From Gemmatimonadaceae bacterium (GTDB taxonomy: Bacteria; Gemmatimonadota; Gemmatimonadetes; Gemmatimonadales; Gemmatimonadaceae), in assembly GCA_025362035.1 (NCBI GenBank), contig JANYIN010000180.1, forward strand, positions 1 to 44,792: 44,792 bases of DNA, written 5' to 3'. Below the pieces are notes generated by a model. It made no database searches and was not told where the DNA came from. It saw only the letters and a list, made by a program, of their open reading frames with translations. This document shows, piece after piece, positions 1 to 44,792 of this stretch (position 1 is its first letter; each line of letters opens with the position of its first letter). Position numbers and translations under genes: made by a program.

Positions 1-11
1 CGGTGACACGC

Positions 12-1391
12 ATGATCCGTCGTTTGCTCGTCCTCCTCGTGATCTTTTCAGCGCCGCTCGCCGCGCAGGAACTCCCATCCAGAGCGGCTGCTTCACAGCT
101 CGTCGATTCGCTTGCGACGGCGTTCGTGGCCGGGCAGGAGAGCCCCAGCGTGGCGGTCGCCGCGCTGCGCGGCAGCGATACGATTGCCTTCGGCGCATGG
201 GGACTGGCCGACATCGAAAACGACGTCCGCGCCACGCCGCGGTCGGTCTACCGCATCGGCTCCGTCACCAAGCAGTTCACATCGGCGGCCGTGATGCAGC
301 TGGTGGAGCAGCGGAAAGTGAAGCTCGACGAGTCGGTCGGCTCGTACCTGCCCGGGCTCCCGTCTGCTTGGCGCGCCGTCACCGTTCGCCAACTGCTCAA
401 TCACACGTCGGGCATTCCCAACTACACCGACCTCGGCGCCTTGTGGGCGCGCCGCTGGGGCGAGGAAATGACGCCCGACACGCTCGTGGCGCTCACCGCC
501 AACAAACCGGTGGACTTCGCACCCGGCACGTCGTGGAAGTACGACAACACCGGCTACGTGGTCCTGGGCATGCTCATCGAGAAGCTAACGGGACGCCCGT
601 GGGCCACCGATCTCACTGAGCGGTTCTTCAAGCCGCTTGGCCTCCGCGACACGCGCAACTGCCTGACGCTGCCGCTCGTTCCACATCGCGCCGCCGGGTA
701 TCAACGCGTCGCCGGCGTCTGGGAGAACGCTACATATCTCGCCATGACGCAGCCCTATTCTGCCGGTGCGCTGTGCTCCACCATTGGCGACCTGACGAAC
801 TGGAACCGCGCGCTGCACGCCGGAAAGGTGGTGAGCGCCGAGTCGTATCGGTTGATGACGACACCGTCAGGGCCGGCGGCAACGGCGGCATTGAAGTACG
901 GCTTCGGGCTCGCGCGCGACACCATCGGCCGGTACGCCGTCATCACCCACGGGGGCGGCATTCACGGCTTCATCACGGCCAACACCTGGGTTCCCGAGCT
1001 GCAACTGTCGGTAACGGTCCTGACGAACAGCGGGAGCGCACGTGCCGATGAATTGCTGAAGCAGGTTGTCCGCGCCGCGACGGGGATGCCGATCGTGCAC
1101 GCACCCGGCGTGGTCGAAACGACTGCGGCGCAGCGCGCGCGTTACGCCGGGACGTACGCCCTGGCACTGCCGGGGGGCGTGCGCGACTTCACGGTGTTCG
1201 AGCGCGACGGACAGCTCCTGGCCCAGCTCGCGGGTCAGGGCGCGAATCCGATGCGATTCCTCGGGAACGACACGTGGGGAATGAGCTTCGATCCCGCGCT
1301 GCGCATTGTGTTCGAGCTGACGGGCGAGCACGCCGAAAAGATGACGCTGCGACAGGGCGGTGGAGCGTTCGAGGGCACGCGTAAGCCTTGA
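12..1391 (+). CDS. Secreted serine hydrolase, class C beta-lactamase / penicillin-binding fold
   Basis: The 459-residue product begins with a Sec signal peptide (hydrophobic LLVLLVIFSAPLAAQ). It carries the three active-site motifs of the beta-lactamase family (PF00144). These are SVTK, with nucleophile Ser about 84 and Lys about 87, YDN at about 177-179, and HGG at about 313. A C-terminal domain of about 110 residues follows, as in many stand-alone periplasmic esterases or D-aminopeptidases of this family. The family covers beta-lactamases, D,D-peptidases and esterases, so the substrate cannot be read from sequence. An in-frame GTG lies at position 3, but ATG 12 gives the tighter signal peptide. 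The gene converges on the next gene with a 19-bp gap. Confidence 0.88.
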   Translation: MIRRLLVLLVIFSAPLAAQELPSRAAASQLVDSLATAFVAGQESPSVAVAALRGSDTIAFGAWGLADIENDVRATPRSVYRIGSVTKQFTSAAVMQLVEQRKVKLDESVGSYLPGLPSAWRAVTVRQLLNHTSGIPNYTDLGALWARRWGEEMTPDTLVALTANKPVDFAPGTSWKYDNTGYVVLGMLIEKLTGRPWATDLTERFFKPLGLRDTRNCLTLPLVPHRAAGYQRVAGVWENATYLAMTQPYSAGALCSTIGDLTNWNRALHAGKVVSAESYRLMTTPSGPAATAALKYGFGLARDTIGRYAVITHGGGIHGFITANTWVPELQLSVTVLTNSGSARADELLKQVVRAATGMPIVHAPGVVETTAAQRARYAGTYALALPGGVRDFTVFERDGQLLAQLAGQGANPMRFLGNDTWGMSFDPALRIVFELTGEHAEKMTLRQGGGAFEGTRKP

Positions 1392-1410
1392 GCGGGGCGG
1401 GCGGCCGGCG

Positions 1411-1887
1411 TCAGTCGTTCTTCGTCCTGAGCGCGGCGATACCGGCGCGTGCCACCTGCGCATCCTGCGCCGAGGTCCCCCCGCTCACCCCCACTGCGCC
1501 GATGACCTGACCGTCCACGGTGATCGGCTCTCCACCTTCAATGGGCAGGGCGTCAGCGGCCAGGAACTGAATGCGCCCGCTGGCCACCAGCGAGTCCAGC
1601 GCCTTGGTGGGGCGCTGGAAGCGCGCGGCGGTGCGCGCCTTGGCGACAGCGAAGTCGCCGTTGGACGCCCGCGCACCATCGCCCTTGTGGAAAAGAATCA
1701 GCCCGCCGGACATATCCACGACGGCGAACGCCATGCCCCAATTGTTCTTTTTCGCTTCGGCTTCTGCGGCGGCGACGATGTTCTTCGCGCCGTCCAGCGT
1801 CACGACCTTTGTGTCGCGGAGTTGCGCGTGCGCGGCGAGCGGCGCACAGACGAGAATCGAGGCGGCGAAGAGGAAGGGGCGTTGCAT
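1411..1887 (-). CDS. Secreted GlcG/HbpS-like (DUF336) protein
   Basis: The 158-residue product has a cleavable signal peptide ending AAHAQ. It then has a full-length GlcG/HbpS domain (PF03928), with the family hallmarks ITVDGQVIGAVGVSGG and the ending AQDAQVARAGIAAL. Members bind haem or act as accessory factors for small-molecule enzymes, and many are exported. The central AFAVVDMSGGLILFHKGDGA stretch is the usual conserved core. Ligand and partner cannot be told here because neither neighbour is linked to haem or glycolate. The 284 bp upstream, to the hicB stop, show no convincing gene. Confidence 0.82.
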   Translation of the reverse strand: MQRPFLFAASILVCAPLAAHAQLRDTKVVTLDGAKNIVAAAEAEAKKNNWGMAFAVVDMSGGLILFHKGDGARASNGDFAVAKARTAARFQRPTKALDSLVASGRIQFLAADALPIEGGEPITVDGQVIGAVGVSGGTSAQDAQVARAGIAALRTKND

Positions 1888-2171
1888 GAGAGATCTCCAG
1901 GGGTAGGGGCTGGCGTCGGCAGCTCCGTCGGTTGGCGGAAGGACGGAGTCATGATAGCAGCAACGGCGCCGGTTAAGCGATCGCAGTTTTCGTCACGAGG
2001 CCCAGTCGTGCCGATTCGCGGAGGAGTCCGCGCGTTCGCGAGCCGGTGCGGGCGTTCACACGTCGAAGAGCGCGGCTGTGAGTGCGGTGCGCTTATTCAC
2101 TGGCAGCAGCGGGCCGCCGCGTATCGTGCGGGCATGGGGCTACCAGTTCTGGCTCGATCCTCTCGACGGCG

Positions 2172-2624
2172 CTACGCGTGCGCGAACTTCGCCTTTACTG
2201 ACGGACGAAAGTCGATCGACAGATTCATCTGCAGCGCCTCGGCCGTCTTCTCGAGCGTCGACAAGCGAAGATTCGCGTCCGGATCCTCGAGCGAGGCCGC
2301 CTGTTGCCGAGTCACCTTGAGCGCCTTCCCGAGATCGGCCTGGCTCCAGCCGAGCTCCTGGCGGCGCCACCGGATCTGCATGGCGATCGCAAGCGACGGC
2401 GACACCGGCACGGCGAGCTGCTTCCGCGGAGCTGTCACGGTCGTCTCGGGACGCGGAGGCGCTGCGCTGCCCACCAGGTGTGCTTCTAGCCATCCCTCGA
2501 GCGCTTCCTGCGCGACCATCGCCACATCCTCGTCTCCTTCCGCGAAGGTCTGGCACCCCGGGCAATCGCGAAACTCGATCAACGTCGCGCGGCCCTCTTT
2601 GCGCACGTCTGCTACGTATTCCAT
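2172..2624 (-). CDS. hicB: HicB-type antitoxin with C-terminal XRE helix-turn-helix (pair 1)
   Basis: This 150-residue protein has two parts. Residues 1 to about 52 form the HicB partial RNase-H fold (EFRDCPGCQTFAEGDEDVA, then EALEGWLEAHL). After a proline-rich linker, residues about 82-145 form a Cro/C1-type HTH (RRQELGWSQADLGKALKVTR, then SLEDPDANLRLSTLEKTAEAL). HicB neutralises HicA and usually represses its own operon through the DNA-binding tail. ATG 2624 was chosen because an AGGAGGAG ribosome site sits just upstream (about 2632-2638) and the domain starts directly there. An in-frame ATG at 2690 overlaps the hicA stop as TGATG and would add 22 residues, so coupled initiation there is possible. 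The toxin gene lies immediately upstream. Confidence 0.85.
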   Translation of the reverse strand: MEYVADVRKEGRATLIEFRDCPGCQTFAEGDEDVAMVAQEALEGWLEAHLVGSAAPPRPETTVTAPRKQLAVPVSPSLAIAMQIRWRRQELGWSQADLGKALKVTRQQAASLEDPDANLRLSTLEKTAEALQMNLSIDFRPSVKAKFAHA

Positions 2625-2689
2625 CTGTTCTCCTCCTGACGCGCTAACCCACGCCGGCCCGTGCCAAACTACTGGTGTTACGCCGGGCA

Positions 2690-2863
2690 TCAGCGGAGGC
2701 TGACGCCGGACTGCTTTTCAATGCTCTTGAGCGTCCCGATCGGAAAGTCCTTCGCCGGATGTTTCACGGTCACGATTCCCGGCTTGGCCCGGTGGCTCAA
2801 CTGGTGGTGCGAGCCCTTCACCCGCACCACCGTCCACCCATCGGATTTCAACCGCCGCAGCAC
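2690..2863 (-). CDS. hicA: HicA-type mRNA interferase toxin (pair 1), no ATG start
   Basis: Reading the minus strand ahead of hicB gives a clear HicA double-stranded-RNA-binding fold: VLRRLKSDGWTVVRVKGSHH, then a GIVTVKHPAKDFPIGTLKSI segment. The GSHH motif carries the catalytic histidine of the family, and KHP...K is also conserved. HicA cleaves mRNA and is held inactive by HicB. The coordinates use a GTG at 2863 (57 residues). Homology seems to start about six codons earlier (KIDSKE), where the only codons are ATC and AAG, preceded by an AGGCGG-like ribosome site. The frame is closed by a TAA upstream, so no ATG exists. Either a non-standard start (ATC 2878) or a start-codon loss is possible. 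Confidence 0.75.
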   Translation of the reverse strand: MLRRLKSDGWTVVRVKGSHHQLSHRAKPGIVTVKHPAKDFPIGTLKSIEKQSGVSLR

Positions 2864-2905
2864 TTCTTTCGAATCGATCTTGTCCGCCTGCCAGTGGTGA
2901 CGGAA

Positions 2906-2930
2906 GATAGCAAGTTATAGCTTGCTTATC
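2906..2930. promoter_or_regulatory. Inverted repeat upstream of hicAB pair 1, likely operator
   Basis: The sequence GATAGCAAG, spacer TTATAG, then CTTGCTTATC forms an almost perfect palindrome. The inner arms AGCAAG/CTTGCT at 2909-2914 and 2921-2926 are exact, and GATA/TATC continue outward with one extra T. It is an AT-rich island in GC-rich DNA about 45-65 bp before hicA. On the minus strand it contains TATAAC, which could be a -10 element. Placement and symmetry fit autoregulation by the HTH-containing HicB. Binding is inferred. Confidence 0.6.
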
Positions 2931-3146
2931 AACTACTATGTTGCCGAGGGGAGCCAGAAATCGGGGTCGGCGCGCGCTACCGAGGCATCGTACGCGAGCC
3001 CAAGCCGCCAAGCGATGCGATGTGGAACTCGGCGGTATGAGGCGCCAGCTCCGGTCTTTAGCTGCGCGGTTGGCAGGTTATTCCGTCATACTTTCGTGAT
3101 GTTCGCATGCGGTGCAGGTTTCCGCCTCGATATGCTCCTGCACATG

Positions 3147-3374
3147 TCAGAGCAGCGCGTTCAGTTCCTCGACGGTGAGCCGCGCCTGCTTCAGAATATG
3201 CGAGAGCGTCGAGCGCTTGATCGGGCGATGCGCCGGGAGGATCAGTTTGAGCGTCTCGTGCGGGGTGTGTTTCTGCAAGCGGATGTGACTCCCGCGCTGG
3301 CGCACGACGACCCAGCCGGCGCGCTGCAGCGCGCGGAGGACCCGCTCGTAGCTGAGACTCGGGACTTTGGTCAG
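3147..3374 (-). CDS. hicA: HicA-type toxin (pair 2), apparent CTG start overlapping hicB stop
   Basis: The 75-residue product is a textbook HicA: VPSLSYERVLRALQRAGWVV, then RQRGSHIRLQK with the catalytic GSH histidine, and a C-terminal RPIKRSTLSHILKQARLTVE. Homology begins within three codons of a CTG at 3374. That CTG overlaps the TGA stop of the second hicB as CTGA (3371-3374). Going upstream, this frame has no ATG, GTG or TTG before an in-frame TGA. The toxin is therefore either translated from CTG by termination-reinitiation or has lost its start. The order hicB-hicA is the reverse of pair 1, so the two pairs are not tandem copies. Confidence 0.75.
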   Translation of the reverse strand: MTKVPSLSYERVLRALQRAGWVVVRQRGSHIRLQKHTPHETLKLILPAHRPIKRSTLSHILKQARLTVEELNALL

Positions 3375-3574
3375 ACGGCGATCTCCACGAGTTCGGCGGT
3401 GTCGCGCCCGGCGGTGTCATCCTCGACCGGCTCGAGGTAGAGCGCCACTGCTTCGCGGATGTTCGCGAGCGCGTCGTCCCGTGTCTCGCCCTCGCTGATG
3501 CAGCCGGGGAGACTGGGGACACTGACGGTGAAGCCACCGTCTTCACTGGCCTCGAGCAGGACGCGTAGTTGCAT
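3371..3574 (-). CDS. hicB: HicB-type antitoxin, short form (pair 2)
   Basis: The 67-residue protein consists of the HicB core only: MQLRVLLEASEDGGFTVSVP, then SLPGCISEGETRDDALANIR. It lacks the helix-turn-helix tail present in pair 1. ATG 3574 is preceded by GGAG at a 7-nt spacing. The open frame continues upstream into an RHS-like tail (VTSRTVSG), which is treated as remnant sequence rather than part of this gene. The antitoxin should bind the HicA toxin encoded directly downstream. Without a DNA-binding domain, any autoregulation would need another route. Confidence 0.82.
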   Translation of the reverse strand: MQLRVLLEASEDGGFTVSVPSLPGCISEGETRDDALANIREAVALYLEPVEDDTAGRDTAELVEIAV

Positions 3575-3624
3575 GGGATCGCTCCGTTGGGTGCTCCGGC
3601 AATTTAGCAGCGGATCGGTCGCCC

Positions 3625-4000
3625 GTGTGCGGCCGGCGATGCCTCCCTGATCGTTGAAGCCCGCTCCACTTACCGTACGAGAGGTCACACTGTCCTTCTT
3701 GAGCGCCCCGCCGAGGTAATACTGCCGGCTGACCTTCGCGTCCCCGTTGTTGCGGTGAGCACGTTGCCGACCGGGTCGTAGGTGAACGTTGCTGTGTCCA
3801 CGGAAATGGTGTAACCGTTCGCTCCATCATTCGGGTAGACGGGGAATACCGTAAAGCAAAGCCTGGAGTAACAGGGTCGGTCAGATTCCCCGCTTGCAAA
3901 CCCTGGCAGTGTTGCTGTGCATAGCCTCGTGACGGCACGATCCGGGACGTGAGGCGATTCGCGGCGTCGTATTGTGAGGTGATCCGCCGCATCACGGAGA
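3625..4000 (-). pseudogene. RHS/YD-repeat protein remnant, frameshifted
   Basis: Three pieces of one RHS-repeat protein appear in order on the minus strand but in different frames. The first is a YDAANRLTSRIVPSRGYAQQ segment at about 3860-3975. The second is a YPNDGANGYTISVDTATFTY segment followed by DPVGNVLTAT, at about 3755-3840. The third is a KKDSVTSRTVSGAGFNDQ-like tail at about 3645-3700. At least two frameshifts separate them, and both ends of a normal RHS protein (over 1000 residues) are missing. RHS proteins carry polymorphic toxin tips and degrade often, so this is read as the scar of a lost cassette. Confidence 0.6.
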
Positions 4001-4165
4001 CCGAGGCGCGCTAACGCCACCGGCGGGACGTGGACATGAAGGTCGATCCGATCCGCCAGCGGCCCACTCGATCGCCCACGATACCTCACAATCTCGGCGG
4101 CTGCGCACACGCACGGTTGCGAGCCATCGCCAGCAAGGCCACGGGTTCCCCCTCGAGCTGGTAGC
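4000..4165 (-). pseudogene. Fragment of a ComM/YifB-type Mg-chelatase-like ATPase gene
   Basis: One minus-strand frame reads GLAGDGSQPCVCAAAEIVRY, then RGRSSGPLADRIDLHVHVPP. This matches the conserved stretch of ComM after the NPCPCG zinc-like motif (CxC...RYRxRxSGPLxDRIDLHVxVP). Just upstream, AACCCGTGGCC looks like the NPC codons with a few bases deleted. Only about 50 codons remain of a roughly 500-codon gene, with no start or stop of its own. It abuts the RHS remnant. ComM is a helicase used in natural transformation, and this piece cannot function. Confidence 0.55.
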
Positions 4166-4232
4166 GGACCCGTGTGCGCCGGTGAAGATTTGCAGCCGCG
4201 CGCCCCGCGCGAACTTCGTCGATCCCCATGAG

Positions 4233-7200
4233 GTGCCTGTGCCGTCTGTCCTCGTTCGCCCTCCGCGCGCGACCTCCCTGTTCGCCGCGGTGGCGGCGAT
4301 CGCCTTCCTTTCGCCGGCCTTGGCCCACGCACAGCCGCGGACGAAGCCCGCCACGAAGCCGGATTCCACGGAAACCGCCACGAAAGCCGACTCGGTGGCG
4401 CCAGGCGGACCATTCGACCGGCTGCACTTCCGATCCATCGGGCCGGCGACCATGTCGGGGCGCATCGATGACATCGCGGTGTCCGAACGCGATCCGCGCA
4501 TCTTCTACATCGCCGCCGCCACCGGCGGATTGTGGAAGACCACCAACAACGGAGTGTCGCTCACGCCGGTGTTCGACTCGTCGGGCATGGTGTCGATCGG
4601 CGCGGTGACCATTCCCGCCGACGATCCGAACCTGGTCTGGGTGGGCACGGGGGAGAACAACAATCGTCAGAGCTCGAGCTGGGGAGACGGCGTTTACAAG
4701 TCCAACGACGGCGGCCGGAGCTGGACGAATATGGGCCTGCGTGAATCGAAGCAGATCGCACGCATCATCATCGACCCCGTAGACCACGAGGTGGTCTACG
4801 TCGCCGCGCTCGGCGACCTCTGGAAGGCCGGCGGAGAGCGCGGGATCTACAAGTCCACGGATGGCGGCGGAACGTGGACGCGTGTGCTGGACGCGGGCCC
4901 GGATGCCGGCGGCACGGCACTGGTGATGGACCCGACGAACAACAAGACGCTGTACGCCGCGACATATCAGCGGCGGCGCACCAGCTGGGGGATGAACGGC
5001 GGTGGACCGAAGAGCGGCATCTGGAAATCATCCGACGCGGGGCGCACGTGGACGCGGCTGTCGAAAGGGCTTCCCGAGGGGGCGATGGGCCGCATCGGTC
5101 TCGACATCTTCCGGCGCAACTCCAGCATCGTGTACGCGCGCGTGGAGCATCCGAAACAGGGCGGCATCTATCGCAGCGACGACGCCGGCCAGACATGGAC
5201 GAAGATGGGCGCCACGAACATGCGGCCGATGTACTTCGGCATCATTCGCGTCGATCCGGAGAACGACCTGCGCGTCTACGCGCCGGCCACGCCGCTCCAG
5301 GTGAGCGACGACGGTGGAAAGACTTTTCGCAGCGATGGCGCCCGCACCATCCACGTGGACTTCCACGCGATGTGGATCGACCCGAAGAACGGCGATCACA
5401 TGATGATCGGCGGCGATGGCGGCGTCGGCGTCACCTACGACAAGGGCAGGAAGTGGATGTGGCTGTCGCACCTGCCGGTGGGGCAGTTCTACCACGTGGG
5501 CTACGACATGCAGGAGCCGTACAACGTCTGCGGGGGCCTGCAGGACAACAATTCATGGTGCGGGCCGAGTGCCACGCGGTCGCAGCACGGCATCGGGAAC
5601 GACAGTTGGCAGTCCGTGGTCGGTGGCGACGGCTTCGTCAGTCTCATCGACCCCACCAACCACCGCATCGTCTTCTCGGAGTCGCAGGACGGCTTCATGG
5701 CGCGCATCGACAAGGTGACGAACGAGTCGAAGAGCATTCGGCCGGAGGCGCCGTCCACCGAGAAGCCGTACCGGTGGAACTGGGACACGCCGATGATGTT
5801 GTCGCGTACCGATCCCGCCACTGTCTACGTCGGCGCCAACAAGCTGTTCAGGTCCGCCGACCGCGGGCAGACATGGACGACCATCAGCGGCGACCTCACC
5901 ACCGGCCTCGATCGCGACACTGTCGAGCTGATGGGGCTGAGAGGGAAGGACATCAAGATCGCGAAGAACGACGGCGTGGAGCAATACGCCGCGTTGTTCA
6001 GCATCGCCGAGTCGTGGAGGCGGCCAGGACTGATCTGGACGGGCTCGGATGACGGGCTCGTACAGGTGACGCGCGATGGCGGCGCGACGTGGACGAACGT
6101 GACGCCGCACATTCCCGGCGCGCCGAAGTTCGCGTACGTGTCCAAGGTCGAGCCGTCGCGCGCGGAGGACGGCACGGTGTACGTGTCCTTCGACGCCCAT
6201 CGTATGGGCGATTATGGGACGTACCTGTACACCAGCACCGACTACGGCGCGTCATTCCGCTCGATCGCCACGAACCTGCCCAAGGGCGAGGTGGTGCGGA
6301 CGATCACCGAGGACCAGAAGAACCCCGATGTGCTCTACGTCGGCACGGAGACGGGGCTGTGGGTGAGCGTGGATCGCGGCAAGGCGTGGACGCGCGTGCG
6401 GGCGAACCTGCCCACGGTGCCCGTTTACGAGATCACGCAGCACAGCCGCGACAACGCGATGATCCTCGCAACGCACGGCCGCGCCATCTGGATCCTCGAC
6501 GACATGACGCCCTTCCAGAACTGGACGCGCGCGCAGGCGCGAGACGGTTGGGTGTATGGCAGCCCGGTCACGCTTCGTCTGCCGACGTCCGATCAGGAGC
6601 GGGGCTTCCAGGGCGACATGCTCTTCCTCGGCGAAAACCCGCCGATGGCGTCGTCGATCGCCTACGTCACGAAGACGAAGCCCGACAGCGTGCGCATCGA
6701 GATCAAGGATGCGTCGGGCGCGGTGGTGCGGCAGGTACAGGGCGACACGGCGAAGGGGTCGCGTCCCATGCCAGGACTCAACATCGCGAAGTGGGACCTC
6801 CGCGTCGAGCCGCTGGCGCCGCCAAAGGGCGCCGCGACGGCGGGCGACAACCCGTTCGGCGGAAGCGGACGCGAAGGACCGTATGTCCTGCCGGGCTCGT
6901 ACGTCGCGACGGTCTTCGTGAACGGGAAGGCGATTGGCGGCAGCGACGTAGTGGTGAAGCCGGATCCTGAATCGCAGGTGTCGCTCGCGGACCGCAAGAT
7001 CAATTTCGACCTGTCGAAGGAGTTGCAGACCCTCGGTGGCCGGCTGACCGATGCCGTGACCGCCGTGAAGCAGGTCAACACGCAGCTCGCGGCGATCAAG
7101 AAGGAGCTGGGCGATTCGACGAAGACGCCCGCGGCGTACCGTGGCAGCCTGGACACGCTCGCGAAGATGATCGCGCCACTCAAGCGGAAGTTCCTGGTGC

Positions 7201-7460
7201 GCGACGAGGGGGAGGAGATCGAGTTTTCCAGCGAGATGTTCCGCGAGGTCCTGCCGTTCAAGGTGGGAGGCCTGACGGGCGATCTCGGTGGGTTCCTGTC
7301 GGGGCCGACGACGCAGAATCTTCGCACGATGGAGGAGCTGCGAAGAGACATCCCGGCGGCGGTGACGGAGACGAACGCGTTGGTGACGCGCTTCACCGCG
7401 CTCGCGAAGCAGTTGTCGGAGGCGGGACTGTACCCGGTGATGCCGAAGCCGGTGAAGTAA
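4233..7460 (+). CDS. Secreted sortilin/VPS10-like BNR-repeat protein
   Basis: This is an exported protein of about 1075 residues. A signal peptide (SLFAAVAAIAFLSPALAHAQ) is followed by many Asp-box/BNR repeats such as IYKSTDGGGTWTRV, IYRSDDAGQTWTKM and LFRSADRGQTWTTI, which build a beta-propeller over the first 750 residues or so. The last 300 residues hold a VFVNGKAI-type beta segment and a helical tail. Proteins of this kind are annotated as glycosyl-hydrolase-like or sortilin-like. No catalytic residues can be assigned, so binding or peptidase-associated roles are equally possible. The start is uncertain: GTG 4233 gives a compact signal peptide and GTG 4182 would add 17 residues. Neither has a strong ribosome site. 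Confidence 0.85.
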   Translation: MPVPSVLVRPPRATSLFAAVAAIAFLSPALAHAQPRTKPATKPDSTETATKADSVAPGGPFDRLHFRSIGPATMSGRIDDIAVSERDPRIFYIAAATGGLWKTTNNGVSLTPVFDSSGMVSIGAVTIPADDPNLVWVGTGENNNRQSSSWGDGVYKSNDGGRSWTNMGLRESKQIARIIIDPVDHEVVYVAALGDLWKAGGERGIYKSTDGGGTWTRVLDAGPDAGGTALVMDPTNNKTLYAATYQRRRTSWGMNGGGPKSGIWKSSDAGRTWTRLSKGLPEGAMGRIGLDIFRRNSSIVYARVEHPKQGGIYRSDDAGQTWTKMGATNMRPMYFGIIRVDPENDLRVYAPATPLQVSDDGGKTFRSDGARTIHVDFHAMWIDPKNGDHMMIGGDGGVGVTYDKGRKWMWLSHLPVGQFYHVGYDMQEPYNVCGGLQDNNSWCGPSATRSQHGIGNDSWQSVVGGDGFVSLIDPTNHRIVFSESQDGFMARIDKVTNESKSIRPEAPSTEKPYRWNWDTPMMLSRTDPATVYVGANKLFRSADRGQTWTTISGDLTTGLDRDTVELMGLRGKDIKIAKNDGVEQYAALFSIAESWRRPGLIWTGSDDGLVQVTRDGGATWTNVTPHIPGAPKFAYVSKVEPSRAEDGTVYVSFDAHRMGDYGTYLYTSTDYGASFRSIATNLPKGEVVRTITEDQKNPDVLYVGTETGLWVSVDRGKAWTRVRANLPTVPVYEITQHSRDNAMILATHGRAIWILDDMTPFQNWTRAQARDGWVYGSPVTLRLPTSDQERGFQGDMLFLGENPPMASSIAYVTKTKPDSVRIEIKDASGAVVRQVQGDTAKGSRPMPGLNIAKWDLRVEPLAPPKGAATAGDNPFGGSGREGPYVLPGSYVATVFVNGKAIGGSDVVVKPDPESQVSLADRKINFDLSKELQTLGGRLTDAVTAVKQVNTQLAAIKKELGDSTKTPAAYRGSLDTLAKMIAPLKRKFLVRDEGEEIEFSSEMFREVLPFKVGGLTGDLGGFLSGPTTQNLRTMEELRRDIPAAVTETNALVTRFTALAKQLSEAGLYPVMPKPVK

Positions 7461-7480
7461 CGCTCTTTCCTTAGCTCGCA

Positions 7481-8152
7481 GTGGTGTATCCGCGTCTGCG
7501 CGCGCCGAGGTCAATTCAGCGCGCGCGGACGTTGCATCACGCCGTGCCGAGCGTTGCACACACTTGTGCTCCCGTTGCATCAAGGCACGCGTACGTTGCA
7601 TCAAGACATGCGTACGTTGCATCGACGAACAGGCCGTGGCAGAAAAGCAGACGAACCACGGGATCTCACGTGGCTCACGTTGCATCAACGCGGGGAGAAG
7701 TTGCACGGTCTCCCGCAGGCGTTGCACAAATAGCCGCGAGCGTTGCATCGAGCGAGCTGCACGTTGCGCCGAACGACGGCACGTTACGCCGTCGCGCAAG
7801 AGGCCGCAGTGAGGATCGCGGTAACGGCGCCAACACGGCGCGCCTACATGCACACGCTCGCGCAGGCGGTACACAAGCGCGCTGGGACGTTGCATCAGCC
7901 CGCGCGAACGTTGCATCAGCGCGTGCTGCCTTCGTATTTCCGCGATTGAACGTTGCACGATGTCGAGCACTCCCCGCGATATCGGCAGATGACGTGGACG
8001 AACGAAGAAGGTCGTCGCGGAATCGCGACGTTCTGGCTCGCGATGCACGTTCTGACGTTGCACGACGACGAAAGGAACGTCGCGAGCGTGCGAGTCCACC
8101 AGGCGATTCGCGAGCGAACCGTGCGGAAGCGTTACGCGATCACGGAACATGA
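7481..8152 (+). CDS. Possible heptad-repeat protein encoded by the 21-bp repeat tract
   Basis: I do not recognise this 223-residue, Arg/Ala-rich open frame. It begins at a GTG 20 bp after the previous stop and has no visible ribosome site. It runs through the whole repeat tract and reads as 7-residue repeats such as PVASRHA, YVASRHA, DVASARA, NVASARA and NVARCRA. Two observations favour translation in this frame. Adjacent near-identical units differ mostly at third codon positions (AGG/AGA, CAC/CAT, GCC/GCG, CGC/CGT, GCG/GCT). The sixth-position Ala recurs with varied codons (GCT, GCG, GCA). Against it, the first Val-Ala pair is always GTT GCA, which looks like conservation of DNA. The opposite strand is open too, with LMQRxxx heptads. 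Treat as a candidate only. Confidence 0.3.
   Translation: MVYPRLRAPRSIQRARTLHHAVPSVAHTCAPVASRHAYVASRHAYVASTNRPWQKSRRTTGSHVAHVASTRGEVARSPAGVAQIAASVASSELHVAPNDGTLRRRARGRSEDRGNGANTARLHAHARAGGTQARWDVASARANVASARAAFVFPRLNVARCRALPAISADDVDERRRSSRNRDVLARDARSDVARRRKERRERASPPGDSRANRAEALRDHGT
7531..8062. repeat. Degenerate 21-bp periodic repeat tract with GTTGCA core
   Basis: Exact GTTGCA cores begin at 7531, 7553, 7574, 7595, 7616, 7679, 7700, 7721, 7742, 7889, 7910, 7952 and 8057, with one-base variants at 7763 (GTTGCG) and 7783 (GTTACG, one base out of phase). From 7553 onward every exact core sits at a multiple of 21 bp: the gaps are 21, 63, 147, 42 and 105. Most are followed by TCA, TCG or CAC/CGA. 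Units between them have decayed by substitution but not by net insertion or deletion. No CRISPR-like spacers are present. The tract fills most of the 822-bp gap between the sortilin-like gene and the M24 peptidase gene. Confidence 0.9.
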
Positions 8153-8300
8153 GGAGATGGCCTGCGCCGCAGGGCGTCGGCGGCGGCATCCCGGCAGCGT
8201 TCAGGCCGCGTGGTTGCGCACGGGCAGCCGACACCTCAGTTATATGCGCATCGTGCATCGCCGTACGATAGGAACAGGCTGAGTGCCCCCTTCACTTCGG

Positions 8301-9557
8301 ATGTCTCTCATGGAACGACGGGATTTTCTGCGGAATTCAGCGGCCCTCGCGGGCGTGGCAGTCATTGGACGGACGGTGGGCCTCCCCGATGTCCCGGATG
8401 CCTTCGCCGAGGAGGCACCCGCTCCGAAGGTCGTGCCGATCACCGACGACGAGCGACGGGCGCGTATCGAGAAGGCACGGCGTCTCATGAGCGACAACGG
8501 AATCGACGCGTTGGTGCTCGAGGGCGGCACGAGCATGTTCTACTTCACGGGCATGCGGTGGGGGAACAGCGAGCGCACGTTCGCGGTGGTGATTCCGGCC
8601 AAGGGTGAGCTGGCGTGGGTAACTCCGGCGTTCGAGGAGGCGCGCGCGCGCGAACTCATCAAGTTCTCCACCGACATCCGCCCCTGGCAGGAGGACGAGA
8701 GCCCCTATCGCGTGATCGCCGGCATCCTGCGCGACCGCGGAACGACCGGAAAGATCGGCATCGAAGAGCGGCTCCGCTTCTTCATCTACGACGGCATCCG
8801 CCAGGAGCTGCCATCGGCTCAGTTCGTGAGCGCCACGCCCGTGACGGCCGGCTGTCGCATGATCAAGTCACGGGCGGAGATCGCGCTCATGCAGCACGCG
8901 AACGACATCACGCTGCAAGCCATCGGCGCCACGGTGAAGGGGTTGAAGGAGGGCATGACGCCGGCACAGGTGTCGGCGAACATCGCCAAGTCCACGCAGA
9001 TGCTCGGCGGCAAGTCCGATGGCGCGCTCGTGATCTTCGGCAAGTACTCGGCGTTCCCGCACGGAACCGTACAGCCGCAGAAGCTGCATGACGGCGACGT
9101 CGTGCTCATCGACGCCGGATGCACCGTGGAGGGGTACGTGTCGGACATCACGCGCACGACGGTGTACGGCAAGCCCTCGCAGCGTCAGCGCGACGTGTGG
9201 GACATCGAAAAGAAGGCGCAGCTCGCCGCCTTCGCGGCGGCGCGGGTGGGCGCCACGTGCGAGTCCGTGGACGCGGCGGCGCGCAAAGTCATCACCGATG
9301 CGGGGTTCGGCCCGGACTACAAAGTGCCGGGACTGCCCCATCGCACCGGACACGGCATCGGGCTGGACGGCCACGAATGGACGAACTTCGTGCGCGGCAA
9401 CACGACGACGATCCAGCCCGGCATGTGCTTCAGCGACGAACCGACCATCACGATCTACGGCGAGTTCGGCATCCGCCACGAGGACTGTCTCTACATCACC
9501 GACGACGGCCCGAAATTCTTCACGCCGCTGTCGAGGTCCATCGAACACCCCGTATAG
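8301..9557 (+). CDS. Tat-exported M24 family metallopeptidase (Xaa-Pro aminopeptidase-like)
   Basis: The N-terminus carries a twin-arginine signal (ERRDFLRNSAALAGVAVIG). A creatinase/prolidase N-terminal domain follows, then the pita-bread M24 domain. All five metal-ligand positions are visible: Asp in VVLIDAG, Asp in SDITRTTVYG, His in HRTGHGIGLDGHE, Glu in SDEPTITIYG and Glu in GIRHEDCLYI. Family members remove N-terminal residues before proline using two metal ions. Export as a folded metalloenzyme explains the Tat signal. Length (418 residues) is normal. Possible starts are GTG 8283, ATG 8301 and ATG 8310, and none has a strong ribosome site. Several family members act on other X-Pro-like or amide substrates. 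Confidence 0.9.
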   Translation: MSLMERRDFLRNSAALAGVAVIGRTVGLPDVPDAFAEEAPAPKVVPITDDERRARIEKARRLMSDNGIDALVLEGGTSMFYFTGMRWGNSERTFAVVIPAKGELAWVTPAFEEARARELIKFSTDIRPWQEDESPYRVIAGILRDRGTTGKIGIEERLRFFIYDGIRQELPSAQFVSATPVTAGCRMIKSRAEIALMQHANDITLQAIGATVKGLKEGMTPAQVSANIAKSTQMLGGKSDGALVIFGKYSAFPHGTVQPQKLHDGDVVLIDAGCTVEGYVSDITRTTVYGKPSQRQRDVWDIEKKAQLAAFAAARVGATCESVDAAARKVITDAGFGPDYKVPGLPHRTGHGIGLDGHEWTNFVRGNTTTIQPGMCFSDEPTITIYGEFGIRHEDCLYITDDGPKFFTPLSRSIEHPV

Positions 9558-9673
9558 GGGTTCACGTCACCGGCCGTGGTCGGCTGCCGCAGACATTCGC
9601 AGCACCTTTCAGTCAGCGTGCGTTCGCTTCATATTCGCGTCCCAGGCGTCACGGAAGAACCCAAGGAGGGCAT

Positions 9674-11353
9674 GTGCAGTCCACGGAATACGATGCCATC
9701 GTGGTCGGATCGGGCATATCCGGCGGTTGGGCCGCGAAGGAACTCAGCGAAAAGGGGCTTCGCGTGCTGCTCCTGGAGCGCGGGCGCAACGTCGAACACA
9801 TCAAGGACTACGTAAACGCCACCAAGGCGCCCTGGCAGTACCCGCATCGGGGCGGGCACACGAAGTCGATGGAGGAGCGGTACCCCGTCCTCAAGCGTGA
9901 CTACCCGCTGAACGAAAAGAATCTCGCCTACTGGGTGGACGACAAGGAGTCGCCGTACACCGAGGCAAAGCGATTCGATTGGTATCGCGGATACCAGGTA
10001 GGCGGGCGCTCGCTGATGTGGGGCCGGCAGAGCTATCGCTGGAGCGACCTGGATTTCGAGGGCAACGCGAAGGACGGCATCGCCGTCGATTGGCCTATCC
10101 GATACGCGGACCTCGCGCCCTGGTACGACCACGTCGAACGGCACGCGGGCATTTCCGGATCGGCCGAAGGATTGCCACAACTTCCCGACGGACAATTCCA
10201 GCCAGCCATGCCGCTCAATTGCGCTGAGGAACTCATCGCCGGCCGGTTGAAGACGCGGTTCGATGGTCGGCGGCACCTGATTCCAGGACGCGTCGCGAAC
10301 GCCACGAAGCAGCTGCCCGGCCGCAACGCCTGCCAGTATCGCGACGCGTGCTGGCTGGGCTGTCCCTACGGCGGCTACTTCAGCACGCAGTCGTCCACGC
10401 TGCCGGCGGCGGTGGCGACGGGGCGGCTCACGCTCAAGCCCTTCGCGATCGTCACGGAGGTGCTGTACGACAAGGAGCATCAGAAAGCCAAAGGCGTTCG
10501 TGTGCTCGACGCGGTCACGGATCAGACCACGGACTACTCCGCGAAGGTCGTGTTCCTGTGCGCGTCCACGCTCAACTCCGCGTGGCTGCTCATGCGATCC
10601 GCAACCGACGTCTGGCCCGGTGGGCTCGGCAGCAGCTCCGGCGAGCTGGGGCACAACCTCATGGACCACCATTTTCGCTGTGGCGCCGAGGGTATCGTCG
10701 AGGGCATGGACGACAAGTACTACTTCGGACGGCGGCCCAACGGCTTCTACATCCCACGCTATCGCAACATGTTCGGCGACAAGCGCGAATACCTGCGCGG
10801 GTTCGGCTATCAGGGCGGTGCCGGCCGCAATGGCTGGACGCGCGCCGTGGCGGAGCTCGGCGTCGGCGCCGACTTCAAGGACGAGATGTCGGCGCCAGGC
10901 GCGTGGACCATCGGCGCCACCGCGTTCGGCGAGATGCTGCCGAATCACGAGAACAAGGTGTCGCTCGACAGCGAGAAGAAGGACAAGTGGGGGCTGCCCG
11001 TGCTGAAGATCGACTGCGCCACCGGCGAGAACGAGCGTCTCATGCGCAAGGACATGATCGCCGACATGGCTGACATGCTGGAGCAGACGGGCGTGAAGAA
11101 GATCAAGACGAGTGACAACGAGTACTTCCCGGGCATGGGCATTCACGAAATGGGCACCGCGCGCATGGGGCGCGACCCCAAGACGTCGGTGCTGAACTCG
11201 CACAATCAGGTGTGGGATGCAAAGAACGTGTTCGTCACCGATGGGTCATGCATGGTGTCCACCGCCTGCCAGAATCCGTCGTTGACGTACATGGCAATGA
11301 CCGCTCGCGCCGCGGACTTCGCGGTGCAGGAACTCACGCGCCGCAATCTCTGA
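9674..11353 (+). CDS. GMC-family FAD-dependent dehydrogenase, large subunit
   Basis: The 559-residue product starts at GTG 9674, directly behind an AAGGAGG ribosome site. An N-terminal Rossmann FAD motif (YDAIVVGSGISGGWAAKELS, then LLLERG) is followed by a GGRSLMWGRQSYRWS flavin-contact segment. The C-terminal GMC signature includes GIHEMGTARMG, the NVFVTDGSCMVSTACQNPSL loop with the catalytic-region His/Asn, and a Cys-rich insert (CQYRDACWLGCPYGG). Such proteins oxidise sugars or alcohols at the periplasmic face. With the next gene it forms the pair seen in sugar and glucoside 3-dehydrogenases. It lacks its own export signal, so transport with the Tat-type partner (hitch-hiking) is likely. 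Confidence 0.9.
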   Translation: MQSTEYDAIVVGSGISGGWAAKELSEKGLRVLLLERGRNVEHIKDYVNATKAPWQYPHRGGHTKSMEERYPVLKRDYPLNEKNLAYWVDDKESPYTEAKRFDWYRGYQVGGRSLMWGRQSYRWSDLDFEGNAKDGIAVDWPIRYADLAPWYDHVERHAGISGSAEGLPQLPDGQFQPAMPLNCAEELIAGRLKTRFDGRRHLIPGRVANATKQLPGRNACQYRDACWLGCPYGGYFSTQSSTLPAAVATGRLTLKPFAIVTEVLYDKEHQKAKGVRVLDAVTDQTTDYSAKVVFLCASTLNSAWLLMRSATDVWPGGLGSSSGELGHNLMDHHFRCGAEGIVEGMDDKYYFGRRPNGFYIPRYRNMFGDKREYLRGFGYQGGAGRNGWTRAVAELGVGADFKDEMSAPGAWTIGATAFGEMLPNHENKVSLDSEKKDKWGLPVLKIDCATGENERLMRKDMIADMADMLEQTGVKKIKTSDNEYFPGMGIHEMGTARMGRDPKTSVLNSHNQVWDAKNVFVTDGSCMVSTACQNPSLTYMAMTARAADFAVQELTRRNL

Positions 11354-11368
11354 CCCGGACGGTGTGAC

Positions 11369-12052
11369 ATGGCATCAGACATCGAGAGCCAGGCGCTGAT
11401 CGACCGCCGCGAGGCCATCCGCCGCGTGAGCGCGCTGCTCGGCGGCGTCGCGCTCGTGGGCGGAAGCAACCTGCTTACCGGCTGCAAAGGGCAGGAGAGC
11501 GCACTTGGCCGCACTGCAACCTTCTCTCCCGAAGACATCGCGTTCCTGGATGAAGTCGCGGATACGATCCTTCCGGAGACCAAGACGCCCGGTGCGAAAG
11601 CGGCCAAGGTCGGCGCGTTCATGGCGCTGATGGTGACCGACAGCTACGGGCCGTCCGAGCAGAAGGCGTTTCGCGACGGGATGCGCGCTCTGGACGATGC
11701 AAGCCTCACGGCGAACAAGTCGACGTTCGTGGCCGCGACGCCGGCGCAGCGGCTGGCGCTGCTGGTGCCGCTGGACCGCGCTCAGAAGGCGGAGCGGGAC
11801 GCGAACGAGGCGAAGTACAGGAGCGAGCGCGAGCGGTGGCTCAATACGCCGACATCCGACGTGAAGGACGTGAAGCATCCGGACGGCCCGCCGCCACACT
11901 ACTTCCGCATGATGAAGGAGCTGGCCCTGCTGGGCTACTTCACGTCAGAGATCGGATATACGAAGGCGATGCGGTACACGGAGGTCCCCGGCCGTTACGA
12001 TCCGTGCTTGCCCTACGTGAAGGGCGAGAAGAGCTGGGCACCGCACGCATAG
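11369..12052 (+). CDS. Gluconate 2-dehydrogenase subunit 3-like protein (dehydrogenase small subunit)
   Basis: The 227-residue protein has a twin-arginine-like start (DRREAIRRVSALLGG) leading to a lipobox (NLLTGC). It is therefore probably a Tat-exported lipoprotein. The body matches PF13618, with FSPEDIAFLDEVADTILPET near the start and an EIGYTKAMRYTEVPGRYDPC ending. In characterised complexes this subunit carries the GMC flavoprotein across the membrane and helps pass electrons to a cytochrome c. It follows the GMC gene by 15 bp on the same strand. No cytochrome subunit is seen nearby. Confidence 0.88.
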   Translation: MASDIESQALIDRREAIRRVSALLGGVALVGGSNLLTGCKGQESALGRTATFSPEDIAFLDEVADTILPETKTPGAKAAKVGAFMALMVTDSYGPSEQKAFRDGMRALDDASLTANKSTFVAATPAQRLALLVPLDRAQKAERDANEAKYRSERERWLNTPTSDVKDVKHPDGPPPHYFRMMKELALLGYFTSEIGYTKAMRYTEVPGRYDPCLPYVKGEKSWAPHA

Positions 12053-12067
12053 CAGCGCCACCGAACG

Positions 12068-12739
12068 CTACTCCTCCGTCACGAGCACGAGCGTGAATCC
12101 GTCGTAGCCCTTCTGGCCCACGGTCTGAATCGTCGTCGCGCTCGCGCGCGACTCGCTCGCGACGAGTTCGTTGAAGCGGCGAACGCCCAGCACGGAGGGG
12201 TCCGTGCTGTCGGCGTCCGCTACAGCGCCGCCGCGAACCACGTTGTCCACGACGATCACCGTGCCGCGGCGCGACAGCGCCAGCGCCCACGTGAAATACT
12301 CGGGAATGTTCGGCTTGTCGGCATCGATGAAGATCATGTCGAACGGCCCCGCGCCCTCAGCCACCAGGCTCGGCAGCGTGTCCATAGCGCTGCCGACGCG
12401 GATCGTCACGATGTCATCGAGCTGCGCCCGCGTGATGTTCGCCGACGCAACCTCCGCGTGCCTGGGGTCTACTTCAAGGGTCACCAGTCGGCCACCCGGC
12501 GGCAGGGCGCGTGCCATCCAGATGGTACTGTAGCCGCCGAGCGTTCCGATCTCGAGAATGGCATGCGCGCCGCGGATGCGGGCCAGCAGGTGCAGCAGCT
12601 TGCCCTGTGCGGCAGAAACGCTGATGGCGGGCAGCCCGGCCTCCACGCTCGCCTGCTGCGCCGCGTGGAGCACCGCATCGGTATGTACGAGCATATCGCC
12701 GATGTAAGTGTCCACCGCGGCCCAGTTCGTGTCGGTCAC
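12068..12739 (-). CDS. O-methyltransferase, CCoAOMT/COMT-like (class I SAM)
   Basis: This is a 223-residue SAM-dependent methyltransferase of family PF01596. Motif I is ILEIGTLGGYSTIWMARALP, the acidic loop is VTLEVDPRHAEVA, and the metal-binding region is MIFIDADKPNIPEYFTWALA, then VVDNVVRGGAV. These are the residues that hold the divalent metal and catechol-like substrate in the family. The physiological acceptor is unknown. Start GTG 12739 overlaps the stop of the small upstream ORF as GTGA, so translation is probably coupled. Confidence 0.92.
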   Translation of the reverse strand: MTDTNWAAVDTYIGDMLVHTDAVLHAAQQASVEAGLPAISVSAAQGKLLHLLARIRGAHAILEIGTLGGYSTIWMARALPPGGRLVTLEVDPRHAEVASANITRAQLDDIVTIRVGSAMDTLPSLVAEGAGPFDMIFIDADKPNIPEYFTWALALSRRGTVIVVDNVVRGGAVADADSTDPSVLGVRRFNELVASESRASATTIQTVGQKGYDGFTLVLVTEE

Positions 12740-12879
12740 GCGCCGCGCTCGTTCCGCTGCGCGTCGAACGCGCGGACGAGTGACTTCGGCGCCGCGTCGC
12801 GCGACGGCGTGCCGAACGACGTCGATTCCTCGACGCCCGGCAGGGCGCGGGCAAGCTTCACGATGGCGGCGTACGTCAA
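12736..12879 (-). CDS. Tiny MmcQ/YjbR-like ORF between overlapping genes, possibly truncated
   Basis: A 47-residue frame begins at TTG 12879, overlapping the upstream stop as TTGA. It ends at TGA 12736, overlapping the methyltransferase start as GTGA. Its first half, LTYAAIVKLARALPGVEEST followed by SFGTP, resembles the N-terminus of MmcQ/YjbR (DUF419) proteins, which normally run to about 120 residues. The second half does not. It therefore looks like the shortened end of such a gene, kept as a coupling link between two genes. Whether it makes a functional peptide is unknown. Confidence 0.5.
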   Translation of the reverse strand: MTYAAIVKLARALPGVEESTSFGTPSRDAAPKSLVRAFDAQRNERGA

Positions 12880-13142
12880 TCGAACCGGGCCAGCGCCATT
12901 CTGACCATCAGCAGCATGCCGATGACCGCCACGAGCGAGATGTCGATGGCCAGGGGGCCGAACCTCGCGGTCCCGAAAAGAAAGTTGATCTCGGTGGCCG
13001 ACGCCGACTGCAGCGACAGTCCCGAAGTGAAGAAGGACTTGACCGCGCCCACGGGAACGAACACACGGGTGACCTTCTGCAACTCGCCCCCGACGATCAT
13101 GCCGACGGGAACGGCGATGGCGAGGATGCGCCGGCGTTTCAC
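12876..13142 (-). CDS. Small membrane protein, DUF4321-like
   Basis: The 88-residue protein has an N-terminal hydrophobic segment (RILAIAVPVGMIVGGEL), a middle VPVGAVKSFFTSGLSLQS, and a C-terminal transmembrane helix (AIDISLVAVIGMLLMVRMAL). This pattern and size fit the DUF4321 family of bacterial inner-membrane proteins with unknown function. It is the first gene of a chain whose stop and start codons overlap down to the O-methyltransferase. Confidence 0.6.
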   Translation of the reverse strand: MKRRRILAIAVPVGMIVGGELQKVTRVFVPVGAVKSFFTSGLSLQSASATEINFLFGTARFGPLAIDISLVAVIGMLLMVRMALARFD

Positions 13143-13201
13143 GGCGGCCCCCCGCGATACACCGGAGATTGGGCCTGAGTCACGGATCCTCGTGGTGGAT
13201 G

Positions 13202-13744
13202 TCAGTTCACCCGCCCTTCACGCACCACGCGCCACTCGAGTGCATGACCGACGAGCTCATAGATCTTCTCGAATCGTAGCGCTTCGGGCTTCGCACCCGT
13301 AGCTGCCCCGAACTTCTCCGCTGAAAAATAGACTTCTACCGTGTCCCGCGAAATGCGGAAGACGTCTGACGCCCGCACGATGTAACCGGCTTCGGGGCCG
13401 GCGCAGCGTGGAGTGTCCCTGACGGCGCCGCGAATCGGCTCGCACGTGCCGAGCGCGAGACTACGTTCCCGGAGCGCGCGAACGAGGCTGGCCGGCACGG
13501 CCTCGCCGCCGCTGTCGCCCGCCGTACGCGCCAGTCGCCGGGGGTGGATGCGCAGCTTCAACGAGGGGTCCACGTCGAACGCCGAGCGGATGGCGGCTTC
13601 GAGGATGCGTGCTTCGGCGCCCGTAGGCAAACTCGCCACCTGCAGGCCGTGTCCGCGTGCGAACGAATCGCCGCTGCCGCCGCGACCGCACCCAATCACG
13701 AACACCGCCAGGACAGCAACGCATCGAAAGGAACCAAAGCTCAA
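13202..13744 (-). CDS. Hypothetical lipoprotein
   Basis: This is a 180-residue protein of unknown function. A lipoprotein signal with lipobox VIGC (Cys at residue 19) anchors it to a membrane. The mature part is mixed alpha/beta, with a Cys pair (CEPIRG and CAGPEAG) that could form a disulfide. It ends in an EIYELVGHALEWRVVREG-type strand segment typical of small periplasmic domains. No enzyme motif is visible. It lies on the same strand as the TM2-domain gene immediately upstream (7-bp gap) and could share its transcript. Confidence 0.7.
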   Translation of the reverse strand: MSFGSFRCVAVLAVFVIGCGRGGSGDSFARGHGLQVASLPTGAEARILEAAIRSAFDVDPSLKLRIHPRRLARTAGDSGGEAVPASLVRALRERSLALGTCEPIRGAVRDTPRCAGPEAGYIVRASDVFRISRDTVEVYFSAEKFGAATGAKPEALRFEKIYELVGHALEWRVVREGRVN

Positions 13745-13751
13745 ACAAACC

Positions 13752-14087
13752 TCACGTCCACTCCGTCAGCTTGTTTCCTTCGCTATCCGTGAACGCGCCA
13801 ACGACGATCATGATGAGATCGACCAGCATCCAGATGCCGAGCCCGCCGAGCGTGAACAGTTGCAGCAGGGCCGTGCCCGTCTTGCCCACGTAGAATCGAT
13901 GCGCGCCGAAGATGCCGAACCAGAAGCACAGGAGTGCCGCCGGGAGAATTTTCTTCTCCGATCCGAAGAGCTCCTCCGGAGTCACTTGCATCACGCCGCA
14001 TTGCGTGCAGACGACGGCTTGCGCATCGATGACGCGCGAGCAGGCATGGCAGAATTTTGTGGGACGGGTCGGTGCGTAGGAGCTCAT
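13752..14087 (-). CDS. TM2-domain membrane protein with N-terminal zinc ribbon
   Basis: The 111-residue protein combines a rubredoxin-like zinc ribbon (FCHACSRVIDAQAVVCTQCG, two CxxC pairs at residues about 13-30) with a TM2 domain (PF05154). The TM2 domain has two hydrophobic helices around FGIFGAHRFYVGKTGTALLQ and WMLVDLIMIVVGAF. TM2 proteins sit in the inner membrane, and their role in bacteria is mostly unknown. The start ATG overlaps the stop of a small upstream frame as ATGA. Confidence 0.88.
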   Translation of the reverse strand: MSSYAPTRPTKFCHACSRVIDAQAVVCTQCGVMQVTPEELFGSEKKILPAALLCFWFGIFGAHRFYVGKTGTALLQLFTLGGLGIWMLVDLIMIVVGAFTDSEGNKLTEWT

Positions 14088-14287
14088 GAGGGGCGGGGTT
14101 GGCAGCTTCTACGAAAGCTGGCGTCAAGGTGAAGCTGCAGCCGGATGCGGTCCGCGGCTAGACCAAACACTGGCGCGGCACCCCCCGGCGTGAACGACGG
14201 GGCGACGTGTACTGCGCCATGGCTCACGGCACCATACGAAGCGCTGACGTTGATCGCGACCTGGTCCGAAGGAACACTGCCCCACAC
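14084..14287 (-). CDS. Possible small ORF or outer-membrane-protein remnant
   Basis: A 67-residue frame begins at GTG 14287, inside the 3' end of the next upstream gene in another frame. It ends in an ATGA overlap with the TM2 gene. The sequence alternates like beta strands (VAINVSASYGAVSHGAVHVA, then FGLAADRIRLQLHLDASF), as at the end of an outer-membrane barrel. It has no signal peptide. It may be a remnant, a coupling peptide or a chance frame. Confidence 0.28.
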   Translation of the reverse strand: MWGSVPSDQVAINVSASYGAVSHGAVHVAPSFTPGGAAPVFGLAADRIRLQLHLDASFRRSCQPRPS

Positions 14288-15357
14288 TCCTCGACGTGAT
14301 ACCTGGCCGGGACATCGAACGCGTCGAATGCTTCGAGGCCCCGAACTGTGAACGGGAGCGTGAGGTTGATCTCACCGGGAACGATCTCGAGACCGTCCAT
14401 GAACACGTGCGCCACGCATGCGGGATCGGAGTCCGTGGCATCGAAGCGTCGCCAGCGGATCACGGCAATCGCGGCGGACGTGGTGAGGTTCACGGCGTAG
14501 CCGCGCAGCAGGCGAATCAGGTCGGTCGTGAGAAAAGCGTGCCGCTGTTCGATCTGCGTTTCGGAGATGGACTCGGCATTTGAACGCGCGATGCGCTCGT
14601 CGAACGCCGGAAGTCGGGTATCTGACGCATCCTCTGCGGCCACCGAGAAGAGCTGCGCGGCCAGCGTGAGATCGCGAACGAGAACTCCCGCGGCACCAAT
14701 CTGCTGTTCGAACACGCCGGTCTGTTCGATGCTGCCGCCCTGCGCCTGTATGTACAGCGTCCTCGCCACGGGGAGCCCGCACGCCCGGTACACTCCGACC
14801 GAATCCGAGAAGACCCGAGCAGTCAACTGCGTTCGCTTGAACGTCGCCGTTGCACGATCGACATCGAAGTCATTCCAGGCGGAGACGACGGCAACGCCGC
14901 GCGCCAGCGTGTGATCGAGACGGTGGACGGTCCCGAGCACGACGCCAAGGGTCGTGTCGCGTACCGCCAGCGGGCAGAGTGCGCGTCGCAGGGTAGCAGG
15001 CGACGGAATCCCCCGCGCCACATCCGTGGCCATCGGTCCTCGTACGTCGATGTCCCGCGGGTACACGCCAATCCCCGTGGAGTCGATGAATGGATGCTCG
15101 ACGGTCAGCGAGTAGCGACCGATCGGCACCGCATCCATGGTGAAGCGCCCGTTTGCGTCGGAAATTGCGCTGTGGAACACGCTGTCGCGCCGATCACGGA
15201 TCGGGATCGCGATGATCATCGCGTTGGCCAGCGGGCGGCGGTGCACACTGTCCGTGACAGAGCCGACGATCACACCCATCGCCGACTGCGCGGTCGCAGA
15301 CGCCACGACACACAAGGTCATGGTGGCGGCGAGACAGAACTGGGCACGGCGCACCAT
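14224..15357 (-). CDS. Secreted carboxypeptidase-regulatory-like domain protein
   Basis: The 377-residue exported protein has a signal peptide (AATMTLCVVASATAQ). A CarboxypepD_reg-like beta-sandwich follows (GVIVGSVTDSVHRRPLANAM, then SDANGRFTMDAVPIGRYSLT). A second similar segment lies at residues 140-220. The C-terminal third contains a plug-like HVFMDGLEIVPGE and VRGLEAFDAFDVPARYHVEE, which resembles the loops seen in TonB-receptor plugs but without a barrel. Such proteins are common in this type of genome. The function is unknown, and a cell-surface or periplasmic accessory role is inferred. Confidence 0.75.
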   Translation of the reverse strand: MVRRAQFCLAATMTLCVVASATAQSAMGVIVGSVTDSVHRRPLANAMIIAIPIRDRRDSVFHSAISDANGRFTMDAVPIGRYSLTVEHPFIDSTGIGVYPRDIDVRGPMATDVARGIPSPATLRRALCPLAVRDTTLGVVLGTVHRLDHTLARGVAVVSAWNDFDVDRATATFKRTQLTARVFSDSVGVYRACGLPVARTLYIQAQGGSIEQTGVFEQQIGAAGVLVRDLTLAAQLFSVAAEDASDTRLPAFDERIARSNAESISETQIEQRHAFLTTDLIRLLRGYAVNLTTSAAIAVIRWRRFDATDSDPACVAHVFMDGLEIVPGEINLTLPFTVRGLEAFDAFDVPARYHVEECGAVFLRTRSRSTSALRMVP

Positions 15358-15469
15358 GCTGAAGAAGTGGATGCGCCCGCCGGTTTGTCAAATCGCCTCG
15401 ATGCGGACGCCACGTCCGGAATCCCTCCGCTTGCGGTGCCGCTCTCACAGAGGCCAATCTTCCCGCACC

Positions 15470-16684
15470 ATGCGCATATCCCATCACGCACTCTCGCTCG
15501 CGCTGCTGAGCGCGGCCGTCGCGGCGCCCGCCGCCGCGCAATCCTCCGCCGGAGTCATTCCCGGTGTCGAGGTCCTCCTGAGCGACTCGCTGCATCTGTT
15601 GAAAGGCAAACGCGTCGGTCTCCTGACCAATCACTCGGGTCGCGATCGGAACGGGACGAGCACGATCGACCTGTTGTTCAAGGCGCCCGGCGTGAAGCTC
15701 GTGGCGCTCTACGGACCCGAGCACGGCATCCGCGGTGTCGCCAAGGCCGGAGAGAAGGTCGGCTCCAGCCTCGACTCGGCCACGGGCATCAGCGTGACCT
15801 CGCTGTATGGCGACCCAAAGGCGCTCAACGCCGACACGTTCAAGGACATCGACGTGCTGGTCTACGACATCCAGGATGTAGGCGCGCGCGTCTACACGTT
15901 CCAATGGACCTTCGCGCTCGCGGTGGCGGCGGCGCACAAGCCGGTCGTGATTCTCGACCGGCCCGATCCCATTCGCGCGGACAGATACGAGGGCAACATC
16001 CTGGATCCGAAGTTCGCGTCGCTGGTAGGGCAGTATCCGGTGTCACTGCGGTACGGCCTCACTCCTGGAGAACTGCTCAAGTTCCTCGTGGGCACAAAGC
16101 GCATCGACGCCGAGGTGCACGTGGTGCCGATGAAGCACTATCGTCGGTCCATGTGGTTCGACCAGACGCGGATTCCGCGCGTGAATCCATCGCCGAACCT
16201 GCGGACGGCGGAATCCGAAGTGCTCTACCCGGGCACCGTCTTCTTCGAAGGCACCACCGCGACTGAGGGAAGGGGTACCGAAGATCCCTTCACGCTCATC
16301 GGCGCCTCGTGGATGACGGACCATCGCGAGATCGCGGCGGAGCTGAATCGGTTGAAGCTGCCGGGCGTGCACTTCGATACGGCCACGCGGACCATCGATT
16401 CCGGCTACAAGTTCAGTCAGCAGACGATTCCGATGATCAAGATCCACGTGACCAATCGCAACAGGGTTCGGCCGGTGGAGCTCGGCATTCGCATGCTGCG
16501 CGCCATCTACGCCAGGCATCCGAAGGATTTCCAGTGGCGCGCTGGCCAGATCGATCGGTTGGCGGGCACGGACCGGTTGCGCGCGGCCGTGGAGCAGAAC
16601 ACGGTGGATGCGTTGATCAAGGAATGGGATGCGGATGCCGCCAAGTTCAAGGCGCAGGTGGCGCCGTATCTGATCTATCGCTAG
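15470..16684 (+). CDS. DUF1343 protein, NamZ-like exo-beta-N-acetylmuramidase family
   Basis: ATG 15470 gives a 404-residue secreted protein (signal ALSLALLSAAVAAPAAAQ). It contains the DUF1343 hallmarks: LLKGKRVGLLTNHSGRDRNG, LYGPEHGIRG, VLVYDIQDVGARVYTFQWTF, ILDRPDP and EGRGTEDPF. Characterised members (NamZ, GH171) remove terminal MurNAc from peptidoglycan fragments. The conserved PEHGIRG region belongs to the active site in that family. A role in cell-wall turnover or salvage is therefore likely. It is followed by a GC hairpin and a convergent receptor gene. Confidence 0.88.
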   Translation: MRISHHALSLALLSAAVAAPAAAQSSAGVIPGVEVLLSDSLHLLKGKRVGLLTNHSGRDRNGTSTIDLLFKAPGVKLVALYGPEHGIRGVAKAGEKVGSSLDSATGISVTSLYGDPKALNADTFKDIDVLVYDIQDVGARVYTFQWTFALAVAAAHKPVVILDRPDPIRADRYEGNILDPKFASLVGQYPVSLRYGLTPGELLKFLVGTKRIDAEVHVVPMKHYRRSMWFDQTRIPRVNPSPNLRTAESEVLYPGTVFFEGTTATEGRGTEDPFTLIGASWMTDHREIAAELNRLKLPGVHFDTATRTIDSGYKFSQQTIPMIKIHVTNRNRVRPVELGIRMLRAIYARHPKDFQWRAGQIDRLAGTDRLRAAVEQNTVDALIKEWDADAAKFKAQVAPYLIYR

Positions 16685-16688
16685 GGGG

Positions 16689-16707
16689 GGCCCGCGCGGT
16701 GCGGGCC
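16689..16707. terminator. GC hairpin between convergent genes
   Basis: GGCCCGC, loop GCGGT, GCGGGCC makes a 7-bp perfect stem 4 bp after the DUF1343 stop. No T-run follows on either strand. It is at best a weak or factor-assisted terminator. Confidence 0.4.
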
Positions 16708-16743
16708 GCGCACGGCAGGCCGCCCCCGAACGACGCGTCCGCC

Positions 16744-19542
16744 TTAGAACTCGACCCGCATGCCGACCTGTCCCTGTCGCGCCTGATACGAACCGGTCGG
16801 CACACCGAATGACGCCACAGGAGCGCCGGCGGACGTGTACTGGGTGCCGCCGAAGGACAGCACGTTGTTCCAGTTGAACAGGTTGAACACTTCGGCGGAG
16901 AGGCTGACCTTGGCGCCACCGCTGGTGTACAACGGACGGGCGAGCCGAAGATCGACGGTGCGATACCAGTTGGCCCAGTCGTTGGAGGGCCGCGTGGTGC
17001 GGATGCCGGAGGTCGTGGGCGTGCCCCCGAGATAGTCGTCGCCGGTGATGTTGTCGAGGTTGATGTCGCGACCGTCGATCGTGACGTAGGGCCTCGGGCT
17101 GGCAATCGTCGTCACCGACGACAGAGTGAACCCGAATGGAATGGGTGTCACTTCCGACAGCACGACGCGATGCCGCTCGTCGCCCGTTGAGGCCTGGCGA
17201 TTGAACAGGAACGGATACGCATAGTTCGGCAGCCCGGCGAGGTCGAAATCGCCTTGGTACCAGCCGAGCGTATAGGCGAGATTCACCCGCGTCTTGTTCC
17301 GCTGCCACACGGCAGACATCAGAAACGCCGAGTAGTCGGATGTGCCGATGTCGTCCCACAGCACGATGTCGCCGTATGCCGGCGTCAGCTTGCGGACGGC
17401 CGGTGTGACGCTCTTGTCGAGGTAGTTCGGGTTGCGCTGCACGTACAGGTTATCCATGTGCTGGCGCACGTAATCCACGTTGAACCCGAACTCGCTGGTG
17501 AGTTGATGGCCCAGCCCAAGGGACATCTGACGGCTGTGCGGCGTCTGCATGTCCTGCTTCATCAGGATCGGCGCGAGCGCGCCGGCCTTGCCGGCGAGCA
17601 CCTGTGCGCGCAGCACGGCCGGGTCGGTCGTGCCGGGGTTGGTGAAGTTGTACACCCGCCACGTGGAGTTCTTGCGCTCCTGAAACCCCATGAAGCTGGT
17701 AACGCGATCGTAGATGATGCCGAAGCCGCCGCGGATGAAGGTCCGGTTCTCGCTCGTGGGGTCCCACGAAAACGAGATGCGGGGCGAGAAGTTGCCGAGC
17801 GCGTTCTTGCGATCGCCGCGGTTCAGGTAGTTCGCCAGCGCGGGGATGTTCTGCAGGACAGGGTCACTGGCCCACGGAACGGTGTAGTTGTTGTCCATGG
17901 TGTTGAACTCCGCATCATGCCGCAGGCCCAGCGACAACGTGAAGTTGTCTGCCATGCGCCATTCGTCGTTCACGTACACGCCGGTGGTGTAGCCCGTCGC
18001 GCTCGCGAGCGCGTCACTCGTTCCGCTGGGATCCGTGAAGCCGACGGCGATAGAGGCCGTATTCGGCAGGCTGGACGTATCGGTCAGGAAGCCGAACGTG
18101 CCGTCCTTGTTGCTCGGAAAGTTCTGGCTGGCCGCGATGCGGCTCAACTCGACGCCGGCCTTCACCACGTGCGACCCACCCAGGTTGTCGAGATTCCACG
18201 TCGCGCGGTCAACGAAGCGAAAGTGGTTCTCCTTGAGGATGAGCGGAAAGCCGGACGTCCCGAAGGTGACGCCGGGATAGTTGAGCTGCGGCCCGGGCTT
18301 GAGCGGTTCCTCGTCGTGGTTCCAGCTCACGAGCTGCAGGCTGGCCTCGTTCACGAAGTTGCCGCCTGGTGCCAGGTAGCGGTCACGCACCTGTCCCGTG
18401 TAGATGCGATAGACCTGCGAGATGCCGCCGTCCTGCGAAACCTTCCCGCCAAAATTGCCCTGCCCGTCGAGAAAACGCGCCGAGCCCATGAAGTCGAGCG
18501 TGTTGGTGGGGCTCTGCACGTAGGTGAGGCGCTCGTAGACCGTCTGGTTCTTGTTCGGTGCCAGAAATGACCCCTTGTACTGTGACCACGGACCGCTCGT
18601 CGGGTTCACGTCGAGGTAGAAATTGGTGTTCGTCAGTTCGTAGCTCGTGGACGTGAACAGCTTGTCCTGGACGAGCGCGCCCCGGAGATTGAAGCCGCCC
18701 TGCTGCCGGCCGTAGTCCGGCACCACGGATTGGAAAGCGTTCCGCGCGATGAATGACTTGCCCTGGAAGAATCCGAATCCCGAACCCTGCCACTCGTTGG
18801 TGCCGCGACGGCTTTCCGCACTGATCACGTAGGATCCGGCGCGCGTGTATTCCGCGTCGTAGGGATTCACGAAGACGCGCATCTGGTCCACTGCCTCCTG
18901 CGGCAGCGGTGAACCCGTCTGGCCGAGGCCGACGATGTTGCCGTTGTACAGGCTCTTCAGCTCCACGCCGTCCATGTAAACGTTGAAGAAGCGCAGGTCG
19001 GGTGCCGCACCGCCCGACGGCAATGTGCGCCCGGACTGTGGCGCATAGGTCTTGATGCCAGGCGCGATACCGGCCAGGTTCATCACGCCGCGCTGGTTGA
19101 GCGGCAGATTTTCCACCTCCGTCTGCATCACGGGCGCCGACACCGAGAGGCGTTGCACCTCCACCTGCTTCACGCGCTCACCCAACACCGCCTGCGACGC
19201 GAGTTCCGCCGCACCCTTCTCCATCGCGAACTCGAGCCGCGCGCGCTGCCCCAGGGTCAGTTGCACGGTCTGCACGCTCGGCTTGTAACCGAGCAGTCGG
19301 ACGGTCACGTCGTATTGGCCGGTGAAGAGGCCGATGACGCGAAAGTCGCCGTTGGTGCGGCTCGTGGCGCGCGCGGTTTCCTTCGTGCCCGCGTTGACGA
19401 CCGTGACCTGCGCGCCGCTCAACGGACTGCCGTCCGCCTTGACAGTGCCCTCGATGGAAACGGTGTTCTGCGCCAGCGTCGGTCGGGCGAACGCGACGGT
19501 GCACAGCGTGGCGGCGAGGAAATGGTGCAGCAAGTGTCGCAT
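16744..19542 (-). CDS. TonB-dependent receptor with carboxypeptidase-regulatory-like N-domain
   Basis: ATG 19542, behind a GGAGG ribosome site, gives a 932-residue outer-membrane protein. A signal peptide ending RPTLAQ is followed by a CarboxypepD_reg-like domain (residues 25-105, TVKADGSPLSGAQVTVVNAG). The plug comes next (VENLPLNQRGVMNLAGIAPG, then VYMDGVE), and then a long beta-barrel ending in the aromatic C-terminus GMRVEF. The plug contains QEAVDQMRVFVNPYDAEYTR, as in Oar-like receptors. These take up large substrates or act in the outer membrane with TonB energy. The substrate is not evident. It is divergent from the phosphodiester glycosidase gene. Confidence 0.9.
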   Translation of the reverse strand: MRHLLHHFLAATLCTVAFARPTLAQNTVSIEGTVKADGSPLSGAQVTVVNAGTKETARATSRTNGDFRVIGLFTGQYDVTVRLLGYKPSVQTVQLTLGQRARLEFAMEKGAAELASQAVLGERVKQVEVQRLSVSAPVMQTEVENLPLNQRGVMNLAGIAPGIKTYAPQSGRTLPSGGAAPDLRFFNVYMDGVELKSLYNGNIVGLGQTGSPLPQEAVDQMRVFVNPYDAEYTRAGSYVISAESRRGTNEWQGSGFGFFQGKSFIARNAFQSVVPDYGRQQGGFNLRGALVQDKLFTSTSYELTNTNFYLDVNPTSGPWSQYKGSFLAPNKNQTVYERLTYVQSPTNTLDFMGSARFLDGQGNFGGKVSQDGGISQVYRIYTGQVRDRYLAPGGNFVNEASLQLVSWNHDEEPLKPGPQLNYPGVTFGTSGFPLILKENHFRFVDRATWNLDNLGGSHVVKAGVELSRIAASQNFPSNKDGTFGFLTDTSSLPNTASIAVGFTDPSGTSDALASATGYTTGVYVNDEWRMADNFTLSLGLRHDAEFNTMDNNYTVPWASDPVLQNIPALANYLNRGDRKNALGNFSPRISFSWDPTSENRTFIRGGFGIIYDRVTSFMGFQERKNSTWRVYNFTNPGTTDPAVLRAQVLAGKAGALAPILMKQDMQTPHSRQMSLGLGHQLTSEFGFNVDYVRQHMDNLYVQRNPNYLDKSVTPAVRKLTPAYGDIVLWDDIGTSDYSAFLMSAVWQRNKTRVNLAYTLGWYQGDFDLAGLPNYAYPFLFNRQASTGDERHRVVLSEVTPIPFGFTLSSVTTIASPRPYVTIDGRDINLDNITGDDYLGGTPTTSGIRTTRPSNDWANWYRTVDLRLARPLYTSGGAKVSLSAEVFNLFNWNNVLSFGGTQYTSAGAPVASFGVPTGSYQARQGQVGMRVEF

Positions 19543-19670
19543 GGCGACAGCCTCCAATACGTTGGGGGGAGAGAGCCGTAGGAGTGGGAACGGAAGGGCG
19601 CGATGTGGAGGAAAGTCGCGATGTATCCGCCTTCGGGCATGCAATGTAGCAACGTAAACCAAGGCCAACG

Positions 19671-20909
19671 ATGACTGCTGTGAACGCCCACGCGAAGTCC
19701 CGGTGGAACGCGGCCCGTCTACTTCTTTGGCGCGCTGCCTGCTTTACGTGCGGCGCGAGCGCCGCGTTGTGCGCCCAGACAGGGGACACGCTCGCGACAC
19801 GCGAGCTGGCCCCGGGCGTCAGCTACCGGCGGTTCACCGATCCACATGGCCCGTGGTCGATGTATCTGGTGCGGGTGGATCTGAGAAGAGCCGACATCGA
19901 CGTCCGCGCTGCGCGTGCTCACGACCAACTGAGGACGCGCGAAAAGCTGTCGGAAATGGTTCGGCGCGCCGAAATGACGGGGAGCAGGGTGCTGGCTGCG
20001 GTGAATGCCGACTTCTTCAACCTGGCATCGGGCGAGAACGAGAACAATCAGATCCTGGGCGGCGAATGGTGGAAGGGCCTGAAGGTCACCGATTCTCCCT
20101 ACGACACATATGACAACGCCCATGTGCAATTCGGTGTCGACTCCAGCGGCCGGCCCGTGATGGACCGCTATCTGCTGGATGCGACCGCGTGGGACACGGG
20201 CAGGCCGACGCCGATCATCTCGCTGAACTTCAATCCGTCGGGCAAGCCGGAGGGAACGGCGCTCTACACGTCGCGCTACGGAGCCACGACGCCACAGGAC
20301 ACCACTCGGCCCACCGCAGAGGCACCACTGGCACGCGCCGGGCATCGCGGGGATACGCTCGTATTCGTTCGCCGCGGCGCGGTGGTGGTCGGCTCCGGCG
20401 CCGACATTCCCTTGGACGGCGCGGTGCTGGCCGCCTACGGCACCGGGCTGCGCGTTACCCAGGTGAAGGCGATGGCGGAGGGCGATACGGTGAAGATCCT
20501 GCTCGCCACGCTACCCCGCCCGCCGCGCGGCGCCGCGCCCACGATGCTCGTTGGCGGATGGCCGCGGATCCTGCGCGACGGCGCGAACATCGCCGGCGAC
20601 GCTCCTACCACCGAAGGCACGATTTCACGCAATGCCGAACTGCGTCACCCGCGAACGGCGGTCGGATTCTCGCGCGACAGCAGCACACTGTACCTGCTCA
20701 CGGTAGATGGACGCTCGGAAGACAGCGGCGGTATGACACTGGATGAATTGGCGTCGATGATGCGCCGGCTCGGCGCATGGCAGGCCATGAACCTCGACGG
20801 CGGCGGCTCCACGACGATGGTGGTCGACGGTAGAGTGACGAACAGGCCGTCGGACGCGACCGGCGAGCGGGAAGTGGGGAATGCGATCCTGGTGATCACA
20901 CGCAAATAG
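19671..20909 (+). CDS. Phosphodiester glycosidase family protein (NAGPA-like, DUF2233)
   Basis: The 412-residue exported protein has a Sec signal followed by a NAGPA-like domain. The best markers are AAVNADFFNLASGENENNQI and TAVGFSRDSSTLYLLTVDGR, then GMTLDELASMMRRLGAWQAM and NLDGGGSTTMVVDG. This is the same active-site region as in human N-acetylglucosamine-1-phosphodiester alpha-N-acetylglucosaminidase, which uncovers mannose-6-phosphate. Bacterial relatives act on sugar-phosphodiester or exopolysaccharide bonds. Its position near a DUF1343 enzyme could hint at cell-envelope glycan turnover, but that is inference. Confidence 0.88.
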   Translation: MTAVNAHAKSRWNAARLLLWRAACFTCGASAALCAQTGDTLATRELAPGVSYRRFTDPHGPWSMYLVRVDLRRADIDVRAARAHDQLRTREKLSEMVRRAEMTGSRVLAAVNADFFNLASGENENNQILGGEWWKGLKVTDSPYDTYDNAHVQFGVDSSGRPVMDRYLLDATAWDTGRPTPIISLNFNPSGKPEGTALYTSRYGATTPQDTTRPTAEAPLARAGHRGDTLVFVRRGAVVVGSGADIPLDGAVLAAYGTGLRVTQVKAMAEGDTVKILLATLPRPPRGAAPTMLVGGWPRILRDGANIAGDAPTTEGTISRNAELRHPRTAVGFSRDSSTLYLLTVDGRSEDSGGMTLDELASMMRRLGAWQAMNLDGGGSTTMVVDGRVTNRPSDATGEREVGNAILVITRK

Positions 20910-20960
20910 ACCCGTCGGCGCGCCCGAACTTCGGCGTTGCCACGCCCACCCTGCGCGCCC

Positions 20961-21176
20961 TCAGGCAGGCAGACGCGTCAACGCGTAATACACCACGTAG
21001 AACCAACCGAAGAAGCCCTGCACGATGGCCCAGAGTAGGGAGTGGTGAAGACTCCACGAAATGGTAATGGCGAGTGCGGAGCCAAAGCTCACGCCCGCCT
21101 TGGCGACCTGTACGGACCGTCCCATTGCCGTCTGCCTCGGTGGATTGCTGTCCATGATTGGGCCGCTGTAGCTCAT
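20961..21176 (-). CDS. Small membrane protein of unknown function
   Basis: A 71-residue protein starts at ATG 21176 with GGAG at a 5-nt spacing. It has a hydrophilic N-terminus and one or two hydrophobic segments (FGSALAITISWSLHHSLLWA, then IVQGFFGWFYVVYYALTRLP). The WxxxxGFFGWFYVVYYAL pattern is common in small inner-membrane proteins that lie next to unrelated genes. No function can be assigned. Confidence 0.75.
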   Translation of the reverse strand: MSYSGPIMDSNPPRQTAMGRSVQVAKAGVSFGSALAITISWSLHHSLLWAIVQGFFGWFYVVYYALTRLPA

Positions 21177-21304
21177 CGGATCTCCGGAAGAATGGCTTCG
21201 TGCCAAGCGATGGCGAGCGGCACAACCGAGGATTCGACGGTCGCGCAGCCATGTCATGAAGGCTAACGTACGGGCATGATCGAATCGTTCTCCCCTGGGC
21301 AGCT

Positions 21305-22474
21305 ATGTTACGCGGCCACATAGTAGTGAGCGTCGTACTCGTCGGCGCCGCGGTCCTGGTGCTGCTGTCGGCCATGGTGCTTGTCCCGCCGTACTCCATG
21401 GCGATGTTTCCGCTCGTCGTCGGCGCCACAGAGCTGTCGCCGCTGCTGCTCCTGCTGGATCTGATCTGGTGCGTCGTGGCGAATCGCACCCTGCGTGGTC
21501 ATCACGTTCTTCGGCCGTCGACCATGGTGCTGCTCGGCATCGCCGCCGTCGTCGCTGTGCGGCCACTCACGCAGTTCACCAGGGTCGCGGCCACGGCCAG
21601 TGCGCAACTCGGCACCGAACTGGCACCGCCCCGGTATTCACTGATCACGGCGCTGAGCGGCCTGCCCAGGGGACGGGACGTGACCGAGCGGCGCATCGCC
21701 TATGCCGCCGCGAACGGCGCGCCACTGGCGATGAAGCTGTACGCCCTGCCAGAGCACGCCTTACGTCCCACGGTCGTCGTGATCTATGGGGGCGCCTGGA
21801 GAACAGGCGACGCCACGCAAGGCGAGGACGTGAGTCGTGCGCTCGCCGCCCGCGGGTTCACCGTGGCAGCCATCGACTACCGTCATTCTCCCGGCTTCCA
21901 CTATCCAGCGCACCTCGATGACGTGCGCCACTCCCTTGCCCTTCTTCGCGATTCGGCCGATGCATGGGGCATCGACGTGCACCGCATGGCGCTGCTCGGG
22001 CGTTCCGCCGGAGGACACCTGGCGGAGCTGGCCGCGTACTCGCCCGGGGGTGATCCGGTCAAGGCGGTGATCGCCCTCTATGCGCCGTACGATCTGGTCC
22101 AGGGGTATCGCGATCTGCCGTCGCCGGACCCGATCAAGGTGCGCGAGGTGCTGCACGACTTCCTGGACGGCACGCCGGACGATCGACTCGCCCTGTTCAA
22201 GGCAGCGTCGCCGGCAACGTACGTACGGGCGGGACTGCCGCCGACGCTGTTGCTCTTCGGTGGAAAAGACCATGTCATCAAGCCCGCCTTCAATCGCGAC
22301 GCCGCGTCGGCGTTGCGCGCCGTGCGCGTACCGGTGGTCGCGATCGAACTCCCGTGGGCCGAACACGGATTCGACCTGGCGCCTGGCGGGCTCGGTTCGC
22401 AGTTGGCATTCGCCGTGATCACCGATTTTCTCGACCGCGAACTCGGACCGCGCCGGGTCAGTGCTTCTCGCTGA
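21305..22474 (+). CDS. Membrane-anchored alpha/beta hydrolase (esterase/lipase-like)
   Basis: The 389-residue protein starts with two to three transmembrane helices (residues about 5-28, 30-60 and 74-90). A complete alpha/beta-hydrolase domain of the hormone-sensitive-lipase/BD-FAE type follows. The oxyanion motif YGGAW (161-165) replaces HGGG. The nucleophile elbow is GRSAGG, with Ser about 234. A GGKDHVI loop supplies the acid and WAEHGFD carries the catalytic His. The membrane anchor suggests an extracytoplasmic esterase or deacylase. The 3' end overlaps the convergent protease gene by 17 bp. Confidence 0.88.
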   Translation: MLRGHIVVSVVLVGAAVLVLLSAMVLVPPYSMAMFPLVVGATELSPLLLLLDLIWCVVANRTLRGHHVLRPSTMVLLGIAAVVAVRPLTQFTRVAATASAQLGTELAPPRYSLITALSGLPRGRDVTERRIAYAAANGAPLAMKLYALPEHALRPTVVVIYGGAWRTGDATQGEDVSRALAARGFTVAAIDYRHSPGFHYPAHLDDVRHSLALLRDSADAWGIDVHRMALLGRSAGGHLAELAAYSPGGDPVKAVIALYAPYDLVQGYRDLPSPDPIKVREVLHDFLDGTPDDRLALFKAASPATYVRAGLPPTLLLFGGKDHVIKPAFNRDAASALRAVRVPVVAIELPWAEHGFDLAPGGLGSQLAFAVITDFLDRELGPRRVSASR

Positions 22475-23891
22475 CGTTTATCCCGGTCGGCTCGTTTCTG
22501 CTGCGCCTCACGTCGAACACGCCGTTCAGGAAATCCAGATGCATCCGTGACGAGAGTGCGACGTCGCTGCCGATCACGCCATCGAAAGTCACGAACGTCC
22601 AGCGTCGCTCGGGCACTACCGGAATGTTGCCCATCACGATCGCGTAGTCGCCGTCGCTCAACGACACCTTCCGCGCCACCCACTCGGTCTTGATCTCGTC
22701 GTCGCCAAACCCGCTGATGATGCGTCTCCGCATGGCCATGGGCGTATCGGGCAGCTTCCGCAACAGCGCGGTGGTCACGAAGGTCCCCTCTGCCCCCGTG
22801 TCCAGTCCGAACAGCACGGGACGGCCGTCGTTCGTCACGAGACGAACCACGGGGTAGCCGACCCAGTACAGGTTGCGCTTGGCGTGGCGGTCCAGCTTCG
22901 GCTTGCGTATGGTCATCGTTCCCGCACCGGCGTCGAGCTCCAGATCCAGATGCCGCAACAGGTCGGTGCCGATCACGCCGTCGATCTGGATGGGCCGTAC
23001 CTGGCCATTCACCACACGATGATCCAATCGGAGTGCGCTGGAACTCACCAGTGCGGCGGTGATGCCGCGCGCGTTGACGGGCCCGAACGCCAATGAGTCG
23101 ACGTAGACCGCCCGGGCGGGGATATGCCCCGCGATCACACCCAGCGCGAGCGTGTCGTTCGAGGCAAGACCGACGCCCGCCTCGTTCGCCACCGCGACCG
23201 ACAGCAGTGTCATGCTCGCGCCGGTGTCGAGCCAGAACTCGTGTGGATGCCCGTTGACGCGAACCGTGACCACGGGCGTGCCGAGCGAACTTCTGCGGAG
23301 GGGCACCGTCACGGGCAGGTCAGGTACATCGATCGACGGCAGCGGCATCGCCTGTAGCGCGTGCGCCCACCGTTCCACTCCGGCCTGCGACGCCATTGAA
23401 TCGGCGGCGGGGATCGTGTCGGGGTTGAATCCGATGCGCGACAGGGCCTGCCAGTCGCTGTACCACGACAGCGCCATGGTCAGACCGATTCGCGCGCGCG
23501 ATCGCACGACCTCGTCCCGCGCGCTCAGATGCAGTGCGGAAAACGCCACCGCGGCGCGCTCCGGCTCGCTGGCCATCAGCTCCCGCAGCGCCAGCGTGAA
23601 GGTCAACTGATCCATCGACTTCGCATTCTTCTCGGCGCCGGGCACGTCGAGCACCGAGATGTCGGTCCAGAATTCCTGGGTGTCCAGGCTGCGCCTGCGG
23701 GCCACCCAGTGCGCCTGGCTGATTCCCACCGTGCTGCCGTCGGAAATCGTGTCCACGATGAAGGTGCTGTCCGTGAAGCCTTGCACGACCTCCTCGGCGG
23801 AGGGCCGCCTGAGACCACCGCTGCGGCAGGCAGCGACAACGGCCACGATAACGAGGACCAGGACGACACGAACCGACGACGAAGGTCGCAT
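22458..23891 (-). CDS. Lipoprotein with two retropepsin-like aspartyl protease domains
   Basis: The 477-residue product has a lipobox (VAAC, Cys about 22) and a helical N-terminal region of about 180 residues. Two consecutive aspartyl-protease-like domains follow. The first holds FWLDTGASMTLLS (Asp about 222) and IDGVIGTDLLRHLDLELD. The second holds FGLDTGAEGTFVTT (Asp about 364) and FDGVIGSDVALSSRMHLDFL. Retropepsins normally pair two chains, each giving one Asp. Here one chain supplies both, so the two halves could form an intramolecular active site. The substrate is unknown. It shares 17 bp with the convergent hydrolase gene. Confidence 0.85.
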   Translation of the reverse strand: MRPSSSVRVVLVLVIVAVVAACRSGGLRRPSAEEVVQGFTDSTFIVDTISDGSTVGISQAHWVARRRSLDTQEFWTDISVLDVPGAEKNAKSMDQLTFTLALRELMASEPERAAVAFSALHLSARDEVVRSRARIGLTMALSWYSDWQALSRIGFNPDTIPAADSMASQAGVERWAHALQAMPLPSIDVPDLPVTVPLRRSSLGTPVVTVRVNGHPHEFWLDTGASMTLLSVAVANEAGVGLASNDTLALGVIAGHIPARAVYVDSLAFGPVNARGITAALVSSSALRLDHRVVNGQVRPIQIDGVIGTDLLRHLDLELDAGAGTMTIRKPKLDRHAKRNLYWVGYPVVRLVTNDGRPVLFGLDTGAEGTFVTTALLRKLPDTPMAMRRRIISGFGDDEIKTEWVARKVSLSDGDYAIVMGNIPVVPERRWTFVTFDGVIGSDVALSSRMHLDFLNGVFDVRRSRNEPTGINVSEKH

Positions 23892-23972
23892 GTGCTGGCG
23901 AAAGTGGGCATGCAGGAGTGCGGCGCTACCGAGAGGACTCCGCCTCTCCTCGTTTTGACACCCGAACCTTCG

Positions 23973-26090
23973 TCAGCGCGCCAGCATGTGGTCGCGCGCG
24001 AGGGCGAACCGCACGAGCAACGTACGGCCCGGCGCGGGCTCGTAGAACTTTCCCCCGGACGCGTTGATGCTCAAGCTCCCTACGGAGTGAACTCCGCCAA
24101 TGTTTTGCACTGCCACGAGCGGCGCCAGCGTGGCGCCGGCCAGTCGAACCTCACGACCGATCGCAATACCAAAGATCGCGCGCCCGGGCGCCCGGGCGCT
24201 GTTCGCATCGTCCACGTCCATCGCGCCCGCCAGATCGGCGGTTGCCGAAAGGGATACGTCGCCCAGCCGCCATGCCGCCGCCGCCGCCAATGCCTGCTCC
24301 GCGATGCCCGGGATGCGATTGCCCGCATACGAGGTGGCTCCCACGAGGTAGTTCACATAGCGAAAGTGCGAATACTCGTAGGCTGCGTGCCAGGTCAGTC
24401 GGCCCGTCTCTCCATCCAGGCCGGCTTCGCCGCCGCGGCGCAGCGTGCGCCCGGCATTCCTGAAGTAGCGTCGTCCGTTGCCGTTCGGAATGTCGAACGG
24501 CACGAGCTCGTCGCGCACGTGGGAGTCGAAGACGGCCAGGTCCCATCGCACGGGGAGGCCACCGAGAAAGCCCTTGCTTCCGAACTCGAGCGTGACCGTC
24601 TGCTGCGCCTGGAGATCGGGATTAATACCCGCCGACCCGTCAGGCTTGTTTCCGAGTTCGGTGGTGGTCGGCGTTTCGAAGCTGGACGACACGCTCGAAT
24701 ACAGTGAGGTCAGGGGCGTCACCCGCCAGACCAACCCGGCCGCCGGACTCAGGGCACGAAGGGTCCGCTCGCCCGAATCGTCGGGGTTGGTGGAGGTGAT
24801 CAGCCGGTCGCGAACCCGAAATCTCACTTCGTCACCGCGAATCCCCGCGGACGCCAGCAGGCTTGGTGTGAGCCCGACTTCGCTTCGAAAATAGGGTCCG
24901 ACGCTCGCGACCAATTCGCGCTGATCCTTGTTCGTGATCCCGCGGTCCCTGGCGCCGCCCGCGCACACGACGCCGATGCAGTTGGTGTATTCCTGCCGAT
25001 CGTCGTTCTGCCACTGCGCGTCGGCTCCGGTGGATACTCGCACGTCATGCTCGCCGAATCGGCCCATCGACGTCGCACGAAGCGACGCCCCGCCGCTGGA
25101 TCGCGCGACCGCGATGATGGACGCCGTGGTGGGGTTGTCGAGGGACCGCACGGAGCCATAGGCGGTGGCGGTCAGCGCGGTTCGCTCGCCGAGTGCATGG
25201 GCCAACACCAAAGAAAGATCGCCTTGCCGAACGATCTTGCTTGCGCCCTTCTTCACGGAAAACGGATCGGCTTGCGTGGGGTCCGCGTCGAACTGGGCAC
25301 GCGTCAACGCGCCGGGTGATTCCGCGAGCGCCACGTCCGACACGCGCAACGCCAGCGTGAGCGGCGCGAGACCCATGGCGTCGGCGGGCACGAGCACCAG
25401 GCGCATTGCCCCACGTGTTGCACGTTGGTTGGAGTAGTCGCGATAGCCGCGCCCCGCGATGTGCGTGATGGATGACGTGAGGCCCGTGCCGCCGAACGTC
25501 CCGCTCGCGCCGCTGGCCATCACGGTGGGAGAAGAACTGCCGCCAACGATGCGCGCGTACGGAGTGAACAGTGTCGGCGGCGTGGTCGATCGAATGTCGA
25601 TCACGCCGCCAGCGGCGTTACCGTACAGCGACGACGCGCTTCCACGCACGACTTCCACGCGATCGGCGCCTTCGAGGTCCAGCACGTCCACCGGAGTCTG
25701 ACCGTCGGGGAGTGTCACGGGAACTCCGTCCTGCAGCACCCGCACACCGCGCACGCCGAACGCCGAGCGAGCGCCGAATCCCCTGATGCTCAGGCGGGGG
25801 TCCTGAGCCGGGTTCTGTCTGTTCGCCAGTGTAACACCCGGCACGCCAAAGAGCAGTTCGTCCACCCCCACCCGCCGCAGGGCGGCGAGCGAGTCCGGGC
25901 GCGTGAGGGTGACGGCGTACGGCAGCTCGAGTGGTGCGCGTGGGCCTTCACGCGTAGCCGTCACGCGCACGGTGGGCAGCGAGGCGCGCGTGGTGTCCTG
26001 GGCGCTGGCACTGGCCGCGGCACCTGCCCATAACCACGGAGCGAGGGTGCACGATCGCACCCACCGGGATGAAACCGATCTGAAAGGCAT
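23973..26090 (-). CDS. TonB-dependent outer-membrane receptor
   Basis: The 705-residue product has a signal peptide (LAPWLWAGAAASASAQ). A TonB-box-like LPTVRVTATR follows, then a plug domain (DELLFGVPGVTLANRQNPAQ, then RLSIRGFGARSAFGVRGVRV) and GADRVEVVRGSASSLYGNAA. The remainder is a beta-barrel. Features resemble siderophore and metal-type receptors (IRGFGARS...RGVRVLQDGVPV). No metal-binding or regulatory neighbour identifies the ligand. Unlike the first receptor it lacks the carboxypeptidase-like N-domain. Confidence 0.88.
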   Translation of the reverse strand: MPFRSVSSRWVRSCTLAPWLWAGAAASASAQDTTRASLPTVRVTATREGPRAPLELPYAVTLTRPDSLAALRRVGVDELLFGVPGVTLANRQNPAQDPRLSIRGFGARSAFGVRGVRVLQDGVPVTLPDGQTPVDVLDLEGADRVEVVRGSASSLYGNAAGGVIDIRSTTPPTLFTPYARIVGGSSSPTVMASGASGTFGGTGLTSSITHIAGRGYRDYSNQRATRGAMRLVLVPADAMGLAPLTLALRVSDVALAESPGALTRAQFDADPTQADPFSVKKGASKIVRQGDLSLVLAHALGERTALTATAYGSVRSLDNPTTASIIAVARSSGGASLRATSMGRFGEHDVRVSTGADAQWQNDDRQEYTNCIGVVCAGGARDRGITNKDQRELVASVGPYFRSEVGLTPSLLASAGIRGDEVRFRVRDRLITSTNPDDSGERTLRALSPAAGLVWRVTPLTSLYSSVSSSFETPTTTELGNKPDGSAGINPDLQAQQTVTLEFGSKGFLGGLPVRWDLAVFDSHVRDELVPFDIPNGNGRRYFRNAGRTLRRGGEAGLDGETGRLTWHAAYEYSHFRYVNYLVGATSYAGNRIPGIAEQALAAAAAWRLGDVSLSATADLAGAMDVDDANSARAPGRAIFGIAIGREVRLAGATLAPLVAVQNIGGVHSVGSLSINASGGKFYEPAPGRTLLVRFALARDHMLAR

Positions 26091-26155
26091 TCAGGAATCC
26101 TATCGCCGGAGCACGCGTCCGGTCGAGCCAAGAGCGTACGAGAGAGCGATGTGAG

Positions 26156-27268
26156 TCACCGCCGCATCAACCACCACGTCCGCGCTGCACCACACGCGAT
26201 CGCATGCCGAAAGCGGCCATACGCGCCGCTCGCCCGGTGCGCCGTCTGCAACGACAGCCCTCCCTCACCGCGAGCACCTTCTTCCGCGAGCTTCTCCGCC
26301 CATCGACCACCAGTGGCGTGGCGGGTCGCGACGCGGAGCCGCCAGGAGAGCAGACGGTGCAGGTCCAGGGCGCGATCGCCTTCGCTCCCGAGCGTCCCAA
26401 CAGGAAGCGATCGACCGCTGAGATCGCTCGCTGTGCGCAGCCAGGCGCGCGCGAAGGAGGGGCGGGCGCACTCGGCGGAGCGCAGTCGAACGTTGATGCG
26501 GTCCCAGTCGATCGGCGCACCGGCCGCCAGCAGCGCGGCGACGTCGAGCCAACCACGGAGACACAGCGTTCGCCCGGACTCTTCGACGTTGGCCAGCACG
26601 TGTGTCACCGCATGCCACAGCAGTTCCGTATCGCCCGGAACAGGGCGGGAGGCACCTGCAAAGTCAGCCATGGCACCGTCGAGCATTGCCCGCCGCCACG
26701 CTTCGGACGGCGACACTCTCACTGATGTGGACGTGTGTAGTTCCACCGCGACGCCGAAAGCGCCGAACAGGCCCGGCAGATGATGAGCCTGCCCCGCTGG
26801 CCTCCGCGCGACGTACCCTCGGTCGGAGAGCACCGTCCACGCGCGCGCTGCGTGAGCCGTTTCGACCAGGAGGTCCACGTCGCTCGTCGCCCGTGCGTCC
26901 GCCAAGGGAACGCGAGCCGTGATGCGCCGGAGCACCGCGGCCTTGAGCGGAACAACGGCGATCCCGGCACCGTCGAGGATGGACAACGCGGCGAACGCCT
27001 CCTCGTCCACCCGGAGCGCGCGCGCCGCTGCGGCGCGCGCGGCCGCCGCGATCGTGTCCGCAGCGTTCCCGGGAACGGCAATACCGAGGGCCCGCAGCCG
27101 CCGATGGAGCCAGAGCGACGCGCCTTCCGATTCGGCGACGCGAGCGATGGCGGACGCATCCGATTGTGCCCAACGCGCCGTCATCGAAGCGGCATCCGGC
27201 TCCGGCCAGAACCGCAGCGTGTCGATGAGGAGTCGGGCGTCGCTCACAGCAGGAGGGATCACGGGCAT
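26156..27268 (-). CDS. Nucleotidyltransferase-fold protein of RiPP clusters (NTP_transf_5-like)
   Basis: ATG 27268 overlaps the stop of the upstream B2-like gene as TGATG. The 370-residue product fits the uncharacterised nucleotidyltransferase family often found in lasso-peptide and other RiPP clusters. The nucleotidyltransferase signature is ILDGAGIAVVPLKAAVLRRI, then DARATSDVDLLVETAHA, with Asp residues of SDVD as the likely metal ligands. A helical C-terminal half contains LLWHAVTHVLANVEESGRTL and WLDVAALLAAG. In known clusters its exact role is unsettled. It is the last gene of the operon before a receptor gene in the same direction. Confidence 0.8.
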   Translation of the reverse strand: MPVIPPAVSDARLLIDTLRFWPEPDAASMTARWAQSDASAIARVAESEGASLWLHRRLRALGIAVPGNAADTIAAAARAAAARALRVDEEAFAALSILDGAGIAVVPLKAAVLRRITARVPLADARATSDVDLLVETAHAARAWTVLSDRGYVARRPAGQAHHLPGLFGAFGVAVELHTSTSVRVSPSEAWRRAMLDGAMADFAGASRPVPGDTELLWHAVTHVLANVEESGRTLCLRGWLDVAALLAAGAPIDWDRINVRLRSAECARPSFARAWLRTASDLSGRSLPVGTLGSEGDRALDLHRLLSWRLRVATRHATGGRWAEKLAEEGARGEGGLSLQTAHRASGAYGRFRHAIACGAARTWWLMRR

Positions 27269-27699
27269 CACACCGGCGCGGATGTCTGCGGAAAGCGTGC
27301 GATTTCCTTGAACTCCGCCACACGTTCGCCGCTGCGCGCCGGTTCGAGATAGGGTGCACCGTCGCGGACGAGCCACGCGTGCGCACGCAGGATGCCACCC
27401 GCGTCGCGGCGTACGCCGATGCACAGCGACACCTGTTGCCCGGCACTGCGCAACAGATAGTACAGGACCGTGGCGCGACGCAGGCAACTGTACGTCCATG
27501 GCCTGGGCAAGCGCGCGAGCCACGCGTCCACCCACCGGGCGGCATCACTGTCTTCGGGCCGGTTCCTGGCGTGCACGCGTGCGGCGAGCATCAGCATCCG
27601 TTCCACGACAGCGAACGAGACGATTTCCAGAAGCGGCGGCACGATGGCCACCGCCGTCAGCGCGCGCACGCGCCAGGCCAGCGGAAAGGCGCCGTTCAG
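27268..27699 (-). CDS. Lasso-peptide B2-like leader peptidase (transglutaminase-like)
   Basis: The product of about 143 residues matches the lasso B2 protein. The Cys of YSCLRRATVLYYLLRSAG, the His of LRAHAWLVRDG and an acidic residue in PYLEPA fit a Cys-His-Asp/Glu transglutaminase-like triad. In lasso biosynthesis B2 cuts off the leader with help from the B1 leader-binding protein encoded just upstream. Homology begins at about the CTG at 27699, which overlaps the B1 stop as CTGA and follows GGAGG. A TTG at 27735 would add 12 residues and overlap B1 by 40 bp. No ATG or GTG precedes the conserved region. Confidence 0.82.
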   Translation of the reverse strand: MNGAFPLAWRVRALTAVAIVPPLLEIVSFAVVERMLMLAARVHARNRPEDSDAARWVDAWLARLPRPWTYSCLRRATVLYYLLRSAGQQVSLCIGVRRDAGGILRAHAWLVRDGAPYLEPARSGERVAEFKEIARFPQTSAPV

Positions 27700-27968
27700 C
27701 GTTCCTCCACATGCAGGAGCTTCGATTCGTTGCAAAGGGCAAGGAATCGACGAACGCTCTGCTCGGCGGCGTCAGCGGAGACGTCGTAGTGATCGGTCAC
27801 GGCGACGACCAGTTCCGCAATGCTGCTCGGCTGCTTCAACGCGTCGAGAATCGTCACGCCGGTCTCGTTCACCGAGAAATACTGGCGCGACCCCAGGTGC
27901 AGCACCACGCCCTCGCCGTCCACCGCCGTGACGCGGAGGTCTGGGTGCCGCGAATAGAGCATGGTCAT
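27696..27968 (-). CDS. PqqD-like leader-recognition protein (lasso B1/RRE)
   Basis: The 90-residue product is a PqqD-family RiPP recognition element. The pattern is VTAVDGEGVVLHLGSRQYFS, then VNETGVTILDAL and helix-rich SIAELVVAVTDHYDVSADAA. Such B1 proteins bind the leader of the precursor and hand it to the B2 protease. ATG 27968 overlaps the kinase stop as ATGA, and its own stop overlaps the next gene. That gives a tightly coupled order: kinase, B1, B2. Confidence 0.85.
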   Translation of the reverse strand: MTMLYSRHPDLRVTAVDGEGVVLHLGSRQYFSVNETGVTILDALKQPSSIAELVVAVTDHYDVSADAAEQSVRRFLALCNESKLLHVEER

Positions 27969-28900
27969 TCGATGAGCTCCAGCAAAAGTTCAGGTCGCGA
28001 GAACAAGTCACGCCCCAGTTCGAACCGAAAGCACTGTGCCTGCTCCACGAGTTGCGCCATGAGGCCCAGATGTTCGTCGGCCACGTCCGCCTCCAGCGCG
28101 ACCCAGGGCGAACACTGCATCACGCGCGACAAGGCGTCCGAAGCGCGGATCGAGGTCGCGGATGATCGCCCGTTTGCGCTCACGCTGGTAAAGCCTACGA
28201 CGGCGGGCGTCACGCGAGGAACCCACGTCGCGCCGAGCTCCTCCGCGAACCATCCTGTCTTGCCCCGAGCGGCCAGCGGCGTGCCGCCGTCGTGGTCGAA
28301 AGGGGTGTGCGCATCATCGCGCAACGCCAGCCGCTCGCGCCAGGCGACCACGTCGGTGGTGGACGGGCGCGACCCGGTAACGAGGAACGCACAGTCATCC
28401 GTGCCCATGCCCCACCCATGTCGCGCGAGCAGGGCAGTCGTCGTGGACTTGCCCGATCCGCTCGTCCCGACCAGCAGCCACCCCCGGTCCAATGGGTCAC
28501 GCAGTGTGGCACCGTGCACGTGATGCAGGCCAACGCGCCGCACCAGCAGAATGCAGACGTTCAGGACAAAGGAGCGCAGAAACTCGTTGGGTCGGGCAAG
28601 CGCGGCCTCCGTAACCGTGACCCGAGCCTTTGTGCTCCCTGGCTCGATCACGGCGTGACCGAGACCCGGTCCCCAGTCGAGGACGGCGTTCTCCGTTACG
28701 CCGCGCGTCCGGATGGCCACGCGTCCGGCTTGAAAGACGGCGCGGGAATCCTCGACGGGCTCGGGCAACGGAGCGACGTCGATGACGAGCGCAACGGACC
28801 GCGGAATGGCCAAACGCGACTCGGCCAACCATGCACCCACGAGCGACTGCACGGTGGGGTTGGACGCGCGCAGAGTGACCTCATGCACCATGCTCGGCAA
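27965..28900 (-). CDS. HPr-kinase-like protein associated with RiPP precursor (lasso kinase type)
   Basis: The 311-residue protein holds a P-loop GTSGSGKS at residues 145-152. The glycine-rich region follows LHHVHGATLRD, with a downstream GWGMGTDDCAFLV corresponding to the HprK Walker-like acidic loop. Homologues in lasso clusters (PadeK, ThcoK type) phosphorylate the C-terminal Ser of the precursor, while true HprK acts on HPr. No PTS component is present, so a role on the peptide is the better reading. It follows the precursor gene after an attenuator hairpin. Confidence 0.82.
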   Translation of the reverse strand: MPSMVHEVTLRASNPTVQSLVGAWLAESRLAIPRSVALVIDVAPLPEPVEDSRAVFQAGRVAIRTRGVTENAVLDWGPGLGHAVIEPGSTKARVTVTEAALARPNEFLRSFVLNVCILLVRRVGLHHVHGATLRDPLDRGWLLVGTSGSGKSTTTALLARHGWGMGTDDCAFLVTGSRPSTTDVVAWRERLALRDDAHTPFDHDGGTPLAARGKTGWFAEELGATWVPRVTPAVVGFTSVSANGRSSATSIRASDALSRVMQCSPWVALEADVADEHLGLMAQLVEQAQCFRFELGRDLFSRPELLLELIE

Positions 28901-28911
28901 AGTGATTGGGT

Positions 28912-28948
28912 GAAAAGGGAATCGCCAGCCCGTTGAGGCTGGCGATTC
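28912..28948 (-). terminator. Strong hairpin with T-run between precursor and kinase genes
   Basis: On the minus transcript GAATCGCCAGCC, loop TCAACG, GGCTGGCGATTC forms a 12-bp perfect stem (28919-28948), followed by CCTTTTC. It is 46 bp past the precursor stop and 19 bp before the kinase start. This fits an attenuator that makes the precursor more abundant than the enzymes, as in many RiPP operons. Confidence 0.88.
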
Positions 28949-28994
28949 TCCGACGCGCCGACGACCAACCGCCGGCCCGACCCCGATACCCGAC

Positions 28995-29075
28995 CTAGAT
29001 AATGGTCGAGAGCGTAATCTCCGTGAGCGATGCCTCGATTTTCAACGTGGGCTCTACAAACGGCTTCTTCGTCAT
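28995..29075 (-). CDS. Lasso-type RiPP precursor-like peptide, 26 aa, apparently leader with minimal core
   Basis: A 26-codon gene opens with ATG 29075, 8 nt after an AGGGAG ribosome site, and stops with TAG at 28995-28997. Its residues fit the lasso leader consensus YxxPxLxxxGxxxxxT: Phe6 for Tyr, Pro9, Leu11, Ala15 for Gly, and Thr21 for the conserved -2 Thr. The N-terminus reads MTKKPFVEPTLK. One residue after Thr21 the leader should end. Only Ser23-Thr-Ile-Ile26 remain, whereas lasso cores need 15 or more residues with an acidic residue at position 7-9. Translation past TAG (VGYRGRAGG...) has no such acid and would enter the hairpin. Either the core is truncated or the product is a very short peptide. 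Confidence 0.7.
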   Translation of the reverse strand: MTKKPFVEPTLKIEASLTEITLSTII

Positions 29076-29385
29076 TTACGTCACTCCCTATTCCGAGACA
29101 TGAGCGCCTGTTACAACGTGGAGAGGGCAAGGAGCGGGCCTAACGACGCTTTCTGTAACTCATTTGTTGCCAACACTTACGAGCCACACGTCGCGGTGGT
29201 TGTGTTGCGACTGAGCTACACTTCGTGGCCGAGAGTCGGCAGTCCCGCCCCCACCGTGACGAGCGGCAGCACCCGGCTGCAACTTCGCGCGGTCGATTGA
29301 GCTCCGAAGCGCACCTTCGGCCGTATGGCCTCATGGGCAACGTTACCGAGCCCGATACTGAGAACGGTATCGCCGAAACGCTCGT
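29076..29385. other. Divergent intergenic region, no gene seen
   Basis: These 310 bp separate the RiPP operon (minus strand) from the HD-GYP gene (plus strand). No second precursor or other plausible small ORF was found on either strand. The part around 29150-29215 is poorer in G+C than its surroundings and is the likely place for divergent promoters. No clear -35/-10 pair could be fixed. Confidence 0.6.
29353..29372. promoter_or_regulatory. Inverted repeat 13 bp before the HD-GYP start
   Basis: CGATAC and GTATCG (29353-29358 and 29367-29372) are perfect inverted arms with an 8-bp spacer. The site lies just before the first possible ATG of the HD-GYP gene. It could be an operator or part of a leader hairpin. 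There is no T-run. Weak evidence. Confidence 0.35.
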
Positions 29386-30834
29386 ATGCACGAGCGAACG
29401 GTGAGCCTCTTCCGTACGCACGAAGCCGAACCAGCCGTCATGTCCAAAACAAGGGTCACCCCTCTGTTCACGCCGGCTGTTTCCGGCGCCGCACGCATAA
29501 GCTTGTCCGAGGTCCTGTCCGCGTTGTCGTATGCGTTGGATCTCACCGAAGGCGCAACGGCCGGACACACCATGCGCACCTGCCTCATCGGGATGCGCAT
29601 TGCCGAGCAAGCGGGGATCAACGCGGTGGACCGCTCGGCGCTGTACTACGCGATACTGCTGAAGGATGCCGGGTGTTCGAGCAACGCCGGTCGCATGGCG
29701 TCCCTGTTCGGTGCCGACGACCACTGGGTCAAGCCCCGCATGAAGACGGTGGATTGGCATCAGCGGATCCGCCTCGCCATCACGACCGCGTTCACGGTGG
29801 CTCCGGGACGCTCCCTTCGCGACCGCGCCGATCGATTCTTCACGATCGCGCGCACCGAGAACATGACGCGCGACTTGTTTCTCATTCGATGCGATCGCGG
29901 TGCCTCGATTGCGCGCCAGCTCGGATTTCCGGGCGACACCGCGGAGGCCATCCGTTCGCTGGATGAGCACTGGTGCGGGCTCGGCTACGCCCGCGGACTG
30001 AGCGGCTCCGACATTCCGCTCCTTGCACGCATCGCGAATCTCGCGCAGACGATCGAGGTCTTTCACGATCGCGGTGGGCCGAGCGCGGCGCTCAAGGTCG
30101 CTCGGCGGCGCAGTGGCACCTGGTTCGATCCGGCGCTCGTGCGCATCGTGCAGAGCTGGAAGCGCGACCGGAAGTGGTGGACGTCGCTCGGCGGTGACGT
30201 CACCGCCGCAGTGGTCGCGGCGGAGCCCTCGGATCGCGTCATCAACGTGGACGACGACGGACTCGACGCAGTGTGCAGGGCGTTTGCCGATATCATCGAC
30301 GCGAAGAGCCCATTCACGTATCGCCATTCCACGCGCGTCGCGGACGTGGCTCGCGCTGTCGCGGTGCAGTGCCGCGTGACCGCCGCCGAAGAGCGACGGA
30401 TCTATCGCGCCGGGCTGCTGCACGATATCGGCAAGCTCGGCGTGTCGAATACGATTCTGGACAAGAACGGGCCGATGACTGCCGAGGAGCGGACGGTGAT
30501 GGAACGCCATCCGCGCCATACGCTGGAAATCCTCGAACGCGTCACGGCCTTTCGCCCCTTTGCGTGGACCGCGTCCCTCCATCACGAAAAACTCGACGGC
30601 AGCGGCTATCCCTTCGGGCTGTCGGGCACGGCCATCGATCTGGCATCGAGAATCCTCGTTGTCTCCGACATCTACGATGCGCTGACGTCCGATCGCCCGT
30701 ACCGTGCAGGGATGCCGGAACAGAAGGCGATGGCGATTCTCGAATCGGAACGGGGCGTCAAGCTGTGCCCTGTCGCGCTGGATGCACTCGATGCCGTTCG
30801 TCTCAATGCGTCGCCGCAACGGCTGGCCGTGTAA
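29386..30834 (+). CDS. HD-GYP domain protein (cyclic-di-GMP phosphodiesterase family) with degenerate N-terminal HD domain
   Basis: The C-terminal half is a complete HD-GYP domain: HSTRVADVARAVAV, the metal pair HD in LLHDIGKLG (about residue 346), HHEKLDGSGYPFG (GYP at about 407) and SDIYDALTSDRPYR. The N-terminal half repeats the fold as GHTMRTCLIGMRIAE, but the HD motif is changed to KDAG and the GYP loop is reduced to GLGYARG. This suggests a non-catalytic regulatory lobe. HD-GYP enzymes hydrolyse cyclic-di-GMP to control biofilm and motility. Start is ATG 29386 or 29440, and the second gives a cleaner N-terminus. No output or sensor domain is attached. Confidence 0.9.
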   Translation: MHERTVSLFRTHEAEPAVMSKTRVTPLFTPAVSGAARISLSEVLSALSYALDLTEGATAGHTMRTCLIGMRIAEQAGINAVDRSALYYAILLKDAGCSSNAGRMASLFGADDHWVKPRMKTVDWHQRIRLAITTAFTVAPGRSLRDRADRFFTIARTENMTRDLFLIRCDRGASIARQLGFPGDTAEAIRSLDEHWCGLGYARGLSGSDIPLLARIANLAQTIEVFHDRGGPSAALKVARRRSGTWFDPALVRIVQSWKRDRKWWTSLGGDVTAAVVAAEPSDRVINVDDDGLDAVCRAFADIIDAKSPFTYRHSTRVADVARAVAVQCRVTAAEERRIYRAGLLHDIGKLGVSNTILDKNGPMTAEERTVMERHPRHTLEILERVTAFRPFAWTASLHHEKLDGSGYPFGLSGTAIDLASRILVVSDIYDALTSDRPYRAGMPEQKAMAILESERGVKLCPVALDALDAVRLNASPQRLAV

Positions 30835-30887
30835 ACCTTCGGGCCCCTCGCGGTGTCACACGCAGTGAACACCATGAGGAGTCCGAC

Positions 30888-31094
30888 ATGCTGGGGCCAA
30901 CGACATTCCGTCAGATCGCGCTGGGCGTTTCACTACCGACCTTCACCGTGTCGCCCGCCGTCGCGAAAGCCACGATCTACATGCCATCGCACGTTGCCGC
31001 CCGCGTGCTGGGCGGCCGTTCGGCGGAGCGTCGTAGCACCTCCGCCGCCGCCGTCTGGGCCAACCAGTCGATGGAGACACCGCATGCAGCATAG
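30888..31094 (+). CDS. Small hypothetical protein with good ribosome site
   Basis: A 68-residue frame starts at ATG 30888, 6 nt behind GAGGAG. It runs MLGPTTFRQIALGVSLPTFT and ends just before the RmuC gene. Composition is ordinary but no motif is visible. The N-terminal part is weakly hydrophobic (QIALGVSLPTFTVSPAVA). It sits between the HD-GYP gene and rmuC on the same strand. The ribosome site is the main argument for it. Confidence 0.4.
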   Translation: MLGPTTFRQIALGVSLPTFTVSPAVAKATIYMPSHVAARVLGGRSAERRSTSAAAVWANQSMETPHAA

Positions 31095-31144
31095 AGGCGC
31101 CGTGCAACTGGCGTCCGTGCCGGCGCCCCATCAACTTGGCGGGA

Positions 31145-32281
31145 ATGTCCTCCGTCGCCGTACTCGCCATCTTCGTCAGCGGATTGTTCGCGGGCGCCAT
31201 CCTTGCGCTCGGCATCGCGCACACACTCCGACGCGATCGCGGGGTTGACCGGGAAGCAGCGGTCGATCGCCTGTCCGAGTTGCTGGCGCCGCTGCGCGCG
31301 GAATTGGAGCGCTATGATCAGCGTTTGAGCAGCTTCGATCGCGAGCGCGCGATGCAGTTCGGGGCCATTTCAGAACAGCTCCACGTTGCCGCGGCGGCCA
31401 GTGAAGGACTCCGCGACCAGACGCAGCAACTCTCCACCGCCCTGCGAAATCCCAACGTGCGTGGCCGATGGGGCGAGATGCAACTGCGTCGGGTCGTGGA
31501 GCTGGCCGGCATGGCTGAGCACTGCGATTTCGAAACGCAGGTCACGCTGTCCGCCCAGGGATCGGACGGAGACTCGCGACCTTCTCGTCCCGACCTCATC
31601 GTGCGTCTACCCGGTGGACGGTCGGTGATCGTGGACGCCAAGGCGCCGTTGGACGCGTACCTCAAGGCGGCTTCGGCAACGGACGAGCGAGACAAAGCGC
31701 GATACCAGCGCGCGCACGCAGCGCAGGTCCGCGCGCACGTGGAGGCGCTCGGTCGCAAGGCCTACTGGGAGCAACTCGGTCAGGGCACCACGCCGGAGTT
31801 CGTCGTCCTCTTCCTGCCGGGAGAAGCATTCTTTTCCGCTGCCCTCGAGCACGACCCCGCGTTGCTGGACGACAGCGCCGCGCGCGCGGTGATCCTTGCG
31901 ACGCCCACCACGCTGATCGCGCTGCTGCGCGCCGTTGCAGTCGGCTGGCGTGAGGCGCGCATCGCAGACGGTGCACGGGAGATCAGCGTGTTGGGCGCAA
32001 CCCTGTATGACCGGCTCACCACGCTCGGCGGACACTTTGGTGACCTCGGCATGGCGCTCGATCGCGCGGTGACGAGCTACAACCGTGCCGTGGGCTCGCT
32101 GGAATCGCGCGTCTTCGTCGTGGCGCGGCGATTTCGCGACCTCGGAGCGGCGGCAGAGCGCAGCGAACTCGAGCCCATGCCCCCCGTACTGGCGCGAACT
32201 CGTGGCGTCCAGGCACCGGAACTGATGTCGTCGTCACCGATGGCGTCTCCCCACGATATCGCCGATCCGGAGATGCACTAG
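31145..32281 (+). CDS. rmuC: RmuC-family DNA recombination protein
   Basis: The product of about 378 residues has an N-terminal transmembrane anchor (SVAVLAIFVSGLFAGAILAL) and a coiled-coil segment (about 45-110). The RmuC domain (PF02646) contains NPNVRGRWGEMQLRRVVELA, RPDLIVRLPGGRSVIVDAKA, FVVLFLPGEAFFSAALE and LATPTTLIALLRAVAVGW. The domain belongs to the PD-(D/E)XK-like superfamily, and RmuC limits DNA inversion and rearrangements. A TTG at 31136 also opens the frame, but ATG 31145 is used. Its stop overlaps the next start by one base (TAGTG). Confidence 0.92.
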   Translation: MSSVAVLAIFVSGLFAGAILALGIAHTLRRDRGVDREAAVDRLSELLAPLRAELERYDQRLSSFDRERAMQFGAISEQLHVAAAASEGLRDQTQQLSTALRNPNVRGRWGEMQLRRVVELAGMAEHCDFETQVTLSAQGSDGDSRPSRPDLIVRLPGGRSVIVDAKAPLDAYLKAASATDERDKARYQRAHAAQVRAHVEALGRKAYWEQLGQGTTPEFVVLFLPGEAFFSAALEHDPALLDDSAARAVILATPTTLIALLRAVAVGWREARIADGAREISVLGATLYDRLTTLGGHFGDLGMALDRAVTSYNRAVGSLESRVFVVARRFRDLGAAAERSELEPMPPVLARTRGVQAPELMSSSPMASPHDIADPEMH

Positions 32282-32568
32282 TGGCGGACCACACCGAGCA
32301 CCGGTGGGCGGTGGATGGAATCGAAGAGGGGATCGCGCGGATCGAGGAGGATGGCGAACGAATCCTCACCGTGCCCGTTACACTTCTTCCCGTTGGCACG
32401 ACCGAGGGACAGCTGCTGCGAGCTCTGCGTGCCCCGGGTGGCCGCATTCTGCAGGTCGAGCTCGATCTGGCAGCCACGCAGACGGCACGGCGGGCGTCCA
32501 CTGCCGAGATCGATGCCGCCATGGTCGAGTCGAAGAAGCGCGATCCGGGAGGGGACGTAGCGCTGTAG
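32281..32568 (+). CDS. DUF3006-like small protein
   Basis: The 95-residue product starts with GTG 32281, overlapping the rmuC stop. It has the DUF3006 pattern: [20 protein letters not shown] followed by [23 protein letters not shown]3006 proteins are small and often sit beside secreted MBL-fold ComEC-like proteins. One such gene lies 2.7 kb downstream on the opposite strand. The function is unknown. The overlap suggests coexpression with rmuC. Confidence 0.72.
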
Positions 32569-32671
32569 ATGTGGGCATCGCGCCGGTACGGATACGAGTG
32601 TAAACTTCTGCTCCCGTCGTCTCTCGGTACCCGCGCAGGCGGGCCCTCCCCGGTCGCAAACATACCGTTAT

Positions 32672-35233
32672 ATGCAGATTCGTCTCCTCCCCCTTGCACT
32701 AGCCGCGGCGATGGCCGGCTGCGCGTCGAACATGCCCGAGCCCGTCCCTGCGGCGGTTCCCTCGCCCACGGCTCAGGGTGGTGGCAACGGTCGCGCCGGA
32801 GGTCCACCACAGGCCTCTGCCGCGCAGGATTCGACCGGTCGAGGCGCCGGCGCCGCGCCGACTCCCGCCGCGCCGCGCCCATACAATCGCGTGATCACGT
32901 CCGAGGCCAAGACGCGTCGCGGTATGTTCAACACGCATCGTGTCGGGGACAATCTTTTCTTCGAGATTCCAGCGAAGGAACTCAACACCGACATGCTCGT
33001 CGTCGGCCGCTACACGCGAGCGGCAGCCGCGGACCCCAACCTTCCAGGTGGCGGCTTCGGTGATTACGGAGGCGACCAGTTCGCCGAGCATGCGCTGAGG
33101 TGGGAACGGAACGGCAACCGCGTCATTCTTCGCGGACCGTCCTACGCCATCACCGCGGACACGTCCCTGCCGGTCTATCGCGCGGTGCAGGCGTCGAACT
33201 ACGCGCCGATCATCGCGATCTTCAACGTGGACACCTACGGCCCCGACAGCGCCGCCGTTATCAACGTGACGCGCTTGTTCACGACGACGATTCCGGAGCT
33301 GACGGCGATTCGTGGCCAGATCGATCAAACGCGATCGTATGTCGAACGCGCCCTGTCGTTCCCGGACAATGTCGAGGTGGAAGCCACGCAGACCGGGACG
33401 ACGACGCCGGCTGGACCTCCCGCCGCCGCGCCTCCCGGCGTCGCGCGTCCGGCCACATCCGTCCTGGCGCACTGGAGCATCGTGCGCTTGCCAGCACAGC
33501 CCATGATGCCGCGTCGTTTTGACGAGCGAGTCGGCTTCTTCACCAATCGCTATGTGGATTTCGGCGCCGACAGCCGCGCCGCGCGACGCCAGTACATCAC
33601 GAAGTATCGGCTCGAGTGCGCCGGACAGCCGGATGCGAATGGTCTCTGCACGCCAAAGAAGCCGATCGTGTACTACGTCGATCCCAATACTCCCGAGCAG
33701 TGGAAGCCGTGGGTGCGCAGAGCCATCGACGACTGGAAGCCGGCGTTCGAAGCGGCGGGATTCAAGGATGGCATCGTGGCGATGGACGCGCCGGCAAACG
33801 ATCCTGACTGGTCGCCGGAAGACATTCGGCACACAGTCATCCGCTGGTTGCCGAGCACGACGGAGAACGCGGTGGGCCCGCATGTGAGCGATCCGCGCAC
33901 GGGCGAGATCCTGAACGGGTCCGTGCGGATCTTCCAGAACGTCATCAATCTCAACCGCGACTGGTACTTCTCGCAGGCGGCCGCTCTCGATCCGCGCGCT
34001 CGCAGCTTTCCCTTCCCCGATTCGCTCACCGGCCGACTGCTGGAGTTCGTTGTCGCGCACGAGATCGGCCATACGATCGGTCTGCAGCACGACCAGATCG
34101 GCAGCTCGACGTATCCCGCCGACTCCGTTCGAAGCCCGAGCTGGACCCACAAAATGGGGCACTCGCCGAGCATCATGGACTACTCGCGCTACAACTACGT
34201 GACGCAGCCCGAGGACCATGTCGCGCTCGATGACATCATTCCCCGCGTCGGGCCATACGACAAGTACGCGATCATGTGGGGCTACAAGCCGATTCCCGGC
34301 GCCAACACACCGGATGCCGAACGAGAGACGCTCGAGCGCTGGTCGCGTATTCAGGACACCGTGCCCTGGTTCCGCTTCTCGGCCAACAACGCCTTCGGCG
34401 GTTTCGGGACGCAGAGCGAAGCGGTCGGCGATGCGGATCCGGTCAAGTCCACGGCGCTCGGCTTCAAGAATCTGCAGCGCGTGATCGGCTATGTGTCTGG
34501 AGCGGCCGTCAGGCCCACCGAGGACAACAGCGACTTGCTGGAAGTATATGATCGTACGGTCGGCCAGTGGGCCACGGAAGCGGGCCACGTCACGACCGTC
34601 ATCGGTGGCGGCACGGTGCAGTACAAATCGGGCAGCCAATCCGGCCCGGTGTACGTCGGGCTGTCGAAGCCCCGCCAAGCGGAGGCCGTGCGGTTCCTGA
34701 ACGACAACGTGTTCAAAACGCCTACCTGGCTCATTCGTCCGGAGATCGCCGGACGCGTGGAAGCCTCGGGCATGCTCACCCGCATCAACGGCGCGCAAAG
34801 CCGCGTGCTCAACGGCGCCTTGGAAGACGGGCGCATGAATCGCCTGCTGGAAGGCGAAGCCATGGCGAGCAACAAGGCGAGCGTCTATACGCTGTCCGCT
34901 CTGCTCGACGACACTCGGAAAGGCATCTGGTCGGAGATCTACGCTGGCCAGTCCATCGACGCGTTCCGTCGCGACCTGCAGAACGACTACCTGGGTGTCA
35001 TGGAGCGAAAGCTCCATCCGGTGCCGATCAATCCGGTGCTGGCGCAACAAGCGGCGCAGTTTGGCTTCCGCTTCGTGACACTGAGCGACGACGCGAAGTC
35101 CGAGGTGCGCGGCACGCTGGTGGCGTTACGCAGCGATCTGCGGGCGGACTCCGGCAAGGGTGATCGCGCCACGCAGCTGCACGTGGCGGGGGCGATCAAG
35201 CGGATCGACGATATCCTGGATCCGAAGAAGTAG
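32672..35233 (+). CDS. Zinc-dependent metalloprotease lipoprotein (DUF5117/DUF5118 type)
   Basis: The 853-residue product has a lipobox (AMAGC, Cys about 17) and a Gly/Pro/Ala-rich linker. DUF5118/DUF5117-like beta domains follow, then a metzincin site [11 protein letters not shown] beginning at about residue 463, which gives three zinc-binding His plus the catalytic Glu. The met-turn region follows in [11 protein letters not shown]. The helical C-terminal third (about 600-853) is usual for the family. Such enzymes are surface lipoproteins in Bacteroidota and Gemmatimonadota, probably degrading peptides outside the cell. A strong hairpin terminates the gene. Confidence 0.92.
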
Positions 35234-35252
35234 AGAAGTAGCCTGACATCAG

Positions 35253-35296
35253 GCGCAACGGGCGGAAGCGATCGATTTTGCTTCCGCCCGTTGCGC
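35253..35296. terminator. 17-bp perfect stem-loop between convergent genes
   Basis: GCGCAACGGGCGGAAGC (35253-35269), loop GATCGATTTT, then GCTTCCGCCCGTTGCGC (35280-35296). The stem is exact and serves both converging genes (metalloprotease and MBL hydrolase). No T-run follows on the plus strand, but the length of the stem makes termination likely. Confidence 0.75.
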
Positions 35297-35304
35297 GTAC
35301 CGGC

Positions 35305-36321
35305 TCACATGCCGAAACACTCGGCCTGGGCCGAACGCCTGTCGCCTGGGCCCGACATGTTCCGCTCGCCGCGCTCGACTGACACGGTGTATGCGGAACC
35401 AGCGGTGCCCGCGGAGCGAAGCGTTATCGTGCCGTTCTGATCGGTGCGATACCACGGAATGCCATGACGCTCGTACGTCGCTTTCGCCTGGTCGTGCATA
35501 TGACCGTATTCGTTCGCGGCACCGAGGGACGCGACGAGCAGCGACGGCTGGAGAACATCGAGGTACGCGTCGGTCACGCCGTTGCAGCTGCCGTGATGAT
35601 CGGCCTTGAGCACACTCACGCGCATACCGGGCTTACGCTGATATTCTGCGGCGGACATGAACCAGTCGATTGCCTGATGTTCGGCGTCGCCGGCCAGCCA
35701 CATCGTGAAGGACGCCGAGTCCGGGCCCACGAGCTTGATGGCCGGCGAACGGTTGTTGGCACCGCGCGCGTCCGGATCAGGGCGCATGAGGTGCAGCTTC
35801 GCTCCACCCTTGAGCGACACCGTGCAGATCGGAGTGCCGTTCGCACATGGGTCGTACGTACTCCGATACACCAGGGAACCGGTGCGTATGCGCGACGCGA
35901 TGGAATCACGGAGCGTCGTGAGGGTGATGTTGGGGGACGGTTCCTGATTCTCCCAGAAATAGCGCACCGTGATGTGACGCTTGGTGGCGAATAGCTCGCG
36001 CAGTCCCTGGTAGTGGTCGGCGTGCGAGTGCGTGAGGATCACGGCGTCGATCGTGCCGCCCTCGAGTCCGAGGGCCTCCAGGTGGCGGCCGAGCGATTCG
36101 GGACGCGGGCCGCCGTCGATGAGGACGGTGGATCCACCGTTCTGAACGAGGATCGCGTCGCCCTGGCCGACATCGAGCAGCCGCACCGTGAGCGCGTGCA
36201 AGTCCGGACCGCGCGCCTGCAGGCGGTCCGCTGACGACGCTGGGACGGCCTGGTCCGTATCGGCACACGCCGAAACGGTGAAGAGCGCCGCGAAGGCGAG
36301 GAAACGGCAGGGATGAGCCAT
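35305..36321 (-). CDS. MBL-fold hydrolase, ComEC/Rec2-like, lipoprotein
   Basis: ATG 36321 gives a 338-residue lipoprotein (lipobox TVSAC) with a metallo-beta-lactamase domain. The core is VRLLDVGQGDAILVQNGGST, VLIDGGP, then the metal motif LTHSHADHYQGL (HxHxDH), later LAGDAEHQ and KADHHGS, and a LLVASLGAANEYGHMH tail. This is the type of secreted hydrolase found at the C-terminus of ComEC, whose role may be nuclease-like. Here it stands alone and is exported. A DUF3006 gene, its usual companion, lies nearby. Confidence 0.88.
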   Translation of the reverse strand: MAHPCRFLAFAALFTVSACADTDQAVPASSADRLQARGPDLHALTVRLLDVGQGDAILVQNGGSTVLIDGGPRPESLGRHLEALGLEGGTIDAVILTHSHADHYQGLRELFATKRHITVRYFWENQEPSPNITLTTLRDSIASRIRTGSLVYRSTYDPCANGTPICTVSLKGGAKLHLMRPDPDARGANNRSPAIKLVGPDSASFTMWLAGDAEHQAIDWFMSAAEYQRKPGMRVSVLKADHHGSCNGVTDAYLDVLQPSLLVASLGAANEYGHMHDQAKATYERHGIPWYRTDQNGTITLRSAGTAGSAYTVSVERGERNMSGPGDRRSAQAECFGM

Positions 36322-36479
36322 CGCGGAGGGTGCCGCGCGCGTGAGGTCGCGGCAAGCGCCGCGCGCCGCATCGTGTGGCGAAATGCGGCAACTCCGACCC
36401 GCGTGCCCTTCACAGGCATCGGCTATGGACATTCGTCGGATTAATCGGGATGATTGGATATCTCTCACCGCCATCTGCC

Positions 36480-37772
36480 ATGCAATCGCGCCGGAATTTC
36501 GTGAACGCTCTTCTTGGCGCCGGGATCGCGGCGCCTGTCATGCGTGGCGACGCGTTTCGTCGGCTGCTCCGCGCCGAGGCAGTCGGCGGGAAGTTGGCGC
36601 CGTCGGCCGTTTCGGACGACGAGAGCTACTGGAGCCAGATCCAGCGCGCGTTCGACCTCGATCGCACGATGATCAATCTGAACAACGGTGGGTGCAGTCC
36701 TGCGCCGACCCACGTGCTGGAGCAGATGATTCGCGACTTGCGGTTCTCCAACGAATTGCCGGTGGACCACATGTGGCGCGTCCTGGAGCCGAGGATCGAG
36801 TCGGTTCGCCACGACCTCGCCAGGGAGTTCGGGTGCGACGTGGAGGAGATGGCGATCACGCGCAACGCCAGCGAAGCGAATGAAACAATGATTTTCGGCA
36901 TCGACCTCAAGGCCGGCGATGAGGTGGTGATGACGACGCAGAACTACCCGCGCATGCAGAACGCATGGAACCAGCGGCAGCGTCGTGAAGGCATCGTGCT
37001 CAAGCGCGTGAAGCTGGAAACCCCGATCGCCAGCACCGCCTCATACGTCGATCAGATCGCCGCGGCGATCACCCCGCGCACGAAGGTGATCGAGGTGATG
37101 CACATCAGCTTCCAGACCGGCTACATCGCTCCTGTGCGCGAGATCGTCGAGCTCGCCAAACCGAAAGGCATCCAAGTATTCGTGGATGGCGCGCACGCAT
37201 TTGCGCACTTCCCGTTCACACGGGACGAATTGGGAGCGGACTACTACGGCACCAGCCTGCACAAGTGGCTGCACGCGCCGATCGGCACGGGGTTCCTCTA
37301 CGTGCGCAAGGAAAAGATCAAGTCTCTCTGGCCGCTGATGGCCGGTGGGATCGAACAGGAAGGCGATATCCACAAGTACGAGGAGATCGGCACCCATCCC
37401 GCGGCGAACCACAACGCCATTTCCGTCGCGATGGCCTTCCATCGCGGCATCGGGATCGAACGCAAGATCGCGCGGTTGCGCTACCTGCGGGATCGCTGGG
37501 CCAAGCAGGTCCTGGCGGCCAGCGATCGGGCGCACATGATCACGGAAATCGGACCGACGAAGTCGGGCGCGATCGGCGTGTTCGGCATCGATGGCATGGA
37601 CATGGGCAAGCTCGGCGGCTGGTTACTCGCGCAACACCGCATCGTGACGACACCGATGGTGACCGACGAATTCAAGGGCATGCGGATCACCCCCAACGTC
37701 TACACCACGATCGACGAGGTTGACCTGTTCGCCGACCGCGTGATCAAGGCGATCAAGCAGGGGGTTGCGTAA
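36480..37772 (+). CDS. Tat-exported class V aminotransferase-fold PLP enzyme
   Basis: ATG 36480 gives a 430-residue protein with a twin-arginine-type signal (SRRNFVNALLGAGIAAPV). The aminotransferase class V fold shows NLNNGGCSPAPTHVLEQMIR, MAITRNASEANETMIFGIDL, VFVDGAHAFAHFPFT and SLHKWLHAPIGTGFLYVRKE. The PLP-binding Lys is at about residue 262. Homologues include isopenicillin-N epimerases and cysteine desulfurase-like enzymes, and the substrate is not deducible. An exported PLP enzyme loads its cofactor before Tat transport, which is consistent with this signal. Confidence 0.9.
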   Translation: MQSRRNFVNALLGAGIAAPVMRGDAFRRLLRAEAVGGKLAPSAVSDDESYWSQIQRAFDLDRTMINLNNGGCSPAPTHVLEQMIRDLRFSNELPVDHMWRVLEPRIESVRHDLAREFGCDVEEMAITRNASEANETMIFGIDLKAGDEVVMTTQNYPRMQNAWNQRQRREGIVLKRVKLETPIASTASYVDQIAAAITPRTKVIEVMHISFQTGYIAPVREIVELAKPKGIQVFVDGAHAFAHFPFTRDELGADYYGTSLHKWLHAPIGTGFLYVRKEKIKSLWPLMAGGIEQEGDIHKYEEIGTHPAANHNAISVAMAFHRGIGIERKIARLRYLRDRWAKQVLAASDRAHMITEIGPTKSGAIGVFGIDGMDMGKLGGWLLAQHRIVTTPMVTDEFKGMRITPNVYTTIDEVDLFADRVIKAIKQGVA

Positions 37773-37811
37773 GGTTCGAGGTCGTCCGCGGGCGAACGAC
37801 AAAACGGGACG

Positions 37812-39821
37812 CTACTTCTTCACGAGGCCCATCGCCGCCTCGACCACATGTTTTGTCGTGATCCCGTACTCCTCGTAGATCTTCTCGAAGGGTGCACTGG
37901 CACCGAACTTGTCGATGCCGATGGTCACGCCGTTCGTGCCGACCCAGCGGTACCAGCTCATCGCACTCGCCGCCTCGATGGACACGCGCGGGATGTCCGC
38001 CGGCAGTACGGAGGCGCGATACTCTGGCGACTGCTGGGCGAACAGCTCCATGCTGGCCATGCTCACGACGCGGGCCTTCACCCCGGCGGCCGCCAGTTCT
38101 TCGCGCGCCGCGACGATCAGAGAGACCTCGGAGCCACTGGAGAGGAGCACGACGTCAGGCGGTCCGCCATCGGCGTCCGCCAGCACGTAACCGCCCATCG
38201 CGACCCCCGATGCCGGCGCGAACTTCGCGCGATCGATGAACGGGAGCTTTTGGCGCGTCAGGACCAGCGCGACGGGACCATGCTCGTGTTGCACGGCCAC
38301 CTTCCAGGCTTCCGCCGTCTCGTTCGCGTCGGCGGGGCGGATCAGCGTGAGTCCCGGCACCACGCGCAACGCGGAGAGTTGCTCCACCGGCTGATGCGTC
38401 GGTCCGTCCTCACCGAGCCCAATGGAGTCATGCGTGTAAATGAGGATGACGCGCTGCTTCATCAGTGACGCCAGGCGAATCGGGGGTCGCATGTAATCGG
38501 AGAAGATCAGGAACGTTCCGCCGAACGGAATGATGCCCCGGTGCAGCGCCATGCCGTTCATGATCGAGCCCATGGCATGCTCGCGAATGCCGAAATGCAT
38601 ATAGCGCATGTCGTAGGCGCCGGGGGCGAAGTTCTTCCAGGTCTTGACCGCGGTGCCGTTTGACGGCGTCAGGTCAGCGGAGCCGCCCATCAGCTCCGGC
38701 ATCACGCCAACCAGCGCATTCAGAACGGTGTTCGAAGCGGCGCGACTGGCAACGAAACCATTCTCTGCCGCGAACACCGGCACGGCCGCCTCCCAGTTCG
38801 CCGGCAGCGTGCCCGCGATGCGGCGGTTGAATTCCCCAGCGTCGTCCGCGAACACGGCCGCGTATGCGTCGCGGCGGCCGTTCCATTCGGCGTGCGCGGA
38901 GGCGCCGCGGACCAGGGCCTTGCGCCATTCAGCCAGCGCCTGGTCCGGGACGTAGAACGACTCATCCGGCCTTTCCCATCCGAGTGCCTTCTTCGTTGCG
39001 ACGATCTCGTCAGCGCCAAGGGGCTCACCGTGGGCACTGCTCGTGTCCTGCTTGTTCGGGCTCCCGTAACCAATGTGCGTGCGCGTTACGACCAGTGTCG
39101 GCCGCTGTGTCTCGGCCTTGGCCGCCGCAACCACGGCGTCGATGGCGTCGAGGTCGTTCACGTCGGCAACGTGCAGCACCTGCCACCCGTACGCCTCGAA
39201 ACGCTTCGCCGTATCGTCGGTGAACGTGAGATCGGTGCTTCCGTCGATCGTGATGTGATTGTCGTCGTAGAAGCCGATCAACTTGCCGAGCTTGAAGTGG
39301 CCCGCGAACGACGCCGCTTCATGGGACACACCTTCCATGAGGTCGCCGTCGCTGCAGATGAAGTACGTGAAATGATCGACGAGCGCATGCCCGTCGCGAT
39401 TGAACGTGGCGGCCATGTGCGCTTCGGCCACCGCAAAGCCGACGGAATTGCCTACCCCCTGCCCCAGCGGTCCCGTCGTGGTATCAACGCCTTCAGTATG
39501 CCCGAACTCAGGATGGCCCGGCGTCTTGCTGCCCCACTGCCGGAACTCCTTGAGGTCTTCGAGCGTGAGTCCGTAGCCAGTGAGATAGAGGCAGCTGTAA
39601 AGCAGCATCGACGCATGGCCACACGACAGCACGAAGCGATCGCGGTCGGGCCAATGCGGATCGGCAGGGTCGTGCTTCATGTGACGCGTGAACAACGCGT
39701 ACCCCAGCGGCGCGAGCGCCATCGGCGTGCCGGGGTGCCCGGAGTTCGCCTTCTGAACACCGTCCATCGAGAGAGTGCGGACGGTGTTGATGCAGAGCAG
39801 GTCGAGGGAGGAAGTTGGCAT
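37812..39821 (-). CDS. tkt: Transketolase
   Basis: The 669-residue protein is a full-length transketolase of the non-oxidative pentose phosphate pathway. Markers are [38 protein letters not shown], the thiamine diphosphate motif [20 protein letters not shown] with [10 protein letters not shown], and the pyrimidine-domain [19 protein letters not shown] and [20 protein letters not shown]. The C-terminal domain is present. It is cytoplasmic. It is divergent from the small membrane ORF and symporter genes. Confidence 0.97.
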
Positions 39822-39927
39822 CGTAATAATATGCCATTCGGCCCGCCTCGGCGGCTATGCCGCCCCCGGGGTCCGGCTGAAGAGCGTGCCGCCAGGCACA
39901 GCGGCCGAAAAGCAGTAGTTTCCCTCC

Positions 39928-40026
39928 ATGCCAACCCGATTCCGCACTACCCTCCGACAGGTGCTCGTCATCCAGGCCATCGCGCTCGCGCTGCTCTGGC
40001 TGCTCCAGTCCCGCTACACACCCTGA
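39928..40026 (+). CDS. 32-residue single-helix membrane peptide before the symporter
   Basis: ATG 39928 encodes MPTRFRTTLRQVLVIQAIAL and then ALLWLLQSRYTP. That is one transmembrane helix with a positively charged N-terminus. It ends 6 bp before the sodium:solute symporter start. Small peptides of this shape precede symporters in related genomes (from general recollection, not checked). A role as an accessory subunit is inferred. It is short for standard gene callers. Confidence 0.7.
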   Translation: MPTRFRTTLRQVLVIQAIALALLWLLQSRYTP

Positions 40027-40032
40027 GCCGGG

Positions 40033-41733
40033 ATGCACTGGATCAACTGGGTTATCGTCGCGACCTACCTCACGATCGTCGTCGTTGACGGACTCCGACG
40101 CACCCGCGGCACGAAGGACATCGAAGGCTATTTCCTGGCCAACCGCAGCTTGCCATGGTGGGCGGTGGGCCTCTCGGTCATGGCCACGCAGCTTTCCGCC
40201 GTGACGCTCATCGGTACCACTGGCCAAGGCGCGACCGACGGGCTGCGGTTCGTCCAGTTCTACTTCGGGCTACCGATCGCGATGGTAATCCTCGGCGTCA
40301 CCCTCGTGCCATTCCTGCACGGCGCCAAAGTGTACACCGCCTACGAGTATCTCGAGCGCAGATTCGACGCGAGGACACGATCGCTCACCAGCTTCCTGTT
40401 TCTGTTGTCGCGCGGAATGTCGTGCGGCACGATCATCGCCGCACCGGCCGTGGTCTTCTCAGCGATCTTCGGCTGGGACATCCGCTGGTCCGTCGCCCTG
40501 ATTGGCGCTCCGACGGTGGTCTACACGATGATCGGCGGCGTGCAAGCCGTCGCGTGGGCCGACGTGAAGCAGATGGTGCTCGTGGTCGCCGCGCTGAGCG
40601 CCATCGTCGTGGTGCTCGTGATCAACATGCCGCTGCCCATGGACGACGCGCTTCGGATCGCGGGCGCCACGGGTCGTCTTCAAGTCTTCGATTTCTCCTT
40701 CGACCTCACGAAGACCTACACGTTCTGGTCCGGCATACTCGGCGGCACGTTTCTGATGCTCTCGTACTTCGGCACCGACCAGAGCCAGGTGCAGCGCTAT
40801 CTCGCTGCCAGGTCCGTGGACGAAGCCCGCAGCTCACTGTTGATGAGCGCGTACTGGAAGATCCCCTTGCAGGCACTCGTGCTACTGGTGGGCGTGCTGG
40901 TGTTCCTCTACTACCTGTTCCAGCCGGCCCCGCTGCTCTACAATCCCGCGCACGACAGAGCCGTACGTAGCGCCGAGCCCGCGGCCTATCGCGTGCTCGA
41001 AACGCGGTACGAAGCGGCCATCGGCCAACGCCAGGTGGCAGCGCGCGCCACCGCCGATGCCCGCCGAGCGGGCGACGCGACTGCAACGGCGAGCCAGCTC
41101 GCCATGTTCCGTGCGCGCGATGCCGATGTCGGCATCGTCCGCAAGGAAGCCTTGGCGGAGGCCGCGCGCGTCACGGGCCAGTCTTCCCGCGACGTGAACT
41201 ACATCATTCCCCGCTTCGTCCTCGACCATCTGCCACTCGGCCTTGCCGGCCTGTTTCTCGCCGCTGTGCTCGGTGCGGCGCTGTCGAGCGTGGCGGCCGA
41301 ACTCAATTCGCTCTCGACGGTGAGTGTCATCGATTTCTACCGACGATGGGTGAAGCCGGAGGGAACCGATGCGCATTTTCTCACCGTGTCCAGGCTGTCC
41401 ACCGGTGTCTGGGGGATATTCGCGTGCTTCGTCGCGGCGAAAGCGGCAACGCTGGGCTCGCTCATCGAAGTGGTGAATCGCTTCGGCTCATTCTTTTATG
41501 GCTCGATACTCGGGGTCTTTCTCCTCGCGATGATCGCGCGAACGCGTCCGTTCGGCGCGTTCGTCGGCTTGCTGGCGGGGATGGCGGCGGTCGGCACCGT
41601 TTCGTTCGCTGCGCCGTCCGTTGCCTTTCTGTGGTACAACGTGGTCGGCGCGGTAACGGTCGTGGTCGTAGGCTTGCTGTTCAGTCTTGGCGGGGCACCG
41701 GTCGCCGCCACGAGTGAACGCCCGCCGCAATGA
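40033..41733 (+). CDS. Sodium:solute symporter (SSS family)
   Basis: The 566-residue protein has about 13 transmembrane helices and the SSS/NSS-like core: INWVIVATYLTIVVVDGLRR, then SLPWWAVGLSVMATQLSAVT, YFGLPIAMVILG, and the signature region VYTMIGGVQAVAWADVKQMV. It carries a large charged cytoplasmic or periplasmic insert (about residues 310-385: RYEAAIGQRQVAARATADAR and so on). It carries Na+-coupled uptake of an unknown solute. It follows the 32-residue membrane ORF. Confidence 0.93.
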   Translation: MHWINWVIVATYLTIVVVDGLRRTRGTKDIEGYFLANRSLPWWAVGLSVMATQLSAVTLIGTTGQGATDGLRFVQFYFGLPIAMVILGVTLVPFLHGAKVYTAYEYLERRFDARTRSLTSFLFLLSRGMSCGTIIAAPAVVFSAIFGWDIRWSVALIGAPTVVYTMIGGVQAVAWADVKQMVLVVAALSAIVVVLVINMPLPMDDALRIAGATGRLQVFDFSFDLTKTYTFWSGILGGTFLMLSYFGTDQSQVQRYLAARSVDEARSSLLMSAYWKIPLQALVLLVGVLVFLYYLFQPAPLLYNPAHDRAVRSAEPAAYRVLETRYEAAIGQRQVAARATADARRAGDATATASQLAMFRARDADVGIVRKEALAEAARVTGQSSRDVNYIIPRFVLDHLPLGLAGLFLAAVLGAALSSVAAELNSLSTVSVIDFYRRWVKPEGTDAHFLTVSRLSTGVWGIFACFVAAKAATLGSLIEVVNRFGSFFYGSILGVFLLAMIARTRPFGAFVGLLAGMAAVGTVSFAAPSVAFLWYNVVGAVTVVVVGLLFSLGGAPVAATSERPPQ

Positions 41734-41797
41734 ATGCGCTCCGCTTTGGATCCGTCGCACACCACCCAGTCGTCGCGCCGCTGTCCTGAAGCAGCAA

Positions 41798-41828
41798 AAG
41801 GGCCGCCCCCTAGCGGTGAGCGGCCCTT
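41798..41828 (-). terminator. Terminator for the small zinc-ribbon gene
   Basis: AAGGGCCGC (41798-41806) pairs with GCGGCCCTT (41820-41828). On the minus strand the stem is followed by TTGC after CCCTTTT. It is 20 bp past the zinc-ribbon stop and also faces the converging symporter gene. Confidence 0.72.
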
Positions 41829-41848
41829 GCATCCTGTTCCCGAAGCGG

Positions 41849-42028
41849 CTACCGAACCAGCGCTTCAGCCTCGGCGGCCTTGCACTTCTCGGCATGGTTG
41901 GGATACGCCTGTCCACAGTGCACGCACTGTTCACCAAATCCTGTGCGCTTCCAGACCAAGTGGTAGACGGCGCGCTGCAGCTTGGCGACGCGATCTTCGA
42001 GCTCCTGCGTGGACGGACTGGGTGCCAT
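41849..42028 (-). CDS. Small zinc-ribbon-like protein
   Basis: ATG 42028 behind GGAGG gives 59 residues. The sequence has a helical N-half (TQELEDRVAKLQRAVYHLVW) and CVHCGQAYPNHAEKC, a CxxC...HxxxC cluster able to hold one zinc ion. No function is known. The single transcript is closed by its own terminator. Confidence 0.75.
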   Translation of the reverse strand: MAPSPSTQELEDRVAKLQRAVYHLVWKRTGFGEQCVHCGQAYPNHAEKCKAAEAEALVR

Positions 42029-42115
42029 GAAGTGCCTCCGAAATTCTGTGGGCGCGTGATGTCTTGCACACCAAGATCGCATTCCGGAGGCCTGTCCGCC
42101 ACTCGTACGCGCAGG

Positions 42116-42397
42116 TTATCCAAGCTCGTAGAGGACGAGCTTCGCGTTCGTCAGGCCGCCCTTCGAGATGGAGTAGTACATCCATCGCCCATCGCGCCGA
42201 GTCGCCACGAGATCGGCGTCGCGCAGCGTACGCAGATGATGCGACACCAGTGATTGCCCGAGTCCGGCGGCGGCCATGAGCTGAGCCACACTTCGTTCGC
42301 CGTCGGCGAGCAGTTCGAGCAGTTGCAGTCGAGTCTCGTCGCCGAGAGCGCGGAAGCGGAGCGCGGCGACGGCGCGCGAATGAGCGGACGAGGGCAT
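42116..42397 (-). CDS. ArsR-family winged-helix repressor
   Basis: ATG 42397 gives 93 residues with a typical ArsR winged helix: ALRFRALGDETRLQLLELLA, recognition helix GQSLVSHHLRTLRDADLVAT and wing RRDGRWMYYSIS. There are no cysteines, so it lacks the CVC metal-sensor site of ArsR and SmtB. The inducer is unknown. A perfect palindrome lies just upstream, which supports autoregulation. Its divergent neighbour is an ECF sigma gene, a possible further target. Confidence 0.9.
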   Translation of the reverse strand: MPSSAHSRAVAALRFRALGDETRLQLLELLADGERSVAQLMAAAGLGQSLVSHHLRTLRDADLVATRRDGRWMYYSISKGGLTNAKLVLYELG

Positions 42398-42407
42398 TGC
42401 GAAATGT

Positions 42408-42423
42408 ATCAACCCGAGTTGAT
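42408..42423. promoter_or_regulatory. Palindrome upstream of ArsR gene, likely operator
   Basis: ATCAAC, spacer CCGA, GTTGAT is a perfect 6-bp inverted repeat 10 bp upstream of the repressor start, as expected for a dimer of a winged-helix repressor. Binding is inferred. Confidence 0.65.
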
Positions 42424-42557
42424 GCGAGAAAGCGATGTCCCGTGAGAGACGCCTCGCCGTCAGTTTGGCCATGTGTGCAAACCTGGACGCGTTCGGCGTC
42501 TCCACTCGAGAAGGCCGACTGGTCATTCCGGCGCGCGTCGTGCCATCTTCACGCGTC

Positions 42558-43064
42558 ATGGTCAGCCCGGATCGACTCCAAGCGCTCTTTCAATCGTATC
42601 ACCAGCCGCTGGTTCGCTTTCTCACGCGCCAGCTTGGGGACAGTGATTGGGCGGAGGAAATCGCGCAGGAGACGTTTGTGCGAGCGTTGAAGCAGGACGA
42701 CATCATCAGCGAGAGGGCGTGGATATTTGCCGTGGCGATGAACATCATGCGCGACGACACGCGGCGCGAAGCACGTCGTCGCCGCCGCCTCGAGCTGATG
42801 AGGGAGGAGGCCCGATCCGAGTCGGTGGTCGAGCCCGGTCCGACGACGATGGAGCGCGATGACGACCGTGATGCCGCGCGGCGGGCCGTGGATGCTCTCC
42901 CCCAGCGGGATCGGGACGCACTCATGATGCGCGAAGAAGGACTGAGTTACGAGGAAATCGCGACCGCCCTGGATCTCGCCGTGGGTTCGGTGGGAACGAC
43001 GTTGTCGCGCGCCCGCCGCCGGCTGATAGAGGCGTACGAAGCGCAGCAAGTGAGGGAGTCATGA
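42558..43064 (+). CDS. ECF-type RNA polymerase sigma factor
   Basis: The 168-residue product starts at ATG 42558. Region 2 (LFQSYHQPLVRFLTRQLGDS, then EEIAQETFVRALK) and region 4 (LPQRDRDALMMREEGLSYEE, then IATALDLAVGSVGTTLSRAR) are intact. It directs polymerase to stress-type promoters. ATGA overlap with the next gene couples it to an anti-sigma factor. Upstream it is divergent from the ArsR-family gene, which might control it. Confidence 0.92.
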   Translation: MVSPDRLQALFQSYHQPLVRFLTRQLGDSDWAEEIAQETFVRALKQDDIISERAWIFAVAMNIMRDDTRREARRRRRLELMREEARSESVVEPGPTTMERDDDRDAARRAVDALPQRDRDALMMREEGLSYEEIATALDLAVGSVGTTLSRARRRLIEAYEAQQVRES

Positions 43065-44209
43065 AGGCCGAATGGGAAGGGCAGCACCCGACCGAAGGAA
43101 CGATTCACACGTGGATCGACGGTGAGCTGGACTCCACGGATGCGGAACGGCTCGACGCGCACCTGGCGGAGTGCGCCGCATGTCAGTCACGTGTCGCGGA
43201 AGCGCGCGGCCTGGTGGCGGCAGCCTCGCGGGTGATCGGCTCGCTGGACCAGCACCAAGCAGCGATCGCCAGAACGGCGCACGCACTTGTACAACCGGCG
43301 GTGACGCCGGTTGCAACGGGCAACGGAACGGCTTGGCGGTTCCTGCGTGTCACACCCACCCGCGCCGCGATTGCGGCGGTGCTCATCGTGGCGGCGGGCA
43401 TCACCCTCACGCGCGAGTACGTGGCCGTGGAGCAAACTCCGGCGTCGGCCAGTGTTGCACGTGGGGCGATGTCGCGCCCGACCGCATCTACCGCGGCTCC
43501 CGCGCGCGCGCCTTCGACCACCGCCCAGCGGCCGCCGGAGCCGAAGCTGGCGACTGTACCTTCTGCGACCAACACTCCCGTGACCGTCGTCGAAGCGGGG
43601 CACGACTCGGTGCTCAGGTCGGCCATCGCACGGCGACTCGAAACCGACCAGCCCGCGCGAACGATCGAGCCGGCGCAGGGCACCGGAGTCCCGTCGGCGC
43701 CGGTCAGCGTGGGCAATGTCGCCCGCATGGACACGACGTCGGCCAGGCAAATGTTCGCGGCCCGGTCGGCCGTGCGTTCGGCCACGGCGGCAATGGGCGC
43801 GTCGGTCACTGACAGAGCGAGCGCAAAGACGGCGGCGCAGGGGCCCGCGGACGTCGGTTGCTATCGAGTCGATCCATCGGAGCCGGTACCGCGCCGGTGG
43901 GACGGTATACCGCTTCCCGCCGAGGTAGCGCTGGTCGGGACGCCGGGCGCTTCAGACGCGAGCGGCACGCCGCGATATGGCATCACGCCCCTTGCGGGCG
44001 GCAATCTGATTGGCGTGTGGAGTCGTCCCGCAGGCGATACGCTGTTCATCGTGCTGAATGGCTCCACGGTAACGACGAGCGGTGAGCTCGTGGCCTCCGG
44101 CTCCGCACTTACGGGGGTGTTGCGTTCCGCGGCGCGCGCGGACGCCGCGGAGGCGCACCCGCCAGCGGCGGTCCGCGTGGCGGTGCACCGCATCTCCTGC
44201 CGCCCCTAG
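43061..44209 (+). CDS. Anti-sigma factor with zinc-finger domain and long periplasmic tail
   Basis: The 382-residue membrane protein begins with a zinc-binding anti-sigma domain (TIHTWIDGELDSTDAERLDA, then HLAECAACQ). His16, His34, Cys38 and Cys41 fit the H..HxxxCxxC pattern. A transmembrane helix (RAAIAAVLIVAAGITL, about residues 105-120) is followed by a disordered Ala/Thr/Pro-rich stretch. A C-terminal domain carries a CYRVDPSEPVPRRWDGIPLP region and a final ISCRP. The ATGA overlap with the sigma gene and the domain order make it the cognate anti-sigma. The unusual tail may sense envelope state. Confidence 0.88.
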   Translation: MKAEWEGQHPTEGTIHTWIDGELDSTDAERLDAHLAECAACQSRVAEARGLVAAASRVIGSLDQHQAAIARTAHALVQPAVTPVATGNGTAWRFLRVTPTRAAIAAVLIVAAGITLTREYVAVEQTPASASVARGAMSRPTASTAAPARAPSTTAQRPPEPKLATVPSATNTPVTVVEAGHDSVLRSAIARRLETDQPARTIEPAQGTGVPSAPVSVGNVARMDTTSARQMFAARSAVRSATAAMGASVTDRASAKTAAQGPADVGCYRVDPSEPVPRRWDGIPLPAEVALVGTPGASDASGTPRYGITPLAGGNLIGVWSRPAGDTLFIVLNGSTVTTSGELVASGSALTGVLRSAARADAAEAHPPAAVRVAVHRISCRP

Positions 44210-44299
44210 CGACTCAGCGCACCGATTGCAGGGCGCGGCGCAAACACGCCGTGGAGTGAGCGATGCCTTCACGACCGACTCGCAGTAGCTTACCAGACT

Positions 44300-44792
44300 G
44301 TGACGACTCATCGTGTCTGGCCAGGCCGGCCCTATCCGCTCGGCGCATCGTGGGACGGACTCGGGGTGAATTTCGCGCTGTTCTCCGAGCGCGCCGATGC
44401 CGTGGATCTGTGTCTCTTCGAAGCTGCAACCGACGCCCTGGAAGAGGCGACGATTCGCATGACCGAACGCACGGACCAGGTATGGCACTGTTATCTGCCC
44501 GGCGCCCGACCCGGCCTCTGCTACGGCTATCGTGTGCACGGACCGTACGCGCCGGCACTGGGTCAGCGCTTCAATTCGTCCAGGCTGCTGATCGATCCGT
44601 ACACGCGGGCCCTCAGCGGACCGATCGAGTGGGGTGAGGATCTCTACGCGTTCGATGCCGCGGATCCCCGTGCCGATCTCGTGCCTGATCTGGACAATTC
44701 GGCTGGTGGCATGCCGAAGTCATTGGTCATCGATCCAGCGTTCGACTGGGGAGACGATGCGCCACTCCACGTGCCCTTGAACCGGACGATCG
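44300..44792 (+). CDS. glgX: Glycogen debranching enzyme, 5' part (cut by window end)
   Basis: GTG 44300 begins a protein with the GlgX/isoamylase N-terminal beta-sandwich (CBM48): VWPGRPYPLGASWDGLGVNF, then ALFSERADAVDLCLFE, and CYGYRVHGPYAPALGQRFNS, then RLLIDPYTRALSG. The catalytic TIM barrel lies beyond the window. GlgX removes glycogen branches and frees maltotetraose stubs. Only the first 164 codons are visible. Confidence 0.88.
   Translation, partial: MTTHRVWPGRPYPLGASWDGLGVNFALFSERADAVDLCLFEAATDALEEATIRMTERTDQVWHCYLPGARPGLCYGYRVHGPYAPALGQRFNSSRLLIDPYTRALSGPIEWGEDLYAFDAADPRADLVPDLDNSAGGMPKSLVIDPAFDWGDDAPLHVPLNRTI

Follow-up and report, generated by a model that had tools for sequence, protein, structure and literature searches.

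A 26-residue open reading frame of a Gemmatimonadaceae bacterium is a genuine gene, not a decayed one, and we estimate at roughly three in four the probability that it encodes the precursor for a lasso-derived RiPP pathway that lacks a cyclase and releases a short linear phosphopeptide. The frame lies in a stretch of DNA of 44,792 nucleotides that was analysed as a whole (the window), where it is the first of five genes on the minus strand, followed by the genes for an HprK-like kinase, a B1 protein (RiPP recognition element, RRE), a leader peptidase of the B2 type and an NTP_transf_5 protein, some of them overlapping (Table 1). Rather than being broken, this cassette probably makes very short linear peptides tagged with phosphate.

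Table 1. Features of the cassette, in positions of the window.
Feature	Position	Strand	Remarks
Precursor peptide gene, 26 aa	28995..29075	-	Leader MTKKPFVEPTLKIEASLTEITL and predicted core STII; border set by the lasso T(-2) rule
Perfect hairpin, 12 bp, then CCTTTT	28919..28948	-	Between precursor stop and kinase, 46 nt past the stop
HprK-like peptide kinase	27965..28888	-	ORF opens at 28900 (TTG); likely start GTG 28888
B1, PqqD-like RiPP recognition element	27696..27968	-	PqqD E 4.2e-15
B2 lasso leader peptidase, transglutaminase-like	27268..27735	-	NF033537 60.2 bits (cut-off 33)
NTP_transf_5, nucleotidyltransferase-like	26156..27271	-	PF14907 E 2.6e-26; ORF opens at 27535

Translation of the minus strand at window:28995-29075 gives MTKKPFVEPTLKIEASLTEITLSTII and a stop. 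An earlier note, made from the sequence by itself, had described this frame as a lasso-type precursor with five leader residues at the consensus spacing, a strong ribosome site and a TAG stop, and this description stands. Phe6, Pro9, Leu11, Ala15 and Thr21 are all present in the translation, its F-P-L-T series has the spacing of Tyr(-17), Pro(-14), Leu(-12) and Thr(-2) in PMC10368454, the stop at 28995-28997 is TAG, and the ribosome site GGGAG lies 5' of the ATG (AATAGGGAGTGACGTAAATG). Among small ORFs preceded by a ribosome-site-like word, it is the sole match in the window to the pattern [FY]..P.L.{9}T, and the same scan returned no ORF from 40 first-order Markov simulations of the window. 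Over 17 codons of the leader, the window and a related locus (L025) differ by 10 synonymous and 2 non-synonymous codons, as expected of a translated peptide under selection. The note had also allowed for a sequencing error at the TAG. This is unlikely, because the two most similar precursors, from L025 and L102 (ending in TEITL-SAGIPG and TEITL-SGNGIQL), are likewise short, with 6 and 7 core residues before a TAA stop. Read-through or recoding of the TAG was also considered and rejected, since related precursors end at comparable places with TAA, TGA or TAG.

Relatives were gathered through the kinase, by searches of 60 genomes (16 matches at 1e-3), of 298 genomes of the phylum (10 matches at 1e-20) and of 288 genomes of the order (32 matches at 1e-15), each count including the window's own genome, and by a pattern search of a contig collection (18 loci, the seven strongest all from Gemmatimonadota). 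The gene order kinase-B1-B2-NTP_transf_5 occurs in 12 distinct Gemmatimonadota loci (the window, L025, L026, L027 with L028, L029, L047, L048, L102, L104, L106, L107 and L129), where we treat L027 and L028, from a split assembly, as the two parts of a single locus and places found twice (L045, L046, L049, L050, L103, L105, L137) were counted once. Loci with a distant kinase (L030-L044, L108, L130-L136, L052-L058, L060-L062), as well as L059, were left out of the counts. Some of the distant kinase loci (L135, L037, L035 minus strand; L039:1761) carry another type of precursor, with RPW/LPW..P.L leaders ending in LTL or LTQ and longer tails; in L035 and L039, B1 was matched and B2 was not. L038 (G001:C160) has a strong B2 match on one strand and a distant match to the kinase on the other, and the precursor patterns found none there.

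Comparing the C-termini of the precursors in these relatives, as the earlier note had proposed, shows that short cores recur. Eighteen precursors were recovered, 17 of them in 11 of the 12 loci and one in L051, where only the kinase was matched; the contig of L048 begins just ahead of its kinase, and that locus therefore gives none. Leader patterns found 14, and the other four (in L107, L106 and L129) were picked by eye in ORF lists, so that the counts of leader conservation are partly selected for by the search motif. The distance from Phe to the predicted cut is 17 residues in 16 precursors, the outliers being L026 (15; core border placed by hand) and L028 (18, with Ala at -2). Within the 16 leaders of standard spacing, F(-17), L(-6) and T(-2) are invariant, helped by the search motif, while L(-12) is kept in 15, E(-9) and A(-8) in 14 each, and P(-14) in 13, giving the family pattern FVxPxLxxEASLxxxTL. 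Mean identity among these 16 precursors is 0.59 in the leader versus 0.13 in the core. The predicted cores span 4 to 40 residues with a median of 9, 14 of the 18 have at most 12, and STII is the shortest of all; short cores in other species end with TAA, TAG and TGA. L029 has four tandem precursor copies with four different tails, and in L104 the copies lie more than 2 kb from the kinase. A conserved leader, variable short tails and tandem copies are what a family of RiPP precursors would show, and not what decay would leave.

The decayed core that the earlier note had offered as one of its two readings is thus contradicted. A former lasso cluster with a truncated core, or with an error at the TAG, would fit a core of just four residues behind a lasso-type leader and beside lasso-type B1 and B2, but we regard this as exceedingly improbable: the leader is kept in 18 precursors from 12 loci and is under protein-level selection, cores of 12 residues or fewer recur across these loci with all three stop codons, no cyclase gene was found in the available flanks, and the reading frames of the enzyme genes that were compared are intact, with changes in excess at third positions in all five gene comparisons made.

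The cores also differ from those of lasso peptides in the residue that would close the ring. An acid at core position 7-9 is absent in 13 of the 18 precursors, STII included, is the last residue in two, and has a tail behind it in three (L107 D7, L106 D9, L051 E8). The earlier note had regarded orthologues with a core of 15-25 residues and an acid at 7-9 as evidence against a short product; one such precursor exists, L107 5897 (19 residues, D7), and it adjoins a paralogue with a 9-residue core lacking the acid, while L106 (40 residues) and the kinase-only L051 (27 residues) come near to it. The 40-residue tail in L106 (L106:1858-2058) is rich in Gly-His repeats (HSGGAGHGDGGDLHGHGHGHELGHGHGHDRLPTHGHGGGF), a composition that suggests metal binding. 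The core in L051 (L051:5735-6992) has two Cys, and B1, B2 and NTP_transf_5 were unmatched in that locus.

An Asn_synthase-like ORF, as expected for a macrolactam cyclase, was found in none of the 12 loci within the available sequence, the flanks being short for L047, L048, L104 and L129. As a positive control, the PF00733 search recovers the cyclase inside a B1-B2-C-precursor-K-NTP cluster of a relative (G018), and a second control is the PF00733 match beside B2 in G001. This G018 cluster, L044 (G018:C23:73000-88000), is of the lasso type and occurs in the same family; its precursor has the core SNPLPHKQDKDGLPSTKT, with 18 residues and D9. On the contig that carries the operon, there is no PF00733 match in G000, G001, G006, G033, G133, G152 and G188 (G376 left out), and where an operon contig does carry the domain (G109, G040), more than 80 kb lie between it and the operon. 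The B2 of the operon is the only B2 in the genome in nine of ten genomes. A real lasso pathway with its cyclase encoded elsewhere in the genome would agree with the three cores that have both acid and tail, with the more distant domains of G040 and G109, and with seven PF00733 matches in the window's own genome, all on other contigs. Three of these seven are long, but they start with MCGI and sit among flippase-, glycosyltransferase- and heparinase-like neighbours, judged by eye to be surroundings of the polysaccharide type; moreover, the draft assemblies G060, G061, G062 and G188 show short, partial matches only, and cores of 4-9 residues cannot hold a ring of 7-9 with a tail. We hence consider a cyclase at another site highly unlikely. 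The earlier assignment to lasso peptides fits for the leader, B1 and B2, and fails for the product. With no cyclase gene found in the loci and, in nine of ten genomes, no B2 outside the operon, the cassette works like a pathway for phosphorylated lasso peptides in which the ring is never closed.

The kinase is matched weakly by sequence models (NCBIfam HprK_rel_A 26.1 bits, cut-off 200; Pfam Hpr_kinase_C 15.8 bits, cut-off 33.3), and its profile, run against PDB sequences, gives mostly P-loop transporter matches. More telling is the fold search with the predicted structure (pLDDT 89.9), in which PEP carboxykinases come first (best E 6.2e-6, TM-score 0.51 on the query), followed by HPr kinases (best E 7.5e-5, TM-score 0.28). 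PEPCK and HPr kinase share one fold. Counterparts of H148, G163, G168, K169, S170, D186 and D187 of BsfK, as numbered in PMC10368454, are invariant in the eight aligned kinases, in which they were placed by eye, and that of G166 is Cys in some relatives. The B1 proteins keep a Tyr-Phe pair in all 12 loci, and LppB lacks the Tyr at the aligned site. A Tyr of the RRE (Tyr33 of FusE) contacts Thr(-2) according to work cited in PMC10368454, and we read the Tyr of the pair, on alignment, as presumably the same residue. Against PDB sequences, B2 had no match up to E 1. The Cys of its CL[RK]R motif and the His of AHAWL, which we take to be the catalytic residues, are kept in 12 of 12 loci. NTP_transf_5 likely starts at GTG 27271 or ATG 27268, overlapping the B2 stop; K and DVD are invariant in the seven sequences aligned, and a weak fold search (best E 0.021) points to nucleotidyltransferase-like proteins, with about 50 submitted residues ahead of the likely start that were modelled poorly.

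All 18 precursors have a Ser within core residues 1-5, at a position that varies from 1 to 5. When residues are shuffled within each core, the mean number of precursors with an early Ser is 12.5, and 4 of 10,000 trials attain 18; shuffling pooled cores gives a mean of 9.6, and none of 10,000 trials attains 18. These figures are not strict probabilities because the precursor sequences are related. This Ser also bears on whether the product might instead come from another part of the peptide, such as the conserved EEAS stretch, in the manner of PQQ, with the tail as waste. The high conservation of E(-9) and A(-8) beside tails that vary would suit such a product, yet the tail keeps a Ser in every one of the 18 precursors, and by Pfam none of the four cassette enzymes is oxidative or a radical SAM enzyme; this origin of the product is distinctly unlikely.

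In the cyclase-free pathway that we favour, B1 would bind the FxxPxL leader, and the HprK-like kinase would phosphorylate an early Ser of the core, perhaps repeatedly; in STII, the acceptor is by analogy likely Ser1 or Thr2. B2, guided by B1, would then cut after T(-2)-L(-1) and leave a linear four-residue peptide, to whose phosphate NTP_transf_5 may add a hexose or a nucleotide, if it acts like PsmN. No ring would be closed, as there is neither a cyclase nor an acceptor acid. The second reading in the earlier note, a RiPP with a very short and possibly phosphorylated product, agrees with the gene content, the predicted PEPCK/HPr-kinase-like fold and the early Ser; its chemistry, that is phosphorylation, the cleavage site and further modification, is what we infer from them. 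To our knowledge, no B1/B2 pathway has a smaller predicted core than STII, and we know of no precedent for a four-residue B2 product.

Linear polyphosphorylated peptides (LPP) of Bacillota, described for the lpp cluster of Paenibacillus alginolyticus, are the nearest published kind (Popov et al. 2026, PMC13381572). Both systems combine a precursor, an HprK-like kinase, a discrete RRE and an NTP transferase with no macrolactam cyclase, and both precursors have an N-terminal leader motif of the YxxP type and a variable C-terminus (PMC13381572). In the LPP system, LppK puts several phosphates on core Ser3, and deletion of the NTP transferase caused no detectable change (PMC13381572). The differences are as clear. 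Where LPP clusters have a SipW-like peptidase and an MsbA-like exporter (PMC13381572), the Gemmatimonadota cassette has B2, and neither of the former was found among 28 chosen window ORFs scanned with Pfam. LPP precursors are 35-200 aa long and the one tested has a core of 45 aa (PMC13381572), versus whole precursors of 26-66 aa and cores mostly below 13 in the Gemmatimonadota family, and the LPP leader YxxPxVLxHQxIxFETxxS (PMC13381572) does not match FVxPxLxxEASLxxxTL. In a comparison by profile, a seven-sequence B1 profile of the cassette favours PbaB1 (E 5.2e-10) and TbiB1 (3.7e-9), then TfuB1 (2.8e-4), over LppB (9x8z; 0.02).

The phosphorylated lasso peptides BsfA (PMC10368454), paeninodin and pseudomycoidin (PMC9266682) share B1, B2 and the kinase with the cassette, and pseudomycoidin also an NTP transferase homologue. 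BsfK phosphorylates core Ser3, aided by B1, and cleavage by B2 likewise depends on B1 (PMC10368454); for pseudomycoidin, PsmN is linked to hexoses on the phosphate (PMC9266682). Their leader, YxxPxL...(-2), has the same spacing as FxxPxL...T(-2) here, with Tyr or Trp in place of our Phe, but a cyclase and a ring acid, both part of those pathways, are lacking in the Gemmatimonadota cassette. Of the lasso features, we thus find the [YFW]xxPxL leader (with Phe) with T(-2), the B1 RRE and the B2 peptidase, and lack the cyclase in the 12 loci and, in STII, the acid at 7-9 with a threaded tail. The HprK-related kinase A system (TIGR04352/TIGR04353) shows a weak likeness by model scores, with 26.1 of 200 bits for the kinase and 25.5 of 35 bits for the PqqD protein, both below cut-off.

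The cassette works like an LPP pathway or a phosphorylated-lasso pathway halted before cyclisation, and by the features tested it is a member of neither. It is apparently an undescribed, B2-type, short-core variant of the LPP kind: 'Gemmatimonad' is absent from the main text of PMC13381572, and full-text searches of open-licence literature show no cyclase-free K-B1-B2-NTP operon in Gemmatimonadota among the matches listed. Our reading is that it arose independently of the Bacillota LPPs. We lean, by a little, towards a class of RiPPs in Gemmatimonadota that descends separately from lasso machinery, kept the leader, B1 and B2, dropped the cyclase, and makes ultra-short (mostly 4-12 residues) linear phospho- or glycophosphopeptides, convergent with the LPPs. 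If so, the leader-peptidase machinery of lasso peptides does not depend on the closing of a ring, and phosphopeptide pathways that lack a cyclase may have more than one origin, with a SipW type in Bacillota and a B2 type in Gemmatimonadota. RiPP precursors would then also extend below the sizes that core-length rules expect. Natural cores of 4-40 residues are, in addition, a ready substrate panel for the requirements of B1, B2 and the kinase.

The hairpin behind the precursor has counterparts at a like place, with stems of 12-13 pairs, in five further loci (L025, L102, L028, L026, L129), and L047 has an unlike 12-bp stem. In an alignment of these six hairpins, chosen as such, 5 of 12 pairs have changes on both sides; of five measures taken on it, all but one lie above every one of 500 shuffles. 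This strong hairpin behind the stop would suit a small ORF that serves a transcription attenuator as its regulatory leader peptide and is not a substrate, but the tandem L029 copies with different tails, the 40-residue variant of L106 and the L104 copies far from their kinase argue against it, as do the resemblance of the leader to those bound by lasso B1 proteins and the lack, counting perfect stems only, of any stem of at least 7 pairs in the 130 nt past the stop in L029, L104, L106, L107 and L051. Such a role for the ORF is very improbable. Next to a precursor gene that encodes a substrate, the hairpin is perhaps an attenuator or an RNA-processing or 3'-end signal, and it may determine how much precursor message there is relative to that of the enzymes. 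Neither a sigma-70-like promoter nor a U-tract terminator scored in 28880-29400, and Rfam gave nothing up to E 0.1 in 28600-29500.

On its other side, the cassette adjoins a gene for a TonB-dependent receptor (window:23973-26090; best NCBIfam match PqqU, 352.9 bits, cut-off 1200). We rejected it as a cassette part, since it occurs in nine of ten genomes of the genus, six of them without the cassette kinase; among those six, G008 has only a distant kinase match (E 3.7e-12). HD matches are absent from the available stretches of the cassette-free loci L147, L148, L150, L151 and L152, which for L150 and L151 reach about 1 kb or less on that side. In G009 (L149), the HD and TonB genes adjoin, their homologous stretches 192 bp apart, so that on the basis of this single site the unit missing there runs from the precursor to NTP_transf_5. 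Near the end of the window (window:42435-44209) lies a pair of an ECF sigma factor and a zinc-finger (zf-HC2) protein.
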